DNA of 64,000 bases, taken from contig NZ_SIHJ01000001.1 of assembly GCF_007859765.1 (NCBI RefSeq), positions 3,327,156 to 3,391,155 of the forward strand, in the 5' to 3' direction. The stretch comes from Posidoniimonas corsicana. Lineage in GTDB: Bacteria; Planctomycetota; Planctomycetia; Pirellulales; Lacipirellulaceae. Below the pieces are notes generated by a model that searched no databases, was not told where the DNA came from, and saw only the letters and a program-made list of their open reading frames with translations. The position numbers and the translations under genes were made by a program. Of this stretch, positions 1-64,000 are shown one piece after another (positions within the stretch are counted from its first letter, which is position 1; each line of letters opens with the position of its first letter).

Positions 1-768
1 CTGATGAACAACCCAATCGTTCAGCGCTCCGCCGAGGTAATCGCCGGCCGACTCACGGCTGTGAGCAACTCGGACCGCGTGCACCACCTTTACCGGCGGG
101 TCCTAGGTCGCGATCCCCGCGAAGACGAGCTTACACTAGCCCTCGACTTTCTCGCCCGCGGAGAACCGGCGGCCCTCCCACCCGGTGACTGGACCTTCGG
201 CTACGGCGCGGTTGCGACCACTGATAGCTCTACGACGGTAAGCTTCGCGCCGCTCGTGCACTTCAGCGAAAACCGTTGGCAGCCGGAGCCGGCGTTTCCG
301 AACGAACAATTCGGCTACGTCTGCATCACGCCGACCGGCGGGCACCCCGGAAACTCAGCCCAGTTCTGCTCGATCCGACGCTGGACCTCGCCCGACAGCG
401 GCGAGCTAATCGTGCGAGGCCAGCTTGAACGCCACGAGTCGCAAGGAGACGGCGTTGACGGCATGATCGTCTCGTCTAAGCGGGGGATGATCGCCAAGTG
501 GACGGTCGTCACCGGAGCCCAACCGACGCCGGCCCGCGTCGACGCCGTTCAGCCCGGCGAGATCTTCGACTTCGTTGTCGACTGCCGTGAGACTCCGGCC
601 TACGACAGCTTCCAGTGGAAGACGGATGTCTCGCTCGTGACCAAGACCAGCCGCCGCACCTGGCGGTCCGAAGAGGGGTTCCACGGCCCCGAAGCGCCTC
701 CGCTCGACCGGCTGACACAGCTGGCGCAGGTGCTGCTGGTCTCCAACGAGTTCTTGTACGTCGACTAG
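1..768 (+). CDS. DUF1553 domain-containing protein, C-terminal part (cut by window edge)
   Basis: The reading frame is open from the first base, so this is the last 255 codons of a longer gene. The opening residues (SDRVHHLYRRVLGRDPREDE) and the ending (LAQVLLVSNEFLYVD) match the C-terminus of planctomycete DUF1549/DUF1553 proteins, which are usually large, secreted and often carry a Planctomycete cytochrome C domain. Between these ends lies an insertion of about 160 residues (roughly residues 55-225) that looks like a beta-rich module. The gene lies 36 bp upstream of a DUF1501 gene on the same strand, the standard two-gene arrangement for these families. Their biochemical role is not established; sulfatase- and polysaccharide-related roles have been suggested. 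The start is outside the window. Confidence 0.85.
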   Translation: MMNNPIVQRSAEVIAGRLTAVSNSDRVHHLYRRVLGRDPREDELTLALDFLARGEPAALPPGDWTFGYGAVATTDSSTTVSFAPLVHFSENRWQPEPAFPNEQFGYVCITPTGGHPGNSAQFCSIRRWTSPDSGELIVRGQLERHESQGDGVDGMIVSSKRGMIAKWTVVTGAQPTPARVDAVQPGEIFDFVVDCRETPAYDSFQWKTDVSLVTKTSRRTWRSEEGFHGPEAPPLDRLTQLAQVLLVSNEFLYVD

Positions 769-804
769 CTGCCCCGGACAGCACACAAGCCAACAGGCCC
801 CAGT

Positions 805-2229
805 ATGTCGCACCGCCCGACCGCAGAGCAGCCCGCCGTCTCGCGAAGAGACTTCTTCTCGACCTGCGGCATGGGCATGGGCGGGCTGATGATGAACGGG
901 ATGCTCGCCGGCAACGCGGCGGCCTCCGCCGACCAGCTCGCAGCCCGCACGCCGCACTTCCCCGGCAAGGCGAAGCACGTCATCCACCTGTTCATGAACG
1001 GTGGCCCCTCGCACATCGACACCTTCGACCCGAAGCCGATTCTCGAGAAGTTCGCGGGCAAGCCTCTGCCGTTCAAGAACCTCGGGACCGAGCGGCCCAC
1101 CGGCGGCGCCCTGCCCTCGCCTTTCAAGTTCACGCGGCACGGGCAGAGCGGCATTGAGGTCAGCGAACTGTTCCCACACGTCGCCCGCAGCATCGACGAC
1201 ATCTCCGTCGTGAGGTCGATGCACGCCGACGTTCCCAACCACGAACCGTCCCTGCTGCTGATGAACTGCGGAGACGGTCGGCTCATCCGCCCCAGCGTCG
1301 GCTCGTGGGTGACCTACGGGCTGGGAAGCGACAACCAGAACCTGCCCTCATTCGTTGCGTTGTGCCCCGGGTACCCCATCCAGGAATCTCAGAACTGGCA
1401 AGCGGGGTTCCTGCCGGGCGTTTACCAAGCGACCTACGTCAACACTAAGCACACCCGTGTCGAGCGGCTGGTCGAGAACATCAAGAACAACCGGGTGGCC
1501 CGCCGCGACCAGCGGCTCCAGCTCGACCTGCTCACATCGCTGAACGAGCGCCACGCCGAGTCGCGACAGCACGACCCTCAACTCGAAGCGCAGGTCCGCT
1601 CTTTCGAGCTCGCCTACCGCATGCAGATCGAGGCCACCGACGCGTTCGATGTCGCCCGCGAGCCGCAGCACATCCTGGACATGTACGGCCCGGGCCTGCA
1701 GGCCCGGCAGATGCTGATCGCCCGCCGCCTGGTCGAACGCGGCGTCCGATTTGTGCAGGTCTGGCACGGCGACGGCCAGCCGTGGGACCACCACGACGAC
1801 ATCGCCGCTGGGCACCGCCGGCTGGCCCAGGAATCCGACCAGGCGATCGGTGCGCTGCTGGTCGACCTGAAACAGCGGGGCCTGCTCGATGAGACACTGG
1901 TCTTATGGGGCGGCGAATTTGGACGCACCCCGGTCGTGGAGCTGCCCAAGGAAGGCGCCAACCAAGGCAAGATGAACGGCCGCGACCACAACCACCATGG
2001 CTTCACGGTCTGGATGGCCGGCGGCGGCACGCGTGGCGGCTACGTGCACGGCGCCACCGACGAGTGCGGCTTCAAGGCCCAAGAAGACCGGGTCCATGTC
2101 CACGACCTGCACGCCACCATGCTGTACTGCCTAGGCTTCGACCACGAGCGGCTCACCTACCGCTACGCCGGCCGAGATTTCCGGCTGACCGATGTGCACG
2201 GCCGCGTCGTGACCGAATTGCTGGCGTAG
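805..2229 (+). CDS. DUF1501 domain-containing protein (Tat-exported)
   Basis: A 474-aa protein of the DUF1501 family, which has an alkaline phosphatase/sulfatase-like fold. The N-terminus has a twin-arginine signal (SRRDFF followed by a Gly/Met/Ala-rich hydrophobic stretch to about residue 50), so Tat export is expected. Family hallmarks are HLFMNGGPSHIDTFDPKP near residue 70 and WGGEFGRTPVVE followed by GRDHNHHGFTVW near residues 370-405, whose His, Asp and Glu residues resemble a metal site. It starts at ATG, 36 bp after the DUF1553 gene on the same strand, and probably shares its transcript. Its length is normal for the family. The substrate is unknown. Confidence 0.93.
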   Translation: MSHRPTAEQPAVSRRDFFSTCGMGMGGLMMNGMLAGNAAASADQLAARTPHFPGKAKHVIHLFMNGGPSHIDTFDPKPILEKFAGKPLPFKNLGTERPTGGALPSPFKFTRHGQSGIEVSELFPHVARSIDDISVVRSMHADVPNHEPSLLLMNCGDGRLIRPSVGSWVTYGLGSDNQNLPSFVALCPGYPIQESQNWQAGFLPGVYQATYVNTKHTRVERLVENIKNNRVARRDQRLQLDLLTSLNERHAESRQHDPQLEAQVRSFELAYRMQIEATDAFDVAREPQHILDMYGPGLQARQMLIARRLVERGVRFVQVWHGDGQPWDHHDDIAAGHRRLAQESDQAIGALLVDLKQRGLLDETLVLWGGEFGRTPVVELPKEGANQGKMNGRDHNHHGFTVWMAGGGTRGGYVHGATDECGFKAQEDRVHVHDLHATMLYCLGFDHERLTYRYAGRDFRLTDVHGRVVTELLA

Positions 2230-2387
2230 CCTTGAGTGCTCTGGAACCGCTGCACTCAGCAGTTCAGATCGTCCCGACGGCCCGTGTGGAACCCACCATA
2301 AGAAGCGGCTGAGCTGCTATCCCGACGCCAGCCGGAAAAACGGGCGAGCCAAAATCGGCGGACTGGGGACCGCCGCCCCTTAAGAAG

Positions 2388-2462
2388 TCGGGCTGACAGG
2401 ATTTGAACCTGCGACCTCTGCGTCCCGAACGCAGCGCTCTAGCCAAGCTGAGCTACAGCCCG
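2388..2462 (-). tRNA. tRNA-Pro (CGG)
   Basis: The minus strand folds into a complete 75-nt cloverleaf. It has a 7-bp acceptor stem CGGGCTG/CAGCCCG with discriminator A, a D arm GCTC/GAGC, an anticodon stem CTGCG/CGCAG around the loop TTCGGGA (anticodon CGG), and a T arm GCAGG/CCTGT with the TTCAAAT loop. The 3' CCA is not encoded; the bases after the discriminator read CTT. Confidence 0.96.
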
Positions 2463-2702
2463 TTGAACCCCGGCCTCATGGCCGAGCTCAGCAGGTTAGC
2501 AGACCTTCCCCGGGACCGCAAGCTCCGATGGCTCAACGGGTTGGAGAGCAGTCCCGTAAGGATTTCCGAGATTCCCGCCGTGCGCGTATCGGATATCAGA
2601 ACCTCTCTCTTGCTGCTTGCGTAAGGACACACGGCGGCGAGAATTGGTTCGTTGTTCCGCCGCCGCACTGTCCCCCCAACCGCGACTGGAAACCGAGCGT
2701 TC

Positions 2703-5351
<2,649 letters not shown>

Positions 5352-5360
5352 CCAGCAACA

Positions 5361-5406
5361 CCAAAACGCCGGCGGCGGACCGCGCTAAGCGCGTCCGCCG
5401 CCGGCG
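5361..5406 (-). terminator. Strong hairpin between convergent clpB and the DUF6800-like gene
   Basis: A perfect 14-bp GC-rich inverted repeat (5367-5380 with 5393-5406) encloses a further GCGC-TAA-GCGC stem. Read on the minus strand it is followed by TTTTGG, so it resembles an intrinsic terminator for the minus-strand small gene. It sits just after the clpB stop and may end that transcript too. Confidence 0.75.
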
Positions 5407-5445
5407 ATGGTGTCTCGTGGTTGGGCTTGCTCCGCAGGGACCGCT

Positions 5446-5637
5446 CTAGCGGTCGACCTCGGCCAGCTCCCAGCGAGTGATCAGCTCTTCGGCGCCCGGG
5501 GTCATCTCACGCAGCTTGCGGGCGATCTCGACCTTCTCGCTGTTGGATGCCTTGGGCAGGCGGGCCTTGAACTGATCGATGGTCTCGCGACGCTTGCGGC
5601 GGCGGCGTAGTTCGCGGCGGCGTTCGCTGCCTGGCAT
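5446..5637 (-). CDS. Small basic protein, DUF6800-like
   Basis: A 63-aa highly charged protein with a run of arginines and lysines at its N-terminus (MPGSERRRELRRRRKRRE), then a helical region ending near ELITRWELAEVDR. It resembles the small planctomycete DUF6800 family as I recall it; function unknown. The ATG is supported by a consensus AAGGAG ribosome-binding site about 8 bp upstream. It is convergent with clpB and shares the hairpin between them. The basic N-terminus would suit nucleic-acid or ribosome binding, but that is inference. Confidence 0.8.
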   Translation of the reverse strand: MPGSERRRELRRRRKRRETIDQFKARLPKASNSEKVEIARKLREMTPGAEELITRWELAEVDR

Positions 5638-5869
5638 GGTGGGCTCCTTGGATCGGTGCGGTTCTGGACTTCGTTTGGGTCGTGTGCGGCGCCTGAAGAG
5701 GCCGGACCGAGTATTTTGACGGACGGCACGGGCCCCCGTCAACGGGCGTTTCCGCGCGGTCGTGAACCGCTGCGGGCCCCCGGGTGACCTAGGCTTGCAG
5801 CGAGCCTTGAACGCCCGGGCGTGCTGGACCATAATCCCGCAGCACGCCCGACGCGAATCTGGGCGAATC

Positions 5870-5954
5870 GGTCGGGTGGCAGAGTGGTCGAATGCACCGG
5901 TTTTGAAAACCGGCGTGGGGAAACTCACCGGGGGTTCGAATCCCTCCCCGACCG
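5870..5954 (+). tRNA. tRNA-Ser (TGA), integration site of the adjacent element
   Basis: An 85-nt class II tRNA with acceptor stem GGTCGGG/CCCGACC, discriminator G, anticodon stem CCGGT/ACCGG around TTTGAAA (anticodon TGA), the long variable arm typical of tRNA-Ser, and a T arm with TTCGAAT. CCA is not encoded. Its 3' end (from 5940) is the left copy of a 17-bp direct repeat found again at 14798, and an integrase gene ends 76 bp downstream, so the tRNA is the attachment site and remains intact after integration. Confidence 0.97.
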
Positions 5955-5956
5955 CT
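5940..5956 (+). repeat. Left attachment core (att) in tRNA-Ser
   Basis: The 17 bases ATCCCTCCCCGACCGCT cover the T-arm end, the acceptor strand and two bases past the tRNA-Ser gene. They are repeated exactly at 14798-14814. Tyrosine recombinases commonly use tRNA 3' ends in this way. Confidence 0.9.
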
Positions 5957-6029
5957 TTGATGCAAGAGCAAATCTCTGACACGCTCTGCAAAACAGTGCC
6001 AAGCAGTGACGGCATAAGGGCTTAGAGCA

Positions 6030-7241
6030 TCACGTCTTTTCTGCGGTGTCCTCGCTTTGCAACGCTTGGCGCCCCCTGACTGCCCCCATTTCTGCCCCCA
6101 TTTTCTGACCCCGCGCAGTGTGCTGGTCGAAGTGGGCATCGTGGACGCGCAGGTAATGCTTCTCGGCAATCTTGGGGCTGTTGCCCAGGAACGCGCAGAC
6201 GACGTGCGGCGCGACTCCACGGGTCACTAGGTCGGTTTGACATGACGCCCGCAGCGTGTGCCACAAGCGACGCCACTGAGGCACGCCGGCAGCGTCGGCG
6301 GCGGTCGTTATCCGCTTGCGCAGCGAAGCGTCTGACCGTCCTCGCAGCATTGGGAGCACCAGGTCGCCGGGGGCGGCTTCGTCGCTGTCCTGAGCAACGG
6401 CCAGGCGGTCGAGGACTAACCGCTCGAGCGTGCCAGTAAACAGCGGGATCAGTCGCGTCTCGCGGCCGGGGTAGTTCGCCGTCTTCGGCGACGTCACTCG
6501 AATCCGCTCGGCGTCGAAGTCGATGTCCCCCCAACGAAGCGGGCGAGCCTCAGAACCGATCCGCAGGCCGGCCCAGCGAGCCAGCCCGAACAAGAGCCGC
6601 CACTCGCTCCCGCTTATCTTGCCGAGCACGGCGAGCGCGTCGGCCTCGCTCACGTAACCCGCATGTGGGCTGGCTACGTTCGCCATGGGGACCTCGCCGT
6701 CCGCGAACGGGTTGCGGTCGATGATGCGGAACTTGATCGCGTGGCGGAACAGCTTCGCGACGATTGCGCACCGTTTGCGCGTGGTCGCTTCGGCGAGACC
6801 GTCCTGCAGCATGTGGTCACGGAGCGCCTCGGCGTCACCTCCGGTGATCGTCTGCATCGGCCGCCGGGCGCCCCAAAACTTCTTGGCCTGGTTGAATGCC
6901 TGATCGTGAATCTGAATCGTCCCTGGCTTGTAGCCGGGGTATTTCTGGAGCTTGTACCGCTCGATCGCTTGGCCGAGCGTCAGGCCGCGGTCGCTCTCGA
7001 GCGGTTCACACAATCCGAGGTCCGCCAGGCGGCGCCGCAGCTTCGAGTCGATTTCGCGCAGCCAACGCGACGTGCGGTCATGCGGCGCCGAGCCGTCAAG
7101 CTTAGCGGCCTCGAGGTTCTCAACGTGCCTGCAGATCGACTCGGCTTGCGACTTGGAGATTCGGCCGAGTGATACCTTCGGGCGACGCGGCCGGTTGAGG
7201 TAAATGATCCGCCGACCGTTTTCGCTGCTGAGTGATGCCAT
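6030..7241 (-). CDS. Tyrosine recombinase/integrase
   Basis: A 403-aa phage-type integrase that would recombine the element with the tRNA-Ser 3' end. The N-terminal part (about 1-180) holds the arm-binding and core-binding SAM-like domains. The catalytic domain shows R227 (WAGLRIGSE), K253 (SPKT), H328xxR331 (HTLRASC) and Y363 (KHYLRV). The usual second His/Trp position reads N354 (FLGNSPK). The ATG at 7241 was chosen because it overlaps the upstream stop as TGATG and has GGAGGG about 8 bp upstream; a longer start 54 bp upstream lies inside the neighbour. The last 60 residues are a charged tail beyond the catalytic Tyr. The stop lies 76 bp from the tRNA. Confidence 0.93.
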   Translation of the reverse strand: MASLSSENGRRIIYLNRPRRPKVSLGRISKSQAESICRHVENLEAAKLDGSAPHDRTSRWLREIDSKLRRRLADLGLCEPLESDRGLTLGQAIERYKLQKYPGYKPGTIQIHDQAFNQAKKFWGARRPMQTITGGDAEALRDHMLQDGLAEATTRKRCAIVAKLFRHAIKFRIIDRNPFADGEVPMANVASPHAGYVSEADALAVLGKISGSEWRLLFGLARWAGLRIGSEARPLRWGDIDFDAERIRVTSPKTANYPGRETRLIPLFTGTLERLVLDRLAVAQDSDEAAPGDLVLPMLRGRSDASLRKRITTAADAAGVPQWRRLWHTLRASCQTDLVTRGVAPHVVCAFLGNSPKIAEKHYLRVHDAHFDQHTARGQKMGAEMGAVRGRQALQSEDTAEKT

Positions 7242-7483
7242 CAGTCCTGCCCTCCCACGTCGAAACCGGCCGCGCGAGTCATCTGGAGCATCCATTGGTT
7301 GAACGGCTCAACCCCGAAGAATGTCTGTTGGCCGATCGTAAAATGCGGGGGAGGGTTCTCAAGCTTAAGCAGGACGCGGACCGCCCAGTCACGGCTAACG
7401 TTGAGCCGCTCGCAAAGCTCGTCGATGTGGACCACCGGAAACGCCGGCGTCTGAGGATTAGTGCGGATAGGGGGCTCGCTCAC
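7241..7483 (-). CDS. Small helix-turn-helix protein upstream of the integrase
   Basis: An 80-aa protein with a predicted DNA-binding helix-turn-helix (VHIDELCERLNVSRDWAVRVLLKLE), similar in outline to excisionase/MerR-like adaptor proteins. I prefer the GTG at 7483 because a perfect GGAGGT lies 5 bp upstream; an ATG 90 bp further upstream has no visible ribosome-binding site. Its stop overlaps the integrase start (TGATG), so translation of the two is probably coupled. It may regulate or assist the integrase; the exact role is inferred from position. Confidence 0.7.
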   Translation of the reverse strand: MSEPPIRTNPQTPAFPVVHIDELCERLNVSRDWAVRVLLKLENPPPHFTIGQQTFFGVEPFNQWMLQMTRAAGFDVGGQD

Positions 7484-7631
7484 AGCAGTACCTCCGGGGT
7501 TATAGACTTGCAACGTTCCTGCGCCCCTCACGTCACGCGTGACGGGCTCTGGTCTTGGCGACTCTGAGGTCATCGGCCGTCGCTTAGTCGCACGACGGGG
7601 CGAGCCTTGAGGTCATCATCTGGCGAGCGGA

Positions 7632-7844
7632 TCAGCCAGCGGCACGCAGCTCGCTGCTCTGGTCTGCCTTGTCCTCGAGGACGGCCTCAACCTCGGCAAT
7701 AGCCGCACTGGCTAACCGGCCGCCTTGCTCAAGCCGGCGCGACAAGGCCTCGAGTCTGGCATGCAGGTCTTCGAGCACTCGCCGGGTGATCCGTCCTGCT
7801 CGAGCTGCCTCGATTAAGGCGTGGCTAGCCCCAGAGGTCGACAA
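7632..7844 (-). CDS. Hypothetical small helical protein
   Basis: An open frame of 70 codons encoding an Ala/Arg/Glu-rich, probably helical product (RVLEDLHARLEALSRRLEQGG). It starts at TTG with no convincing ribosome-binding site, so both its existence and its start are uncertain. It lies between the HTH gene and the divergent DUF6602 gene inside the mobile element. No family was recognised. Confidence 0.4.
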   Translation of the reverse strand: MSTSGASHALIEAARAGRITRRVLEDLHARLEALSRRLEQGGRLASAAIAEVEAVLEDKADQSSELRAAG

Positions 7845-7993
7845 TGCCAGCGATAACTACACGCAGAAGTCCCTTCCCGCGCGTATCGACACACCTTGCT
7901 GACTTTGACGTGCGTGGTTTGCTAAGATCCGTACTAGCGTGAGGAGTAGTGACGCGTGCAGGACTACATCCACTTCACTGGAGGATTGCTGCG

Positions 7994-8962
7994 ATGGATA
8001 AGAACAAGCACGATCTCTACGACTTCATGCAACAAATGACGGTATTGATGTCGGCGGAGTACGACCGCATCAGTAGACGTGCGACCGAAGACCCGGGAAC
8101 CGCCGGGGATCAGGGTGAAGAGAACTGGGCTACCCTGTTGCGAGGCTGGCTTCCTCGGAACTACGAAGTTGTTACAAAAGGGCGCATTATTAGCGAGAAA
8201 GGTGAGACGAGTCCGCAGATAGATGTGCTTGTTCTAAACAGCGTATATCCCGAGAAACTGCTCGACAAAAAGCTGTACCTGGCCGCCGGTGTCGCCGCCG
8301 CGTTCGAGTGCAAGACTACGCTTAAAGGCGCTCATATCGAAGAGGCAGTCGCAACCTGCAAAGCAGTCAAGAATCTATTCCCCAAGAGAGAGGGCACGCC
8401 CTACGAAGAGCTCTACGCGCCGGTTGTCTACGGGATTCTCGCTCACTCGCACGTGTGGAAACGCGAGAAGTCTACGCCTGAGGAGAATGTCACGGTCAAG
8501 CTGGAGACAGAGAGTGGACGGGTGGCCGAGCATCCTCGGGAATTGCTTGATGTCCTGTGTGTTGCCGATCTCGGAGCATGGACCCAAGACTCCCTGGCTT
8601 TCTTTGGCCCGCGGGTGTTGGCAGAATGGCCCACCCATGTCCTTGGAGACTGGGGGGCAAACGAGGGACAAGTCAATACCTCCTTTATCGCACACGCTTA
8701 CTCGTCCCATTCGCAAAGCGACGAGTTCACACCTATTGGCGCACTGATCGCGAAGTTGACGCTTCAACTGGCAAGAGAGGAACCTTCGCTCCGGAGCCTT
8801 GCTAGATACTATCGCGTTGCGAATCTCTACGGATCGGGCAGAGGCATCATTCGACACTGGGACCCCACCGCCGTCTACAGCGAGACCGTGCAGCAGGGAA
8901 TCGCGTCCGGCAAGCTGACGAGCAACAAGCCTTGGGATTCGTGGAGCCTGTACTGCTTCTAG
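7994..8962 (+). CDS. DUF6602-type protein, nuclease-like (element cargo)
   Basis: A 322-aa protein that I recognise as DUF6602-like. Residues about 70-115 hold a motif set resembling the PD-(D/E)xK nuclease core: an Asp in SPQIDVLVLN and a Glu-x-Lys in AAFECKTTLK. Residues 10-50 are helical, and the C-terminal half has no recognised domain. The ATG at 7994 is supported by GGAGG about 9 bp upstream; an earlier in-frame GTG lacks one. It is transcribed opposite to the integrase and primase, and its codons are more A/T-rich than those of the flanking chromosome, as expected for cargo. A role in defence or DNA processing is plausible from context but unproven. Confidence 0.78.
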   Translation: MDKNKHDLYDFMQQMTVLMSAEYDRISRRATEDPGTAGDQGEENWATLLRGWLPRNYEVVTKGRIISEKGETSPQIDVLVLNSVYPEKLLDKKLYLAAGVAAAFECKTTLKGAHIEEAVATCKAVKNLFPKREGTPYEELYAPVVYGILAHSHVWKREKSTPEENVTVKLETESGRVAEHPRELLDVLCVADLGAWTQDSLAFFGPRVLAEWPTHVLGDWGANEGQVNTSFIAHAYSSHSQSDEFTPIGALIAKLTLQLAREEPSLRSLARYYRVANLYGSGRGIIRHWDPTAVYSETVQQGIASGKLTSNKPWDSWSLYCF

Positions 8963-9023
8963 ATGTCTCCGATACGCAAGCCAGGTATTGCTCAAACTCT
9001 GCCCTCCGCCATAGTACGCGTCG

Positions 9024-9332
9024 CTAACGCCAGACCTGAAGCTCGCAAACCTCATACACACCACGCCGCCACCGAACCCAATCTCCCGGTCGCAGCGCCG
9101 TGATTCGCGGCTTGTTGATCGGCCTGATCTGCGTCGGACGGTCTCGCCACGCAATGAGCGAGAACGCCCGGGAGCCATCAAGCATCCGCATGGTCACCCG
9201 GACCGCCCAGCAATTCTCAAGCGTCGCGTCGGGCCCGGCATGGCAGCAACGCGTCACGCCCTCGGGCAGCGGCTGCGGTGGCCTCCTGACAACGGGCGTT
9301 GAGTGGAGCGGCGTTTCCATGGCGGGCGGCAT
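9024..9332 (-). CDS. Hypothetical protein
   Basis: A 102-codon frame with Trp- and Arg-rich C-terminal sequence (RPGDWVRWRRGVYEVCELQVW) that could be a small beta-barrel or SH3-like fold. Two possible ATG starts (9332 and 9320) both lack a clear ribosome-binding site. It is convergent with the DUF6602-type gene and lies within the element. No family was recognised. Confidence 0.5.
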   Translation of the reverse strand: MPPAMETPLHSTPVVRRPPQPLPEGVTRCCHAGPDATLENCWAVRVTMRMLDGSRAFSLIAWRDRPTQIRPINKPRITALRPGDWVRWRRGVYEVCELQVWR

Positions 9333-9493
9333 CGTAGCCGCTCAGGCCGGGTTGCACGAATCGGGCGGCTATGTTGTGGCATTGCGAGCCCGGACCGCCT
9401 AATCTAGTGCCGCCGGCACCAACGTCTCACTTGCGAGAGTGGCCGACCCCAACGCATGGCTTAGGCAGTCACATTCACCTGCGCGATCACCAC

Positions 9494-10615
9494 ATGGCTA
9501 GCGAGCAAGTAAAGGACTTCTTCGAGAATATCGATCAGCACGTTGCATCGCTCAGTGTCGACGTAGCGAATCCCTATGGAAATCACGCGAGAGCGCTAGC
9601 GGAGTTTCGAAGGGGTTTCCCGGGACTTTCTGACTTTACAAATCTACGGATTGAATCGCTAGACTTCCGAGAGGCCGACTTTGACGACCTGGTGCTGTCG
9701 GGCACCAAGTTTATCAACTGCGACTTAACTGGCGCGACTTTCCGCAATGCAACTCTGGTTGAGTCCTGGATTTATCCTACTTGGGGACCGGGAGGCCATC
9801 CCCTACCGAGCGTGAGGCACGCTAACTTTCGCGATGCGGACCTGCATGGGGCGCGTCTCAAGGGGGATCTTACAAGCGCTGAGTTTACTAACGCGAACCT
9901 CACTTGGGTGTACTTCGATGACTCATCGCTTCGATCTGCTGAATTCACGGGGGCGATTCTTGATCACGCATCGCTATGCAACGTTGATGTAGATCCATCG
10001 ACTACTTTCGAATTCCTGCGGTCTTGCGACGAGTGTAAGGCGGACAGGAACTTTTTGAATACGCTTGGTCCACAGATGGGGAGCCTAACGCTTGGCAACT
10101 TGTCCGCGATGGCCATCTCTGATCCTGTTTACGAGCTTAGATACCGATTCGGCGGAGTTTGGCGAACGATTCACCTGCTGTCTGTGGCTGTGTTCCTCTG
10201 GCCATACATCTGGTTCGTCGGCTCAAAGTGGGCTGGCGCAAAGTTCAAGGACCAGCCGGGTGATGACTCGATGACGCTGCTTGAAGCCTTGCTTCGCTTC
10301 ATCGTGACGGGGGGCAAGAACTGGCAGGCATCATGGCAGCCGAACTACTTGAGCCTGGGCTGCTTCGCTGTTGTCCTACTCTTTAACCTCATCCGCGTCG
10401 TACTTCTACGCAAGACGCTCGAGCTAGAAGAGCGTGAGAAGATCACTGGCATCCCACCACGCTTTTCGCTTAGCAGTAAGTTCTTTCGAAACATCACCTG
10501 GGAGAATCTTCTCTTATTGATGCATATTCTTTGGTTCGCCATGATGGCTTCAGTTGTCATTAACACCAGCCACTTTATGATGCAGCGGATCTCAGTACCG
10601 GTTCCCGTTCCATAG
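9494..10615 (+). CDS. Pentapeptide-repeat membrane protein (element cargo)
   Basis: A 373-aa protein. Residues about 35-165 are pentapeptide repeats of the A(D/N)Lxx/xF type (DFREADFDDLVLSGTKF, NCDLTGATFRNATL, HANFRDADLHGARLKG, EFTNANLTWVYFDDSSLR), which form a right-handed quadrilateral beta-helix. The C-terminal half has three predicted membrane helices (IHLLSVAVFLWPYIWFVG, LGCFAVVLLFNLIRVVLL, LLLMHILWFAMMASVVI). The ATG at 9494 begins MASEQVKDFFENI; the upstream extension looks non-coding. It is on the same strand as the DUF6602-type gene, 531 bp downstream, and is the most A/T-rich gene of the element. Pentapeptide repeats fused to membrane segments occur in several defence and effector proteins, but no function can be assigned here. 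Confidence 0.85.
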   Translation: MASEQVKDFFENIDQHVASLSVDVANPYGNHARALAEFRRGFPGLSDFTNLRIESLDFREADFDDLVLSGTKFINCDLTGATFRNATLVESWIYPTWGPGGHPLPSVRHANFRDADLHGARLKGDLTSAEFTNANLTWVYFDDSSLRSAEFTGAILDHASLCNVDVDPSTTFEFLRSCDECKADRNFLNTLGPQMGSLTLGNLSAMAISDPVYELRYRFGGVWRTIHLLSVAVFLWPYIWFVGSKWAGAKFKDQPGDDSMTLLEALLRFIVTGGKNWQASWQPNYLSLGCFAVVLLFNLIRVVLLRKTLELEEREKITGIPPRFSLSSKFFRNITWENLLLLMHILWFAMMASVVINTSHFMMQRISVPVPVP

Positions 10616-10844
10616 CCCCGCGCCGCGGCCGCTGACGCTCTGACCGGCGCGGGTGTCGTTCGAGTTGCCAAGGATCACGCTAAGCCAGCACGGCTCGGCA
10701 GGACTAGCTATCTGTCTGGTGAGAAGCGGACGCGGCGCCGCGGGCAGAGGCTTCCCGCGACGCCTACCCGGTCTCTGACCGCCGGGGGCCGCTAGGCCGG
10801 CTGTCGACACGCCGCGGGTCCACCGCGCTCGAGCCGGTGAACTA

Positions 10845-11585
10845 CTACACGCCCGCCAGCACCCGTTGGGCGTCCGCGCTCAGGCCGCGGACTTGGTCCG
10901 GCGTCCTGGGCGGCTGCGGGACGTCTTCGGCCAAGCCGACCGCCGCAGCGATCGCGGCGAGGACCGGGTCGGTCTGGCGCGGAATCGCGATCCTGACGCC
11001 CGCACGCGTCCGCTTGAGGCGGGCGTCGCGAGCCTGGTCCGAATCGTGGCGGCGGTCCCGGCGAACGCTATCAAGCACGCGGAGCCGCTCCCGAGCTTGG
11101 CGTACCTTGCCGGCCAGCGGGAGGATTGCGTCCGAGTCGACGATCCGGGCCTGCAGCTGGCGCTCGGCTGCGTCTTCGCTGGTCTGAGCCGCGGGCATAA
11201 CGCTCGCATCAATCCCGATTGCCGCCAGCCGTTCACGTTCGGCCTTGATCGCTGCGTCACGTTCGGCCTCGCAACGCTCAACGTGCGCCGCGAATGCCGG
11301 GAGCATCTCGAGACGCAGGTCGGACGCCGCGATCTGCAGATCGCCTAGCTCGGCCAGCAGCTCTTGGCGCCGCCGGGCGAGCTTGCGGCCGTCGTCGATC
11401 AGATCGCCGAGTGTCGCGTCGCGGGCGTTCTCGAACAGCCCGCTAATCGAAGCCTGCAGCTCGCTGACCTCGGCTTCGGTCTCGAGGCCGCGGCGGTGTA
11501 GTTCGTCGACGCGCTTCGCCAGCACAGTCGGTAGCTTCACGTCGAACGGGTCGCATCGCAAACCCGCTTCTTTAGGCATCGTCAT
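10845..11585 (-). CDS. Hypothetical coiled-coil protein of the element
   Basis: A 246-aa charged protein with long predicted coiled coils (residues about 20-150), rich in Glu, Arg, Ala and Leu, and a looser C-terminal tail. AGAGGAA lies 5 bp upstream of the ATG at 11585. It follows the 91-aa gene on the same strand, 43 bp apart, so the two probably form one transcript. Coiled-coil proteins of this size occur in phages and satellites as scaffolding or DNA-associated proteins, but the sequence gives no specific match. Confidence 0.72.
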   Translation of the reverse strand: MTMPKEAGLRCDPFDVKLPTVLAKRVDELHRRGLETEAEVSELQASISGLFENARDATLGDLIDDGRKLARRRQELLAELGDLQIAASDLRLEMLPAFAAHVERCEAERDAAIKAERERLAAIGIDASVMPAAQTSEDAAERQLQARIVDSDAILPLAGKVRQARERLRVLDSVRRDRRHDSDQARDARLKRTRAGVRIAIPRQTDPVLAAIAAAVGLAEDVPQPPRTPDQVRGLSADAQRVLAGV

Positions 11586-11628
11586 CGGTTCCTCTTGTTG
11601 GATTGTTGACGGGGTCGGGATTTCCAGA

Positions 11629-11904
11629 TCAGCGTTTCACGCGGCGAGGCTTCGCCCGAAAGCCTCTCGCGAAGCGGACGCCGGGCGCGGGGCTCGACGT
11701 CGCCCGGCGATCAGTCCCCTTAGACGGGGCCGCGGGCCTAAGCGGGGCGATTGCCGCCGCGACTTCGTCGTCTTGGGCGTCGGCCGCGATGAAAGCTTGC
11801 ACCGCGGCCTGCACTGGGGCGGGCTGGGCGGCTAGTTGCTCCGGCGTCATCGGCCAGGTCGGTGTGGCGATCTCCCGGACACCGGGGACAAATTCAACGA
11901 TCAC
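11629..11904 (-). CDS. Hypothetical small protein of the element
   Basis: A 91-aa protein with a short acidic/hydrophobic start (MIVEFVPGVREI), an Ala/Pro/Gln-rich middle and a strongly basic tail (RFARGFRAKPRRVKR). The GTG start at 11904 has AGGAGA about 9 bp upstream. It heads a two-gene minus-strand unit with the coiled-coil protein, just downstream of the GTGTCCC box cluster, which could hold its promoter. No family was recognised. Confidence 0.65.
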   Translation of the reverse strand: MIVEFVPGVREIATPTWPMTPEQLAAQPAPVQAAVQAFIAADAQDDEVAAAIAPLRPAAPSKGTDRRATSSPAPGVRFARGFRAKPRRVKR

Positions 11905-12069
11905 TTGACTGGTCTCCTGAATTGGCGTTTCCGCGCAAGAGTAAAGAAAGTTGCAGTATCCGGCTGTTCCCTTTGGTCAGCCCGTTTCAGGTCGTGAAAA
12001 AGGACCCGCACCCGGGGGGTGTCCCAAACTTCGGCCAACAGAGGAGGGCAGCTGGGCCGTGACTTGCGG

Positions 12070-12095
12070 CCGTGTCCCCCCGCCGCGGGACACGG
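12070..12095. repeat. Perfect 9-bp inverted repeat containing GTGTCCC boxes
   Basis: CCGTGTCCC (12070-12078) pairs with GGGACACGG (12087-12095) across an 8-base loop. There is no T-run on either side, so a terminator is unlikely and a protein-binding or origin hairpin is more plausible. Confidence 0.7.
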
Positions 12096-12189
12096 CACCA
12101 CGGTTGGGGACGCTGGACCACTGCCGAGCTGAGCCAATAGTGGTACTTTTTTCTGGGTTTCGTCTCACACACGCCAGATTCCCTCTTCC

Positions 12190-12216
12190 GTGTCCCACGT
12201 GTCCCACGTGTCCCGT
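12190..12216 (+). repeat. Three tandem 9-bp repeats (iteron-like)
   Basis: GTGTCCCAC occurs at 12190-12198 and 12199-12207, followed by GTGTCCCGT at 12208-12216 with two end mismatches. The unit shares its core with the boxes at 12019, 12072 and 12087. Confidence 0.85.
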
Positions 12217-12260
12217 TGTTATTTGCTCACTCACTGAAAAGTTTCCCTATAAGGGACGGG

Positions 12261-13685
12261 TCACGCGGGCCACGCAATTGCTTCGAGCTTCTGCAGGTTG
12301 CGTTTGGTCATCCGCCAGTAGCGGCGCCGATCACTCGAACGGCTGCCAGGCCGCACCTTCGAGCATCCCGCTTCGCGGAGTACCTCGACGTACTCACTGC
12401 GCGTTGGGCGATCATTGTGGTACCGGAGTTCTTCGCCGATGAGGGACACGCTGATCAGCATGTCGCCGCTCTCATACCGGCTAACCCCATCCGGCACCGG
12501 CTCCTCGCCCTCAGAAAACACGCGGCTGTGGCTCGCCTGACGGCTGATTACGCTGAGCACCGCTTGCGCGATGATCGCCCGGCGAGATTCGCTGGGGTCG
12601 GCAGCCCGCCTCTCGGCGTTGGCTAGCAGATCGGGAAGGATGTCCTGCGGCCACGTCTTTACGAACGCGCGGGCGTCTTGGAAGAAATAACCGGCGTCCC
12701 CCAACGCATCGCGAGTCTTCGCCCCGGAGTAGAGCTGGTCGCTCTTGAGGTCGACGTGCCCCGGGGGCAGATCACGCATTGCCGGAAAATGCAACTCGTA
12801 GATGCACGGATCCCCCTGACGAATCACGATCTTGAAGCCATCGGCTTCCACGCACTGTCCAGCACGCCGTTTATTCTCACGCCCAACTATCGACCGGACC
12901 GTTCGCACAAGCTCGTCATCGTCAAGCGGCGGGTGGTTCTGCCGGTTCCATGCCCGCGCCTGGTCAACGAGGTAAGCGATCGCGTCGGGCGAACCTGGAT
13001 CGGCGAGCAGCCGAAGCCCCCTCCCAACGACCTTAGTTAGCGAGTCGTTCCGGGCCCCTTGGTCAACGCCGGCGAATATCTCCGCCCACTCGTCGGGCGA
13101 CTTCGCCGCGGGCCCTTCGTCGACGCCGCCCCCGCCGACGACCTGGTTCGAAATCCAAGCGAGGAACGAGTCGGGCAGCTCGGCCGGCTCGACGTCGTCG
13201 GGCGACAGGCCCGGAACCCACTGGTAGCCCCTCGACGGCGGCGCCAGACTGTGCGATCCCTTGCCGATCGCGCCGATCTTCAAGTCGATGTCGAAGCCGA
13301 CGTCGCGTAGGTTGATATTCGCCAGGCTCGGCAGCTCTTCTGAGAACCGGAAGAGCCTATGGGGCGTTTTCTTCGTGCCCGACAAGTAGGTCGGCGTTGC
13401 CGGCCACTCGCCGCCGAACGCCAGCCGGCAGAGCTTGTCGCCGTCTTCGGCGTTGTCGACGTCGATGTCGACGATCCCGCTCGCGGGGCCGAACACCAGC
13501 GAGACGCCGGCGCCGGGGAACTTCTCTTCGAACCACTCCGCTATCTGATCCGGGTCGCAGGTCGCCAGCTCTTGCCACCGCTTTAGCGGCGGGTGTTTCT
13601 TCTCAACGTCGCAGGGGATTACCCGCCAACCCCGCTCGGCGTAGTCGAGAGCGGCCTCGAGGTTTTCGCTTACTTGTGTTCTCAC
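12261..13685 (-). CDS. Bifunctional DNA primase/polymerase (prim-pol) of the element
   Basis: A 474-aa primase-polymerase. The N-terminal prim-pol domain (about 8-190) starts with the typical AALDYAERGWRVIPCD and holds the metal-binding acidic cluster D73xD75xD77 (GIVDIDVDN) and the KGSHSLAPPSRGYQW block. A PriCT-like helical domain follows (about 215-300, ARNDSLTKVVGRGLRLLA). The last 150 residues contain a likely winged helix. No Walker A helicase motif is present, so it would need another helicase. GTG at 13685 was chosen because it overlaps the upstream stop as GTGA. It probably primes replication of the excised element. Confidence 0.88.
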   Translation of the reverse strand: MRTQVSENLEAALDYAERGWRVIPCDVEKKHPPLKRWQELATCDPDQIAEWFEEKFPGAGVSLVFGPASGIVDIDVDNAEDGDKLCRLAFGGEWPATPTYLSGTKKTPHRLFRFSEELPSLANINLRDVGFDIDLKIGAIGKGSHSLAPPSRGYQWVPGLSPDDVEPAELPDSFLAWISNQVVGGGGVDEGPAAKSPDEWAEIFAGVDQGARNDSLTKVVGRGLRLLADPGSPDAIAYLVDQARAWNRQNHPPLDDDELVRTVRSIVGRENKRRAGQCVEADGFKIVIRQGDPCIYELHFPAMRDLPPGHVDLKSDQLYSGAKTRDALGDAGYFFQDARAFVKTWPQDILPDLLANAERRAADPSESRRAIIAQAVLSVISRQASHSRVFSEGEEPVPDGVSRYESGDMLISVSLIGEELRYHNDRPTRSEYVEVLREAGCSKVRPGSRSSDRRRYWRMTKRNLQKLEAIAWPA

Positions 13686-13975
13686 GCGCAACACTCCATC
13701 GCCAAAGCAGCGTTGACAATGCCGGCCCAAGGCTTGCCGGCCTGCGGCCGACGGAGGTAGGGCAAGATACTCAGGTGCTCCCGACAGGCCGCGGAAAAAT
13801 CCCGCCGGCATAGCAATGACGTGGCGGCCAGCTCGAGGGCCCATCGCCGGGGGCGACGCCCGCACTCCACGACCTCGATGAGATCGATGCGAAAACCTTC
13901 ACTGAAGGTCTCGCCGACTGGACGGATCGACTCGATTTCGACGCACGCGATCCGAAGCTTCTTGTTGGCTTGCAC
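13682..13975 (-). CDS. Hypothetical protein upstream of the primase
   Basis: A 97-aa protein, mixed alpha/beta with two cysteines at the extreme C-terminus (NAALAMECCA). I prefer the GTG at 13975, which has AGAGG 6 bp upstream; a TTG 30 bp further upstream is possible. Its stop overlaps the primase start (GTGA), so the two are translationally coupled and probably act together in element replication. No family was recognised. Confidence 0.68.
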   Translation of the reverse strand: MQANKKLRIACVEIESIRPVGETFSEGFRIDLIEVVECGRRPRRWALELAATSLLCRRDFSAACREHLSILPYLRRPQAGKPWAGIVNAALAMECCA

Positions 13976-14056
13976 GAAGCGCCTCTGGCGGTAGGGGAAC
14001 CCCAATCACGCGTCGCCAACAAACGCGCGAGCGGGTCGTGATCGTGTGTCGCGGGG

Positions 14057-14284
14057 CTACTCAACCACACGGAGGCCTTCGTCCTTGATGCGTTCCAGCT
14101 CACTCGCGCGGATTCGAATCGAGCCGCCAACCCTGGCGTGCCGGATCCGCCCCTCGGCGACATGGCGGCGGATTGTCCGCTCCGAGAGCCCGAGCTCGCG
14201 GCAGGCGGCGTTGATCCCGACGACCGGGTCGACCGGCTGGTCGCAGCGGGTGACTTCTTTCGTCTTGATCGCAAGCTGTCGCAT
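14057..14284 (-). CDS. Excisionase-family helix-turn-helix protein
   Basis: A 75-aa protein with a MerR/AlpA-type winged HTH (GINAACRELGLSERTIRRHVAEGRIRHARVGGSIRIRASELERI), the pattern of excisionase-family adaptors that bind DNA near att sites or switch on satellite genes. The ATG has a perfect GGAGGT 6-7 bp upstream. It is the most distal minus-strand gene and heads the primase operon, so it is a candidate excisionase or activator of the element. Confidence 0.85.
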   Translation of the reverse strand: MRQLAIKTKEVTRCDQPVDPVVGINAACRELGLSERTIRRHVAEGRIRHARVGGSIRIRASELERIKDEGLRVVE

Positions 14285-14412
14285 TCTGCACCTCCGAGGA
14301 CTTGGTTGAAGTTGTCTGCGGACGGCATGTTGTCGCCGTTATGGGCAAATCTTACCCGGCCAACAAACCTCGTGCCAGAAAAGCGGCGGCGCGAAGTCAC
14401 ATACCATAGTTT

Positions 14413-14439
14413 CTTATAAAAATATACCCACATCTCCAA
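14413..14439 (-). promoter_or_regulatory. Candidate promoter of the excisionase/primase operon
   Basis: On the minus strand, TTGGAG (14439-14434) is followed after 15 bases by TATAAG (14418-14413) in a strongly A/T-rich context. It lies about 130 bp upstream of the excisionase-like gene. The spacing is short of the usual 17, so this is only a candidate. Confidence 0.35.
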
Positions 14440-14797
14440 TAAGCTGTAATGTGTTGTGGCATAGTGGTTTGGGTCGTGTATCTTACGCCGTTCTTGAGGT
14501 GTTTTTTCTTTCGATTTTTTCCAGATTGTTGCCGAATGCCGCCGCCTGCTGCGCGAGTGGCGGTACATCGTCTCGTGAATGCTGCGGGGGAGAGGCCATC
14601 GGCAGGGCTCCCATGCAGGGCCGTCTGCCCGCGCCGCTGCCCACGGGAATAAACTGCGGGGCAGCCGCTACGGGGATCAGTCGGTCTCGCCGGCTGGGCT
14701 AGCGGCGGGCGTGGGTCGCAAACGTGAGGCGCCCCCATTTTTGCCCCCTGCCGGCCGCCGGGCTGACGAATCCCCGACGAAAGCTGCAGGGGTAAGC

Positions 14798-14814
14798 ATC
14801 CCTCCCCGACCGCT
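14798..14814 (+). repeat. Right attachment core (att)
   Basis: An exact copy of the 17 bases at the tRNA-Ser 3' end (5940-5956). No tRNA sequence precedes it, as expected for the distal att of an inserted element. Confidence 0.9.
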
Positions 14815-14820
14815 GCACTA

Positions 14821-14850
14821 CTCTCTGGTCTAGGGCTCTCTGGTCTAGGG
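14821..14850 (+). repeat. 15-bp tandem duplication beside the right att site
   Basis: CTCTCTGGTCTAGGG occurs twice in tandem (14821-14835 and 14836-14850), followed by a degenerate partial third copy. It begins 7 bp outside the att core. Confidence 0.85.
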
Positions 14851-15027
14851 CGGGGTCTCTGGCCTTGGGCCGCCAATTCTCGGTTGTTGCCGCCCCTTTC
14901 CCGCCTGTTCGGGTTAGACAATCTGTAACGATTGCGCCCGAGTCTGCCGATAACCCTCACTATGCGGGGCTGCCCGCAGGCGCCTAGGGGGGCGCTCTCT
15001 ACACGCTGTCTTGCGAGAGTAGGCGCG

Positions 15028-16437
15028 ATGTCTAGGTCTGCAGTTACTATCGTTGCGCTGCTAGCGTTCTGCGCAGCAGGTCCGTCCAGCAGCCATGCCC
15101 AACAGCGGGGCGTTGTCGCCGGTAGCAGCGGCGTCTGGATCAACGGGCAGTACTTCGGGCACAACCCGGGCGGTGGTCGCTTTGGCGAATCCGAGGAGAG
15201 TCACGAGCCCACCAGCGGCGACTCCGGTTGTAGAAACGATCTAGCAGAGTCGGAGACCGAGCTGGTCTCGTACAACGAGCACCTCGTCGCCGGCTGCTGT
15301 GATGACCCGGCTTGCGGCTGCGAGCTTGACCTCGGATGCGGCGACACGATCGGATGCGGTGACTGCGTTCGCCCACGGAAGTGGCCGCGTGTTTACGGCG
15401 CTGTGGAGTACGTCTACGGCTGGGCCAAGGGCTCAGATTCCCCGGCACTGGTAACCACCAGCGACAACGGGACCGCGCAGGACGACGCCGGCGTGCTGGG
15501 GCTGGCGTCGACGACCACTCTGTTGGGGGGCGACTCGCTAAACAACGGCGGCCAATCAGGAGGTCGGTTGACTCTGGGCACGGCGGCCGGATCTTATCGA
15601 AACCGACGCGTCGAGTTCATCTACTCCTTTTTAGAAGACGCTGACGAGGCATTCGCCACATCGAGCGATGAGTTTCCGATCCTCGCCCGTCCTTTCTTCA
15701 ACTCCCAATCAGGTCAGCAGGACGCGCTGCTTATCGGGTTCGGCGGACTGGTGTCGGGCGGTCTGAGCGTCGACGCAAGCAGCGAGTTCCGCTCGTACGA
15801 GCTGCAGATGCGGCAGGACGCCTGCTGCTACCGCGGCGCCAATATGGAGCTGACGGTCGGCTACCGGGCGGCGGAGCTGGACGACGGTATCGCGATCCGT
15901 CAGACGTCCCTCGCCCTGTCCGGCCCGACGGCCGGCGCGACAACCAATCTGGAAGACCTGTTCTCGACTAGCAACACCTTCCACGGTGGTCAGGTGGGCT
16001 TCACCTGCCAGCTTGTGCAGGGACGCCGGTGGAGCTACGACTGCACCGTGAAGACCGCGCTTGGCGCCACCCGGCAGAAGGCCCGCATCGCCGGCAGCAC
16101 AACCGTCACCACGGGCGGCGGATCGAGCACATCCGACGCAGGCCTGCTGGTTCAGGGGTCTAATGCTGGCGAGTACTCGCGGAGCGAGTTCAGCGCGGTT
16201 TCAGAGGTGGGGCTGACGCTTCGCTACCGGCTGAAGAAGTCGACGTCGCTCTCAGTGGGCTACAACATTGTCTTCTGGAGCGACGTGCTGCGGGCGGCCG
16301 AGCAGATCGACGCCGCGGTAAACCCGACACAGATCCCTCCCGGTACGCTCACCGGCGACCCGCGGCCGGCGTTCGGTTTCGCCTCGACCAGCTACTGGGC
16401 GCAGGGATTTCGGGCGGGCCTGGAGTCTCGCTTTTAG
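15028..16437 (+). CDS. BBP7-type outer-membrane beta-barrel protein
   Basis: A 469-aa secreted protein with a signal peptide at residues 1-25 (AVTIVALLAFCAAG then SHAQ). A short Cys-rich segment follows (residues about 90-115, CCDDPACGC and CGDTIGCGDC), then a barrel with alternating strands opening with RVYGAVEYVYGWAKG and ending with an aromatic C-terminus (WAQGFRAGLESRF), typical of outer-membrane barrels. It matches the planctomycete BBP7 family in outline. The ATG at 15028 directly precedes the signal peptide; the upstream frame lacks coding character. Its stop overlaps the convergent giant gene by 4 bp. Confidence 0.82.
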   Translation: MSRSAVTIVALLAFCAAGPSSSHAQQRGVVAGSSGVWINGQYFGHNPGGGRFGESEESHEPTSGDSGCRNDLAESETELVSYNEHLVAGCCDDPACGCELDLGCGDTIGCGDCVRPRKWPRVYGAVEYVYGWAKGSDSPALVTTSDNGTAQDDAGVLGLASTTTLLGGDSLNNGGQSGGRLTLGTAAGSYRNRRVEFIYSFLEDADEAFATSSDEFPILARPFFNSQSGQQDALLIGFGGLVSGGLSVDASSEFRSYELQMRQDACCYRGANMELTVGYRAAELDDGIAIRQTSLALSGPTAGATTNLEDLFSTSNTFHGGQVGFTCQLVQGRRWSYDCTVKTALGATRQKARIAGSTTVTTGGGSSTSDAGLLVQGSNAGEYSRSEFSAVSEVGLTLRYRLKKSTSLSVGYNIVFWSDVLRAAEQIDAAVNPTQIPPGTLTGDPRPAFGFASTSYWAQGFRAGLESRF

Positions 16438-19400
16438 ATCGCGGCGGCAACGCCCTCGCTGGACTGCTCGAACGCAGCGTCGAATGACTCGGCGTCAGCG
16501 GGCCCATCGATCTCTGGCATTGGTAGGTCGACGAGCGTCTCGTCGTGGTTGGCGCCCGATGCCAGCATGGCGAATGCGACCGCCTGAGGCGAGAGGACGC
16601 TGACCTCGAACGACATGGCTGTGTCTTCGCCGCGGACGCGAACGCTGAACACGTCGTCGCCAACGTATCCGTTTGCCGGCAGGTACACCAAGCCGACTCC
16701 GGGTTGGGTTCTAACCACGCCGTGCGATGGCTCGGTAACGACCTCCAGTTCGACTACCTCTTCGCCATCGACCTGAGGCGCCGCAATCGTCACTGGAATG
16801 TCCATGACGGTTTCAACCTGTTGGGGCGTGACGGCGACTACGTTGGCCTGCCGGGCTGCGCTGGACGTGGCAGGCTGTAAGGTGGACGCCGCAGCCACGG
16901 AGCCGCCATCCGCCGGCGTGCTGATTGGCTGGGCGTTGGCGCTAGGCGGTCCGCTATCGACCGGCGCCGTGCTCAACGCCTGGGCCTGCTGCGAGCTGCC
17001 TGTCGCTTGCCCTGCGGCCTCAACGATGTCGCCCAGCAGCGACTGCGGATCGGTCGACGATGCGAACATCCACACAATGGAGTAGTACTGCGGGAGGAGC
17101 GCAAGCTCGCCAAAGTTGTTCTCCTCGTGGGTCATGCCGCCCGAGAGGACAATGTTGCTGATCACGTCGTCGCTGATCGAAGCGCCGGAGACGCTGGTCT
17201 CTTCGTCGCCGTCGGCCAGGGCGGCTGGCTGCGTCTCCGTCAGCTCGTACGTGCCGGCAGGGAGGTCCTCGAACGTGTAGCTGCCGTCGTCGCCGGTGAG
17301 AACCGACATATTCACGGCGCTGGCGCTGCTCGAGTTTGGTGTGCCGGTGAGCGTGATGCGCACGCCGGGCGCCCCCGCCTCACCGGCGTCCCGCTCGCCG
17401 TTGCCGTTAGCATCGATGTAGACAAAGCCGCTGAGTGTGTTGTTGGCCGCCTCTTCAACGGTGACCGTGACCGTGGCGGTGCTGGTGAGGCCGTCCGTGT
17501 CGGTGATTGTGTAGGTGAACGTGTCGTCGCCGATATAGCCGTCGGGAGCGGCGTACGTGATCGCACCGTTGCTTAACGTGACGGTCCCGCCCTGCGTCCC
17601 CTGCGTGACCGCCGTGACGGTCAGCGTCTGCTGCCCGTCGGGATCCGAGTCGTCGTTCGCCAGGACGTCCAGCGGCTGGGGGCTGCTGTCATTAGGGGCG
17701 GTGAACGCGTCGTCCGCCGCGTTGGGGGCGTCCGCGACCGCGGCCACGGTGATCGTGACCGTCACCTCCGTTGATTCAAGGTCGCCATCGCTGGCGGCGT
17801 AGGTGAAGGAGTCGGTCCCAAAGAAATCGGCGTCCGGCGTGTAAGTAAACGACCCGTCGTCCATCAGGGTCAGCGTGCCGTTGGCGGCGTCGGTCTTCAG
17901 CACCGCGGTGAGGGAGCCGCTTTCGACGTCCGAGTCATTCACGAGCACCCCGGTGGCCGCGTCGACGGTCAGCGTCGAGTCCTCGTCGACCGAGTACGCC
18001 TCGGAGGTCGCCGAGGGGGCGTCGTTGACCGGGTTGACCGTGAGCGTGACCGTCACCGGGCCGGACGTGGCCGTCGCATCGCTTGCCCGGTAGGTGAACG
18101 AGTCGGATCCGGAGAAGTCCCCGTCAGGGGTGTAGGTGAACGAGCCGTCCTCCATCAAGCTTAGCGTCCCGTGTGTGGGGCCGTCCACCAGCTCGACGGT
18201 GATCGCGTCGCCCTCTGGGTCGGTGTCGTTCGCCAGCACGCCCGCGGCCGCGTCGACGGTCAAGACGCCGTCTTCATCGACGTCGTACGCGTCCTCCATG
18301 GTCACCGGGACGTCCTGCACGCCATTCACGACGATCGTCACTCGGGCGACATTAGTCTGCTCGTCCCCGGCCGATCCAACGTAGGTGAAGGAGTCCTCGC
18401 CGAAGAAGTCGGGGTCGGGCGTGTAGGTGAACGAACCGTCGGAGTTGAAATCGAGCTGGCCGTGCAGCGGACCTTCGACCACGGTCGCGGAAGTCACATT
18501 GGAGTCGCCGTCACCGTCATTGGCTAGCACACCCAGTTCCGCCGCGACCTGCAGCACGGCGTCCTCGTCCACTTCATACTCATCCGGGAACGCCGGAGCT
18601 GGCGCCAACACCGTGAGCGCTACCGCCTGCGAGACGGTGTTGCCGGCGCCGTCGGTCAGGAGGATCGTGAACGGGTGCTCGCCGGTGTCGTCGGCGTCGG
18701 CGGCCCAGGTGATGACGCCGGTTGCCGCATCGATTGTCATCCCGTCCGGCGCGCCGTCCAGCGAGTAGACGACGCTCGGCTGCCCCTCGTCGGGGCTCTG
18801 CACGTCGAAGGTGAACGCCTCGCCGTCGAGCTCTACGGTCTCGGGCGGGGCCGAAGAAATGGCCGCGGGCGGCGTCGCGTCGACGGTGATCGAGAGCACG
18901 TCGGTTGGGTCGCTCTCAACGCCGCCTAGCGTCTGGGTCGCGGTGATCATGTGCTCGCCATCGCCGAGCGCTGCGGCGCCGTTGGTCGTCACGATGACGG
19001 TATCGCTCGTCGCCACCCGCACGCCGATGAGCGTATCGCCCGCGTAGACCCGAACCTCCGCGCCCACCGTTGCGTTGGTGACCGCGAACTGGAGCACATT
19101 GGCGGCGGACGAGTTGTTGCGGGAGGTCAGGTCGTCGTCGTCGGCCGAACCGGTGTCCGCCGAAGCGATCAGATCGATCGTCCCTAGCACGCTAAGCTGG
19201 ACCCCGACAAAGTCGAGCCCAGAAACGGTCTCGCCAATCCGGACCGCCACGTCGTGGCTGCCGTTGCCTGACACGAACCCGGACGACGACAGGTCCGCCC
19301 GAAGAAGATGATCGCCCGCAGAAGCCTGCAGGCGGTAGCGGCCGTCGGCGTCGGTGAACGCCGCGGCCTCGTCGGCGTCCCGGACGCCGTTGTCGTTGCC

Positions 19401-21938
19401 GTCGATGTAGACCAACGCGCTGTTGATCCCGATCTCGCCGGCGTCGAACACGCCGTTCTGGTTGGCGTCTACATACACCTCGCCCGTCAGGTCTCCGTAG
19501 CCCTCGATGGACTCGATCACCGTCAGCGTGTTGTCACGCGAGAGCGGCAGCTCGCCGAACGGCGAGCCGTTCTCGCTGTTGATGCCGTGCGACTCAATCT
19601 CGTCAACCGTCGCCATGCCAAGCACCTGCCCGAACACGGTGAACGCGTTGTTGGCCGCCAGGTCGAGCGCGGAGTTGTCGCCCAGGTTGATGAAGAACTG
19701 GCTGGTCGCGCTGTTGGGCTGCCCCCCCAGCTTCGCCATCGCGATCGTGCCGCGCAGGTTCGAGATGCCCGGCTCGTTCTGGATCTGGGCGTCGGTGGGG
19801 ACGCTCGTGAACTGCGACGTGTCGGTGAACTCCTCGGAGCTGGTCACAAACCCGCCTCCCTGGATCACGAAGTCCGGGTCGGAGCGGTGGAAGAACGAGT
19901 TGATGTAGTCGCCGTCGTTGACGTAGTTCAGGAAGTTCTGCACCGTGCCGGGCGTGGCGCCCTCAAACAGCTCTACCACAATGGGCCCGAAGTTGGTGTT
20001 CAACGACACTACCGGGTTCTCGCCGTAGACCAGCACGATGGAGTCGTCGTCCTGCAGGACGTAGTCGTCGAACGAGGTCACCAGCTGCCCGTTGACGAAC
20101 ATCTGCAGCGTTTCTTCACTATTGATGAAGTTGCCCATCAGGCTGAAGCTGTTGAGCGCCGCGTCCGAGTTGTTCCCCGCCCGGCCGGCGTTGGTCCGCC
20201 AGGTGTCGAAGAAGTCGCCTAGCGTAAGGCCGCTTTCCGAGTCGAACAGCACCTGGCCCGAGTCGTCCCAGGTGTAGACCGGCTGGAGCCCCCCGTCGGA
20301 CGCCACGCCGATCATCGCCGGGATATCGACGAATTCACTGTCGACGACAATCGTCAGGTGGAAATCGTCCTCCGGCGCCACCATCCAGAGTTCCCGGGCG
20401 TTGTTCTCCTCGCTCGAATAGAACAGCGTGCCGTTGATGTCCGCCAGCTCGTTGGGGTAGGAGCCCTTCTCGCCGTGGATCCGGTCCTCGACAAGCACCG
20501 TGCCCTCGGTGGTTCCGTCCGTTTTCCACAGCTCACGCCCGCTCGCGACGCTGAACGCTGAGAAGTACAGCACTCCATCCACGCTCTGCATGTAGGCCGG
20601 GTAGGAGTTGTTGACGTTCCCGTCGGCGTCGTCGCCCGGGCTGATGTCCGCGACCATCCGCGTGCCCGCCTCCGTACCGTCGGACACCCAGAGCTCGCGG
20701 CCGTTGACGCCGTCGTTGCCGGCAAAGTAGACCTTGCCGTCCACCGCGGTCAGGCTGGTGTAGTTCTGCAGCTGCCCGCTGCCGTGCTGCCCCGCCGCGC
20801 CCGGCCGGACATCCTTGACCAGCACCGTGCCCTCGGCGGTGCCGTCCGACTTCCACAGCTCGCTGCCGTTGACGCCGTCGTTGGCGGTGAAAAACAGCAG
20901 CCCGCCGGTCGAGACCATCGTGTCGAGGTTCACGAACGCGCCCGCTTCGCCGGGTCGGATATCCTTCACGACAACGGTGCCCGCCTCCGTGCCGTCCGAC
21001 TTCCATAGCTCGGCTCCTACCTCGTCATTGCCGGCGACAAAGTAGAGCTCGCCGTTCAGCTCGGTGAACAACCCGGGATTGGAGTTGTTCGCGTAGCGGC
21101 CTACGTACGTCTGGTCCTCATCGTTGAGGTAGTAGGGGTAGGTCCCCTCGAACAGGTCCTTGATCATCACGGTGCCGGTGGCGGTCCCGTCCGACTTCCA
21201 CAGCTCCCGCCCGGCGGCGGCGTCTGACGCAGCGAAGAACAGCGTACCGTCAACGTCGGTCAGCTGGCTGGGCGAGGAGCTTAGCGGCGTCGAGCCGTCG
21301 TTCGACTGACCCGTGAAGATATTGCGGACCAGCCGCGTCCCGGACTGCGTGCCGTCCGAGGCCCACAGCTCCCGACCCGACACGCCGTCCTCGGCGGTGA
21401 AGAACAGCGTCCCCCCCACCGCGGTCAGCGACTGTGGCGTCGAGGAGTTGGGCGTGGTCACGCCCTCGTTGGTGGTGGTCCCTGGCCGGATGTCGCGCAC
21501 CAGCGTGGTGCCATCAGCCGTGCCGTCCGACTTCCAAAGCTCGAGTCCCGAGGCGCCGTCGTCAGCGGCAAAGAACAGCGTGCCGTTCACGTTGACCAAC
21601 TCCGTTGGGTACGACGAACCGGCCCCGGGCCGGATGTCGGCCACCATCGATGTCCCCTCGACCGTGCCGTCGGTCTTCCAGAGCTCTCGCCCGTTGGTCC
21701 CATCGTTGGCGACGAAGTACGTGACGTCGCCAATCTCGACAAACTCGGCCGGGTACGACGGGCCGAACGGGTTGAGGTCAAGGTTGATCGGCGTCCCGGA
21801 CAGCAGCGCGCGCGTCTCCAGGGGCTCGACGCCCAGCGGGCCACGGCCGGACCACCCACCCCGCCGATTGGTCCGACACGCGCGGCGGCGCTCGGCGTTC
21901 TTAAGGGATCGACGACTGCGCGCAGATTTACGTGACAC
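16434..21938 (-). CDS. Giant surface protein: ELWxxDGT repeats, cyclophilin domain, cadherin-like repeats
   Basis: An 1834-aa protein. The N-terminus is Arg-rich and carries the planctomycete LEPR-like motif (EPLETRALLSG). Residues about 50-500 hold eight ELW(K/A/V)(S/T)DGT repeats plus one degenerate copy. Residues about 640-785 form a cyclophilin-type prolyl isomerase (VVSLNTNFGPIVVELFEG, FFHRSDPDFVIQGGG, TSQFFINLGDN). SdrD-B-like calcium modules (VYVDANQNGVFDAGE and VYIDANGNGERDAGE) flank an Ig-like region and four cadherin-like repeats (VDEDSTLTVDAATGVL, GSFTYTPDADFFGTDSFTY). The start is GTG without a clear ribosome-binding site. Such architecture suggests secretion and adhesion or cell-wall display; the prolyl isomerase may act extracellularly. 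Confidence 0.9.
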   Translation of the reverse strand: MSRKSARSRRSLKNAERRRACRTNRRGGWSGRGPLGVEPLETRALLSGTPINLDLNPFGPSYPAEFVEIGDVTYFVANDGTNGRELWKTDGTVEGTSMVADIRPGAGSSYPTELVNVNGTLFFAADDGASGLELWKSDGTADGTTLVRDIRPGTTTNEGVTTPNSSTPQSLTAVGGTLFFTAEDGVSGRELWASDGTQSGTRLVRNIFTGQSNDGSTPLSSSPSQLTDVDGTLFFAASDAAAGRELWKSDGTATGTVMIKDLFEGTYPYYLNDEDQTYVGRYANNSNPGLFTELNGELYFVAGNDEVGAELWKSDGTEAGTVVVKDIRPGEAGAFVNLDTMVSTGGLLFFTANDGVNGSELWKSDGTAEGTVLVKDVRPGAAGQHGSGQLQNYTSLTAVDGKVYFAGNDGVNGRELWVSDGTEAGTRMVADISPGDDADGNVNNSYPAYMQSVDGVLYFSAFSVASGRELWKTDGTTEGTVLVEDRIHGEKGSYPNELADINGTLFYSSEENNARELWMVAPEDDFHLTIVVDSEFVDIPAMIGVASDGGLQPVYTWDDSGQVLFDSESGLTLGDFFDTWRTNAGRAGNNSDAALNSFSLMGNFINSEETLQMFVNGQLVTSFDDYVLQDDDSIVLVYGENPVVSLNTNFGPIVVELFEGATPGTVQNFLNYVNDGDYINSFFHRSDPDFVIQGGGFVTSSEEFTDTSQFTSVPTDAQIQNEPGISNLRGTIAMAKLGGQPNSATSQFFINLGDNSALDLAANNAFTVFGQVLGMATVDEIESHGINSENGSPFGELPLSRDNTLTVIESIEGYGDLTGEVYVDANQNGVFDAGEIGINSALVYIDGNDNGVRDADEAAAFTDADGRYRLQASAGDHLLRADLSSSGFVSGNGSHDVAVRIGETVSGLDFVGVQLSVLGTIDLIASADTGSADDDDLTSRNNSSAANVLQFAVTNATVGAEVRVYAGDTLIGVRVATSDTVIVTTNGAAALGDGEHMITATQTLGGVESDPTDVLSITVDATPPAAISSAPPETVELDGEAFTFDVQSPDEGQPSVVYSLDGAPDGMTIDAATGVITWAADADDTGEHPFTILLTDGAGNTVSQAVALTVLAPAPAFPDEYEVDEDAVLQVAAELGVLANDGDGDSNVTSATVVEGPLHGQLDFNSDGSFTYTPDPDFFGEDSFTYVGSAGDEQTNVARVTIVVNGVQDVPVTMEDAYDVDEDGVLTVDAAAGVLANDTDPEGDAITVELVDGPTHGTLSLMEDGSFTYTPDGDFSGSDSFTYRASDATATSGPVTVTLTVNPVNDAPSATSEAYSVDEDSTLTVDAATGVLVNDSDVESGSLTAVLKTDAANGTLTLMDDGSFTYTPDADFFGTDSFTYAASDGDLESTEVTVTITVAAVADAPNAADDAFTAPNDSSPQPLDVLANDDSDPDGQQTLTVTAVTQGTQGGTVTLSNGAITYAAPDGYIGDDTFTYTITDTDGLTSTATVTVTVEEAANNTLSGFVYIDANGNGERDAGEAGAPGVRITLTGTPNSSSASAVNMSVLTGDDGSYTFEDLPAGTYELTETQPAALADGDEETSVSGASISDDVISNIVLSGGMTHEENNFGELALLPQYYSIVWMFASSTDPQSLLGDIVEAAGQATGSSQQAQALSTAPVDSGPPSANAQPISTPADGGSVAAASTLQPATSSAARQANVVAVTPQQVETVMDIPVTIAAPQVDGEEVVELEVVTEPSHGVVRTQPGVGLVYLPANGYVGDDVFSVRVRGEDTAMSFEVSVLSPQAVAFAMLASGANHDETLVDLPMPEIDGPADAESFDAAFEQSSEGVAAAI

Positions 21939-22019
21939 GGGTGTTGCAATCTCAGGAGGGGAGGTCGCCGCGGTCCCGTTCCGGTGGGTCCGCGGCCTGA
22001 CGAAGGAGGGGTATGTCTA

Positions 22020-23102
22020 TTATGAGTGCGGTCCGGGAACGGTCCAAATGGTTTTTTCACCGTCCTGGTGCGCGAAGGGGCCTCGGATCGCGGTTTCTAA
22101 GCCGCCAGGCACGACGGCCAGATCAAAGATCTCGTCGACCCCCGCGGCGAACTCGAACTGGGCCGCCAGCTCGCCGGTCAGCAGGTTCACTACGCCGAAT
22201 CCGCACTTGAGCCGTGCGCGATCTTCCGCGATCGGAACGCCGCCAAACGTGGAGGTTTCCCGGATTTTCGACAACCCGACGAACGCGAAGTTCTGATGGA
22301 TAACCAGCCCACGCGTGTAGCCAGGGAGTCGGGCTACATTAGATACCTGGCCGGATTCAGGGTCGACGCGCAACAGGAGTCCGCGGCCCGAGTCCAGCAG
22401 CCAGACGTAGCCAGCGTGCCACAACGGCGAGTGCGGCATCGCGAAACCACCAGCAATCGTCTGATTGGACTGGACATCGATCAGCACCCCGCCGCTCGCC
22501 TTGCCTTCACGCCAGCCTCCGGCAACATCGGACTCGCCCATCGCCGTGACATACCTGGGCCGACCGTCAACCACGGCGAGCCCGTTGAGGTGGCACCGGT
22601 CTTCGGGGGCCAGTTCGCTCACGAACGAAGGCCTCCAACGTGGGACAAAGCTGTAGTCAGGGTGCAACGTCGAGAGGCAGCTGAACAGCGTGTTGACCAC
22701 CCATAGCTCGCCGCCGGCCCAAGCCATCTCGTGGGCCTGGATCTCGCCCGTCACCGACGCGGACCGAGTCAGGTAGCACCCGCCAACCGGCGGTGTCATC
22801 TGCCCCGCCACGTTTGGGTCGTTACGCAACAGCCAGACCTTGTCACGGGCGGCGACCGCCATCGACTGCAGGTCGTCGCTTAGCGCCACCCCCATCGGCC
22901 GGTCAAAGTTGTGGAACGTCTGGCGAAGCTGACCGTCACCGGCGCCCAGCGCAATCAGCTTGCCTGCTTGGTACGTCGACACCAGCAAAGAGATCTGCAG
23001 CTCTTCCAGCAAAGTCGGCAGACTCAGCGAGTGCTCAAAACGAACCTCTCGCTTGGCTGAAGAGGTCTGATCGCCTGAGGGTTGGACCGTGTTCTGGGGC
23101 AT
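22020..23102 (-). CDS. TIGR03032 family protein
   Basis: A 360-aa protein matching the TIGR03032/DUF4915 family of predicted beta-propellers. Characteristic segments are LLVSTYQAGKLIALG near residue 38, FDRPMGVAL near 70, HEMAWAGGELWVVNT near 130, HLNGLAVVDGRPRYVTAMGESD near 170 and LLDSGRGLLLRVDPESG near 240. No signal peptide is seen, so it may be cytoplasmic. The ATG at 23102 is the only good start. It lies 81 bp upstream of the giant surface protein on the same strand and might share a transcript. Function unknown. Confidence 0.88.
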   Translation of the reverse strand: MPQNTVQPSGDQTSSAKREVRFEHSLSLPTLLEELQISLLVSTYQAGKLIALGAGDGQLRQTFHNFDRPMGVALSDDLQSMAVAARDKVWLLRNDPNVAGQMTPPVGGCYLTRSASVTGEIQAHEMAWAGGELWVVNTLFSCLSTLHPDYSFVPRWRPSFVSELAPEDRCHLNGLAVVDGRPRYVTAMGESDVAGGWREGKASGGVLIDVQSNQTIAGGFAMPHSPLWHAGYVWLLDSGRGLLLRVDPESGQVSNVARLPGYTRGLVIHQNFAFVGLSKIRETSTFGGVPIAEDRARLKCGFGVVNLLTGELAAQFEFAAGVDEIFDLAVVPGGLETAIRGPFAHQDGEKTIWTVPGPHS

Positions 23103-23789
23103 AGGCTTGGTTGTAGTGCGGCGTCGGCGTCAGGCGGAGAGCGGCCATCGGGGCGAGCAAACCTTCATGGTAATCCGCACTTACAGATCCCGCGTTCAAT
23201 TGGCCCTCGCGATCGGGTGTCCGCGGGGCCGCCGGTGCGGATTGCACGGCTTTTGACAACTGGGACCACCGCGACACAGCTGAGCCCCCCGCCGCGACGT
23301 GCTCAGAAACTAAGGGGGAGAGAAGGCATGCGGTACTTGAGAGCTGCAACCGCAAATCCATGAGTTGACGCGCTCGCTACGTCGGCGGGCGCCGAATGCG
23401 CCGAGCACACCAGCCCGGATGTCACCTCGGCACGCTTCGTGGCTGCGGGTCATCAACGTCTGGCGTTGACGACTCGCCGTCGCAATCGGGGCGATCGAAT
23501 TCGTCTTCGAAGGATTGCTGAGAAGGCAATGGTCTCAACGATGATGTGTGAAGGAAATCACAATCTCGACGTAAGTCGTGTTGTGCTGGACAGCACATCG
23601 TGAACTCTTTCACAGACCGCCCAATTTCCCGCCGGTTTTAGATGGAATCTGCTCGACACGCGTCGGGCGTCGCTATACTTGACGCAGTTCGCGGGTAGGC
23701 AGGCAACGCCGCTCGCGTCTCCTCCTCGCAATCGCAAGACGCCCGGACGGCCGTTCTCGCGACGCCTTCACTTCACTACGAGGCGCCAG
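23103..23789. other. 687-bp gap without a supported gene
   Basis: Short open frames occur on both strands, but none has a ribosome-binding site or protein-like sequence. Near the right end a TATACT (23674-23679) with TCGACA 15 bp upstream is the only promoter-like pair; it would serve the CBS protein gene. Confidence 0.5.
23653..23679 (+). promoter_or_regulatory. Candidate promoter of the CBS protein gene
   Basis: TCGACA (23653-23658) and TATACT (23674-23679) are separated by 15 bp, about 110 bp upstream of the start codon. The -10 is good, while the spacing is suboptimal. Confidence 0.35.
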
Positions 23790-24260
23790 ATGACTTCGAT
23801 CACAGCCAACGACATTATGGTGAAGCGTTTGATCACGCTGAACCCGGACATGGACGTGCACGACGCCGTTAAGCTGCTCCTGAAGAACCGCATCTCCGGG
23901 GCGCCGGTCGTCGACGCCAGCGGCGCCTACCTCGGCGTGTTCAGCGAACGGTGCTGCCTGGGCGCCATTCTTGACGCCGCGTACGAACAGCTCCCAACGC
24001 ACCGCGTCGGCGCGTTCATGGACACAGAAGCCAAGACGATCTCTGCCGACACCCAGCTGCTGAGCATCGCGCAGGTGTTCCTGCTGACCAGCGCCCGCCG
24101 GTTGCCGGTGGTGGATGAGTCGAACCGGCTGCTCGGGCAGATCAGCCGTCGGGATGTGATCCAGGCCGGCATGAAGCAGATCAACCAGGGCCCGGCGCGA
24201 GAGAGCTCGGTGCTCTACCTCAGCGCTCTTGGCGACCGCCAGCACGCCCCGATCTCCTAG
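23790..24260 (+). CDS. CBS-domain-pair protein
   Basis: A 156-aa protein consisting of two CBS domains. The first (about 5-65) shows ANDIMVKRLITLNPDMDVHD and GAPVVDASGAYLGVFSE; the second (about 75-135) shows VGAFMDTEAKTISADT and RRLPVVDESNRLLGQISRRD. CBS pairs bind adenosyl ligands and act as cytoplasmic sensors. No other domain is attached, so its partner is unknown. The ATG at 23790 begins MTSITANDIM, the conserved start of this type; the upstream in-frame sequence is unlike it. A strong terminator follows 50 bp after the stop. Confidence 0.9.
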   Translation: MTSITANDIMVKRLITLNPDMDVHDAVKLLLKNRISGAPVVDASGAYLGVFSERCCLGAILDAAYEQLPTHRVGAFMDTEAKTISADTQLLSIAQVFLLTSARRLPVVDESNRLLGQISRRDVIQAGMKQINQGPARESSVLYLSALGDRQHAPIS

Positions 24261-24310
24261 CGATCGGCGCCGGCCCGTTGGCCCGCCGACCGCTGCATCC
24301 AGAAAAGCCA

Positions 24311-24342
24311 AAGCCCCCGGCGCTCAACCGCCGGGGGCTTTT
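24311..24342 (+). terminator. Intrinsic terminator after the CBS protein gene
   Basis: A perfect 12-bp stem (24311-24322 with 24329-24340) with a 6-base loop, its right arm ending in CTTTT. It lies 50 bp after the stop codon. Confidence 0.88.
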
Positions 24343-24455
24343 CGCGTAGATGCCCCTGGCCAGCCGGCCCCAACCCCGCTAAAATCCGAGCTTCTCAGAC
24401 AACGAACCCGCCCACGGCGGGTGCTGTCACTGAGAAGTGGGCTGCTGGCCCGCGT

Positions 24456-24529
24456 GCACCCCTAGCTCAACTGGATAGAGCATCGGACTACGAATCCGAA
24501 GGTTGCAGGTTCGAATCCTGCGGGGTGTA
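24456..24529 (+). tRNA. tRNA-Arg (ACG)
   Basis: A 74-nt cloverleaf: acceptor GCACCCC/GGGGTGT (first pair G-U), discriminator A, D arm GCTC/GAGC, anticodon stem TCGGA/TCCGA around CTACGAA (anticodon ACG), T arm GCAGG/CCTGC with TTCGAAT. CCA is not encoded. The A34 would need TadA deamination to inosine. Confidence 0.96.
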
Positions 24530-25012
24530 CTTTCTACTTCTCTGCCGCGTCTCTGCCTGCTTGGAGCGGCGTCGGCTTGCCCGGGCTGGCGAACTTTCTG
24601 ACGCCTACTCTGCCGTTTCCGATTGGTGGGTACGGGATCCTGCGTCCCGATCGCTCCCCGGGACTCTCAACCAGGGGCAGTTTGCGGCTATTCCGCCACA
24701 TCGCAAACGGTGGAGGCTTTGCCCGCTGCGTTCCCGCAATCCGACGACGCCTAAACCTCGTGTTGGCTGGCGGCGTGTCGATTTGTCGACCCGACAGCGC
24801 TGGGCTGCCATAATATGCATCTGCCGTTGAGGGGAACGGTTATCGACATTGTCGCATGGCTAGGCGACTGACTCCTCAAGTGCCCGATCTCTCGGGCAGC
24901 GGCCGCGGGCGGCACGCTCTTGTGCCTCAGATGAAAGAAGAAGGTCGTCCAGGGTGTAGGGCGTTGATCGCTCACGTCTCTGCAGTGCTAACAAGACGTC
25001 AGGTTACTCGCG
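24530..25012. other. 483-bp gap without a supported gene
   Basis: No open frame here has protein-like sequence or a ribosome-binding site. A TAATAT at 24811-24816 could be a -10 for the following 1422-aa gene, but no good -35 is present. Confidence 0.5.
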
Positions 25013-28000
25013 ATGAAGCAGGTTAGCGGCGATTCCTCGAGCCAACCGGTGCAGCGCCATATTCGTGCTCGGTTCGAGCGACTCGAACCCCGTCACCTGC
25101 TGGCGGTGGTGATCAACGAAATCCACTACGACCCGGACATCAACACCGAGCGAGTCGAGTTCCTCGAGTTGCACAACACGGGCCCAGCGGCGGTCGACCT
25201 GTCGCAGTGGCGCATCGATGAGGCGGTCGACTACACCTTCCCAGATGCGTCAACGCTGCCCGCCGGCGGGTACCTGGTGATCACCCAGAACGCGTCCGAC
25301 TTCCAGGCCAAGTTCGGCTTCGCGCCGTTCGGCGAGTGGGAGGCCGGCGACAAGCTCAGCAACGACGGCGAGCGTATTGAGCTGCTCGACGCCGGCGGCG
25401 AGCTGATCGATGTCGTCACCTACCAGCCCGGCTTCCCGTGGCCCACCACCGGCGAGTACGGCAGCTCGCTGGAACTGATCAACCCGAACCTCGACAACGA
25501 CCTCGCCGGCAGCTGGCGATCGTCGGGCTTGTCCTCGGCGCCGGACGCCGGCGCGGTGCTGGTCGGCGCTGGCAGCGTGTGGCGGTACCGCAAGGGGATC
25601 GTAGCGAACCCGCCCACCAACGCGGGATCGCCTGCGAACGACTGGCGGCAGACAGGCTTCGTTGAGTCCAACGACGCGGTTGCTTGGACGGAGGGTCCAG
25701 CTTCGATCGGCTACGGCGACGGCGACGACGCGACCGAGCTGAACGACATGCGGAACAGCTACTCGTCGGTCTACACGCGGCGGTCGTTCACCCTAGACGG
25801 CGACATCCCCGACACGCTGGACCTGCGGATCTACGTGGACGACGGGGCCATTGTCTACATCAACGGTCTGGAGGTTGTGCGGGCGAACGTGTCGGCCGGC
25901 GTCAAGAATTACGACAGCCTCTCCGGCGTCAACCACGACGCCGAATGGGAGAGCTACACCCTGACCGGCGCGTCCTCCTACCTGACCTCCGGCGAGAACA
26001 CGGTCGCGGTTCACGTGCTCAACGGCACGCTCGGCAGCAGCGACCTGTCGTTCAACCTCGAGCTCGCCATCCCGGATGGGACCCTCGCCCAGCCGACCCC
26101 GGGGGCACAGAACCTGGCCTTGGTCGCCAACGCGGGGCCGCAGATCCGGCAGCTGAAGCAGTCGGTTGATCAGCCCCAGTCGGGCGAGGATGTGGTGGTC
26201 TCGATCAAGGCGACCGACCCCGACGGCGTGCAGCAGGTGACGCTCGAGTACCAGCTGGTCGACGCGGGCGCCTACGTCCGGCTTACCGACCCCGCGTACG
26301 ACGCCGGCTGGACCACGGTCGTGATGCGCGACGACGGGCTCGGCGGCGACGCCGTCGCCGGAGACGACGTCTATTCGGTTACGCTCGCCGGGTCGCTGCA
26401 GGTGAACCGGCGGCTGGTCCGGTACCGCGTCTCGGCCGTCGATACGCTGGGCGCCTCGGTGACCGGCCCCTACGCGGACGACCCGCAGCCCAACTTCGCC
26501 TACTTCGTCTACGACGGCGTGCCGGACTACACGGCGTCGCTCCGTCCAGGGGTGGAGCCGAGCGTGGTCTACAGCGGCGACGCACTTGACGACATCGCCA
26601 CGTACCACCTGATCGCCAACCCGACGGATGTCATCAATAGCCAGTACAACGGCCAGTACAACGAAGTGCAGTTCCGCGGAACGCTGGTGTACAACGGCGT
26701 GGTGTACGACCACGTCGAGTTCCGCAACCGTGGAGTGGCGTCCACGTACCAGGTCGGCAAGAACAAGTGGAAGATCGACTTCTTGCAGGGGCACGAGTTC
26801 CAGGCCTACGACAACTACGGCGTGCCCTACGCGGAAAAATGGGATGAGATCAATATCTTGCCCGGCACCAACCCGTGGTGGCGGAACGACGTCTCGACCG
26901 AGGGGACGGTGCTGTTCGAGCCGGCCGCGTTCAAGCTGTACGAGCTGGCCGGCGCCCCGGCGCCCAAAACCAACTACTTCAACTTCCGCGTAATCGACGG
27001 CGCGTCCGAGACTGGTTCGGACCAGTACGGGGGCGACTACTGGGGGCTCTACATCGGCATCGAGCAGCCCGACGGCAGCTTCCTGGACGAGCGGGGCCTG
27101 CCGGACGGCAACGTCTACAACATGCACCAGTCGGTGTTCGGCGCCACCAACCAGCGTCACCAGGGCTCCGAGTCGGTCACCGACCGGTCCGACCTCGCCG
27201 CGTTCGTGGCGGGCGCCGACGGCGGTTTCGAATCGCTCCAGTGGTGGGAGGAGAACCTCAACTGGGACGTCTACTTTGCGTGGAACATCATCAACCACCT
27301 GGTCAACAACTCCGACATCCGCCCCAACGAGAACGTCAACTACTACCGCAACGAAGAGACCGGCCAGTGGTACGTGATCCCCTGGGACCTCGACTTGACC
27401 TTTGAGGACGCGCCGCACCACGGCACGCCCGTGACAACGCGCGAGAACATCCGCACACTGCTGTCGCACCACCCCGCCGCGAAGCTCGCCTACGACAACC
27501 GCCTGCGTGAGGTGACCGACCTGCTCCTCAACAGCGGCGACGCCGCCCGCGTCATCGAAGAACTGGCCGGCGTGCTGACGCTGGGAACGGGCGACCTGTC
27601 GGTGGTGCAGGCCAACCAGGCGATGTGGGATTTCCACCCACGGAAAAATAAGAAGGGCATCTGGTACGAGAACTTCAACCCCAGCCTGCTGGCCAGTGAG
27701 GACTTTGCTGGGCTGGTCGACTACATGCAGGACTTTGTCGGCCCGGGCGGCTATGGCTACAACCTCGTGCAATCGCAGGGGTCGGACGCCAACATCCCTG
27801 CCACTCCTGGAATCTCGTACACGGGCGGCCCCGAGCACCCGGTCGACCAGCTCGTTTTCCAAACCACCCCGTTCAGCGACCCGCAGGGCGCGGGCACCTT
27901 CGCCGCCATGGAGTGGCGGATCGCGGAGGTCGTGAACGCTTCGGTGGTGAACTACGTCCAGGGGCAGCCGTACCTCTACGAGATCGAGGGGACCTGGGAG

Positions 28001-29281
28001 TCTGGCGAGCTGACCAGTTTCGATAGCCAGCTGGACGTGCCGGTCGACGCCCTGGCCGCAGGCCACACCTATCGCGCCCGCGTTCGGATGCAGGACACTT
28101 CGGGCAACTGGAGCCACTGGTCAGACCCAATCGAGTTTCTCGCCGGCGCCCCCGCGCTCACGCCGACCATCGCGGTGACCGAGCTGCACTACCACCCCAG
28201 CAATGCGGGCCTCGCCGACGAGAGCGACCAGGAGTTTATCGAGATCTTCAACACGGGGGATTCGGTGGTCGATCTGTCGGGGGTGCAGATCGCCGACTTC
28301 GCGGACGAGCCTTTTGTGTTCGCCGAGGGGGAGTCGCTCGGCCCGGGCGAGTACCTGGTGGTGGCCCGCTCGCCGTCGATCTTCCAATCGATCTATGGCG
28401 ATAGCGTCGCTCTTGCGCAAGGAGGCTTCGCTCCCGGCAACCTGAGCAACGGTGGCGAAACTATCTCCTTGCTCAGCGCCGAGGGCGTGGTGTTCCTGTC
28501 CTTTACCTACGATGACGCCGCTCCCTGGCCGACCGCCGCGGACGGCGAGGGCCCGTCGCTAGAGATCATCGACCCGTACGGCGACCCTGCGGATCCCACC
28601 AACTGGAGAGCGAGCGCCAGCATTGGCGGCTCTCCCGGCGCAGCCCAGGTGGTCCTCCCGCAACTCGCCGGCGACTACGACAGCAGCGGCGTGGTGGACC
28701 AGCTCGACTACGCCGTATGGCGGTCCACCTACGGGTCGACCCCGCTCACTCCGGGAGCGGGCGCCGACGGCAACGCGGACGGGCTGATCGACGCGGCCGA
28801 CTACTCGGTCTGGCGTGACAACTTAGGAGCGGTGCTCACACCCACGGAGTTGGGCGTGGCGAGCAGCCCTAATGCGGCGTCGGTAGGGAACATTGATGCC
28901 GATCGGGCCACCGATGGCCCCCCCCAAGAGCTCTCCGCCTGGCCAGTCGGTGAGCCAAGTGCACCGCTGGAGAGCGATCAAGCGATCATCTTTGTGGCCG
29001 ATGCAATTGCACCAGCGCCACGCACAGACGTGCTTGTAAACGAGCGGTCGGACGCCAACAGTGGGCGGCCGCTGCGTTCCTCCCCGACGCTGCATCGGAA
29101 TATCGACGCGGCGTTTGCACGCTTCACGGTCGAGGCAGACCGTAGCGAAGAAGTTCTCGCCGGTCCGTCTTCAGACGACGCATGGGACCCGATCGACGAC
29201 GCCGATAGCGACCCACGTCACGCGGACGCAATCTTCAGTCGGCCTGCGAGGCCGCTCGCGATGCCCCGACCGGGGTCCTGA
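25013..29281 (+). CDS. Large secreted protein: lamin-tail domains, CotH kinase-like domain, dockerin
   Basis: A 1422-aa protein. The LEPR-xLL motif (RFERLEPRHLLA) is at residues 20-31. A lamin-tail domain (about 31-150, INEIHYDPDINTERVEFLELHN) is followed by a beta-rich segment. A CotH-like kinase domain (about 520-895) shows VEFRNRGVASTYQVGKNKWKI, WNIINHLVNNSDI and WYVIPWDLDLTFED. A second lamin-tail domain (about 1045-1190, VTELHYHP) and a dockerin-like module (about 1220-1280, GDYDSSGVVDQLDYAVWR and GNADGLIDAADYSVWR) follow. The C-terminal 130 residues are low-complexity. CotH proteins of the spore coat phosphorylate protein substrates, so an extracellular kinase role is possible. Dockerins in planctomycetes probably mediate other calcium-dependent interactions rather than cellulosomes. 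Confidence 0.9.
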   Translation: MKQVSGDSSSQPVQRHIRARFERLEPRHLLAVVINEIHYDPDINTERVEFLELHNTGPAAVDLSQWRIDEAVDYTFPDASTLPAGGYLVITQNASDFQAKFGFAPFGEWEAGDKLSNDGERIELLDAGGELIDVVTYQPGFPWPTTGEYGSSLELINPNLDNDLAGSWRSSGLSSAPDAGAVLVGAGSVWRYRKGIVANPPTNAGSPANDWRQTGFVESNDAVAWTEGPASIGYGDGDDATELNDMRNSYSSVYTRRSFTLDGDIPDTLDLRIYVDDGAIVYINGLEVVRANVSAGVKNYDSLSGVNHDAEWESYTLTGASSYLTSGENTVAVHVLNGTLGSSDLSFNLELAIPDGTLAQPTPGAQNLALVANAGPQIRQLKQSVDQPQSGEDVVVSIKATDPDGVQQVTLEYQLVDAGAYVRLTDPAYDAGWTTVVMRDDGLGGDAVAGDDVYSVTLAGSLQVNRRLVRYRVSAVDTLGASVTGPYADDPQPNFAYFVYDGVPDYTASLRPGVEPSVVYSGDALDDIATYHLIANPTDVINSQYNGQYNEVQFRGTLVYNGVVYDHVEFRNRGVASTYQVGKNKWKIDFLQGHEFQAYDNYGVPYAEKWDEINILPGTNPWWRNDVSTEGTVLFEPAAFKLYELAGAPAPKTNYFNFRVIDGASETGSDQYGGDYWGLYIGIEQPDGSFLDERGLPDGNVYNMHQSVFGATNQRHQGSESVTDRSDLAAFVAGADGGFESLQWWEENLNWDVYFAWNIINHLVNNSDIRPNENVNYYRNEETGQWYVIPWDLDLTFEDAPHHGTPVTTRENIRTLLSHHPAAKLAYDNRLREVTDLLLNSGDAARVIEELAGVLTLGTGDLSVVQANQAMWDFHPRKNKKGIWYENFNPSLLASEDFAGLVDYMQDFVGPGGYGYNLVQSQGSDANIPATPGISYTGGPEHPVDQLVFQTTPFSDPQGAGTFAAMEWRIAEVVNASVVNYVQGQPYLYEIEGTWESGELTSFDSQLDVPVDALAAGHTYRARVRMQDTSGNWSHWSDPIEFLAGAPALTPTIAVTELHYHPSNAGLADESDQEFIEIFNTGDSVVDLSGVQIADFADEPFVFAEGESLGPGEYLVVARSPSIFQSIYGDSVALAQGGFAPGNLSNGGETISLLSAEGVVFLSFTYDDAAPWPTAADGEGPSLEIIDPYGDPADPTNWRASASIGGSPGAAQVVLPQLAGDYDSSGVVDQLDYAVWRSTYGSTPLTPGAGADGNADGLIDAADYSVWRDNLGAVLTPTELGVASSPNAASVGNIDADRATDGPPQELSAWPVGEPSAPLESDQAIIFVADAIAPAPRTDVLVNERSDANSGRPLRSSPTLHRNIDAAFARFTVEADRSEEVLAGPSSDDAWDPIDDADSDPRHADAIFSRPARPLAMPRPGS

Positions 29282-29482
29282 GACGCTCCGCTCGGATGGC
29301 GGCCCTCTTCATCACCGGCTATCCTGTCTGCCTGGGTCGCGATTCGCAGGCAAGATCGGACGAGTGCCCGCGAATACCCGGCTACTCAACAGTATCGGCG
29401 CTACACTGGGGCGGTTGGCTCGCCTGTGCTGGCTAGCGACTCCCTAGCGCGCTGCTCCTCGAATTGAGCGCAAGGACCACCA

Positions 29483-30790
29483 ATGCAGCGGCCAATCTCG
29501 CGCATCGTTCGCAACTGGTTCGCGTGGCTGATGGCCATGGTGCTGGTAGGTTCGCTGGCGGTCTGGTTCATCACGCGGCCCACGCTGCCCAGCCGGATTC
29601 TGATCGGCACCGCGGTGCGCGGGGGCCAGTACCACGAGGAGGGCCTCCGGATCGCGGAGGCGTTGGAGCGGCGGACCGGCCGCGACGCCGAGGTGGTTGA
29701 GACGTCCGGCTCAGAAGAGAACGCGGAGAAGCTCCGCGGCGGCGAGATCGACGTGGCGATTGTTCAGGCCGGCTCGGTGTCGCTGCAGGGGTTGGCGATC
29801 GTCACGCCGCTGCACCGCGACGTGGTGCACGTGATCGTCCGCAAAGCCCCTGACGACGGCAGCCCGCCCATCCGATCGTTCAGCGACCTGGCCGGGCGTG
29901 ACGTGATTGTCGGCAAACAGGGTTCGGGGATGCGGCGCAGCGCCACCGACGTGCTCGAGCACTACAACCTGCTGGGCGAAGTCACGCTGAGCGGGACCCA
30001 CTTCACCGAGCTGCTCAAGGACCCTGACCAGAAACACGCAGCAGCGATCGTCACGACCGGCGTCGAGAACGGCGACCTGCGTCTGGTGCTGGAGACCGGC
30101 GACTTCGACCTGCTGCCCCTAGACGCGTTGGCGCTCGACAAACGCTACCGCCACTTCGAGTACTACGAGATCCCCTCCCAGCTCTGGCCCCCGGTGCCAA
30201 CCAGGACCGTGCCCACGGTCGCCGCGTCGGCGCTGGTCGTCGTCCGGGAGAACGCGTCGTCGAGACTGGTGAACCTGCTCCTCGACTCGATCTTCGAGGA
30301 CAGCCTGCCCGAGTACTTCTCCACGCTGTTCTCGCCGCAGGAGGCGCGCAGCCTCACCCCGGCGCGGCTGCACCCCATGACCCGCAAGTACCATGATCCT
30401 TTTGGCAGGTACGGCGTGCTCCACACGGTGCTGGAGGGGCTCGCGGCGGGTAAGGAGCTGCTGTTCGCGCTCGGCGCCGCCATCTACCTCGTGTGGGACC
30501 GCTGGCGGCGCATCAAGGAACGCGAGAGCCAGCGGCAGATCAAGGAGCAGAAGAGCCGTCTCGACACCTACCTCGAGCAGACCCTCGAGATCGAACGCGC
30601 ACAGATGGACGTGTTCGATCCCACGCAGCTGCAGCGGTTCCTCGACGACGTGACCGACATCAAGCTCAAGGCGCTCAGCCGCTTGACGCACGAGGACCTC
30701 CGCGGCGACCGGACCTTCGCGATCTTCCTGATGCAGTGCGCCAACCTGATCAGCAAAATCCAGCTGAAGATCATCAACTGCACCAAGTAG
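29483..30790 (+). CDS. Membrane-anchored TAXI-family solute-binding protein
   Basis: A 435-aa protein. A membrane anchor lies at about 13-33 (WLMAMVLVGSLAVWFI). A TAXI-type periplasmic binding domain follows (about 36-300; ILIGTAVRGGQYHEEGLRIAEALE, GEIDVAIVQAG, DLAGRDVIVGKQGSGMRRSA). A second hydrophobic segment is at about 320-340 (GKELLFALGAAIYLVWDRW), then a charged coiled coil to the C-terminus. TAXI proteins normally deliver substrate to TRAP transporter membrane subunits, but the next gene, 38 bp downstream on the same strand, is an SDF symporter instead. The second helix and cytoplasmic coiled coil are extra to the classical family and would let the sensor signal or scaffold across the membrane. 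Confidence 0.85.
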   Translation: MQRPISRIVRNWFAWLMAMVLVGSLAVWFITRPTLPSRILIGTAVRGGQYHEEGLRIAEALERRTGRDAEVVETSGSEENAEKLRGGEIDVAIVQAGSVSLQGLAIVTPLHRDVVHVIVRKAPDDGSPPIRSFSDLAGRDVIVGKQGSGMRRSATDVLEHYNLLGEVTLSGTHFTELLKDPDQKHAAAIVTTGVENGDLRLVLETGDFDLLPLDALALDKRYRHFEYYEIPSQLWPPVPTRTVPTVAASALVVVRENASSRLVNLLLDSIFEDSLPEYFSTLFSPQEARSLTPARLHPMTRKYHDPFGRYGVLHTVLEGLAAGKELLFALGAAIYLVWDRWRRIKERESQRQIKEQKSRLDTYLEQTLEIERAQMDVFDPTQLQRFLDDVTDIKLKALSRLTHEDLRGDRTFAIFLMQCANLISKIQLKIINCTK

Positions 30791-30828
30791 CCCCGCCCGT
30801 CCCTTAATCAAGACAAGGCAGAACGCGC

Positions 30829-32496
30829 ATGGAGAGCTCCAGCAACGGCGGCCACGGAAACACGACCCTCTACATCGTCGGCGCCATCCTGCTGGCGGTC
30901 GCGACGGCGATCATCGGGCCGGCGGTGCTGGGGGAGAGCGTCCGCCCCGCCGTGGAGGTGCTGGATGTCGGGGGCGAGATCTTCCTGCGGCTGCTGCAGA
31001 TGGTGGTCGTGCCACTGGTGATGGCGAGCGTGATGAGCGGCATCCTCGGCCTGGGAGACGTCCGCAAGCTCGGGCGGCCCGGGGCGTACGCGGTTTCGTA
31101 CTACCTGTGCACCACGGTGCTGGCGGTGGTGACGGGCCTGATCGTGGTGAACATCGTCAACCCGGGCCGCGGCATCGACCCGGTGCTGGTGGAGGACGCG
31201 CGGCAGGAAGGCGAGCAGACGCTGGCCCACGTGGCGGACCGGCGCCAGGGCCGCCGCATCGAGTGGCACAACGTCACGGGCGACCGGGCGGCAGCGGCGG
31301 GGAGCAGCAAGAACGCGGCCGTACCGGAAGAGGGCGTCTGGAGCGTGCGGGTGGCGATCGACCAGGTAGGCGAGGCCGACACCGCCGCCGAGGCGCGCGT
31401 GCTCTGGAGTCACGATGGCGATGTGTTCGAAGAGGCGCCCGACGGGCTCTTCAAGGCCGGACTGGAGCCCGGGGTCTACACGACCAGCCCGGTCGTGCCG
31501 ATCCCCGAGGGCGCCGAGTTCGTACGTCTGGATTTCACTCCGCAGGACGGTGGCGAGCGCAGCGTGGTCGAGGCGTACCTGGTCGCCGGGGCACCCTCCA
31601 TCGGCGACATCTTCAAAAACCTGGTGCTGATGCTGTTCACCAACAACCTGCTGGCCTCGATGGTAGAGATCAACCTGCTGCCGCTGATCGTGTTCAGCAT
31701 CGCGTTCGGCGCGATGCTCACTACGCTCGGGCCCAGGGCGGACACCATCTCTGAGCTGGTGCTGAGCATCAACGATGCCCTAATGAGCTTCATCCTGCTG
31801 CTGATGCGTCTGGCCCCGCTGGGCATCTTCTGCCTGGTCGCCGCGCGGTTCGCCCACGCGCAGCTCGACGGCCAGTTCCTGACGCTCCTCAAGACGCAGG
31901 CCTGGTACATGACGAGCGTGCTGGTCGGCCTGGGGATCCACGCGCTGGTGACGCTGCCCCTGCTCCTGTGGTTCTTCACCCGCCGCAACCCGTGGACCTA
32001 TTTGAGACAGATGTCGCAGGCGGTCCTCACGGCGTTCTCCACCGCCAGTTCCACCGCGACGCTCCCGGTCACGATGGAGTGCGCCGAAACCAAGGCCGGG
32101 GTTTCCCGCCGCTCGACCGAGTTCGTGCTCCCGCTCGGCGCGACCATCAACATGGACGGCACCGCCCTGTACGAGGCGGCGGCGGCCATCTTCATCGCGC
32201 AGGCCTACGCCTTGGTCGACCCCGCCTTCGTGCTCACGTTCGACAAGCAGGTGGTGATCGCGGTGACCGCCACGCTGGCGGCGATCGGCGCGGCGGGGAT
32301 CCCGGAAGCCGGCCTCGTCACGATGCTCATCGTGCTCAACGCGGTGGGCCTGCCGCTAGAACTGATCGGGCTGATCCTGCCCATCGACTGGCTGCTCGAC
32401 CGCTTCCGCACGGCCGTCAACACGTTTGGCGATTCGGTCGGCGCCGCAATCGTCGACAAGGGGTTCCCACCCGACAACGGCGCCGCTGCCGCCTGA
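30829..32496 (+). CDS. SDF-family dicarboxylate/amino acid:cation symporter with a large extra loop
   Basis: A 555-aa symporter of the DAACS family, which typically moves glutamate, aspartate or C4-dicarboxylates with Na+ or H+. The core shows the HP1 serine-rich segment (AFSTASSTATLPVTMEC), the TM7 NMDGT motif (INMDGTALYEAAAAIFIAQ) and HP2 (GAAGIPEAGLVTMLIVLNAVGLP). After the NPGRG of TM3 there is an insertion of over 100 residues (about 111-250) with beta-like sequence (GVWSVRVAIDQVGE, VYTTSPVVPIPEGAEFVRLDF) before TM4. Known members have a much shorter 3-4 loop. Topology would place it outside the membrane. The gene follows the TAXI protein closely and probably forms an operon with it. Confidence 0.9.
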   Translation: MESSSNGGHGNTTLYIVGAILLAVATAIIGPAVLGESVRPAVEVLDVGGEIFLRLLQMVVVPLVMASVMSGILGLGDVRKLGRPGAYAVSYYLCTTVLAVVTGLIVVNIVNPGRGIDPVLVEDARQEGEQTLAHVADRRQGRRIEWHNVTGDRAAAAGSSKNAAVPEEGVWSVRVAIDQVGEADTAAEARVLWSHDGDVFEEAPDGLFKAGLEPGVYTTSPVVPIPEGAEFVRLDFTPQDGGERSVVEAYLVAGAPSIGDIFKNLVLMLFTNNLLASMVEINLLPLIVFSIAFGAMLTTLGPRADTISELVLSINDALMSFILLLMRLAPLGIFCLVAARFAHAQLDGQFLTLLKTQAWYMTSVLVGLGIHALVTLPLLLWFFTRRNPWTYLRQMSQAVLTAFSTASSTATLPVTMECAETKAGVSRRSTEFVLPLGATINMDGTALYEAAAAIFIAQAYALVDPAFVLTFDKQVVIAVTATLAAIGAAGIPEAGLVTMLIVLNAVGLPLELIGLILPIDWLLDRFRTAVNTFGDSVGAAIVDKGFPPDNGAAAA

Positions 32497-32500
32497 CCGG

Positions 32501-33649
32501 CTACCGACCGCCCGTCCGGCGGCGCGGACGCAGTTCGGGGGCCGAGTCTCGCTTCACCGTGGGTTTGGCGTGGAGCCACGCCTGCCGCGCGATAACGGCC
32601 GCCACCACGGTAGCGGTGAGCTCCTTGTGCCTCTCAATGGCCGCGCCCCACCAGGCGCCCTGGTCTTCGGCCGTGGCGGGATCTTCGGCGAGCGCGACGT
32701 CGATCGCGTTCTCGTCGGCTCGGGCCTCGCGGGACGCCCGCTCGGTGGAAGACGCCGCCATCCGCTCCAGCCCAGGCGATCGGGTCCCGGGCAGAATAGC
32801 AGCGACGGTTGATCCCGCTTCTTCGGCGCTAAGGGATGCCTGAGTTTCTCTCTGGTCCTGCGTGGCCGACTCGCCACGCAGGCCGAGGTCGATCTCCGAC
32901 GGGAATTGGCGGAAGGCCGATTCGAAGTGCGGGACGGACTCCTGACCGGACTCTGCCTGCGCCGCAAACCCCGCCATCTCAAACGCCCAGGCGCGGTCCC
33001 AATTGCCCTGCTCGAACCTAACGCGGTCGGCAGGACCAATCGAGAGCGCGCGGGGGCTGTCCGTCGTCGCGGCCAGAGCGCTCGCCGAAGATACCCCCGC
33101 GTTCGAGTCGGCCGGGCCGTGCGACGACTCGAACTCGGCCAACGCGGCCCGCAGCGGCGTCTCGGCCGCGGAGAGGGGATCGGCCAGGCCCGTCTTACTT
33201 GTTGCTCCACTGCCCGCCGAGAATGGGGGCAACGGGGCAATCTCAGGCGACGGGGTAACCTTCGTGATGGTCAGGTAGCTGTTGCTGGTCCCGGCGACGA
33301 CGGGCGCTTCGTCAACGGCGTCGGTATCGCGGTCGGCGCCGGCGTACGACTGCAGAGCCACGTCCGAAACAGAGAAACGGATGCTGCCGTCCTCGGCGTA
33401 GCTCAGCGTCAAGAACTGCGTCGGGTTTCCCTTGTCCCACCAATCACCGAATAGTGTGCCGCCGCCGGCTAAATCGAACGACCCCGGCAACTGCACGACC
33501 GACTGAGTTTCGGTGAACAGCGGCGTCTCGAGTGAGAGCCCATCGCCGGACAGCAGCTCGCGCCGTTCACAACCCTCGAAGGCCAACCGGCGCCCCCGAC
33601 CGACACTTACCTTCCGTCGGGGACGTTGCAGCAGCGACCGGATGTTCAC
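32501..33649 (-). CDS. LEPR-type secreted hypothetical protein
   Basis: A 382-aa protein whose N-terminus has the planctomycete export-like motif (RRLAFEGCERRELLSGD) after a basic stretch. Residues about 50-100 hold a short beta segment (FDLAGGGTLFGDWWDKG, FLTLSYAEDGSIRFSV). The remainder is low-complexity and rich in Ala, Ser and Glu, with a hydrophobic stretch near the C-terminus. The GTG start has GAGG 8 bp upstream. It is convergent with the SDF symporter, the stops 4 bp apart, and lies 29 bp upstream of the kinase stop. Function unknown. Confidence 0.72.
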   Translation of the reverse strand: MNIRSLLQRPRRKVSVGRGRRLAFEGCERRELLSGDGLSLETPLFTETQSVVQLPGSFDLAGGGTLFGDWWDKGNPTQFLTLSYAEDGSIRFSVSDVALQSYAGADRDTDAVDEAPVVAGTSNSYLTITKVTPSPEIAPLPPFSAGSGATSKTGLADPLSAAETPLRAALAEFESSHGPADSNAGVSSASALAATTDSPRALSIGPADRVRFEQGNWDRAWAFEMAGFAAQAESGQESVPHFESAFRQFPSEIDLGLRGESATQDQRETQASLSAEEAGSTVAAILPGTRSPGLERMAASSTERASREARADENAIDVALAEDPATAEDQGAWWGAAIERHKELTATVVAAVIARQAWLHAKPTVKRDSAPELRPRRRTGGR

Positions 33650-33678
33650 GGGAGGTACCTCGGAGGGAGGGGGCGGGG

Positions 33679-36432
33679 CTACTTGATATTACCAGAGTCG
33701 AGGATCTGATTCAGCTCTTTCCTCCTCCGCTCGATGTCCTGCCCCTCCTCGGCCCGATTGGCCCTGCGGAGCAGCTCTGCGAAGTTCTGGTACTGCCGGT
33801 TTAGCACACTTGCCTGGGCCAGCGAAATGCCACCCTGCTCGGCCAGCTCCTCTTGCACGTCCACGGCCTTCTCGAAGGCTTCCAGGGCGGCCTCGTCTTG
33901 GCCGGCGAACTGCAGGGCCACCCCGCGGTTGTTCCACAGCGCCGCCATAGCGCTGCGGTAGCTGGTCTGTTGCGGAAAATCGCCGATCAGCCCGATCAGG
34001 TACCCCTCGGCAACCCGGAAGGCTTTCTGACTCTCGTGCGGTTCCCCGATCCGGGCGAGGGCCAGGCCCAAGTTGCTGTGGGTGATCGCCAGCTCGCGGC
34101 GGTGACGCGGGATCAATGGGTTGCGACGCACGAGCTGCTCGATCTGACCGGCGGCGTCGCGGTACCCCTCGGCCGCGGCCGCCCAGTTGCCCTGTGCTCC
34201 CTGCATGGCCGCCAGGTTGTTGTAGGTCATCGCCAGGTCGGCCTTGAAACCGGTATCCTCGGGGTACTCCTGCACGAGGCGCCGCATCGCCAACCGCGCG
34301 TCCCGGCTGGCGGTGATCGCCTCGACCGGAGAATGCTCCCGGAGGGCCTCACTGAGGTTGCTCTTCGCAACCGCGATGTTGCGTACGTAGCGGGGCTCCT
34401 CCGGCGCGGAACGCGACGCGTCTTCGAGCCACTTGATCGACTCGCGGATGTTCGACGCCGCCAAACCGCTGCGCCCGTCGCGGCGGAGCAGCAGCCCGAA
34501 GTTGGAGAGCGTCTCGGCCAAGGCGTTCGCGGTGTCGGCGTCCCCCGGGGACTCGATGGCGCACTCTCGGAGGATCGTGATCGCTTCGCCGAACAGCTGC
34601 TCAGAATCATCAACCACGCCGAGCTGCCCCTGCACGCGCGCCAAGGCGCCCAGGCCAAGCCCGAGCTCTAGGCAGGCGAGCGGTGCGCCGTCGGACTGTT
34701 CGGTCTCAACAGGCGACTGGCGCCAGTGCTCCACCGCCTTAGCGTAGAAGTCGCGAGCGGTGATCGTTTCGCCAAGCCGCTCGGCAATCGCACCCGACTT
34801 GAAATAGGTTGCGGCCATGTCGCTGGCGACCGACTGATCGTCGGGCGTCGACTGCAGGAACCGCTGGTAGTACCCCAGGGTGTCGGACAGCAGCTCGCGC
34901 CGCAGCGTCTCGGCCCCCGGGATGTCGGACAGCCGGTCGGCCAGGTCGCCGCCGAAGTGGTCCACCACGGCTCGCGCCTGCTCGAAGTGCTTCTCCGCCA
35001 GGGCCTGGCTTGCCTGCGACTGACGCAGCGCCTCGGCCGTCTGGCGCCCCGCGGACGCGATCCAGATCGCGCTGGCGACTGACACTACTGACACCACCAC
35101 CAGGGCGGCGGCGGCCGAGATCGCCACGCCGCGGCGGCGCGCGACCCACTTGGCCGTGCGGTCCGCCAAAGAAGGGCGGCGGGCCGCGGTTGGCTTCCCG
35201 TCGAGGAACCGGCGGAGGTCGTCGGCCAACTCCTCGGCAGTCGCGTACCGGTCGTCGCGGCGTTTCTCCATCGCCCGCAGAACGATGTTCTCCAGGTCGG
35301 CCGGGATCGCGGGGTTCAGCTTGCGGGGGCGCGTCGGATCGTCGTTGAAGACGCGGTGCAGCAGTTCCTCGTGGTCCTCGCCCGAGTGCGCGGGCTGCAG
35401 CGTTAGCAACTCGTACAGCGTCGCCCCCAGACCGTAAACGTCCGTGCGGCAGTCGATCATGTCGCCCCGGCCCCGCGCCTGCTCGGGGCTCATGTACCGC
35501 AGGCTGCCGACTAGGTCGCCCGGCATGGTCATGCTCATCTCGGACTGCACCCGGGCGAGGCCAAAGTCCGTGACCCACGCCTTGCGGTCGCGGTCGACCA
35601 GCAGGTTGCCAGGCTTGACGTCGCGGTGGACGACGCCGTACCGGTGGGCGTAGTCGAGCGCGTCGGCAGCCTCGGCGCCCAGGCGCGCCACCGCCTGGAA
35701 GAACGCGGCGCCGCGGATCGCCCCCAGGCTCGATGGCGGTCGGTCGCTCCGCGAGTCGATGCGGGAGGCGGCCCGTGGGGTCGCCTCGTCGGTGGCCGAC
35801 GCGGCGCCGTCGCGTTCCGAACGCATCTCGGCGATTGCCTCGGCGAGCGAATGCCCGTCGATAAACTGCATCGCGTAGAAGTGGATGCCCCGCTGCTGCC
35901 CCACCGCGTACACGGGAACGATGTTCTGGTGGTGCAGGCCGGCGGCGGCCTGCGCCTCGGTGGTAAAGCGGGCGGTCTGCCGCTCGTCGAGCATCGCGGC
36001 GAACGGCAGCACCTTGAGCGCGACCCGCCGGTTGAGCGAGAGCTGCCACGCCTCGTACACGACGCCCATGCCGCCGCGCCCGATCACGTTGATCAGCTCA
36101 AAGTCGCCCACACGCTTGTTGACGGTCGGCTTGTCCACCCCGACCGCCGCTTCATAGTGGACGGTTTCGTCGTCCAGCAGGTTGCCATCGCAGCGCAGGC
36201 CGTTGAGGGGGGAATCACCCAGCGACGACTGCAGCAGGTGCAGGCCCTCGAGGTAGCCGGGTAGATGTTCTGCGAGGTCGGGGTGCCGCCGCGTAAGCTC
36301 CTCGAGGGTCGGCCACTCCCCATTCTCCATCGACTCCAAGTACTCGTCGAGGATCTGGGCAAGCTTCTCCCGGGTCGCGTCGCTAGGGGCGTCGGCGCCT
36401 CGGTCGGCCGGCGGTGGGGTCGGCTGGCTCAT
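33679..36432 (-). CDS. Membrane Ser/Thr protein kinase with TPR-like C-terminus
   Basis: A 917-aa receptor-type Hanks kinase. The kinase domain (about 105-400) has the Gly loop GRGGMGVVYEAW, VALKVLPF, the catalytic loop HRDVKPGNLLVD, the DFG motif in VTDFGLARV and YMSPEQARG. A single membrane helix is near 437-460 (AAALVVVSVVSVASAIWIASA). The remaining 450 residues are helical and TPR-like (EAITILRECAIESPGDADTANALAETLSNFGLL), predicted outside. The ATG at 36432 overlaps the ECF sigma stop as ATGA, so the two are translationally coupled. ECF-kinase pairs are common in Planctomycetota, where the kinase may replace an anti-sigma factor by phosphorylating the sigma. Confidence 0.93.
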   Translation of the reverse strand: MSQPTPPPADRGADAPSDATREKLAQILDEYLESMENGEWPTLEELTRRHPDLAEHLPGYLEGLHLLQSSLGDSPLNGLRCDGNLLDDETVHYEAAVGVDKPTVNKRVGDFELINVIGRGGMGVVYEAWQLSLNRRVALKVLPFAAMLDERQTARFTTEAQAAAGLHHQNIVPVYAVGQQRGIHFYAMQFIDGHSLAEAIAEMRSERDGAASATDEATPRAASRIDSRSDRPPSSLGAIRGAAFFQAVARLGAEAADALDYAHRYGVVHRDVKPGNLLVDRDRKAWVTDFGLARVQSEMSMTMPGDLVGSLRYMSPEQARGRGDMIDCRTDVYGLGATLYELLTLQPAHSGEDHEELLHRVFNDDPTRPRKLNPAIPADLENIVLRAMEKRRDDRYATAEELADDLRRFLDGKPTAARRPSLADRTAKWVARRRGVAISAAAALVVVSVVSVASAIWIASAGRQTAEALRQSQASQALAEKHFEQARAVVDHFGGDLADRLSDIPGAETLRRELLSDTLGYYQRFLQSTPDDQSVASDMAATYFKSGAIAERLGETITARDFYAKAVEHWRQSPVETEQSDGAPLACLELGLGLGALARVQGQLGVVDDSEQLFGEAITILRECAIESPGDADTANALAETLSNFGLLLRRDGRSGLAASNIRESIKWLEDASRSAPEEPRYVRNIAVAKSNLSEALREHSPVEAITASRDARLAMRRLVQEYPEDTGFKADLAMTYNNLAAMQGAQGNWAAAAEGYRDAAGQIEQLVRRNPLIPRHRRELAITHSNLGLALARIGEPHESQKAFRVAEGYLIGLIGDFPQQTSYRSAMAALWNNRGVALQFAGQDEAALEAFEKAVDVQEELAEQGGISLAQASVLNRQYQNFAELLRRANRAEEGQDIERRRKELNQILDSGNIK

Positions 36433-37073
36433 TCTTCGTCCGTCCCAGCATACTCGGCCCGCAACTGCTCCAACGCCCGCAGCCACAGCATCCGCGCCGC
36501 GCCCGAGGTGCGGTCCATCTGCTCGGCGACATCAGCGAACGACAGCCCCTCGATGTTGCGGAGCCGGATCACGCGGCGGTAGTCCTCAGGCAGCTTCGCG
36601 AGCACCGCCGCCATGGCGGTCTGGGTTTCCTGCCGGCGGAGGTCGGTGCTGGGGGTTTCCTCGTCGCTGGCGAGAAGAGCCGAGAACCGCCAGGACGACT
36701 GCTCCACGCCACGCCGCAACCGGTCCAGCGAGACCTCCCGCCGCACATCGCGCTTCGCGGCGACTAGGTTGCGTTCAACCACTCGCATAAGGTTGTTCAC
36801 CAGGATCCGACGCATCCAGCCCACAAACTGCTCCGGCGAGTCGCCGCGGAATCTGCTGAAGTCCCGGTGGGCTTCGTAGAACGACTCCTGCACCACGTCC
36901 GACGCGCTCACCCTGCGTCGCAGGCGGTCGTCCATCCGGGACGAGGCAACGTACTTCAGGTACTCAGAATAGAGCCCCATCAGCCGCCCCAGCGATGATT
37001 TCGAACCGGCCAGCGCTCGGTCAAGCAGCAGCGCAGGGAGCTGGGAGGGGCTGGACGGTTCCATCGGACGCAC
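36429..37073 (-). CDS. ECF RNA polymerase sigma factor (kinase-associated)
   Basis: A 214-aa sigma-70-family ECF factor. Region 2 (about 25-95) shows LLGRLMGLYSEYLKYVASS-like helices and VSASDVVQESFYEAHRDF with FVGWMRRILVNNL. Region 4 (about 150-205) shows LPEDYRRVIRLRNIEGLSFADVAEQMDRTSGAARMLW, a normal promoter-recognition HTH. No anti-sigma gene is nearby; instead it overlaps a Ser/Thr kinase gene by four bases. Phosphorylation-based activation is therefore likely, though inferred. A stretch of Gly-rich sequence and no obvious promoter lie upstream. Confidence 0.92.
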   Translation of the reverse strand: MRPMEPSSPSQLPALLLDRALAGSKSSLGRLMGLYSEYLKYVASSRMDDRLRRRVSASDVVQESFYEAHRDFSRFRGDSPEQFVGWMRRILVNNLMRVVERNLVAAKRDVRREVSLDRLRRGVEQSSWRFSALLASDEETPSTDLRRQETQTAMAAVLAKLPEDYRRVIRLRNIEGLSFADVAEQMDRTSGAARMLWLRALEQLRAEYAGTDEE

Positions 37074-37221
37074 GCGGGGTTGGCCAAGCGGTACGGCAAG
37101 GTGAACTCCGGCGGGCAGGGCCCCCGGGCGGCCGCACGCGGCCGCTGCAAGTCCTCATTCTAACCCAACAATCCGCGTGAAACCGCCAAAATCCGTCGCT
37201 GGGCGCCGATTTGACTCGCGG

Positions 37222-38205
37222 CTACTCGAAGGTCCGGTTCGTCTCCGCGTCGCCCCGCTCGGCGAATGCCTGCTCAATGATCGCAAGCTGCTCGTCGGTG
37301 AGCCGCCAGCTAGCGGCGCCGGCGGTCTCACGGATCTGCCAAGGCCGCTTGGCCCCACATAGGACCGACGTCACGCCGGGCTGGTGCATGGTCCAGTTGA
37401 CAACGAGCTGGGCCACCGTGTTACCGGTGAGCTCGGCGGCCTCGCGGAGCCGCGAGACGAACGACTGGTTCTTGACCCACTCTTCCCCTTGGTACATGGG
37501 GTACTTGCGGCGGTTGTCGTCGGGCGCCAGCTCGCCGTCCTCCGGCAGCTTGCCCGCCAACAGCCCCTTCATGAACGGCCAGTAGGAGGCCGCCGCGACG
37601 CCGTTCTCCTGACACCACGGCAGCGTCCGCTTTTCAATGTCCCGCTGCAGCATGTTGTACGGCAGCTGCACGGCCGCCAGCGGACAGACCGCGTGAAACG
37701 CCTGCAGCTGTTCCAGCGAGCAGTTCGACGCTCCCACCGAGACGGTCTTCCCCTCGTCCTGCAGCTGCTTGAGGGCGCCGGCCGATTCCTCAATCGGCAC
37801 GTTGGGGTCGGGCGAGTGGAGGTACAGCAGCTCAACGCGGTCCGTGGCGAGCCGGCGGAGGCTCTCCTCGCACTCCGCTCGCAGCGTGGCGGGCCGGGCG
37901 TCCTGAGTCATCTCGCCGTCTTCGTAGTGGATCCCACCTTTGGTGGCGATCACCACCTCGTCGCGGCGCCCCTCGAGGGCTTGCGCAATCAGCAGCTCGC
38001 TCTCCCCTCGCGGGCCGTAAACGTAGGCTGTGTCGATGAAGTTGATCCCGCCAGCGACCGCCTCTTGGATCGTGGCGATGCTGTCGGCGTCATTGGCGCC
38101 CAGCGTCGTCACCCCTGCGATAGGCCAGCACCCCAGCGCGATGCCGCTCACGCGCAGGCCGGTGTTTCCCAGAGGACGGTGCTCGGTTGGGAAGTTGCTA
38201 GGCAT
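37222..38205 (-). CDS. Aldo/keto reductase
   Basis: A 327-aa NADPH-dependent aldo/keto reductase with a TIM-barrel fold. The catalytic tetrad is visible: D and Y in NFIDTAYVYGPRGESE (about 50-60), K in VVIATKGGIHYEDG and H in LLYLHSPDPNVP. It ends with the C-terminal helix region TDEQLAIIEQAFAE. The ATG at 38205 overlaps the ferrochelatase stop as TGATG, so the two are co-translated. It therefore probably shares regulation with heme synthesis, although its substrate is unknown. The family is broad and the fine specificity cannot be read. Confidence 0.93.
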   Translation of the reverse strand: MPSNFPTEHRPLGNTGLRVSGIALGCWPIAGVTTLGANDADSIATIQEAVAGGINFIDTAYVYGPRGESELLIAQALEGRRDEVVIATKGGIHYEDGEMTQDARPATLRAECEESLRRLATDRVELLYLHSPDPNVPIEESAGALKQLQDEGKTVSVGASNCSLEQLQAFHAVCPLAAVQLPYNMLQRDIEKRTLPWCQENGVAAASYWPFMKGLLAGKLPEDGELAPDDNRRKYPMYQGEEWVKNQSFVSRLREAAELTGNTVAQLVVNWTMHQPGVTSVLCGAKRPWQIRETAGAASWRLTDEQLAIIEQAFAERGDAETNRTFE

Positions 38206-39239
38206 CAGGACTTGGCTACAGGAGGGCGACGGGGCGTGTAGGTGCAACAGTCGACAGGGCAGACATCGTGGCTTGGGCCGAGGTCGCCCAGCGCCGGGCG
38301 CGCTGCGCCGTCGGTCGTGCGCTCGACGACCAGGTCGCGGATCATGCCCACGAACTTCGGGTGGACGCCGACCGTTGCCGCGCGTTGAAACCCGATCCCC
38401 AGACGCTCGCACAGCTCCTTCGCCTCGGTGTCGAGGTCGTAGATCACTTCCATGTGGTCCGACACGAAGCCGATCGGCAGCACCACAACATCCGCGGCGG
38501 TGCCCTCGGAGTGGCGTTCTTCGATGACGTCGCACACGTCCGGCTCGAGCCAAGGCTGCTGGGGTGGTCCGCTACGCGACTGGTAGACGAGCTCGTACTT
38601 CGGGTGGCCAACCGCCTCGGCGACCAACCGGCTCGACTCGGCGAGCTGCTGCTGGTAGCGGCAGTTGTCCGCCATCGACATCGGGATGCTGTGAGCCGAG
38701 AACAGCACCAGCGCGTCATCGCGGCGATCGGTAGGAATACGATCCAGGGCCGCACGCAGGTTTTCCGCGTTGACCTCAACAAACGCCGGGTGGTTGTAGA
38801 ACATCCGCAGCTTATCGACCCGCGGGGCGTCTGGGCCGACCGTCTGCTGAGCTTCCGCGATGTTCTCCCGGTACTGGCGGCAGCCCGAGTAGCTGCTGAA
38901 CGCACTGGTGAAGAACGCAATCGCCCGCTTCACGCCATCCTCAGCCATGCGATTGAGCGTGTCCGGCAGCAGCGGGCGCCAGTTGCGGTTACCCCAATAG
39001 ATCGGCAGCTTCGGTCCGCGACGCGCCAGTTCCTCCTCCAGCGCTGCGATCAACCGCCGGTTTTGCTCGTTGATCGGGCTGACCCCGCCGAACGACTGGT
39101 AGTGCTCCGCCACCTCCATCATCCGCTCGCGCGGCACATTTTTTCCGCGGAGCACGTTCTCCAGGAAGGGCAGCACATCTTCAGGGCCTTCGGGTCCGCC
39201 GAACGAGACCACCAGAATCGCGTCGTAATCGCCGGGCAA
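38205..39239 (-). CDS. hemH: Ferrochelatase
   Basis: About 344 aa. Ferrochelatase inserts Fe2+ into protoporphyrin or coproporphyrin in the last steps of heme synthesis. Motifs are YDAILVVSFGGPEGPEDV at the N-terminus, YQSFGGVSPINEQ, the catalytic-region H in LFSAHSIPMSM and LPIGFVSDHMEVIYDLD. The C-terminus carries CPVDCC, which could bind an iron-sulfur cluster as in some ferrochelatases. The start is uncertain. A TTG at 39308 lies inside a terminator hairpin and is unlikely. I prefer the TTG at 39239 (GGAG 6 bp upstream, just before the conserved YDAILVVSFGG); a GTG at 39284 is possible. The stop overlaps the aldo/keto reductase start. Confidence 0.92.
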   Translation of the reverse strand: MPGDYDAILVVSFGGPEGPEDVLPFLENVLRGKNVPRERMMEVAEHYQSFGGVSPINEQNRRLIAALEEELARRGPKLPIYWGNRNWRPLLPDTLNRMAEDGVKRAIAFFTSAFSSYSGCRQYRENIAEAQQTVGPDAPRVDKLRMFYNHPAFVEVNAENLRAALDRIPTDRRDDALVLFSAHSIPMSMADNCRYQQQLAESSRLVAEAVGHPKYELVYQSRSGPPQQPWLEPDVCDVIEERHSEGTAADVVVLPIGFVSDHMEVIYDLDTEAKELCERLGIGFQRAATVGVHPKFVGMIRDLVVERTTDGAARPALGDLGPSHDVCPVDCCTYTPRRPPVAKS

Positions 39240-39287
39240 CGGGAACTCCGCATCAGGAAGTAAGGAACCTCGGGCCGCATCCACGAC

Positions 39288-39340
39288 AAAAAAAGCCGGC
39301 CCGCTCAAGTGCTGTTATAGGGCAGCTGAGCGGGCCGGCT
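39288..39340 (-). terminator. Intrinsic terminator after tRNA-Glu
   Basis: A perfect 14-bp stem (39294-39307 with 39327-39340). On the minus strand it is followed by seven Ts (complement of 39288-39294). It lies immediately downstream of tRNA-Glu and upstream of ferrochelatase, which implies that ferrochelatase has its own promoter or reads through. Confidence 0.9.
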
Positions 39341-39345
39341 AGTAG

Positions 39346-39418
39346 TGACCCCAACGGGGTTCGAACCCGTGTTGCCGGCGTGAAAGGCCGGAGTCCTAGA
39401 CCACTAGACGATGGGGCC
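39346..39418 (-). tRNA. tRNA-Glu (TTC)
   Basis: A 73-nt cloverleaf on the minus strand: acceptor GGCCCCA/TGGGGTC (second pair G-U), discriminator A, anticodon stem CCGGC/GCCGG around CTTTCAC (anticodon TTC), T arm with TTCGAAC. CCA is not encoded. Confidence 0.96.
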
Positions 39419-39635
39419 TGAGAGTGGCGACCGCGTGCGATCCGCCAGAAGTAGCGTTTTTAGGCTGGCGAGGCGTGATCGTCAAGGCGATGATCGGCGC
39501 CAAGACACGCGTGACCCAACAAAAAGTCACTGACAGACGGCTATTGGTAGCCAATCGATCGGCTCTCACTATCGAGAGCATGATGGAGCCAAGATTCGCT
39601 CCACCTAGAATTCAGCACGCCAGTGAGGATCCGCG

Positions 39636-39884
39636 TTACTCAGCGGGGCTGCTATCAGGTTCGTCGACGGAACGCGAAACGCCCTGCTCGGCGGCGCCAG
39701 GTCCCGAAGGCTCAGGCTGTTGGCTCCGGCGGATCGCTTCGTACACCTCGTTGCGATGCACGGGCACCTCTTTGGGCGCTTCCACGCCAAGGCGCACTTT
39801 GTCCCCGCGGATTTCAACGACAACGATCGTAATGTCATCATTGATGACAATACTCTCGTTCTTCTTCCTGGACAGGACCAACAT
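39636..39884 (-). CDS. csrA: Carbon storage regulator CsrA
   Basis: An 82-aa RNA-binding translational regulator. The first 55 residues match Csr[50 protein letters not shown], including the RNA-contacting R6 and the conserved VHR. The C-terminal 25 residues are an unstructured acidic tail. The ATG at 39884 has GAGGAA about 9 bp upstream; a longer in-frame extension is not CsrA-like. CsrA dimers bind GGA motifs near start codons. No flagellar gene is adjacent. Confidence 0.96.
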
Positions 39885-40140
39885 GGGTCGATTCCTCGGT
39901 TTCGACAGCTGGCGAAGCGCCCGTGGCGGCCCACGTCGGGGCGCCCTTACGAGCAAATCGCACGGCCTTCCGCCTACAAAGCCTCACTTTGCGGGCATCG
40001 TCCATACCTCCACTCTAAAACCCGTCTATTGCGAGTCAAGCGAATGCCGAGCGGGGCGGCGACGAAATCGGAGAAAATCCCGAATTTGGCACGATTTTAG
40101 AGGGCAGATAAGTTTGGCCGGCCACCGGAAGCCCGAAATC

Positions 40141-40178
40141 CCGTCAATTGGCGCCGGTTAGGCGCCCAATTCTGACGG
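40141..40178 (-). terminator. Imperfect hairpin after the DUF2167 gene
   Basis: CCGTCAATTGGCGCC (40141-40155) pairs with the arm at 40161-40178, with small bulges. It lies 20 bp past the stop codon. No long T-run follows on the minus strand, so terminator activity is probable but not certain. Confidence 0.5.
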
Positions 40179-40198
40179 TTTTCACGGCCTCGGCAGGC

Positions 40199-41152
40199 TC
40201 AGGTCGTGCCTGGCGCGGGGCTGTCGGACTTGCCGCCGAACAGCTTTTTCGCGACCGCTCCGCCCGCCAGCAGCAGCACGATCCAGAACTTCTTGAAGAT
40301 CAGGGCGAGCTTGAGCAGCAGCCCAGTCTTGACCAGCACCTTGCCCGCGACCAGCCCGCCGATTCCGTAGGCGGCGATCTTGTCAATCGACGGGTCGAAC
40401 TCTGAGTAGCGGTAGCCGGGGTTGAATGAGACCGCCGACATCACATCGCCGCGGCGGCGTTCGATCTCCGGCAGCTGGCTCATGTCGGCGACGAAGTTGA
40501 GCTCCAGCACGCCCTTGCGACCCAACGCACGGATGTTGTAGTTGAGGGTGTTGGTCTCCGATTCACCAAACTGGAGCTCCTTCGCCCAGTGCAGCTTGTG
40601 CTCGGCGGCGTCGTACCGCGGCGGCGACGCCCAACCCACAAGCCTAATCGGTTCGAAGCCAGCCTGCTCGCGCTGCTTGTTCTCTTCAACCGTGCCCGCT
40701 TGCATGTCCTTGAGCAGCTGGTCGTAGTCGATGGAGTTGGCGTCCTCGTCCGAGACGTACCCGTCTTCGGTGTAGTCGATCGTCACGCCCCAACACTCCT
40801 CGTCGAGCGGCGAGTACTCCGCGGGGAAGATCATGCCGAGGGTCTCGCCCGCAGCGGGGTTGCCCCAGGCCTCCGTCAGCACGCGGCGGGCGTCGGCCGG
40901 AGAGAGGTAGTAGTACTCCTGCCCAAGGTCCAGGCTCGCCATCCCCCCAGGCAACTCGACAACGCCCGTCTTCCGGTCGAGCGAGCCCTCGAACTGCTTC
41001 TGCCACTGCCGCATCTGCTCCATCGCGGCCTCCAGATCGGCGGGCGGAGTTTCTTCGCCGGCAGCGACCGCAACACCCGACGTTACGGCAGCAACGGACA
41101 CGACCGCGACGGCGGCAAGGTTGCGGACGAGCCGCCAGGGAGAGTTCGACAT
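40199..41152 (-). CDS. DUF2167 membrane protein
   Basis: A 317-aa protein of the DUF2167 family. A signal peptide spans about 8-31 (NLAAVAVVSVAAVTSGVAVAAG). The family body includes GVVELPGGMASLDLGQEYYYLSPADARRVL, GMIFPAEYSPLDEECWGVTIDYTEDGYVSDEDA and VGWASPPRYDAAEHKLHWAKEL. Two hydrophobic segments lie at about 263-300 (IAAYGIGGLVAGKVLV and LIFKKFWIVLLLAGGAVAKKLFGG), as usual for the family. It is probably anchored in the inner membrane with its domain in the periplasm. The function is unknown. It starts at ATG, divergent from tatD. Confidence 0.92.
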   Translation of the reverse strand: MSNSPWRLVRNLAAVAVVSVAAVTSGVAVAAGEETPPADLEAAMEQMRQWQKQFEGSLDRKTGVVELPGGMASLDLGQEYYYLSPADARRVLTEAWGNPAAGETLGMIFPAEYSPLDEECWGVTIDYTEDGYVSDEDANSIDYDQLLKDMQAGTVEENKQREQAGFEPIRLVGWASPPRYDAAEHKLHWAKELQFGESETNTLNYNIRALGRKGVLELNFVADMSQLPEIERRRGDVMSAVSFNPGYRYSEFDPSIDKIAAYGIGGLVAGKVLVKTGLLLKLALIFKKFWIVLLLAGGAVAKKLFGGKSDSPAPGTT

Positions 41153-41324
41153 GTACTTAACCTACGGGTGCGTAACGGACTACACTCAGCAGCACCCTAA
41201 CCACCAAAACGGTTCGCCGCAACAGTAACGCGGTGATTCTGCGACACGAGCATGAGCCGGCAGCATACTGCGGCTCCAGCCTCCGTTGCTTCCACGACTA
41301 AGAAGCTAGACTGAATCGCAAACG

Positions 41325-42098
41325 ATGCTGATCGACACACACGCCCACCTCGACCAAGACGCGTTCGATGCGGACCGCACCGAGGTGATCCGCCGAGCCG
41401 TCGATGCAGGCGTCGAGCATGTCGTCGCGATCGGGGTCACGGCCGATTCGAGCGAGGCGTGCGTCCGTCTCGCCGAGGAGCACGGCCCCGTCAGCGCCGC
41501 GGTCGGAATCCAGCCAAACGACGTGGCCGAGGCCAAACCGGGCGATTGGGACCGGATCGTCGAGCTCGCGCAGCGGCCGGGCGTGGTCGCCCTGGGAGAG
41601 ACGGGGCTCGACCGGCACTGGGACTTCACGCCGTTCGATCAGCAGCAGGACTACTTCGACCGCCACCTCCGGCTGTCGCAGCAGACCGGACTGCCGTTCA
41701 TCGTCCACATGCGCGACTGCGGGGAGGACGTCCTGCAGATGCTGCAGGAAGCGCGGGAACGCGGCCCGCTGCACGGTGTGATGCACTCCTACACCGGCGA
41801 CGCGGCCCTCGCCGAGGCGTGCCTGGCGCTCGGTCTGGACATCAGCTTCGCCGGGATGGTGACCTTCAAGAAGTCGAACGAGCTGCGTGCTGTGGCTCAA
41901 TCGATCCCGATCGACCGGCTGCTGGTCGAGACCGATTGCCCGTACCTCTCTCCCGAGCCGGTGCGCAAGATCCGTCGGAACGAGCCGGCGCACGTCGCCC
42001 ACACGGCGCGGCTGCTGGCCGACGCCTGCGGCGTGCCGTTTGACGACCTCGCTCGGCAGACCACCGCCAACGCGAAGCGGCTGTTCCGGCTTGCCTAG
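41325..42098 (+). CDS. tatD: TatD family hydrolase (metal-dependent DNase)
   Basis: A 257-aa TIM-barrel metallohydrolase. Metal ligands are visible: the HxH in DTHAHLDQDAF near residue 6, the Glu in ALGETGLDRHWD near 90, His in FIVHMRDC near 125, His in VMHSYTGD near 150 and Asp in VETDCPYLSPEPVRK near 205. TatD proteins have 3'-5' DNase or RNA-processing activity in the cytoplasm. The start is ATG at 41325, and the length is normal. A 12-bp stem hairpin follows the stop. Confidence 0.94.
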   Translation: MLIDTHAHLDQDAFDADRTEVIRRAVDAGVEHVVAIGVTADSSEACVRLAEEHGPVSAAVGIQPNDVAEAKPGDWDRIVELAQRPGVVALGETGLDRHWDFTPFDQQQDYFDRHLRLSQQTGLPFIVHMRDCGEDVLQMLQEARERGPLHGVMHSYTGDAALAEACLALGLDISFAGMVTFKKSNELRAVAQSIPIDRLLVETDCPYLSPEPVRKIRRNEPAHVAHTARLLADACGVPFDDLARQTTANAKRLFRLA

Positions 42099-42124
42099 CA
42101 TCCGTTAGCCACAGCAAACGCGAA

Positions 42125-42151
42125 CAGCCCGTGAGAAGCTCTCACGGGCTG
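42125..42151. terminator. Hairpin between convergent tatD and the cysteine-rich gene
   Basis: A perfect 12-bp stem (42125-42136 with 42140-42151) with a 3-base loop between convergent genes. No T-run follows on the plus strand. It is a likely bidirectional terminator. Confidence 0.7.
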
Positions 42152-42182
42152 CCGGTTGGTCGTAGTCCGACGAAGCGCGAAG

Positions 42183-42788
42183 TTAGTTGCAGTTGCAGGG
42201 ATGATCGTACGGCGCCCGGTAGCCGCCCGAGGGGCCTACCCAGTTGCCGCACTTGTCGCACGGGTCGCAGCAGCGGGGCGGGTCGTTGTGCCACTCGTTC
42301 CAGTACACCTCGCCGTCGCAGCCGTCGCATGCACACAAGCCGCCCAGCAGCCTGCCGAGGGTGCGCTTGATCTTGACCAGGCAGCCGCAGGGCTTGCCAC
42401 AGCAGTCGCCGCAGCCGCACGGGTCGCAACAGTCCTCAACGCCGCAACCGATGTCACACCCCGTGTCGCAGCAGCAGTCGGGGTCAGCGCAGCAATCCGG
42501 TTCTGCACAGCACGCCGGATCCGCACAGCAGTCGGGCTCAGCGCAGCAGCCGGGCTCGCAGCCGCACCCAACATCGCAAGAGCAGGGACCGGTGCAGACG
42601 CAGATCGGGAACGTCTTCTTGCAGTTGCCCTTGAACTTCTGGAAGGCCATGTCGCACCCGCTGGCGGTGTCGCAGCAGCCGACCTCCGAGCCGCAGCCCT
42701 TGCCCTTCAAGTGGCAGCAGGCGCAGCCGTTGGCAGCGGCAATCAGCAGAACGAGTCCCAGCGACAGCGACTTTTGCACAGCGGTCAT
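42183..42788 (-). CDS. Extremely cysteine-rich lipoprotein candidate
   Basis: A 201-aa protein. The hydrophobic N-terminus (QKSLSLGLVLLIAAANGC) ends in a lipobox-like ANGC, suggesting lipidation at Cys22. The body contains about 44 cysteines, with a tandem acidic repeat CC-AEPD/CC-ADP (about residues 78-108) and many CxC and CC pairs. The ATG at 42788 directly precedes the signal peptide and follows a G-rich ribosome-binding region. No family was recognised. The pattern could chelate metal or form a disulfide-linked surface layer; both are inference. The gene stands between tatD and a VOC protein gene. Confidence 0.85.
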   Translation of the reverse strand: MTAVQKSLSLGLVLLIAAANGCACCHLKGKGCGSEVGCCDTASGCDMAFQKFKGNCKKTFPICVCTGPCSCDVGCGCEPGCCAEPDCCADPACCAEPDCCADPDCCCDTGCDIGCGVEDCCDPCGCGDCCGKPCGCLVKIKRTLGRLLGGLCACDGCDGEVYWNEWHNDPPRCCDPCDKCGNWVGPSGGYRAPYDHPCNCN

Positions 42789-42964
42789 CGAGTTCCCCCC
42801 TCGTGGTCGCCACGCCCAGGGCGTGGCCAGCGGCACGGACGAACGCCGCCTCATGCAGCGAACGCTTCCGTCGGTTCGATCGTCGAGGAGGGCAGCCGCC
42901 ATTGAGCAAATCCGCTAGAATCGTCAAAGTTTGCCCCGTCTGACTCACCGGTCCCGCCCCCAGC

Positions 42965-43399
42965 ATGCCAACACCGCTAGCTATTGGCCGCTTTAATCAC
43001 GCCACGCTGAACTGCCGCGACGTCGGCCGGAGTGTGGCGTTCTACCGCGATCTGCTCGGCCTCCGTCAGATGAAGCGGCCCCCGTTCAGCTTCGCGGGCG
43101 CCTGGCTGTACCGCGACGGCCTAGGGATGATGATCCACCTCAACGAGATTCAGGATCTGCCCTCCCTGCCCGACGATATCCAGACCCGCCACCGCCACCT
43201 GGCCTTCCGCGCCGAGGACTTCGACGCGACGCTCGCCGACCTGCGTGAGCGGGGCATCCCGTTCGTGGAGCGCACGCTACCCGACCTGGGCTACCGCCAG
43301 GCGTTCTTCCATGACCCCGACGGCAACATCATCGAGCTGGGCGAGTGGCCCGACGTCGAGGACCTGATCCAGCGAGAAAACCTAGAGCTGGACGGCTAG
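42965..43399 (+). CDS. VOC family protein (glyoxalase/bleomycin-resistance fold)
   Basis: A 144-aa protein of two beta-alpha-beta-beta-beta modules. It begins IGRFNHATLNCRDVGRSVAFYRDLLGL and ends YRQAFFHDPDGNIIELGEWPD, the Glu-containing metal-site strand. H in FNHATL, H in RHRHLAF and E in IIELGE are likely metal ligands. Family members act as isomerases, dioxygenases or resistance proteins, and the substrate cannot be inferred. It is followed 60 bp later by a peptidase gene on the same strand. Confidence 0.9.
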   Translation: MPTPLAIGRFNHATLNCRDVGRSVAFYRDLLGLRQMKRPPFSFAGAWLYRDGLGMMIHLNEIQDLPSLPDDIQTRHRHLAFRAEDFDATLADLRERGIPFVERTLPDLGYRQAFFHDPDGNIIELGEWPDVEDLIQRENLELDG

Positions 43400-43458
43400 C
43401 GGCCGACAGCACCAACAATTCATCCCCCCGCCCACAACCACCACCGCCAGGCACACGC

Positions 43459-44523
43459 ATGACGCCCGAAGCCAAGACCTTTTTCCAGCAGATCCTCGAA
43501 ACCCCCAGCCCGTCCGGCTTCGAGCAGCCGGTGCAGAAGCTGGTCCGCGACTACGCCGAGGGTTTCGCCGACCAGGTCCGCACCGACCTGCACGGCAACG
43601 TGATCGTGAGCTGCAACCCGGACGCGCCGCTGCGGGTGATGTTCGCCGGGCACGCGGACCAGATCGGCCTGATCGTCACGTACATCGACGAGCTCGGCTT
43701 CATCTACACCAATACGATCGGCGGCTGGGACCCGCAGCAGCTGATCGGCCAGCGGATGACCATCCACACCGCGGGCGGCCCGATCCCCGCGGTGATCGCC
43801 CGCAAGGCGATCCACCTGCTCGATGAGCAGGAGCGAAAGCAGGTGGTCAAGACAAAGGAGCTGTGGCTGGACATCGGCGCAAAGGATCAGGCCGAGGCGG
43901 CCGAAGCGGTCGGCATCGGCGACCCGGTCACCCTGCAGCTCGGCTACCAGGAGATGCGCAACAACCTGGCCAACTCGCCGGGTATGGACGACAAGACCGG
44001 CCTGTGGGTCTGCATGGAGGGCGCCCGCCGGGCGGTTGAGCGGGGCGGGCTGAAGGTGGCCGTGCACGCGGTCGCCACGGTGCAGGAAGAGGTCGGCCTG
44101 CGCGGCGCCGCGACCAGCGCTTACGGCGTGCACCCGCACGTGGGCATCGCGGTCGACGTGACGCACGCGACCGACTGCCCCACCATCGACAAGACCCAAG
44201 AGGGCGACGTCAAGCTGGGTGGCGGGCCGGTGGTGTACCGCGGGCCGAACTTCAACCCCGAGGTCTGCAAGCGGCTCAAGGCCGCCGGCGCTGCGGCTGA
44301 CATTGGCCTCCAGTGGTGCGGCATGGGCCGCCCCGGCGGCACCGACGCCAACGCCATCCAGCTCGCCCGCGGAGGCGTCGCGGCGGGCCTGGTAAGCGTT
44401 CCCAACCGCTACATGCACAGCGCGGTGGAGATGATTTCGCTGGACGACATCGACCAGTGCGCCGACCTGCTGGCCGAGTTTCTGCTAGGCATCGAGGCGG
44501 ACGCGGACTTCACGCCACGGTAG
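43459..44523 (+). CDS. M42-family aminopeptidase (M20/M42 clan)
   Basis: A 354-aa metallopeptidase. It has MFAGHADQIGLIV (first metal His and Asp), NSPGMDDKTG (bridging Asp), TVQEEVGLRGA (catalytic Glu pair), AVDVTHATD (metal Asp) and MHSAVEM (His), matching the two-metal site of M42 glutamyl/leucyl aminopeptidases that form large tetrahedral particles. The ATG at 43459 begins MTPEAKTFFQQILETPSPSG, the usual family start. It is probably cytoplasmic and may share a transcript with the VOC gene upstream. Confidence 0.93.
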   Translation: MTPEAKTFFQQILETPSPSGFEQPVQKLVRDYAEGFADQVRTDLHGNVIVSCNPDAPLRVMFAGHADQIGLIVTYIDELGFIYTNTIGGWDPQQLIGQRMTIHTAGGPIPAVIARKAIHLLDEQERKQVVKTKELWLDIGAKDQAEAAEAVGIGDPVTLQLGYQEMRNNLANSPGMDDKTGLWVCMEGARRAVERGGLKVAVHAVATVQEEVGLRGAATSAYGVHPHVGIAVDVTHATDCPTIDKTQEGDVKLGGGPVVYRGPNFNPEVCKRLKAAGAAADIGLQWCGMGRPGGTDANAIQLARGGVAAGLVSVPNRYMHSAVEMISLDDIDQCADLLAEFLLGIEADADFTPR

Positions 44524-44585
44524 GGCGGTTGCGGCCGCGCAACCTACCCCCTTCCGCGGCGGGCGGCGGACGCTATGATTCGCGC

Positions 44586-46157
44586 ATGCCAAAAACGCCG
44601 CTCGCGGAACTCAAGATCCGCCGTTGGAAGAAGGCCGACATCCCGGCCATCGTCGCCTGCCAGCAGGCCGCCTACCCGCGGCTCGATGAGGAGAGCCTGC
44701 AGGACCAGCGCAAGTTCGAGCTGCAGCTCGCCGCGTTCCCCGAGGGGCAGTTCCTGGCGGAGGCCGATGGGAAGGTCGTCGGCTACTGCTCCTCGCTGAT
44801 CGTCACGATCGACGACGAGCTGCCGTGGCACTCGTACGACGAGATGACCGGCGTCGGCACGTTCAACACGCACGACCCGGGCGGCGACTCGCTGTACGGC
44901 TCGGACATCGCCGTGCACCCGGACTACCGGGGGAGGGGCGTGGCGGCGGCGCTGTACAAGCGCCGCAAGTCGCTGATGAAGCGGCTCAACCTGCGGCGGA
45001 TGATCGCCGGCGGCCGGATCCCGGGCTACGCCGAGCACGCCAAGAAGCTGACGGCGCAGAACTACATTGAGGCCGTCAGGCAGGGGGCGCTGAAGGACCC
45101 CGCGCTGTCGGCCCACCTCAAGGCCGGCTACCAGGTGCGCGGCGTGCACTACGGCTACCTTAGCGACGCCGAGAGCATGAACTTTGCGACGCTGCTCGAG
45201 ATGCCCAACCCGCGTTTCGACCCGGCCAAGCGGCTCATCGCGGGCGCTCCGATTCGCAAGTCGGTCCGCAAGGTCCGGGTCTGCGCGGCCCAGTACCAGA
45301 TGCGCCCGCTGGCCGACTGGCAGCAGTTCGCGTACCAGGTAGAGTTCTTCGCCGATGCCGCCAACGAGTACCACTGCCACTTCCTGCTGATGCCGGAGAT
45401 GTTCACCGCCCAGCTCTTCAGCCTGCTGCCGGCGGAGCTGGAGTCGTTCGAGGCGGTCAAGCGGCTCGCCGAGTGGACCGACCAGTACAAGGAACTGTGT
45501 CTGCGGATGGCGGCCAAGCACGGGCTGTACCTGATCGGGGGCTCGCACCCCGCCCTGGTCGACGACGAACTCCGCAACCGCGCGTACCTGTTCACCCCGT
45601 CGGGCGAGACCTACTGGCAGGACAAGCTGCACATCACCTCGGTCGAGCGGCAGTACTACGGCATGCAGCCCGGCGACGCGCTCAAGGTGTTTGACACCCC
45701 GGTCGGCCGGATCGGCATCCTGATCTGCTACGACGTCGAGTTCCCGGAGCTGACCCGGCTGCTGGTGCAGAACGGCATCGAGATCCTCTTCGTCCCGTTC
45801 GCGGTGTACGAGCGGAAGGGCTACCACCGCGTGCGTTACTGTGCCCAGGCCCGCGCAGTGGAGAACGTCATCTACGTGGCGTTGGCCGGCTCGGTCGGCA
45901 ACCTGCCGCAGGTCCGCAGCTTCCTGATCAACTACGCTCAGTCCGCCATCTGCACGCCGTGCGACTTCTCGTTCCCGAAGGACGGGATCATCGCCGAGGC
46001 CGAGCCCAATGTCGAAACGGTGGTGATCGGCGAGCTGGACCTGAACGACCTGTCCGTGCAGCGCGACATCGGCAGCGTGCTGCCGCTGCAGGACCGCCGC
46101 GACGACCTCTACGAGACGCGGGGCAAGACCAAGGTCGAGGTCGTGACCGTGCGCTAG
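44586..46157 (+). CDS. GNAT acetyltransferase fused to a carbon-nitrogen hydrolase
   Basis: A 523-aa two-domain protein. Residues about 8-205 form a GNAT N-acetyltransferase (IRRWKKADIPAIVACQQAAYP; the acetyl-CoA loop in IAVHPDYRGRGVAAALYKRRK). Residues about 228-505 form a nitrilase-type hydrolase with the catalytic E in LLMPEMFT, K in YWQDKLHIT and C in ILICYDVEFPELT. This fusion is known from several bacteria and probably couples amide hydrolysis with acyl transfer. The ATG at 44586 precedes the first GNAT strand. Its TAG stop is part of a CTAG that borders the inverted-repeat unit downstream. Confidence 0.93.
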   Translation: MPKTPLAELKIRRWKKADIPAIVACQQAAYPRLDEESLQDQRKFELQLAAFPEGQFLAEADGKVVGYCSSLIVTIDDELPWHSYDEMTGVGTFNTHDPGGDSLYGSDIAVHPDYRGRGVAAALYKRRKSLMKRLNLRRMIAGGRIPGYAEHAKKLTAQNYIEAVRQGALKDPALSAHLKAGYQVRGVHYGYLSDAESMNFATLLEMPNPRFDPAKRLIAGAPIRKSVRKVRVCAAQYQMRPLADWQQFAYQVEFFADAANEYHCHFLLMPEMFTAQLFSLLPAELESFEAVKRLAEWTDQYKELCLRMAAKHGLYLIGGSHPALVDDELRNRAYLFTPSGETYWQDKLHITSVERQYYGMQPGDALKVFDTPVGRIGILICYDVEFPELTRLLVQNGIEILFVPFAVYERKGYHRVRYCAQARAVENVIYVALAGSVGNLPQVRSFLINYAQSAICTPCDFSFPKDGIIAEAEPNVETVVIGELDLNDLSVQRDIGSVLPLQDRRDDLYETRGKTKVEVVTVR

Positions 46158-46312
46158 AGCGTGCTTCACGTACCTGCAGCGTCGATGGCGTAGGCGAGGC
46201 GAGCGGGGCAAGGAGTCCGAAGCAGGCGGATTGGTAGATCCGTCGATGCAGGACGACGAAGCCCGGCGAAGCCGCAGCCCGCTAGCAACGCTGCAGGTAC
46301 GTGAAGTGCGCT
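46158..46312. repeat. 155-bp MITE-like inverted-repeat unit flanked by CTAG
   Basis: A 25-bp inverted repeat with two mismatches bounds this unit (left arm 46158-46182, right arm 46288-46312). Both ends are flanked by CTAG (46154-46157 and 46313-46316), which could be a 4-bp target duplication. The unit fills exactly the space between the convergent GNAT/hydrolase and rsgA genes, and both stop codons (TAG) lie in the flanking CTAGs. No frame inside encodes a protein. Confidence 0.75.
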
Positions 46313-47449
46313 CTAGACGTCGTCGCCCGCCTGGATCTGCACGTAGCTCTCGTAGCGGCGGGCGTCGATCCAGCCATCGGCCACGGCGTCCTTCACCGCG
46401 CAGAACTCCTCGTGCGTGTGGGTGCAGTCGGCGTACCGGCACTTGCTGACGAACGGCCGGATGTCGCGGAACAGGCCGGCGACCTCCTCCGGGATCACGT
46501 CCCACAGTTGAAATTGGCGGATGCCGGGCGTGTCGACCAGATAGCCGCCGTCGCCCGTGGGGTAGAGCTCGGCGGTGGTCGTGGTGTGGCGGCCCTTGTC
46601 GGTCTCGGTGCTGACGGTCTGCACCCGCAGCGACAGCGCCGGGTCGATCGCGTTGAGCAGAGTCGACTTCCCGACGCCGGACTGTCCGGTTAGCACGGTC
46701 TCCTTGCCGGCCAGCGACTCCTTCAGCGGCTCGATCCCCTGCCCGTCCACCACGGAGATGAGCCGCACGTCGTAGCCCATCTGGTCGTACACGCCGGTAA
46801 TCGGCATCAGATCGGCCCGGTCGACGAGGTCGGTCTTGGTGATGCAGACAATCGGGCTCAGCCCGGCCTGCTCGCAGGTCACCAGGTACCGGTCGATGAG
46901 GTTCGGCTTCAGCCTGGGCTGGGCCGCGCTGACCACGATCAGCACCTGGTCCACATTCACCACAATCAGGTGCCGCCGCCCGCGGCTGGTGCGGCTCAGC
47001 ACGCCGTGCCTGGGCTCGACGCGCTCGATGATACCCTCCTGCTCACCCTCGGGGCGGACCCAGACGTTGTCGCCGGCGGCGACCACGTGTCGCAGCTCGG
47101 TGGAAAGCTGCTTGAGCAGCTGCCGCGTGGCGCAGGCGCGGGTGCGGCCCTCGTCGGTCAGAACGGTGCTCACCAGCCCCTGCACCCGCAGCACCCTGCC
47201 CTGCACGCATTGGTCGCGATCGATCTCCGGCAGCACCATCGTGCCGGACGCGTCCTCGACAACCTCGCCCCCGGCGATGGTCTTCTTGCGGGTCAGGCCG
47301 CCCTTGCCCGAAACGCGTTCGCGGCCGGCCTCGTCGCCGGCGGCGTCCGAGTCGCCGGTGAACCGCCGGGTGAGGTCGTTGTTGCGGGCCCGCGACTGGT
47401 GGTTCTTGCGGAAGTCGGCCCGCAGCTTGCCCTTCTTCTTTTTGGACAC
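46313..47449 (-). CDS. rsgA: Ribosome small-subunit GTPase RsgA
   Basis: A 378-aa circularly permuted GTPase that assists late 30S subunit maturation. The N-terminus is Lys/Arg-rich (MSKKKKGKLRADFRKNHQ), then an OB fold (about 75-150). The permuted G motifs appear in the order G4 (ITKTDLVD), G5, G1 (TGQSGVGKSTLLNAI) and G3 (VDTPGIRQF). A C-terminal zinc module follows, with Cys/His in FVSKCRYADCTHTHEEFCAVKDAV. The start is GTG at 47449. The last codon abuts the MITE-like unit. Confidence 0.95.
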   Translation of the reverse strand: MSKKKKGKLRADFRKNHQSRARNNDLTRRFTGDSDAAGDEAGRERVSGKGGLTRKKTIAGGEVVEDASGTMVLPEIDRDQCVQGRVLRVQGLVSTVLTDEGRTRACATRQLLKQLSTELRHVVAAGDNVWVRPEGEQEGIIERVEPRHGVLSRTSRGRRHLIVVNVDQVLIVVSAAQPRLKPNLIDRYLVTCEQAGLSPIVCITKTDLVDRADLMPITGVYDQMGYDVRLISVVDGQGIEPLKESLAGKETVLTGQSGVGKSTLLNAIDPALSLRVQTVSTETDKGRHTTTTAELYPTGDGGYLVDTPGIRQFQLWDVIPEEVAGLFRDIRPFVSKCRYADCTHTHEEFCAVKDAVADGWIDARRYESYVQIQAGDDV

Positions 47450-47560
47450 GGATCGATTGCTGCTGCAGGGGTGAAACCGCCCCAGTCTACAGCGCGGAGG
47501 GGGGCGGAGGGAGCACCGTCGAGAACGACGCCGCGGCGCCGCCCGCGGTTCGGTGCGGTC

Positions 47561-47598
47561 GAAAAAGAAAGGACGCTCGGCGGGGCCGAGCGTCCTTT
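47561..47598 (-). terminator. Intrinsic terminator after the FHA gene
   Basis: A perfect 14-bp stem (47568-47581 with 47585-47598) and a 3-base loop. On the minus strand it is followed by CTTTTTC. It lies 28 bp past the FHA stop. Confidence 0.88.
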
Positions 47599-47625
47599 GT
47601 GGCTTGTCTCTGCGTTAGCGTCGGC

Positions 47626-48087
47626 TCACAGGGCCTGGCCTGGAAGCTTGACCTGGCCGGCCGCGTTGTTGTTGGGATCGTACCGCTTGGAGGACGAACC
47701 GCCGCGGGGGGTGTGCTCCAGGCCGGCCCGCTTAAGGAGCGACTCGCCCAGAATTTCTTTCGACTGATTGTCCGACGGCGGCGGGCCGACGGCGCCGAGC
47801 TCGGCCGGCGAGTACTCGACGCGGTACTTGTGCTTGCTGATGGCCAGGGTGTCGCCCGGGTCGACCCGCTTGTCTTGCACCTTAGCGTTGTTGACCTTCA
47901 CGCCGTTGCGGCTCTGCAGGTCGCGGACAAACAGGTACCCGCTGTCGAAGTAGAGCTCGCAGTGGTGGGCCGACACGTTGGCGAACCGCAGCACGATGTC
48001 GCAGCTCTCACGGCGCCCAACAAGCAGCTTTTCTTTGAGCAGCGGGACCGGGTCGCCGCCGCCGAGAGGAATGAGTTCGCCGTACAT
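47626..48087 (-). CDS. FHA-domain protein
   Basis: A 153-aa protein with one forkhead-associated domain (about 20-95), which binds phosphothreonine. The key motifs are present: LLVGRRESCDIVLRFANVSAHHCEL and VRDLQSRNGVKVNN. The C-terminal 50 residues are flexible and end in a Pro/Asn-rich tail. The ATG at 48087 begins MYGELIPLGGGD, and no upstream extension is FHA-like. It is a natural partner for Ser/Thr kinases such as the one at 33679, but a link is inference. A terminator follows. Confidence 0.92.
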   Translation of the reverse strand: MYGELIPLGGGDPVPLLKEKLLVGRRESCDIVLRFANVSAHHCELYFDSGYLFVRDLQSRNGVKVNNAKVQDKRVDPGDTLAISKHKYRVEYSPAELGAVGPPPSDNQSKEILGESLLKRAGLEHTPRGGSSSKRYDPNNNAAGQVKLPGQAL

Positions 48088-48361
48088 GGGTTGCCTCAGG
48101 TGGGGGGAGACGGGGGAGGATGAATAACACGATGGCCCCGCCTGCGTATCAAGATCCACTCTAGAAACACCGGGAAAACTAGTCAACTCGCTGCACGGCC
48201 TACGGCGGCCCGCCGAGCCACGATTGCCGCCCTCACAATCCGGACAAGTCGGTTCACACTAACGGTTTGCAAGGAATCCCCGCATGTGGTTGGTCGCATC
48301 GGCGGAAACCGCGTTTAAATCCGACGGCTGGCCTAGCGGTTACTCCCCAGACGGGCGGTGC

Positions 48362-48367
48362 TACAAT
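48362..48367 (+). promoter_or_regulatory. Likely -10 element of rnpB
   Basis: TACAAT lies 8 bp upstream of the expected RNase P RNA 5' end at 48376. No clear -35 is visible (TTACTC at 48340 is the best). Confidence 0.5.
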
Positions 48368-48375
48368 CCACCGCC

Positions 48376-48749
<374 letters not shown>

Positions 48750-48967
48750 TTTTTCAGCTTGCAGCCTCCGCTGCTGTCAGGCGCCGCTTTTCGGAAACGC
48801 GGCGTTGCCGCCGCCGTTAGCGGGGCAGCGCTAGCGGCGCCAGCATTGGCGGCGCCGTTAGAATCTGCTTATTCCTCGCAATCCTCCGATTCCCCTGGAC
48901 CCGCCGCCCGCGATCGACGATAGAGCCCGATGCGTCGTGCTCCCCTTCTCCGTTTACCGGTGGTTCC

Positions 48968-50968
48968 ATGGCGACCGACAACTCGGCGGCGCCGCCGCTG
49001 TTTTCAATCCGGTGGATCGCCTCGGCCGGGCCGCTTACCAAGCTCGGCCTGTGGGCTGCCGGTGTGGCCGCAGTCGCGGCGGTGATCCAACTAGCGGCCA
49101 CCCTCGCGGGCGTTGAGTTCTGGGTTCTCGACAAGAGCGCCGGCGCCGGCGTGCTAATCGTTGTCGGGCTGTCGCTGCTGCTCGGCATGCTGGCGATCGA
49201 GAGCCGGCCGATGGCCGAATACGGCCTGGTGGTCGAACGCGACTGGCTCCGACACGTGGGCCGGGGCGTAGCGCTAGGGTTGGGGGCGTACGCCGCCTTC
49301 ATCTTCTGGGCCTGGCTAGCCGGGACGGCGCACTACACCGCCGTTCCGCTCACCCCCACCCGCATCGGCAAGACGCTGCTGGCGGCTTTGTCCGCCGGCC
49401 CGATCGCCGCCACCCAACAGATCATCTTCGCCGGCTACCTGGTCAGCATCCTCCGCGAGCGCCACTCGCGGGCGGTGGCGGTCGTTGTCCCAGCGCTGCT
49501 GTTCGCGGCCGTTGCCGCGGCGGGCAAGCTCGGCACACCGCTCGCGGCGCCCTCATTCGTGGGGATGTTCCTGCTCGCCACACTGCTGGGGCTGTGGCGG
49601 CTGCGGACCGGAACCATAGCCTTCTCAACCGGCGTGCTGACGGGCTGCATCATCGCCCGCAAGCTGCTGTCGAAGACCGAGCAGCTCTGGCTGGCGCCCG
49701 ACTCGGAGCACGCCTGGTGGTTCTGCCCCTACCGCGACCCGCGTTTGGGCGTTGGGATGTGGTCGCTGCTGGGGATCGGCATCGTCTGGGCCGCTTACGA
49801 CCTGGCCCGCCACGGCGAACGCCGCGCGCAACCGGACGCGGCGGCCGACGCGGCGTTCAAGCGGGTGCTGCCGTTCTCGAATCTGCTGTCGTTCACCCCG
49901 CTGGACCGCTGGGCGGCGCTGCTGTGGCAGGCCCGCTTCCGCGTCGGCCTGAAGTACACGCCGCGGCTGGCGGTGACGCTGATCGCCTCGGCGCTCAACA
50001 CCCTGATCTCTCTGCCCGAGCGGCTGCTCTGCCCGCTGCTCCTGCGGCGTGACCCGCCCGACCCGGTGTTCATCGTGGGGATGCCCCGCAGCGGCACCAC
50101 CCACCTGCACAACCTGCTGGCGCTCGACCCCCAGTTCCGCTCGCCGCGGAACTACGAGGTGTTCAACCCCCACGGGTTCCTGACGGGCTGGAGCACCACC
50201 GCCTGCCTGGCGCCGGTGCTGTCCTGGCGGCGGCCGATGGACTCGATGCAGATGACCGTTATGTCGGCGCAGGAGGAGGAGTTTGCGCTGGCGGCGATGG
50301 GCAGCCCGTCGCCGTACTGGGGGTTCGAGTTCCCCCGCGAGATCGCCCGCCACGACGCCTACTGGCAGCCGGAGGGCTTCGCAGCCGCAGAAGAGCGTCG
50401 CTGGGCGCGGCACTACAAGCTGTTCCTGCGGAAGATCACCTGCTTCCGCCGCCGCACGCCGCTGCTCAAGAACCCCGCCAACACCGGGCGGGTGGCGATG
50501 CTCCGCAGGCACTTCCCGCGGGCCAAGTTCATCCACATCGTCCGCCACCCGCACGACGTCTACCGCTCGAACCAGCGGCTGGCGAGCCACGGCCTAGTGG
50601 TGTTCCAGTTGCAGGACCCGCACCCCGCGGACAACTACGCCACGCGCTGCCTGGAGAACTACCGCGCGCTGATGGACTCGTACTACAACGCGACCGACGA
50701 CCTGCCGTCGGGCGGCGCGGTCGACGTGCGGTACGAGGACGTCGTCCAGGATCCGCTGCGGGCGATCCGCGCCGCGTACTCCGCGCTGGGCATGGAAGTG
50801 ACCCCGGAGTTCGAACGCCGCCTGCAGGCCTACGTGGAGTCGGTCAGCGGCTACCGCAAGAACCGGTTCGCCAACCTCGACGCCGACGAGCGGGCCGAGG
50901 TCGATGGAGCGATGGCGCCCTATCTGCAACAATGGGGCTACGACCAGCCGCGTCGCGCCGCCGCTTAG
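48968..50968 (+). CDS. Degenerate CPBP-like membrane domain fused to a sulfotransferase
   Basis: A 666-aa fusion. The N-terminal part (about 1-290) has several membrane helices and resembles the CPBP/CAAX-protease family. However, its catalytic EExxxR motif is replaced by QQIIFAG near residue 150, so it is probably inactive. The C-terminal part (about 360-650) is a sulfotransferase with the PAPS 5'-phosphosulfate loop (VFIVGMPRSGTTHLHNLLALD, about 365-385) and the 3'-phosphate motif (FIHIVRHPHDVYRSN, about 520-535). The protein could tether sulfotransfer to the membrane. The ATG follows the RNase P gene by about 220 bp. The signal peptidase gene follows only 5 bp after the stop. Confidence 0.88.
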   Translation: MATDNSAAPPLFSIRWIASAGPLTKLGLWAAGVAAVAAVIQLAATLAGVEFWVLDKSAGAGVLIVVGLSLLLGMLAIESRPMAEYGLVVERDWLRHVGRGVALGLGAYAAFIFWAWLAGTAHYTAVPLTPTRIGKTLLAALSAGPIAATQQIIFAGYLVSILRERHSRAVAVVVPALLFAAVAAAGKLGTPLAAPSFVGMFLLATLLGLWRLRTGTIAFSTGVLTGCIIARKLLSKTEQLWLAPDSEHAWWFCPYRDPRLGVGMWSLLGIGIVWAAYDLARHGERRAQPDAAADAAFKRVLPFSNLLSFTPLDRWAALLWQARFRVGLKYTPRLAVTLIASALNTLISLPERLLCPLLLRRDPPDPVFIVGMPRSGTTHLHNLLALDPQFRSPRNYEVFNPHGFLTGWSTTACLAPVLSWRRPMDSMQMTVMSAQEEEFALAAMGSPSPYWGFEFPREIARHDAYWQPEGFAAAEERRWARHYKLFLRKITCFRRRTPLLKNPANTGRVAMLRRHFPRAKFIHIVRHPHDVYRSNQRLASHGLVVFQLQDPHPADNYATRCLENYRALMDSYYNATDDLPSGGAVDVRYEDVVQDPLRAIRAAYSALGMEVTPEFERRLQAYVESVSGYRKNRFANLDADERAEVDGAMAPYLQQWGYDQPRRAAA

Positions 50969-50973
50969 CGGCC

Positions 50974-52182
50974 ATGCCCCGTCCCGGCGTTGCCTCCATG
51001 CTGAACCGCGTACCGATCATCATCCGCCGCGGACTGTTTGTCGTGGTCGGGTTCGTTGCGCTGCTGCTGTCCGCGCAGACGCTCGTGGTGCTGGGGCTCG
51101 CCAACCCGGTGGTGGTGCAGGGGAGCTCGATGGCGCCCACGCTCGAGGGCCGGCGGTGGGTGCTCGACTGCCCGCGCTGCGGCCGCACGGCGACCATCGG
51201 CATCGATCAACGCCTGGCGGCGCCGCCGCCCGAGTGCCTCATCTGCTCGCACCCGCTGGCGGACGACGCGGTCCGACTCGTCGGCGCCGACCGGCTGTGG
51301 ATCGACCGCGCGCCGGGCAGGCTCCGGCGGTGGGACCTGGTGGTTTTCCGCTGCCCCTACGACGCGCAGACCTACTGCATCAAGCGGGTCGTTGGCCTGC
51401 CGGGCGAGACGGTGTCGCTCGACGCGGGCGACGTGCTCATCAACGGCGGGCGGGCGACCAAGCCGCTCGCCACGCAGCTCCGGGTCCGCCGACTCGAACA
51501 CACCCCGAGCGAAACCCTGCCCGGCTGGGCGGCGACCAGCGGAAACTGGCGGCTGCAGCAGAACGCGTGGCGGGGGATTGCCGAGGACGGCCGCATCGCT
51601 GAACTGCGGTACCTGGCGCCGGTCCACGACGACCTGCCGGGCAACGTCGGCGTCAGCCGGCGGTTCAACCCGCTCTCGGACCTAATGGTCGAGGCCGACG
51701 TCGAGCAGGCGGCAAACGCCCGCTGGCAGATCCAGCTCCCCGGCGGCCACGCCACGCTGGACGCCGGGCGGGGGACGCTGTCGCTCAGCAACGGCGCCCG
51801 CGAGGAGCTGGTCGACCTGCCGGCGCCCCTCCGACGGGTGCTCTTCTCCAACTTCGACCGCACGCTGCTGGCGGCCGTCAACGGCGAGGCGGTGCTGCGG
51901 CTGCCTGTTGTCGACGCAAGAATGAACCCCCGACCGGTGGTGCGCGTACTAGAAGCTAGCGTCGAGCTCGGTGGGCTTTCCCTCTACAAGGACCTCTTTT
52001 ACGAGGGGACGCCGCTGGCGTTCGGCGCCGCCGGCGACCAGCCCTGGCGGATCGGCCCGGGAGAGTACTTCGTGCTGGGCGACAATCAGGCGGTTTCGGT
52101 GGATAGCCGGCGCTGGGATTCCGGCCCAGGGCTGCCCCGGCGGCTGATCGTCGGCCGGCCGCACCGCTGGCGCCAGCAGTAG
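50974..52182 (+). CDS. lepB: Signal peptidase I with inserted domains (first copy)
   Basis: A 402-aa type I signal peptidase. A membrane helix lies at about 18-40. The catalytic Ser52 is in GSSMAPT and Lys137 in CIKRVVGLPGE. Between them is a zinc-ribbon-like pair (CPRC near 66 and CLIC near 88). A beta-rich insertion of about 150 residues (195-345, LMVEADVEQAANARWQIQL onwards) separates the Lys box from the GDNQAVSVDSRRW box near 370. The enzyme cleaves signal peptides outside the membrane. The ATG at 50974 is 5 bp after the sulfotransferase stop, so co-transcription is likely; the ATG at 50998 is an alternative. Confidence 0.9.
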   Translation: MPRPGVASMLNRVPIIIRRGLFVVVGFVALLLSAQTLVVLGLANPVVVQGSSMAPTLEGRRWVLDCPRCGRTATIGIDQRLAAPPPECLICSHPLADDAVRLVGADRLWIDRAPGRLRRWDLVVFRCPYDAQTYCIKRVVGLPGETVSLDAGDVLINGGRATKPLATQLRVRRLEHTPSETLPGWAATSGNWRLQQNAWRGIAEDGRIAELRYLAPVHDDLPGNVGVSRRFNPLSDLMVEADVEQAANARWQIQLPGGHATLDAGRGTLSLSNGAREELVDLPAPLRRVLFSNFDRTLLAAVNGEAVLRLPVVDARMNPRPVVRVLEASVELGGLSLYKDLFYEGTPLAFGAAGDQPWRIGPGEYFVLGDNQAVSVDSRRWDSGPGLPRRLIVGRPHRWRQQ

Positions 52183-52590
52183 CGGCAGAGCAGAAACCAA
52201 CCGACCCCTGACTTTGTGGTAGAAACCGGCCACCCAGCGCGGGAAACTAGTCGCAGCGAGCGCCTCCGGCCGCCTCCTACCGCTGGCCAGCCCAGCCGAC
52301 TCTTGTCCCTATCACGGCGTTAGGTGGGACAAAAGTCGCACTCACCCCGGACCGCCCATGGCGTTTGACACTGCTATACCAGAGTAGAACGAGAATCGAC
52401 CCGCGTGATCCGCCCCGACTTTTGTCCCTAACGTTGCGTGCGCCAGAAGTGGACAAAACTCCCGCTACCGGTCGCGCCCCGCGGCCACTCGGCCAACATT
52501 CCGGCAAAGTTCGCGATGGGCTATAGTGCACGCCCTGCCCCGTTGGCGGTTCGCTAGCGCCGGCTTGGATCCTTCACCCAGCAGCTCCTG
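52183..52590. other. 408-bp gap with alternating inverted GACTTTTGTCCC units
   Basis: No gene is supported. Four related units of the type GACTTTTGTCCC occur in alternating orientation (52298-52316, 52318-52338, 52416-52433, 52445-52460). The outer pairs can form hairpins. TTGACA occurs at 52365 but lacks a matching -10. The end of the gap is the leader of the second signal peptidase gene. Confidence 0.6.
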
Positions 52591-54528
52591 ATGGCCAAGA
52601 AGAACAAGAACAAACGCCGCGGCCCCGACCCCACAACGCCGGCGGCGGCCAAGTCGAAGAAGAAGGCCGCCAAGCCGACGCCCACCCATGGGCAGGCGAC
52701 CCGCGAGACGATCGAGTCGCTGGTCATCGCGTTCGTGCTGGCGTTCCTGTTCCGCACCTTCCAGGCCGAGGCCTTTGTCATCCCCACCGGCTCGATGGCG
52801 CCCACCCTGATGGGCCGCCACGCCGACCTGACCTGCACCGAGTGCGGTCAGCGGTTCCGCATCAACGAGAGCGAGCTCACCGACGCCGAGGTCGCCCAGG
52901 TGATCCAGGACCAGGCGGACCGGGGGCGCCACGGCATCACCCCGGCCCAGGTGATGGCCCAGTACCGCGGCGTCGCGGGGCAGTGCCCCGACTGCCGCCA
53001 CTCGATGTGGCTCGGCCCGGTCGAAGGCGTGCCCGCCAGCCGGGACAGCAAGCCCCAGCGGTCCTACAGCGGCGACCGGATCCTGGTCAACAAGTACCTC
53101 TACTCGTTCACCGACCCCAAGCGGTGGGACGTGGTGGTGTTCAAGTACCCGGGCGACGCCGTGCAGAACTACATCAAGCGGCTGGTGGGCCTGCCGGGCG
53201 AGGAGCTGCAGATCGAGGGGGGCGACCTGTTCGTCCGCACCTCGGCGGACGACGAATTCAAGATTGTCGCCAAGCCGCCCAAGAAGATCCTGGCGATGCG
53301 GCAGCTGGTGCACGACACCAAGCGTGAGCCGGGCGAGCTGATCAGCGCGAACTACCCGCTGCGCTGGAACCCCGCGGGCGGGGAGTCGCTGTGGGAAGCC
53401 GACGAGACCATCGACGGCCACCAAGTCGACGTCAGCTACCGGGTCGACGCGTCGGACCAGACGAGCTGGCTGCGCTACGTGCACGTGCCGCCCAACGCCC
53501 AGACGTGGGTGATGTCGGAGAGCGAGCGCGTCGACCTCGCCGCCGAGGCCGAGCCGCAGCTGGTGACAGACTACAACGCGTACAACACCACCATCGACAT
53601 GCGTCAGCTCCAGCGTCAGCAGGGCAAGGTGTTCATGCCGGGCAAGGACCGGGGCCTGCACTGGGTGGGCGACCTGATCGTCGACGCGAAGGTCGACATC
53701 CAATCCGACCAGGGCCGCCTGACGCTCGAGCTGGTTGAGGCCGGCTGCCGCTTCCGCTGCACCTTCGACGTGGCGGACGGCACGGCCGAGCTCACCGCCG
53801 TGCCGTTCGACGGCGGCGATGCGGTCTCGATCGCCCGCTGCGACCGCACCGGTGTGAAGGGCGACGGCCGCCACACGTTGCGGCTGGCCAACGTCGACAA
53901 CCGGCTGACCGTGTGGGTCGACAATTCGGTGCTCGGCTTCGACGCCCCCACCGACTACGACGCCAACCAGCTGCTCGCGACCAGCGGCGCCATCCTTCCC
54001 CGCAGCAGCCAGGGGAACCCGGGCGACCTTTCCCCCGCCGGCGTTGGCGCCGAGGGCATGGAGGCCACCGTCGAGAACCTCGTGCTGTGGCGCGACATCT
54101 ACTACATCGCCGAGAAGGCGACCTTCGGCAACCGCTCGCCTAACTTCACGCCGAGCGATTTTGAGCTGGCCGGCGACGAGTTCGACATCGCCGTCAAGAC
54201 CGACAGCGGCAACGTCCCGCTGCCAGACCTGCTCCGGGACCCGGAACTGTGGAACGCGTTCCGCGCACGGCGGGCGCAGCAGTTCCAGCTGTCAGACGAC
54301 CAGTTCTTCGTCATGGGCGACAACAGCGCCGCCAGCTCCGACGCCCGGCTGTGGGCCAACGGCAACGGCAACCGCGGCGGCGTGCCGGGCGGGCCGTACC
54401 TGGAACGCAAGATGCTCATCGGCAAGGCGGTCTGCGTGTACTGGCCGCACTCGTTCGACAAAGTGCCCGGCACCTCGCTCCCCTTCCCGCTGTTCCCCAA
54501 CGTGGGCGACATGCGGCTGGTGCGGTGA
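52591..54528 (+). CDS. lepB: Signal peptidase I with inserted domains (second copy)
   Basis: A 645-aa, unusually long type I signal peptidase (typical length 250-350). A basic Lys-rich head is followed by a membrane helix at about 42-60. The catalytic Ser69 is in PTGSMAPTL and Lys196 in YIKRLVGLPGE. A zinc-ribbon-like pair (CTEC near 82, CPDC near 133) lies between them. A long beta-rich insertion (about 335-500, VGDLIVDAKVDIQSDQGRLTL onwards) precedes the GDNSAASSDARLW box near 576. The domain order equals that of the first copy, so the two arose by duplication. It is followed 38 bp later by lptB. Confidence 0.92.
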   Translation: MAKKNKNKRRGPDPTTPAAAKSKKKAAKPTPTHGQATRETIESLVIAFVLAFLFRTFQAEAFVIPTGSMAPTLMGRHADLTCTECGQRFRINESELTDAEVAQVIQDQADRGRHGITPAQVMAQYRGVAGQCPDCRHSMWLGPVEGVPASRDSKPQRSYSGDRILVNKYLYSFTDPKRWDVVVFKYPGDAVQNYIKRLVGLPGEELQIEGGDLFVRTSADDEFKIVAKPPKKILAMRQLVHDTKREPGELISANYPLRWNPAGGESLWEADETIDGHQVDVSYRVDASDQTSWLRYVHVPPNAQTWVMSESERVDLAAEAEPQLVTDYNAYNTTIDMRQLQRQQGKVFMPGKDRGLHWVGDLIVDAKVDIQSDQGRLTLELVEAGCRFRCTFDVADGTAELTAVPFDGGDAVSIARCDRTGVKGDGRHTLRLANVDNRLTVWVDNSVLGFDAPTDYDANQLLATSGAILPRSSQGNPGDLSPAGVGAEGMEATVENLVLWRDIYYIAEKATFGNRSPNFTPSDFELAGDEFDIAVKTDSGNVPLPDLLRDPELWNAFRARRAQQFQLSDDQFFVMGDNSAASSDARLWANGNGNRGGVPGGPYLERKMLIGKAVCVYWPHSFDKVPGTSLPFPLFPNVGDMRLVR

Positions 54529-54566
54529 ACGCCTAAAGACAAACATCGTCAAGGAGGACGATCACG

Positions 54567-55301
54567 ATGCCACTCTTGGAAGCCCGCGGGCTTGTAAAGT
54601 CGTACGGCCGCCGCCGCGTGGTCGACGGCGTGGAGTTTGAGGTGGAGCCGGGCGAGATCGTGGGGCTGCTGGGCCCCAACGGCGCCGGCAAGACGACCTC
54701 GTTCCGGATGACCTGCGGCATGGTCGAGCCGGACGCCGGCCGCGTGATGCTGTGCGGCAAGGAGGTCACGAGCTGGCCAATGTTCCGCCGCGCGAAGGAG
54801 GGCGGCATGGGCTACCTGGCGCAGGAGTCCAGCGTGTTCCGCAAGCTGTCGGTGCAGAACAACCTGCTGGGCGTTATGGAGATGCTCGGCGTGAACCGCC
54901 GCGAGCGTCGCCGGCGCACCGAGGAGCTGATGGAGCAGTTCGGCATCACCAAGCTGCGCCGCAGCCGGGCGATGTCGCTGTCGGGCGGCGAACGCCGCCG
55001 GCTGGAGATTGCCCGCTGCCTGGTGTCCGATCCCAAGATCATCCTGCTGGACGAGCCGTTCACCGGCATCGACCCGGTCACGATCGACAACATCCAGGGC
55101 ATCGTGCGGGACCTGCGCGGCCGCGGGATCTCGATCCTGATCACCGACCACCAGGTGCGCGAGACGCTCGAGATCACCGACCGGAGCTACGTGGTCCGGG
55201 CCGGCAAGATCCTGTGCCACGGCCCTCCCCAGGAGGTGCTCAACAACCCGGACGCCAAGCGATACTACTTCGGCGAGGGGATCGAGCTGGGCGCGGCGTA
55301 G
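54567..55301 (+). CDS. lptB: LPS export ABC transporter ATP-binding protein LptB
   Basis: A 244-aa ABC ATPase. Walker A GPNGAGKTTSF is near residue 34, the signature LSGGERRRLEIAR near 138, Walker B KIILLDEPFTGIDP near 157, and the H-loop ITDHQVRETLEI near 190. The GID in the Walker B extension and the RRRTEELMEQF helix are LptB-type. LptB powers LPS transport with LptF and LptG from the inner membrane; neither gene is in this window. A strong AAGGAGG ribosome-binding site lies 9 bp upstream of the ATG. Confidence 0.94.
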   Translation: MPLLEARGLVKSYGRRRVVDGVEFEVEPGEIVGLLGPNGAGKTTSFRMTCGMVEPDAGRVMLCGKEVTSWPMFRRAKEGGMGYLAQESSVFRKLSVQNNLLGVMEMLGVNRRERRRRTEELMEQFGITKLRRSRAMSLSGGERRRLEIARCLVSDPKIILLDEPFTGIDPVTIDNIQGIVRDLRGRGISILITDHQVRETLEITDRSYVVRAGKILCHGPPQEVLNNPDAKRYYFGEGIELGAA

Positions 55302-55388
55302 CAGAATATCGGCCCGCGGACATTTCGCATCGCCGAGGCCACGGGTGTATATTGGTCCCGCCAAGACTCACCCTACGCCGAGGTCCCT

Positions 55389-56165
55389 ATGCTCCGCCTG
55401 CTGCTCGCAACTACCGTGGCCTGCTCCGTCCTGTGCACATCCGGCCGTGCCGCCAACCCCGACAAGCACGTCCTCGAGCTGCGGACCTACACGCTGACGG
55501 ACGCCGAGGCGGAGAAGACGCTCGACGCGTACCTGGAGGGCGCCCTGATACCCGCCCTCAAGCGGCAGGGGCTGGGCCCGATCGGCGCCTTCGCTCAGGC
55601 CGAGCCAGATCCGACGGCGCCGCCGCAGGTGCTGTTGCTGATCGCGGGCGACTCGGCCGACGCGGTTGTCGCCGCAGAGCTGGAGCTCGCCTCGGACGAG
55701 GCCTACCAGTCCGCGGCCAAGCAGTACCTGACCACGCCGGCCGACAAGCCGGTGATCAGCCGGATCTCGAGCGAGCTGCTGCTCTCGTTCGACGTCTGGC
55801 CGAAGGCGACAGCCTCGAAGCAGAAGCAGGAGGGCCGCGACCGGCTATTCGAGCTGCGGACCTACGAGAGCCCCACCGAGCGGCTTGGCCACCTGAAGGT
55901 CGAGATGTTCAACTCAGGGGAAGTGCCGATCTTCCTCGACTCGGGCATCACGCCGGTGTTTATGGGTCAGGCGCTGGTCGGCGACAAGCTGCCGAACCTC
56001 ACCTACATGACCGTCTACGACGACGTCGACTCCCGCGGCAAGGCGTGGAAGACGTTCGTCGAACACGCCGATTGGCAGGTGCTCAAGGAGGTGAAGAAGT
56101 ACGCAGGCACCGTCAGCAAGATCCACAAGAGCGACTGGCGGCCCAAGAGCTACTCTGATCTGTAA
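55389..56165 (+). CDS. NIPSNAP family protein (secreted)
   Basis: A 258-aa protein with a signal peptide at about 1-22 (LLLATTVACSVLCTSGRAA). Two NIPSNAP-like dimeric alpha/beta-barrel domains follow: HVLELRTYTLTDAEAEKTLDAYLE near 30, and RLFELRTYESPTERLGHLKVEMF near 155, with FMGQALVGDKLPNLTYMTVYDD. Planctomycetes have many of these. The family function is unknown; some related proteins bind small ligands. The ATG precedes the signal peptide. Confidence 0.92.
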   Translation: MLRLLLATTVACSVLCTSGRAANPDKHVLELRTYTLTDAEAEKTLDAYLEGALIPALKRQGLGPIGAFAQAEPDPTAPPQVLLLIAGDSADAVVAAELELASDEAYQSAAKQYLTTPADKPVISRISSELLLSFDVWPKATASKQKQEGRDRLFELRTYESPTERLGHLKVEMFNSGEVPIFLDSGITPVFMGQALVGDKLPNLTYMTVYDDVDSRGKAWKTFVEHADWQVLKEVKKYAGTVSKIHKSDWRPKSYSDL

Positions 56166-56217
56166 CGAAGGGGCAGCCCGCCGCCCGGTCGCAACCGCTT
56201 CATTAGCGAGTCCTCCG

Positions 56218-57432
56218 ATGTGCTTGCGTTTCATTCGCGGTGTCGCTGCCGCCCGGTGGCTGATCATTGCGTCGGCTCTGATCGCCGCCACGCCGGCCCA
56301 TGCGGACCCGGGCGACCCGCTCGCGGTGCGGCGTTGGCTGGGCGGGGCGATCACGATCGAGACCCACTGGGGCTTGAACCTGGTCGTCGACCCCGGGACC
56401 GAAAGCCGCGTGAAGCCGCCGCTTCGCACCGGCCAGCAGCAAGTTGTATCCACACGCGTCTACGACCATGTGCTCGAACGGACGCCAAATTCCGCGGAGG
56501 CCGAGTGGCGCCGTGCTCCGGTCGGCGCCGACGCCGCTCGCCCCAACGCTGTGCGGGTTCGAACATTGCAGCAAGACGCCAACGGCGCGGCCGTTCTGGC
56601 GATTACGGTCGACGAAGCGGTAGTGATCGTCGCGCCGCAGTCGCTGCAACGCATTGACCTGTCGGTGATCGCTGAGAAGCAACCGCCGGTGGACCTGCTG
56701 GTGCTCGGCGTCCCATCGAATGCCGGCAATGAGCTGAAGCGGCTCGTCGACGCCTTCAAACCGCGCGTCGTACTGTTGAATCCCGCCGACAGCCTCACCG
56801 AGGAGGAACTTGAGCAGGTCCGCAAGGAGCTCAGCACGAAGCAGATCGAGCGTCGAGCGCACAACACCATTGCAGTCTCGTCCGGCGGCCCCTCGCCCGC
56901 ATCCACGCGGGTGGTTCTGATCGGGGAGTCGCCATGGACGCCGCCAGCAGAACTCAAGGAGCTGATCACCGCGATGCAGGAGGCCTGCGACGAGTCGCAG
57001 GCCGTCTTCGCGGGTCTCACTGCCGAGCAGCTCAACTTCCAGCCCCCCAATGGCACGCACACGCCGCGGTGGAACGCGGAGCACATGATGGGACGCCAGC
57101 TTCAGTTCTTCTCGCAGATCTACCACGCGCTGTCGCCGGAAATCCCGGTCCTGGACCTGAACCCGCGACAGATGCCAACGGACTACCAGCCGGCCCACCC
57201 CGACTGGGACGGCCAAGAGGAGGCCCGCCAGATGCAGCGGGTGATGGACTTCACGCTGCGTTTCGCGTACCTGCTGGACGGGGTCGACCTCGACCGGCCC
57301 GCCCCCGGCAGCCGCTGGACGCTCCGGCGGTTGCTCAAACAGATGCAGCGTCACTACGACGAACACACCGCCAACACCGTCAGCAAGTTCAACCAGCCGG
57401 GCTGGCCCGGCGGCCCGGCAGCGAGTCGATGA
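56218..57432 (+). CDS. Exported protein: degenerate MBL-like N-terminus, DinB-type C-terminus
   Basis: A 404-aa protein with a signal peptide at about 1-31 (WLIIASALIAATPAHA). Residues about 40-225 look like a metallo-beta-lactamase-like fold (WLGGAITIETHWGLNLVVDPGTES), but the HxHxDH metal motif is missing. Residues about 240-390 form a DinB/YfiT-like four-helix bundle (RWNAEHMMGRQLQFFSQI, QMQRHYDEHTANT), whose His residues could bind a metal. The stop overlaps the next gene start (ATGA), so the two are co-translated. Function unknown; DinB proteins include thiol-dependent metalloenzymes. Confidence 0.78.
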   Translation: MCLRFIRGVAAARWLIIASALIAATPAHADPGDPLAVRRWLGGAITIETHWGLNLVVDPGTESRVKPPLRTGQQQVVSTRVYDHVLERTPNSAEAEWRRAPVGADAARPNAVRVRTLQQDANGAAVLAITVDEAVVIVAPQSLQRIDLSVIAEKQPPVDLLVLGVPSNAGNELKRLVDAFKPRVVLLNPADSLTEEELEQVRKELSTKQIERRAHNTIAVSSGGPSPASTRVVLIGESPWTPPAELKELITAMQEACDESQAVFAGLTAEQLNFQPPNGTHTPRWNAEHMMGRQLQFFSQIYHALSPEIPVLDLNPRQMPTDYQPAHPDWDGQEEARQMQRVMDFTLRFAYLLDGVDLDRPAPGSRWTLRRLLKQMQRHYDEHTANTVSKFNQPGWPGGPAASR

Positions 57433-57986
57433 TGCAACCGATGGCGCCACCCTACGGCAAAGAGTTCGCGGCCGCGTTCGCGTACAACAAGCGGCTCGCC
57501 GAGCAGGCCGCCGCCCAGCTGAACGACGAGCAACTGCACGCCGCACTGGACGGGCAGAGCAACAGCGTCGCGGTGATCATGAAGCACGTCGCCGGCAACC
57601 TGCGGTCGCGCTGGACCGACTTCCTCTCCAGCGATGGCGAGAAGCCGTGGCGCGACCGCGACGCGGAGTTCGTTGACAGCTTCGCCGACCGTCAGGAGCT
57701 TATGGACTGCTGGGAGGCGGGCTGGTCTGCGGTGTTCGCGTCGCTCGACTCGCTTAAGAACAGCGACTTCGACAAGCAGATCACGATCCGTGGAGAGAAA
57801 CTCTCGGTGCCCCTCGCGATCGGACGGTCGCTCTCGCACACGGGCTACCACGTGGGACAGATCGTGATGATCAGCCGCACGCTCGCCGGCGACGCCTGGC
57901 AGACACTCACCATCGCCCGCGGGCAGTCGCAGCAGCACAACACCCGTAGCTGGGGCGAGCAGCAGTACCGCGGCGAACAGCGGTAG
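57429..57986 (+). CDS. DinB-superfamily protein (DUF1572-like)
   Basis: A 185-aa protein with a DinB-like four-helix bundle. Potential metal ligands are His in IMKHVAGNLRSRW, with the DUF1572-like WTDFLSSDGEKPWR, and His in LSHTGYHVGQIVMISR. There is no signal peptide, unlike the preceding DinB protein. Two consecutive ATGs (57429 and 57432) overlap the upstream stop, so translation is coupled. Family members are often thiol transferases, but the specific role is unknown. Confidence 0.88.
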   Translation: MMQPMAPPYGKEFAAAFAYNKRLAEQAAAQLNDEQLHAALDGQSNSVAVIMKHVAGNLRSRWTDFLSSDGEKPWRDRDAEFVDSFADRQELMDCWEAGWSAVFASLDSLKNSDFDKQITIRGEKLSVPLAIGRSLSHTGYHVGQIVMISRTLAGDAWQTLTIARGQSQQHNTRSWGEQQYRGEQR

Positions 57987-58172
57987 CCCCCTCGCCTAGT
58001 GCGTTGCAGGCGGCAACCCGCTCGCCGGGCGGATTCTCGTTTAAGAACCGTCCGTGGCGCTCCATACGTAGGTGGGCAGATCGGCGAGCCGGCCGCCACG
58101 ATGCCGGCCCGCGACTCCCTAGGAACAGAACTCTGAAGCGCCCGTGGCTGGGCGAGGCGAAAGGGGCCGACA

Positions 58173-59786
58173 ATGGCGGTGGGCGGAGCTGCGCGGGTGG
58201 TGGTTGGTCTGTGTGCCGCGTTGACGTCGGCCGCGTTGGCCGCTGCGGCAACCTACCCGCTGCAAGACCTGTCGATCAGCCAGGGGAACTACAACGGGAT
58301 CTACTTCATCGTCCGCGACGCAAACGCGGCGCCGCCGACCGCTAGGGAGATCCGCCAAATCCGCGAGAACTCAACCGCCACACGCGAGTTCTACGCCGCC
58401 AACTCGGGCGGCACGTTCGACCTCCGCTACGAGCACGTCCTCGACGTGCCGCTGACACTCAACGCCGACGGCACGCGCATCGGCGACTGGATCGCCGACG
58501 CAGAGAACTACGTCCGCAGCCAGTACGGGATCGAGCCGGAGGATTACCACTCGAACGTCTTCGACGTGAGCCGGACCACCCCCGACCCGGACCAGGGCTG
58601 GTCGGGCCTGGCGTGGATCCCCAGCAACAACTACGCGGTGCAGGCCGATATCAACACGAGCTGGGGGCGGATTGTTGTCGACCACGAACTCGGGCACCGC
58701 ATCGGCGCGCCGCACGCCGCCGCCTGGCGCAACGTCGACGACAGCAACCACACGCCCTACGTCTACAACTTTGAGCGGGGTCGGTACGACGTCTACGACG
58801 CTGGCCAGCACGGCAACCAACCAACCACGCTGGGCGTCCACCGCGATGAGTACGGCAACCCGTTCGACGTGATGGGCAACATCAGCCACGGGCACTTTAG
58901 CGTGCACGAGAAGCTGAACGACCTGCACTGGCTCAGCGACACCCAGGCGCCGGACCTCGACCAACTCGGAGAAGGCGTCTTCCGGATCTACGCGCACGAC
59001 GACCGGGCCGTCACCTACGACAGCGACAACGACCTCTACGGCGTTGAGGCGGGCTACGCGGCCGACGTCCTCTACGGGCTCACCTACCGGCGGCAGGCCG
59101 AGGAATACACGCCCCACCGGGGCCGCTACACCACCGTGACCCAAGAGATAACCATCGAGTACCGCACCGGCCGAGACGGCGTGCAGTTCTACCTCGACGG
59201 CGCGATCCTGGACATGGACCCAGAAGGCGACCAGGACCGCAACAACCAGGAACGGGAACTCGAGGTCGGCCGATCCATCCGCGACATCGACTTCGCCACG
59301 TCCGTCTACCAGGGCAACGAGGGCGAGGACTTCCTCAGCCTCAACCCCACCGCGCCCCGACGCCCGTGGGAGGTGATGCGGGAGTGGTACGAGTTCAGCG
59401 TGCTCGGGCTGGGGAGCGACGCCATCGGCAGCTACGTCGACCTTGTGGTCGGCGTATCCGACTTCGTGATCGAGAACGCCGTCGCCGGCGACCTCAATGA
59501 CGACGGCGTACTTACTACCGAGGACTGGCGGATCTTCGCCGCACACACGCACACCGATGTCCGGCTGCTCTCACCGACCAACCGGTACCTGCGGGGCGAC
59601 CTCGACGCCGACGGCGACAACGACTACGCCGATTTTGTGCGGTTCAAGAACCTGTACGTCGCGGCGAACGGCGCCGCGGCTTTTGCGGCGCTGAGCGCCG
59701 TCCCCGAGCCCGCCTCGGCGGGGATCCTCGTGGCCGCGCTCGCCGTGACCGCCCTGCGGGGTGGCGGGCGAGCATGGCGAAAGTGA
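58173..59786 (+). CDS. Secreted metzincin-like protein with dockerin and PEP-CTERM
   Basis: A 537-aa protein with a signal peptide at about 1-27. Residues about 35-270 resemble a zinc protease: VVDHELGHRIGAPHAA near 168 matches the metzincin pattern HExxHxxGxxH. A lectin/beta-rich region follows. Residues about 435-495 hold a dockerin-like pair (GDLNDDGVLTTEDWRIF and GDLDADGDNDYADFVRF). The C-terminus is a PEP-CTERM sorting signal (VPEPASAGILVAALAVTALRGG then Arg-rich). The exosortase system would anchor or process it. The cut is proposed to target extracellular polymers. Confidence 0.85.
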   Translation: MAVGGAARVVVGLCAALTSAALAAAATYPLQDLSISQGNYNGIYFIVRDANAAPPTAREIRQIRENSTATREFYAANSGGTFDLRYEHVLDVPLTLNADGTRIGDWIADAENYVRSQYGIEPEDYHSNVFDVSRTTPDPDQGWSGLAWIPSNNYAVQADINTSWGRIVVDHELGHRIGAPHAAAWRNVDDSNHTPYVYNFERGRYDVYDAGQHGNQPTTLGVHRDEYGNPFDVMGNISHGHFSVHEKLNDLHWLSDTQAPDLDQLGEGVFRIYAHDDRAVTYDSDNDLYGVEAGYAADVLYGLTYRRQAEEYTPHRGRYTTVTQEITIEYRTGRDGVQFYLDGAILDMDPEGDQDRNNQERELEVGRSIRDIDFATSVYQGNEGEDFLSLNPTAPRRPWEVMREWYEFSVLGLGSDAIGSYVDLVVGVSDFVIENAVAGDLNDDGVLTTEDWRIFAAHTHTDVRLLSPTNRYLRGDLDADGDNDYADFVRFKNLYVAANGAAAFAALSAVPEPASAGILVAALAVTALRGGGRAWRK

Positions 59787-59856
59787 ATAGACTGCGGCCC
59801 GTGATGGGTTAAACTGGGGCGGACCAGGCGCCTCACTACGCTACGGCAGTCTCTTC

Positions 59857-60240
59857 ATGCTCCTCGCCGATCGAACGTGGCCCGACGCCGTCGACCTGGC
59901 TGGCCTCGGGGGGCTGGGTGCGTTGGCGATCGCACTCCCCGCGTTGGGTTACGCGCTGCTGTACCTCGACTACCGGGCCTACCTCCGCTCGCTACGCCGG
60001 GCCCTGGTGCTGGTCCGCGGCTACGCGGTCGCGGTCCCCGAGTGGGTCCGCCGGGACACGCCCCCCTGCTTCGTCGCGCTGGGGCTCTCGCGAGGCTGCA
60101 CCACCGCGGAAGTGCTGGCCGCCTACCGGGCCCAGGTGAAGCGGCTGCACCCCGACGCCGGCGGCACCCGCAGGGCGTTCGCGCGACTGCAGAACCACTT
60201 CGAGGAAGCGATGCGGCTGGCCAGCGACGCGCACCCCTAG
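59857..60240 (+). CDS. Membrane protein with a J domain
   Basis: A 127-aa protein with one predicted membrane helix (about 13-36, LAGLGGLGALAIALPALGYALL) and a C-terminal J-like domain (about 68-120) containing YRAQVKRLHPDAGGTRRAF, where the HPD triad needed to stimulate DnaK is intact. It probably recruits DnaK at the inner membrane. It is located just before lpxD on the same strand, about 160 bp away. Confidence 0.85.
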   Translation: MLLADRTWPDAVDLAGLGGLGALAIALPALGYALLYLDYRAYLRSLRRALVLVRGYAVAVPEWVRRDTPPCFVALGLSRGCTTAEVLAAYRAQVKRLHPDAGGTRRAFARLQNHFEEAMRLASDAHP

Positions 60241-60401
60241 CGCGGCCCAGCCAGCGGCGCCGGCACGGGCCAAACTCTGCTCTTGGCACGCTACCGACTG
60301 GGTGGGTACTATGCCCGCCTGCGCCGGGGCCAGGACGGCCGATTTCGCCGGCGCAAGTTCGACACCATCGACGATTCGATGCGCCCGGGAAGGGAATCCC
60401 T

Positions 60402-61496
60402 ATGACTCGTCCGTCCGCCGCCACGCTTGGCCAGTTGGCCGAGCTCGTCAGCGGCCGCCTGGTAGGCGACCCACAAACACCCATCCACTCCGCCCACCCC
60501 CTGGACGACGCCGTCGAGGGGTGCCTGACGCTAGCGGACAACGACCTCCGGGTCGGCAGCCTGCCCGGCTCGCCCGCTGCCGCCGCCGTGGCCCCGACCG
60601 GGAGCGACCTGGCCGGCATGCCCGGCATCCTGGTCGACGACGTCCACCAGGCGTTCGCGGCCGTCGTCGGCTACTTCCGCCCCGCTAGGGCGACCAAGCG
60701 TGTCGCCCTGCACCCGACGGCGGTCGTCGCAGAATCCGCCCGCATCGACGCCACCGCGCAGGTGCTAGCAGGGGTGGTGATCGGCGAGGACTCGGTGATT
60801 GGCCCCGGGGTGGTAATTTACCCCAACACAGTCGTCGGCGCGGGCTGCCGGATCGGCGCCGAGACTCAGCTCTTCGCCAACGTGACGCTCTACGACGATG
60901 TCACCGTGGGCGAGCGGTGCCTGATCCACTCCGGCGCCGTGCTGGGCGCCTACGGGTTCGGCTACTCGCAGCAGGAAGGCCGACACGTGCTGTCGGCCCA
61001 GCTCGGCTCGGTCGAGATCGGCGACGACGTGGATGTTGGCGCCGGCGCCACCATCGACCGTGGGGTGTACGGCCCCACACGGGTCGGCCCCGGCACGAAG
61101 ATCGACAACCTTGTGCAGATCGCCCACAACTGCCAGATCGGCCGCTACAACCTGATCTGTTCACAGGTCGGGATCGCCGGCAGCACCTCCACAGGCGACT
61201 ACGTCGTGATGGGAGGCCAGGTCGGCGTGCGGGACCATGTCACCATCGGCGACGGGGCTGTGCTGGGAGCGATGGCCGGTGTGAGCAACCACGTGGCCGC
61301 CGGCGCGAAGATGCTGGGAGCGCCAGCGGTGCCCGAACGGGTGCAGAAGCTGCAGTTCGCGGCGATCGCCAAGCTCCCGGCGATGCGCAAGGAGTTCAAG
61401 AAGCTGAGGCAGCTGGTTGCCGAACTGGAAGACGCGGTCAACGGGCCCCAGCCCCGGACCGCCAGCGAATCCGCCGCGTCCGACCGCGCCGCCTAG
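60402..61496 (+). CDS. lpxD: UDP-3-O-acylglucosamine N-acyltransferase LpxD
   Basis: A 364-aa enzyme that N-acylates UDP-3-O-acylglucosamine in lipid A synthesis, in the cytoplasm. The N-terminal uridine-binding domain (about 1-105) is followed by left-handed beta-helix hexapeptide repeats (IDATAQVLAGVVIGEDSVIGPGVVIYPNT and on). The catalytic His is in IDNLVQIAHNCQIG near 245. The C-terminal coiled tail is normal. The ATG at 60402 begins MTRPSAATLGQLAELVSG. It overlaps no gene, and lpxI starts 12 bp later. Confidence 0.95.
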   Translation: MTRPSAATLGQLAELVSGRLVGDPQTPIHSAHPLDDAVEGCLTLADNDLRVGSLPGSPAAAAVAPTGSDLAGMPGILVDDVHQAFAAVVGYFRPARATKRVALHPTAVVAESARIDATAQVLAGVVIGEDSVIGPGVVIYPNTVVGAGCRIGAETQLFANVTLYDDVTVGERCLIHSGAVLGAYGFGYSQQEGRHVLSAQLGSVEIGDDVDVGAGATIDRGVYGPTRVGPGTKIDNLVQIAHNCQIGRYNLICSQVGIAGSTSTGDYVVMGGQVGVRDHVTIGDGAVLGAMAGVSNHVAAGAKMLGAPAVPERVQKLQFAAIAKLPAMRKEFKKLRQLVAELEDAVNGPQPRTASESAASDRAA

Positions 61497-61507
61497 ACGA
61501 GGCCACC

Positions 61508-62389
61508 GTGCTAGCACCGCCTCCCCGAGAGACAATCGGCCTGATCGCCGCGTGGGGTCGCTACCCCGTGGTCATTGCTGAGGCCCTCAAGCGTTCGGGG
61601 TACCGGGTGTCGTGCGCTGCTGTTCAGCGCCACGCCGACCCGGCGTTGCGCGACATCTGCGACCACTTCCAGTGGGTGGGGGCGGCCCGGATCGGCCAGG
61701 TGGTGCGGTGCTTCCGCCGCCACGGAGTGACCACCGCCACCATGGCGGGCAAGATCCACAAGGTCGAGATGTACCGCCCCCTGGCTTGGCTGCGGTACGC
61801 CCCCGACTGGACCACCATCAAGACCTTCTACCCCCACTTCGTCAGCCGCTCCGCCGACCAGCGCGACGACACCCTGCTCGGCGCGATCGTGCAGGCGTTC
61901 GCCGACCGGGGCATCCGGTTGGCGCCGGCCACCGACTTTGCGGAGGAACTCCTCGTGATACCTGGACTCATCGCCGGCGCGCCGCTCTCCCCCGCCCGGC
62001 AGGCAGACGCGGACTTTGGCTGGTCGATGGCCAAGGAAATGGGCCGCCTGGACGTCGGTCAAAGCGTCTGCGTGAAGGACCGGTCGGTGATCGCAGTGGA
62101 GGCTGTCGAGGGGACCGACCTTTGTATCCGCCGCGCTGGCGAGCTCTGCCCCAAGGGCGGGTTCACGGTGGTGAAGGTCGCCAAGCCGCAGCAAGACATG
62201 CGGTTCGACGTGCCGACCGTCGGCCGCGGAACGCTCGAAACGATGGTGGCCGCCGGCGCAAGCACACTCGTCATTGAAGCCGATCAGACCATCCTGCTCG
62301 ACGAGGCCGACTTCCGTGAGTTCGCGCTCCGCAACAAACTCAGTGTGGTGGCGATGAAGTCGGCTGCCGCTCTGCGAGCGGCTGGGTAA
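61508..62389 (+). CDS. lpxI: UDP-2,3-diacylglucosamine pyrophosphatase LpxI
   Basis: A 293-aa LpxI/DUF1009 protein, which hydrolyses UDP-2,3-diacylglucosamine to lipid X. Motifs are TIGLIAAWGRYPVVIAEALK at the start, MAGKIHKVEMYRPLAW, and the C-terminal GFTVVKVAKPQQDMRFDVPTVG with VIEADQTILLDEADF. LpxI is the alternative to LpxH used by many Gram-negative groups. It starts at GTG with GAGG just upstream, 12 bp after lpxD, so they are one operon. Confidence 0.94.
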   Translation: MLAPPPRETIGLIAAWGRYPVVIAEALKRSGYRVSCAAVQRHADPALRDICDHFQWVGAARIGQVVRCFRRHGVTTATMAGKIHKVEMYRPLAWLRYAPDWTTIKTFYPHFVSRSADQRDDTLLGAIVQAFADRGIRLAPATDFAEELLVIPGLIAGAPLSPARQADADFGWSMAKEMGRLDVGQSVCVKDRSVIAVEAVEGTDLCIRRAGELCPKGGFTVVKVAKPQQDMRFDVPTVGRGTLETMVAAGASTLVIEADQTILLDEADFREFALRNKLSVVAMKSAAALRAAG

Positions 62390-62847
62390 GCGATCGCCCC
62401 GCCACCCCAATCGGGACCGGGCGCCCTCTCTCTCCCCCGCGCATCGGCCGACCTTGGGAGTCCCGCGGCATCCGCACGCCGATCCGCAAGCCGTTACTGA
62501 CAATCACCTTACGGCGATTATCACCGCGGCCGCGGCCACCCAGCACAACCGGAACTCGGGGACCTGAAAACCGGTTCGCTGGCGCCAATTTGATTGAGGG
62601 AATCCGCCAACTCGTGTATTATCGGGAGAAAGGGCAGAGCCTCGCCGGTTTACCAAACCAGCAAGGTCCTCGAAAGGCAACAGGGCAGAGCAAACTATTG
62701 GCGGGCCGCTAGTGATCTGAGTACCGACGACCTACTTCTACTCGGCCCCCACTGCTGATCTAGCAGCGGACAGGCTGAACCCCTCCTGCATAGCGTCCTC
62801 TCGCTAGCACGTTCAGTCGGTGGATCTCAAGCGTCTCGACAGCATCT
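62390..62847. other. 458-bp gap without a supported gene
   Basis: No open frame looks like a protein. AGGGCAGAGC occurs at 62631 and 62682, a 10-bp direct repeat 51 bp apart, and a GGTTT-ACC-AAACC hairpin is near 62650. The repeat could be a binding site upstream of the sigma-54 activator; no sigma-54 (-24/-12) promoter was recognised. Confidence 0.4.
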
Positions 62848-63828
62848 ATGGCTTCGGCGCAACTATCACCTTCGATCGAATCTCTCCTGGCGACACCGCC
62901 AGACGCACCCGACAGCTGGGTGCTGGGCTCGAATCCGCGTATCACGCAGATCGCACGCCACGCTGAAAAAGCAGCTGAGGTGCAGTGCACCGTTCTCGTC
63001 ACCGGCGAAACCGGCACCGGCAAAGAGGTCTGGGCCCGGGCCTTACACCGGCTCAGCCACCGCCGCGACAAGCCACTGGTTCCCGTCAACTGTGCCGCGT
63101 TGACCCCCACCCTGGCCGAGAGCCAGCTATTTGGCCACGAGAAAGGGGCGTTTACGGGCGCCGCCGGGCAAAGCCTCGGTGTGTTCCGCGCCGCCCAGGA
63201 TGGCGTCGTGTTCCTCGACGAAGTGGGCGAAATGCCCATGGAGTTGCAGCCCAAGCTGCTCCGCGTTCTGCAGGAATCCGAAGTCACCCCGGTCGGCGCC
63301 GCCCGGCCCGAGCGGATCAATGTTCAGGTGATCGCGGCCACCAACCGCGACCTCGAAAGAGAGGTCAGCGAAGGCCGATTCCGCGAGGACTTGTACTATC
63401 GGCTCAACATGGTTGAGCTCCACGTGCCGCCGCTCCGCGACCGCATCGAGGACATCCCCGCGTTCGTGCGGTACTTCTCGCAGCGCTTCGCCAGCCGCTA
63501 CGGGCGTGACCTCTGGGTCCCGTCCGAGCAGGAACTCCGGGAGTTCTGCGAGTACTCGTGGCCCGGCAACATCCGGCAGCTCGGCCACGTCATCGAGCAG
63601 TCTTACGTGCTGGACTGCGAGCCGGTGCTCCCCAACCGCCGCGCCAGCCAGCCCGACGCGGTGGCCCTGCCCTTTACCGACCTCACCAAGCTTCGTGAGG
63701 TGGCGGTCAAGCAGGCCCTGCGGGCCACTCAGGGGCACAAGGGCCAGGCGGCCAAGCTGCTGGGGGTCCACCCCAACACGATGACCCGCCTGCTGGCGCA
63801 GCTCGACAAGAACCCGCCGCTCCAGTAA
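62848..63828 (+). CDS. Sigma-54-dependent transcriptional activator (no receiver domain)
   Basis: A 326-aa bacterial enhancer-binding protein. The AAA+ domain (about 25-250) has Walker A GETGTGKE at 53-60, the sigma-54-contacting GAFTGA at 100-105, Walker B VVFLDEVGE near 120 and the sensor region RFREDLYYRLNMVELHVPPLRDR. A Fis-type HTH is at about 285-320 (QGHKGQAAKLLGVHPNTMTRLL). There is no N-terminal sensor or receiver domain, so activity must be controlled by level or partner. It has no clear operon partner. Confidence 0.93.
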   Translation: MASAQLSPSIESLLATPPDAPDSWVLGSNPRITQIARHAEKAAEVQCTVLVTGETGTGKEVWARALHRLSHRRDKPLVPVNCAALTPTLAESQLFGHEKGAFTGAAGQSLGVFRAAQDGVVFLDEVGEMPMELQPKLLRVLQESEVTPVGAARPERINVQVIAATNRDLEREVSEGRFREDLYYRLNMVELHVPPLRDRIEDIPAFVRYFSQRFASRYGRDLWVPSEQELREFCEYSWPGNIRQLGHVIEQSYVLDCEPVLPNRRASQPDAVALPFTDLTKLREVAVKQALRATQGHKGQAAKLLGVHPNTMTRLLAQLDKNPPLQ

Positions 63829-64000
63829 TCGCCAGCCCACCCCGACGGGGTGCTCGATTGCTGCCTCTCCTGCGGTCGATCCCGGCTCGATACGGGTCAC
63901 GACTTTTCCGCCCGCTCGCCTGAGCAGTTCCGGGTTCCGCTGCCCGTTGACGCCCTGCCGAATACCGGCATTTCTCGCGGACCGCCAAACTGGCAGCTCG

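Follow-up and report, generated by a model that had tools for sequence, protein, structure and literature searches.

A predicted membrane-anchored TAXI protein encoded beside an SDF-type symporter in Posidoniimonas corsicana may be a receptor working with the transporter

The analysed stretch of DNA (the window) comprises 64,000 nucleotides of the Posidoniimonas corsicana genome and encodes on its + strand a TAXI-family protein of 435 aa (positions 29483-30790) directly followed by an SDF (SLC1-type) symporter of 555 aa (30829-32496). Both genes are intact, with the coordinates and frames given in an earlier note on this DNA, and are separated by a gap of 38 bp (30791-30828). A pattern scan of 29100-32800, a type of scan that is generally weak, found no promoter-like site and, also within the gap, no + strand terminator-like site, and an Rfam search of 28900-33200 returned zero matches. 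No DctM-type TRAP gene was found in the window, so the locus does not have the nearby cognate membrane gene of a TRAP transporter. The sole strong DctM of the genome, which has a DctP gene of its own beside it, is located ~78 kb beyond the end of the window, and the TRAP system of this genome therefore has its own binding protein; a second DctM match elsewhere was weak (25.8 bits). The adjacency of a TAXI and an SDF gene with no TRAP membrane subunit nearby, which the earlier note had pointed out, was thus confirmed. Genome-wide we found one TAXI match and four SDF genes (five match rows, two of them pieces of the window SDF).

The TAXI protein matched the Pfam family NMT1_3 (PF16868) with an E value of 1.8e-21 (77.4 bits vs a cut-off of 27) and also passed the cut-off of the NCBIfam family TIGR02122 (88.0 vs 84.35 bits). 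An AlphaFold2 model based on 8 sequences (mean pLDDT 82.1, pTM 0.62) showed a helix at residues 5-31, the TAXI fold, a long helix at 308-374 and two further helices at 380-400 and 410-434. The first helix (29495-29575), with a hydropathy peak at residues 8-26, is a probable signal anchor. The long helix (30404-30604), with a peak at residues 316-334, is predicted to form a second membrane helix that continues as a coiled coil; its start is of low confidence, as the model is poorly defined at residues 301-320 (confidence 58-59). The membrane anchor, second helix and coiled coil proposed earlier are thus all found among the predicted features. The TAXI domain would lie outside the cell, and the helical C-terminal domain should be cytoplasmic. 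For secondary TAXI transporters, TAXI proteins anchored in the membrane were reportedly described by Roden in 2023, and the window protein would have its anchoring in common with them.

The nearest solved folds of the ligand-binding domain (residues 34-309, 29582-30409, delimited by the fold matches, the alignment to 8s4j and residue counts) were TAXI proteins including the glutamate-bound VcGluP and TtGluBP, with VIA-align Z scores of 23.6-25.7 over ~260 residues. VcGluP (8s4j) itself aligned with Z 24.8 over 260 residues at 3.0 A, and the next-best fold family after the TAXI structures reached Z 14.7. These searches used full models, and their lists therefore do not test the insertion of the SDF protein or the cytoplasmic domain of the TAXI protein. 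In VcGluP, Y45 and Q93 are the two most important residues for glutamate (PMC11574862). They align with Y50 and Q95 of the window protein, which are kept in 86 and 89, respectively, of 92 other distinct TAXI frames (frames checked, duplicates removed). Among the same 92 frames S77 (VcGluP S75) is kept in 83 and an acidic residue at position 113 (VcGluP E125) in 82; VcGluP Y200 and M201 are not preserved in the window protein. From these residues the ligand is probably of glutamate type. Comparison of relatives further delimited a conserved C-terminal domain (residues 342-431, 30506-30775), which was more similar to the window protein than the TAXI domain was in all 23 relatives compared, these being hand-picked among the closer ones. 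A Pfam search up to E 10 on 30493-30787 found no match for this domain. Pfam found no Pkinase match in the window TAXI protein either, and it is thus not a receptor kinase with sensor and kinase in the same protein.

The downstream protein matched the SDF family (PF00375, 370.8 bits, above the Pfam cut-off) in two pieces either side of an insertion, and its model (32 sequences, pLDDT 85.1) has the SLC1 fold, with Z 50.2 to human ASCT2 and Z 49.4 to EAAT3. It carries the NMDGT motif at residues 441-445 (32149-32163) and, at residues 524-535 (32398-32433), the TM8 motif DRFRTAVNTFGD, which retains D524, R527, T528 and N531 as in EAATs. Asp and Thr at two of these TM8 places are described as typical of amino-acid carriers and other residues as typical of dicarboxylate carriers (PMC3737229). 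D524 and T528 stand at the places of EAAT3 D444 and T448, which marks the protein as an amino-acid-type rather than a DctA-type SDF, and glutamate/aspartate is its predicted substrate. The predicted binding residues of both proteins fit glutamate-type ligands.

The insertion of more than 100 residues after TM3 that the earlier note had described is clearly present: the TM3-TM4 loop of the window SDF is 153 residues long, and the insertion (residues 118-256, 31180-31596) contains seven predicted strands between residues 158 and 253, with a block pLDDT of 87-96 for residues 151-250. SLC1 topology would place the loop after TM3 at the outer side, where the insertion probably lies. It is a separate extracytoplasmic domain by prediction, for which a Pfam search up to E 10 on 31165-31620 found no match. 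The insertion diverges faster than the core: the insertions of the window SDF and of locus L009 are 70% identical, their two core parts 81 and 88%; with L016-L018 the insertion is 27% and the core 68-80% identical.

A pairing unique to this genome, which the earlier note had named as a result that would speak against its proposal, was not what we found. The pair recurs in Planctomycetota and Verrucomicrobiota and in both gene orders. TAXI followed by SDF on the same strand occurs in the window, in L009 and in genome G857 (L210), a kinase-TAXI gene followed by SDF in L019 and L168 (the latter cut by a contig end), and SDF followed by TAXI in L020 and L029-L032. In L160 the last 121 codons of an SDF frame, its 3' part, precede TAXI on the same strand. 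Among 28 close-clade SDF loci from our scan, seven had a same-strand TAXI gene next door (L009, L019, L020 and L029-L032) and one (L028) a TAXI gene ~1.8 kb off on the opposite strand; searches with the TAXI protein added the pairs of L160, L168 and G857. In a draw of 196 genomes of the order, TAXI (E 1e-10) was present in 27 and SDF (E 1e-90) in 10. Both genes occurred in six of these ten close-SDF genomes vs 1.4 expected, a value uncorrected for kinship, and they were adjacent in three of the 196 (the window's genome, G857 and G869, the genome of L009). In a phylum-wide draw of 392 genomes, TAXI was present in 40, and only the window's own genome showed it adjacent to SDF. None of the flanks of 40 TAXI loci from this draw (fetched out of 44 non-window places) contained an SDF match. 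The order list held 32 TAXI places, nine of them without long flanks, and seven of these nine had no SDF in flanks of 1.5 kb. Flanking genes were called with a simple script, and many of the compared loci come from metagenome assemblies and lie close to contig ends. Eleven neighbour genes at 10 TAXI loci (phylum draw and related) included no known transporter family in Pfam; they were annotated as beta-lactamase, cytochrome b, CEMIP, HisG, phosphoglycerate dehydrogenase, PQQ, PilM and FMN_bind with TPR, and three were without a match. The TAXI-SDF pairing is real but uncommon, a minority state.

This rarity bears on the simplest explanation, namely that the two genes are independent genes of glutamate metabolism that stay adjacent for the sake of shared expression or by chance, with no molecular coupling. 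Besides the low adjacency counts in both draws, it agrees with SDFs 76-77% identical to that of the window (L010-L012) that have no adjoining TAXI gene, and with a TAXI protein 68% identical to that of the window (G794) that has no SDF in its flanks. The pair nevertheless recurs across several lineages of two phyla, in both orders and with two TAXI architectures, far above a rough expectation of ~0.15% per TAXI gene (4 SDF genes, two sides, ~5,500 genes), and the co-occurrence in the order draw also exceeds its expectation. We consider mere neighbourhood unlikely.

The window further encodes at 33682-36486 a protein with Pkinase and TPR domains (Pfam). It clusters with genes near TAXI in L089, L109 and L117 and not in L009, and because no relative of it clusters near L009 we judged this kinase unrelated to the system.

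The earlier note had tied the SDF insertion to the pairing and regarded the long loop as the docking site of the TAXI protein. We measured loops on relatives from one genome per species and on loci of the genome draws, leaving out L033 with its frame of <380 codons. Loops of 150-179 residues were found in 12 close relatives (L009-L020), of 38-73 residues in 15 other close relatives and of 23-36 residues in 22 loci at a greater distance (L036-L057). In the order draw, the remaining seven close SDFs had loops of 36-67 residues, and eight of nine SDFs of the phylum draw had 39-69, the ninth (L136) having 120; the SDF beside the kinase-TAXI gene of L168 had 94. Together with the window and G857, the long-loop set (150-179 residues) thus comprised 14 SDFs. 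TAXI was the next gene in five of them (window, L009, L019, L020 and G857) and was not in the other nine (L010-L018), where the downstream flanks of L013 and L017 are short (0.6 and 1.0 kb) and L018 has a kinase-TAXI gene ~4.5 kb off on the same contig and strand. The genomes of these nine held a close TAXI elsewhere (E <1e-100) in four cases (G393, G394, G397 and G398) and only a distant one in another four; G395, with the long-loop SDF L012, gave no TAXI match at E 1e-5, although one could be missing from an incomplete assembly. Of three genes that adjoin long-loop SDFs without a TAXI neighbour, Pfam assigned one to FAD_oxidored, one to EF-hand and one to no family.

The claim that the insertion is present only when the SDF is paired therefore fails, with nine of 14 long-loop SDFs unpaired and four verrucomicrobial SDFs (L029-L032), each with loops of 40 residues, adjoining TAXI. 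Docking at the loop would be compatible with a confidently modelled domain that SLC1 topology puts on the outer side. Against it stand these counts, the long loop of G395 and the loop of L136; the genome of the latter (G322) gave no TAXI match at E 1e-10 and is absent from the 40 phylum-draw genomes with TAXI. We rejected the insertion as a TAXI dock on these grounds and regard the full model of the earlier note as highly improbable. In the SDF tree, long-loop proteins share a polytomy with three short-loop proteins, which leaves a single origin of the long loop unsupported.

The same tree placed the four verrucomicrobial SDFs as sister to eight planctomycete ones (support 98/92) within a wider planctomycete set. 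Three changes in TAXI adjacency are needed to explain its 17 labelled rows, and two of them are required by branches with strong support. Apart from G412, none of 288 Verrucomicrobiota genomes had TAXI below E 1e-60 or SDF below E 1e-100; weak TAXI matches occurred in three others and weaker SDF matches in two others. G412 was the centre of this draw and bound to appear, and the weight of the count rests on the absence in the others. A co-transfer of the pair to Verrucomicrobiota fits the SDF tree, while the backbone of the TAXI tree was unresolved.

Several related TAXI proteins are linked to protein kinases. In 19 genomes we found 20 distinct loci at which a single frame encodes a kinase followed by TAXI (37 rows, 17 places having been fetched twice); these genomes were found via SDF or TAXI searches, and the number is thus not a census. 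All seven of the 20 loci that were submitted to Pfam contained Pkinase and NMT1_3. A hydrophobic segment (at least 1.6) lies between kinase and TAXI in 16 of the 20 fusions and is unclear in four. The kinase would lie inside the cell and TAXI outside. An SDF gene lies directly downstream of two fusions, L168 and L019; the latter is a 743-codon frame with the kinase domain at its start and TAXI as its C-terminal part, and the SDF next to it has the long loop. The other 18 were not seen directly beside SDF, with some contigs ending close by. In G712 and G814, assigned to the window's family by tool grouping, a separate kinase gene stands downstream of a TAXI gene with the architecture of the window, on the same strand, and its product has a hydrophobic stretch in the C-terminal part. 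The window-type C-terminal domain is absent from the kinase fusions, and the window TAXI and the kinase-TAXI proteins are therefore different architectures. Judged from gene structure, fusions and tandems show TAXI domains of this group wired to kinases.

We therefore weighed two ways in which a TAXI protein might work with its SDF neighbour. It might be a feeder, the anchored TAXI domain capturing glutamate and passing it to the SDF symporter; the two would then form a secondary transporter that depends on a binding protein and uses an SDF as its permease. The tandem arrangement in either order and the matching predicted ligands would agree with this, as would L003 and L004 of the same genome, in which Pfam finds SDF fused to SBP_bac_3 and which show that a binding domain can be attached to an SDF-like permease. 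There is also a credible published precedent in TAXI-GltS, whose authors wish for more elevator-type partners (PMC12344293). However, 21 of the 28 close-clade SDF loci lack TAXI as the next gene, the 40 phylum-draw TAXI loci lack SDF in their flanks, and a better-conserved cytoplasmic domain would be of no evident use to a feeder. The binding-protein-dependent transporter of the earlier note is thus upheld in its recurrent adjacency and in the glutamate-type residues of both proteins and not in a loop tied to pairing; and since TAXI-GltS, with an elevator-type glutamate symporter, was already published in 2025, calling a feeder a new kind of transporter would be too strong (PMC12344293). We regard the feeder as rather doubtful.

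We favour, at a probability of roughly one half, a transporter-receptor unit of a membrane-held TAXI receptor and an SDF symporter, with a mechanism proposed from sequences and models. The SDF protein would be a cation-coupled glutamate/aspartate symporter, and two helices would hold the receptor in the membrane. Its outer TAXI domain would close on a glutamate-type amino acid, and the second helix and the coiled coil would relay this movement to the conserved domain in the cytoplasm. That domain would signal nutrient availability to an intracellular partner; a Ser/Thr-kinase pathway is the likeliest candidate, and the symporter itself is a possible one. Ligand, TAXI-SDF contact and signalling are all putative here. 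A receptor is favoured because the cytoplasmic domain (342-431) outdoes the TAXI domain in conservation and because relatives are fused to or in tandem with kinases, two of the fusions being SDF-adjacent; both features point to probable sensing rather than feeding. The unit as a whole is further supported by the recurrent same-strand tandems, by the Verrucomicrobiota counts and SDF tree, and by the conserved binding residues of the TAXI frames and of SDF TM8. Against a receptor it must be held that no kinase gene was seen to travel with the window-type pair, the nearby kinase having no relative at L009, and that the C-terminal domain has no Pfam match and does not occur in the kinase fusions. 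Likewise, four of the 20 fusions have no clear membrane segment and 18 were not seen directly beside SDF. TAXI proteins have been published as feeders of secondary transporters, and SBP_bac_3 is fused to SDF twice in this genome. More tentatively, and with some doubt, TAXI might serve in a planctomycete module as an extracytoplasmic glutamate receptor that is kinase-fused, in tandem with a kinase or, without a kinase, a co-sensor complexed with an EAAT-like SDF in the manner of DcuS-DctA, and the SDF-TAXI cassette might have been transferred in one piece between Planctomycetota and Verrucomicrobiota.

The transporter-receptor unit can be compared with several known systems. With EAAT, ASCT and GltPh (SLC1) the window SDF shares the fold (Z up to 50.2) and the NMDGT and TM8 motifs, and it differs from them in the seven-stranded insertion after TM3. 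In TAXI-GltS of Bordetella pertussis, a TAXI protein is genetically coupled to the glutamate symporter GltS, and its authors state that functional coupling is still to be verified (PMC12344293). As in the window pair, the TAXI partner is a glutamate symporter and not a TRAP permease; the TAXI gene lies up- or downstream or is fused, and the permease was modelled as elevator type (PMC12344293). GltS belongs to family ESS (2.A.27), whereas the window partner is an SDF, which places the window pair outside the TAXI-GltS class. BP0403 is moreover described as a lipoprotein composed of an N-terminal domain and a helical one; unlike the window TAXI protein it does not extend into the cytoplasm, and the word kinase is absent from the main text of that paper (PMC12344293). 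The window pair points to SDF elevator transporters as a second family outside TRAP with which TAXI proteins may pair; the TAXI-GltS authors write that more classes of secondary transporters dependent on binding proteins would serve as a test of whether such pairs need an elevator mechanism (PMC12344293). Our partial survey of open-licence literature, which is not proof of absence, found no TAXI-SDF pairing and no TAXI-kinase fusion. Glutamate-type compounds would also be a candidate ligand class for a family of planctomycete receptor kinases. DctA of Escherichia coli is a transporter of the SDF family. It forms a sensor unit with the membrane receptor DcuS, which unlike the window TAXI protein is a two-component sensor kinase with a PAS domain and responds to C4-dicarboxylates (PMC4280142). 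The stimuli activating bacterial protein kinases are considered an outstanding question, and for GlnH-GlnX-PknG of Actinobacteria it has been proposed that a solute-binding protein informs a Ser/Thr kinase of aspartate/glutamate, much as we propose for the window system; GlnH-GlnX-PknG differs in consisting of separate proteins with a binding protein of another family, and no symporter is mentioned in the relevant passages (PMC6069109). By analogy, the window pair resembles GlnH-GlnX-PknG and DctA-DcuS in idea and belongs to neither.

Proteins in which a kinase is fused to a TAXI domain were found at 20 distinct loci among those fetched for comparison, including L019 (3529-5757), L168 (921-3299) and L216-L228. 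The fusions make up a candidate family of receptor kinases, bearing binding residues of the glutamate type. At two further loci, L214 (6253-9039) and L215 (4174-6972), a TAXI gene with the same architecture as that of the window is followed downstream by a separate protein kinase gene on the same strand; these tandems represent two genomes, both within the family of the source genome (Lacipirellulaceae).

On its reverse strand, the window itself encodes at 33682-37073 both a kinase with TPR repeats (Pfam) and an adjoining gene that by eye resembles an ECF sigma factor. Upstream of the TAXI-SDF pair, a 1422-residue protein (25013-29281) resembles, by eye, a secreted protein of lamin-tail/CotH/dockerin type.

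Among other SDF loci, the loop that follows TM3 in a more distant SDF protein (L136, genome G322) has an independent size, 120 residues. At L160 only the last 121 codons of an SDF frame (6154-6516) were present upstream of a TAXI gene, reflecting either a broken gene or an assembly fault. The source genome also encoded two single proteins uniting an SDF-like permease with a C-terminal SBP_bac_3 binding domain (L003:1453-3642 and L004:1453-3690).
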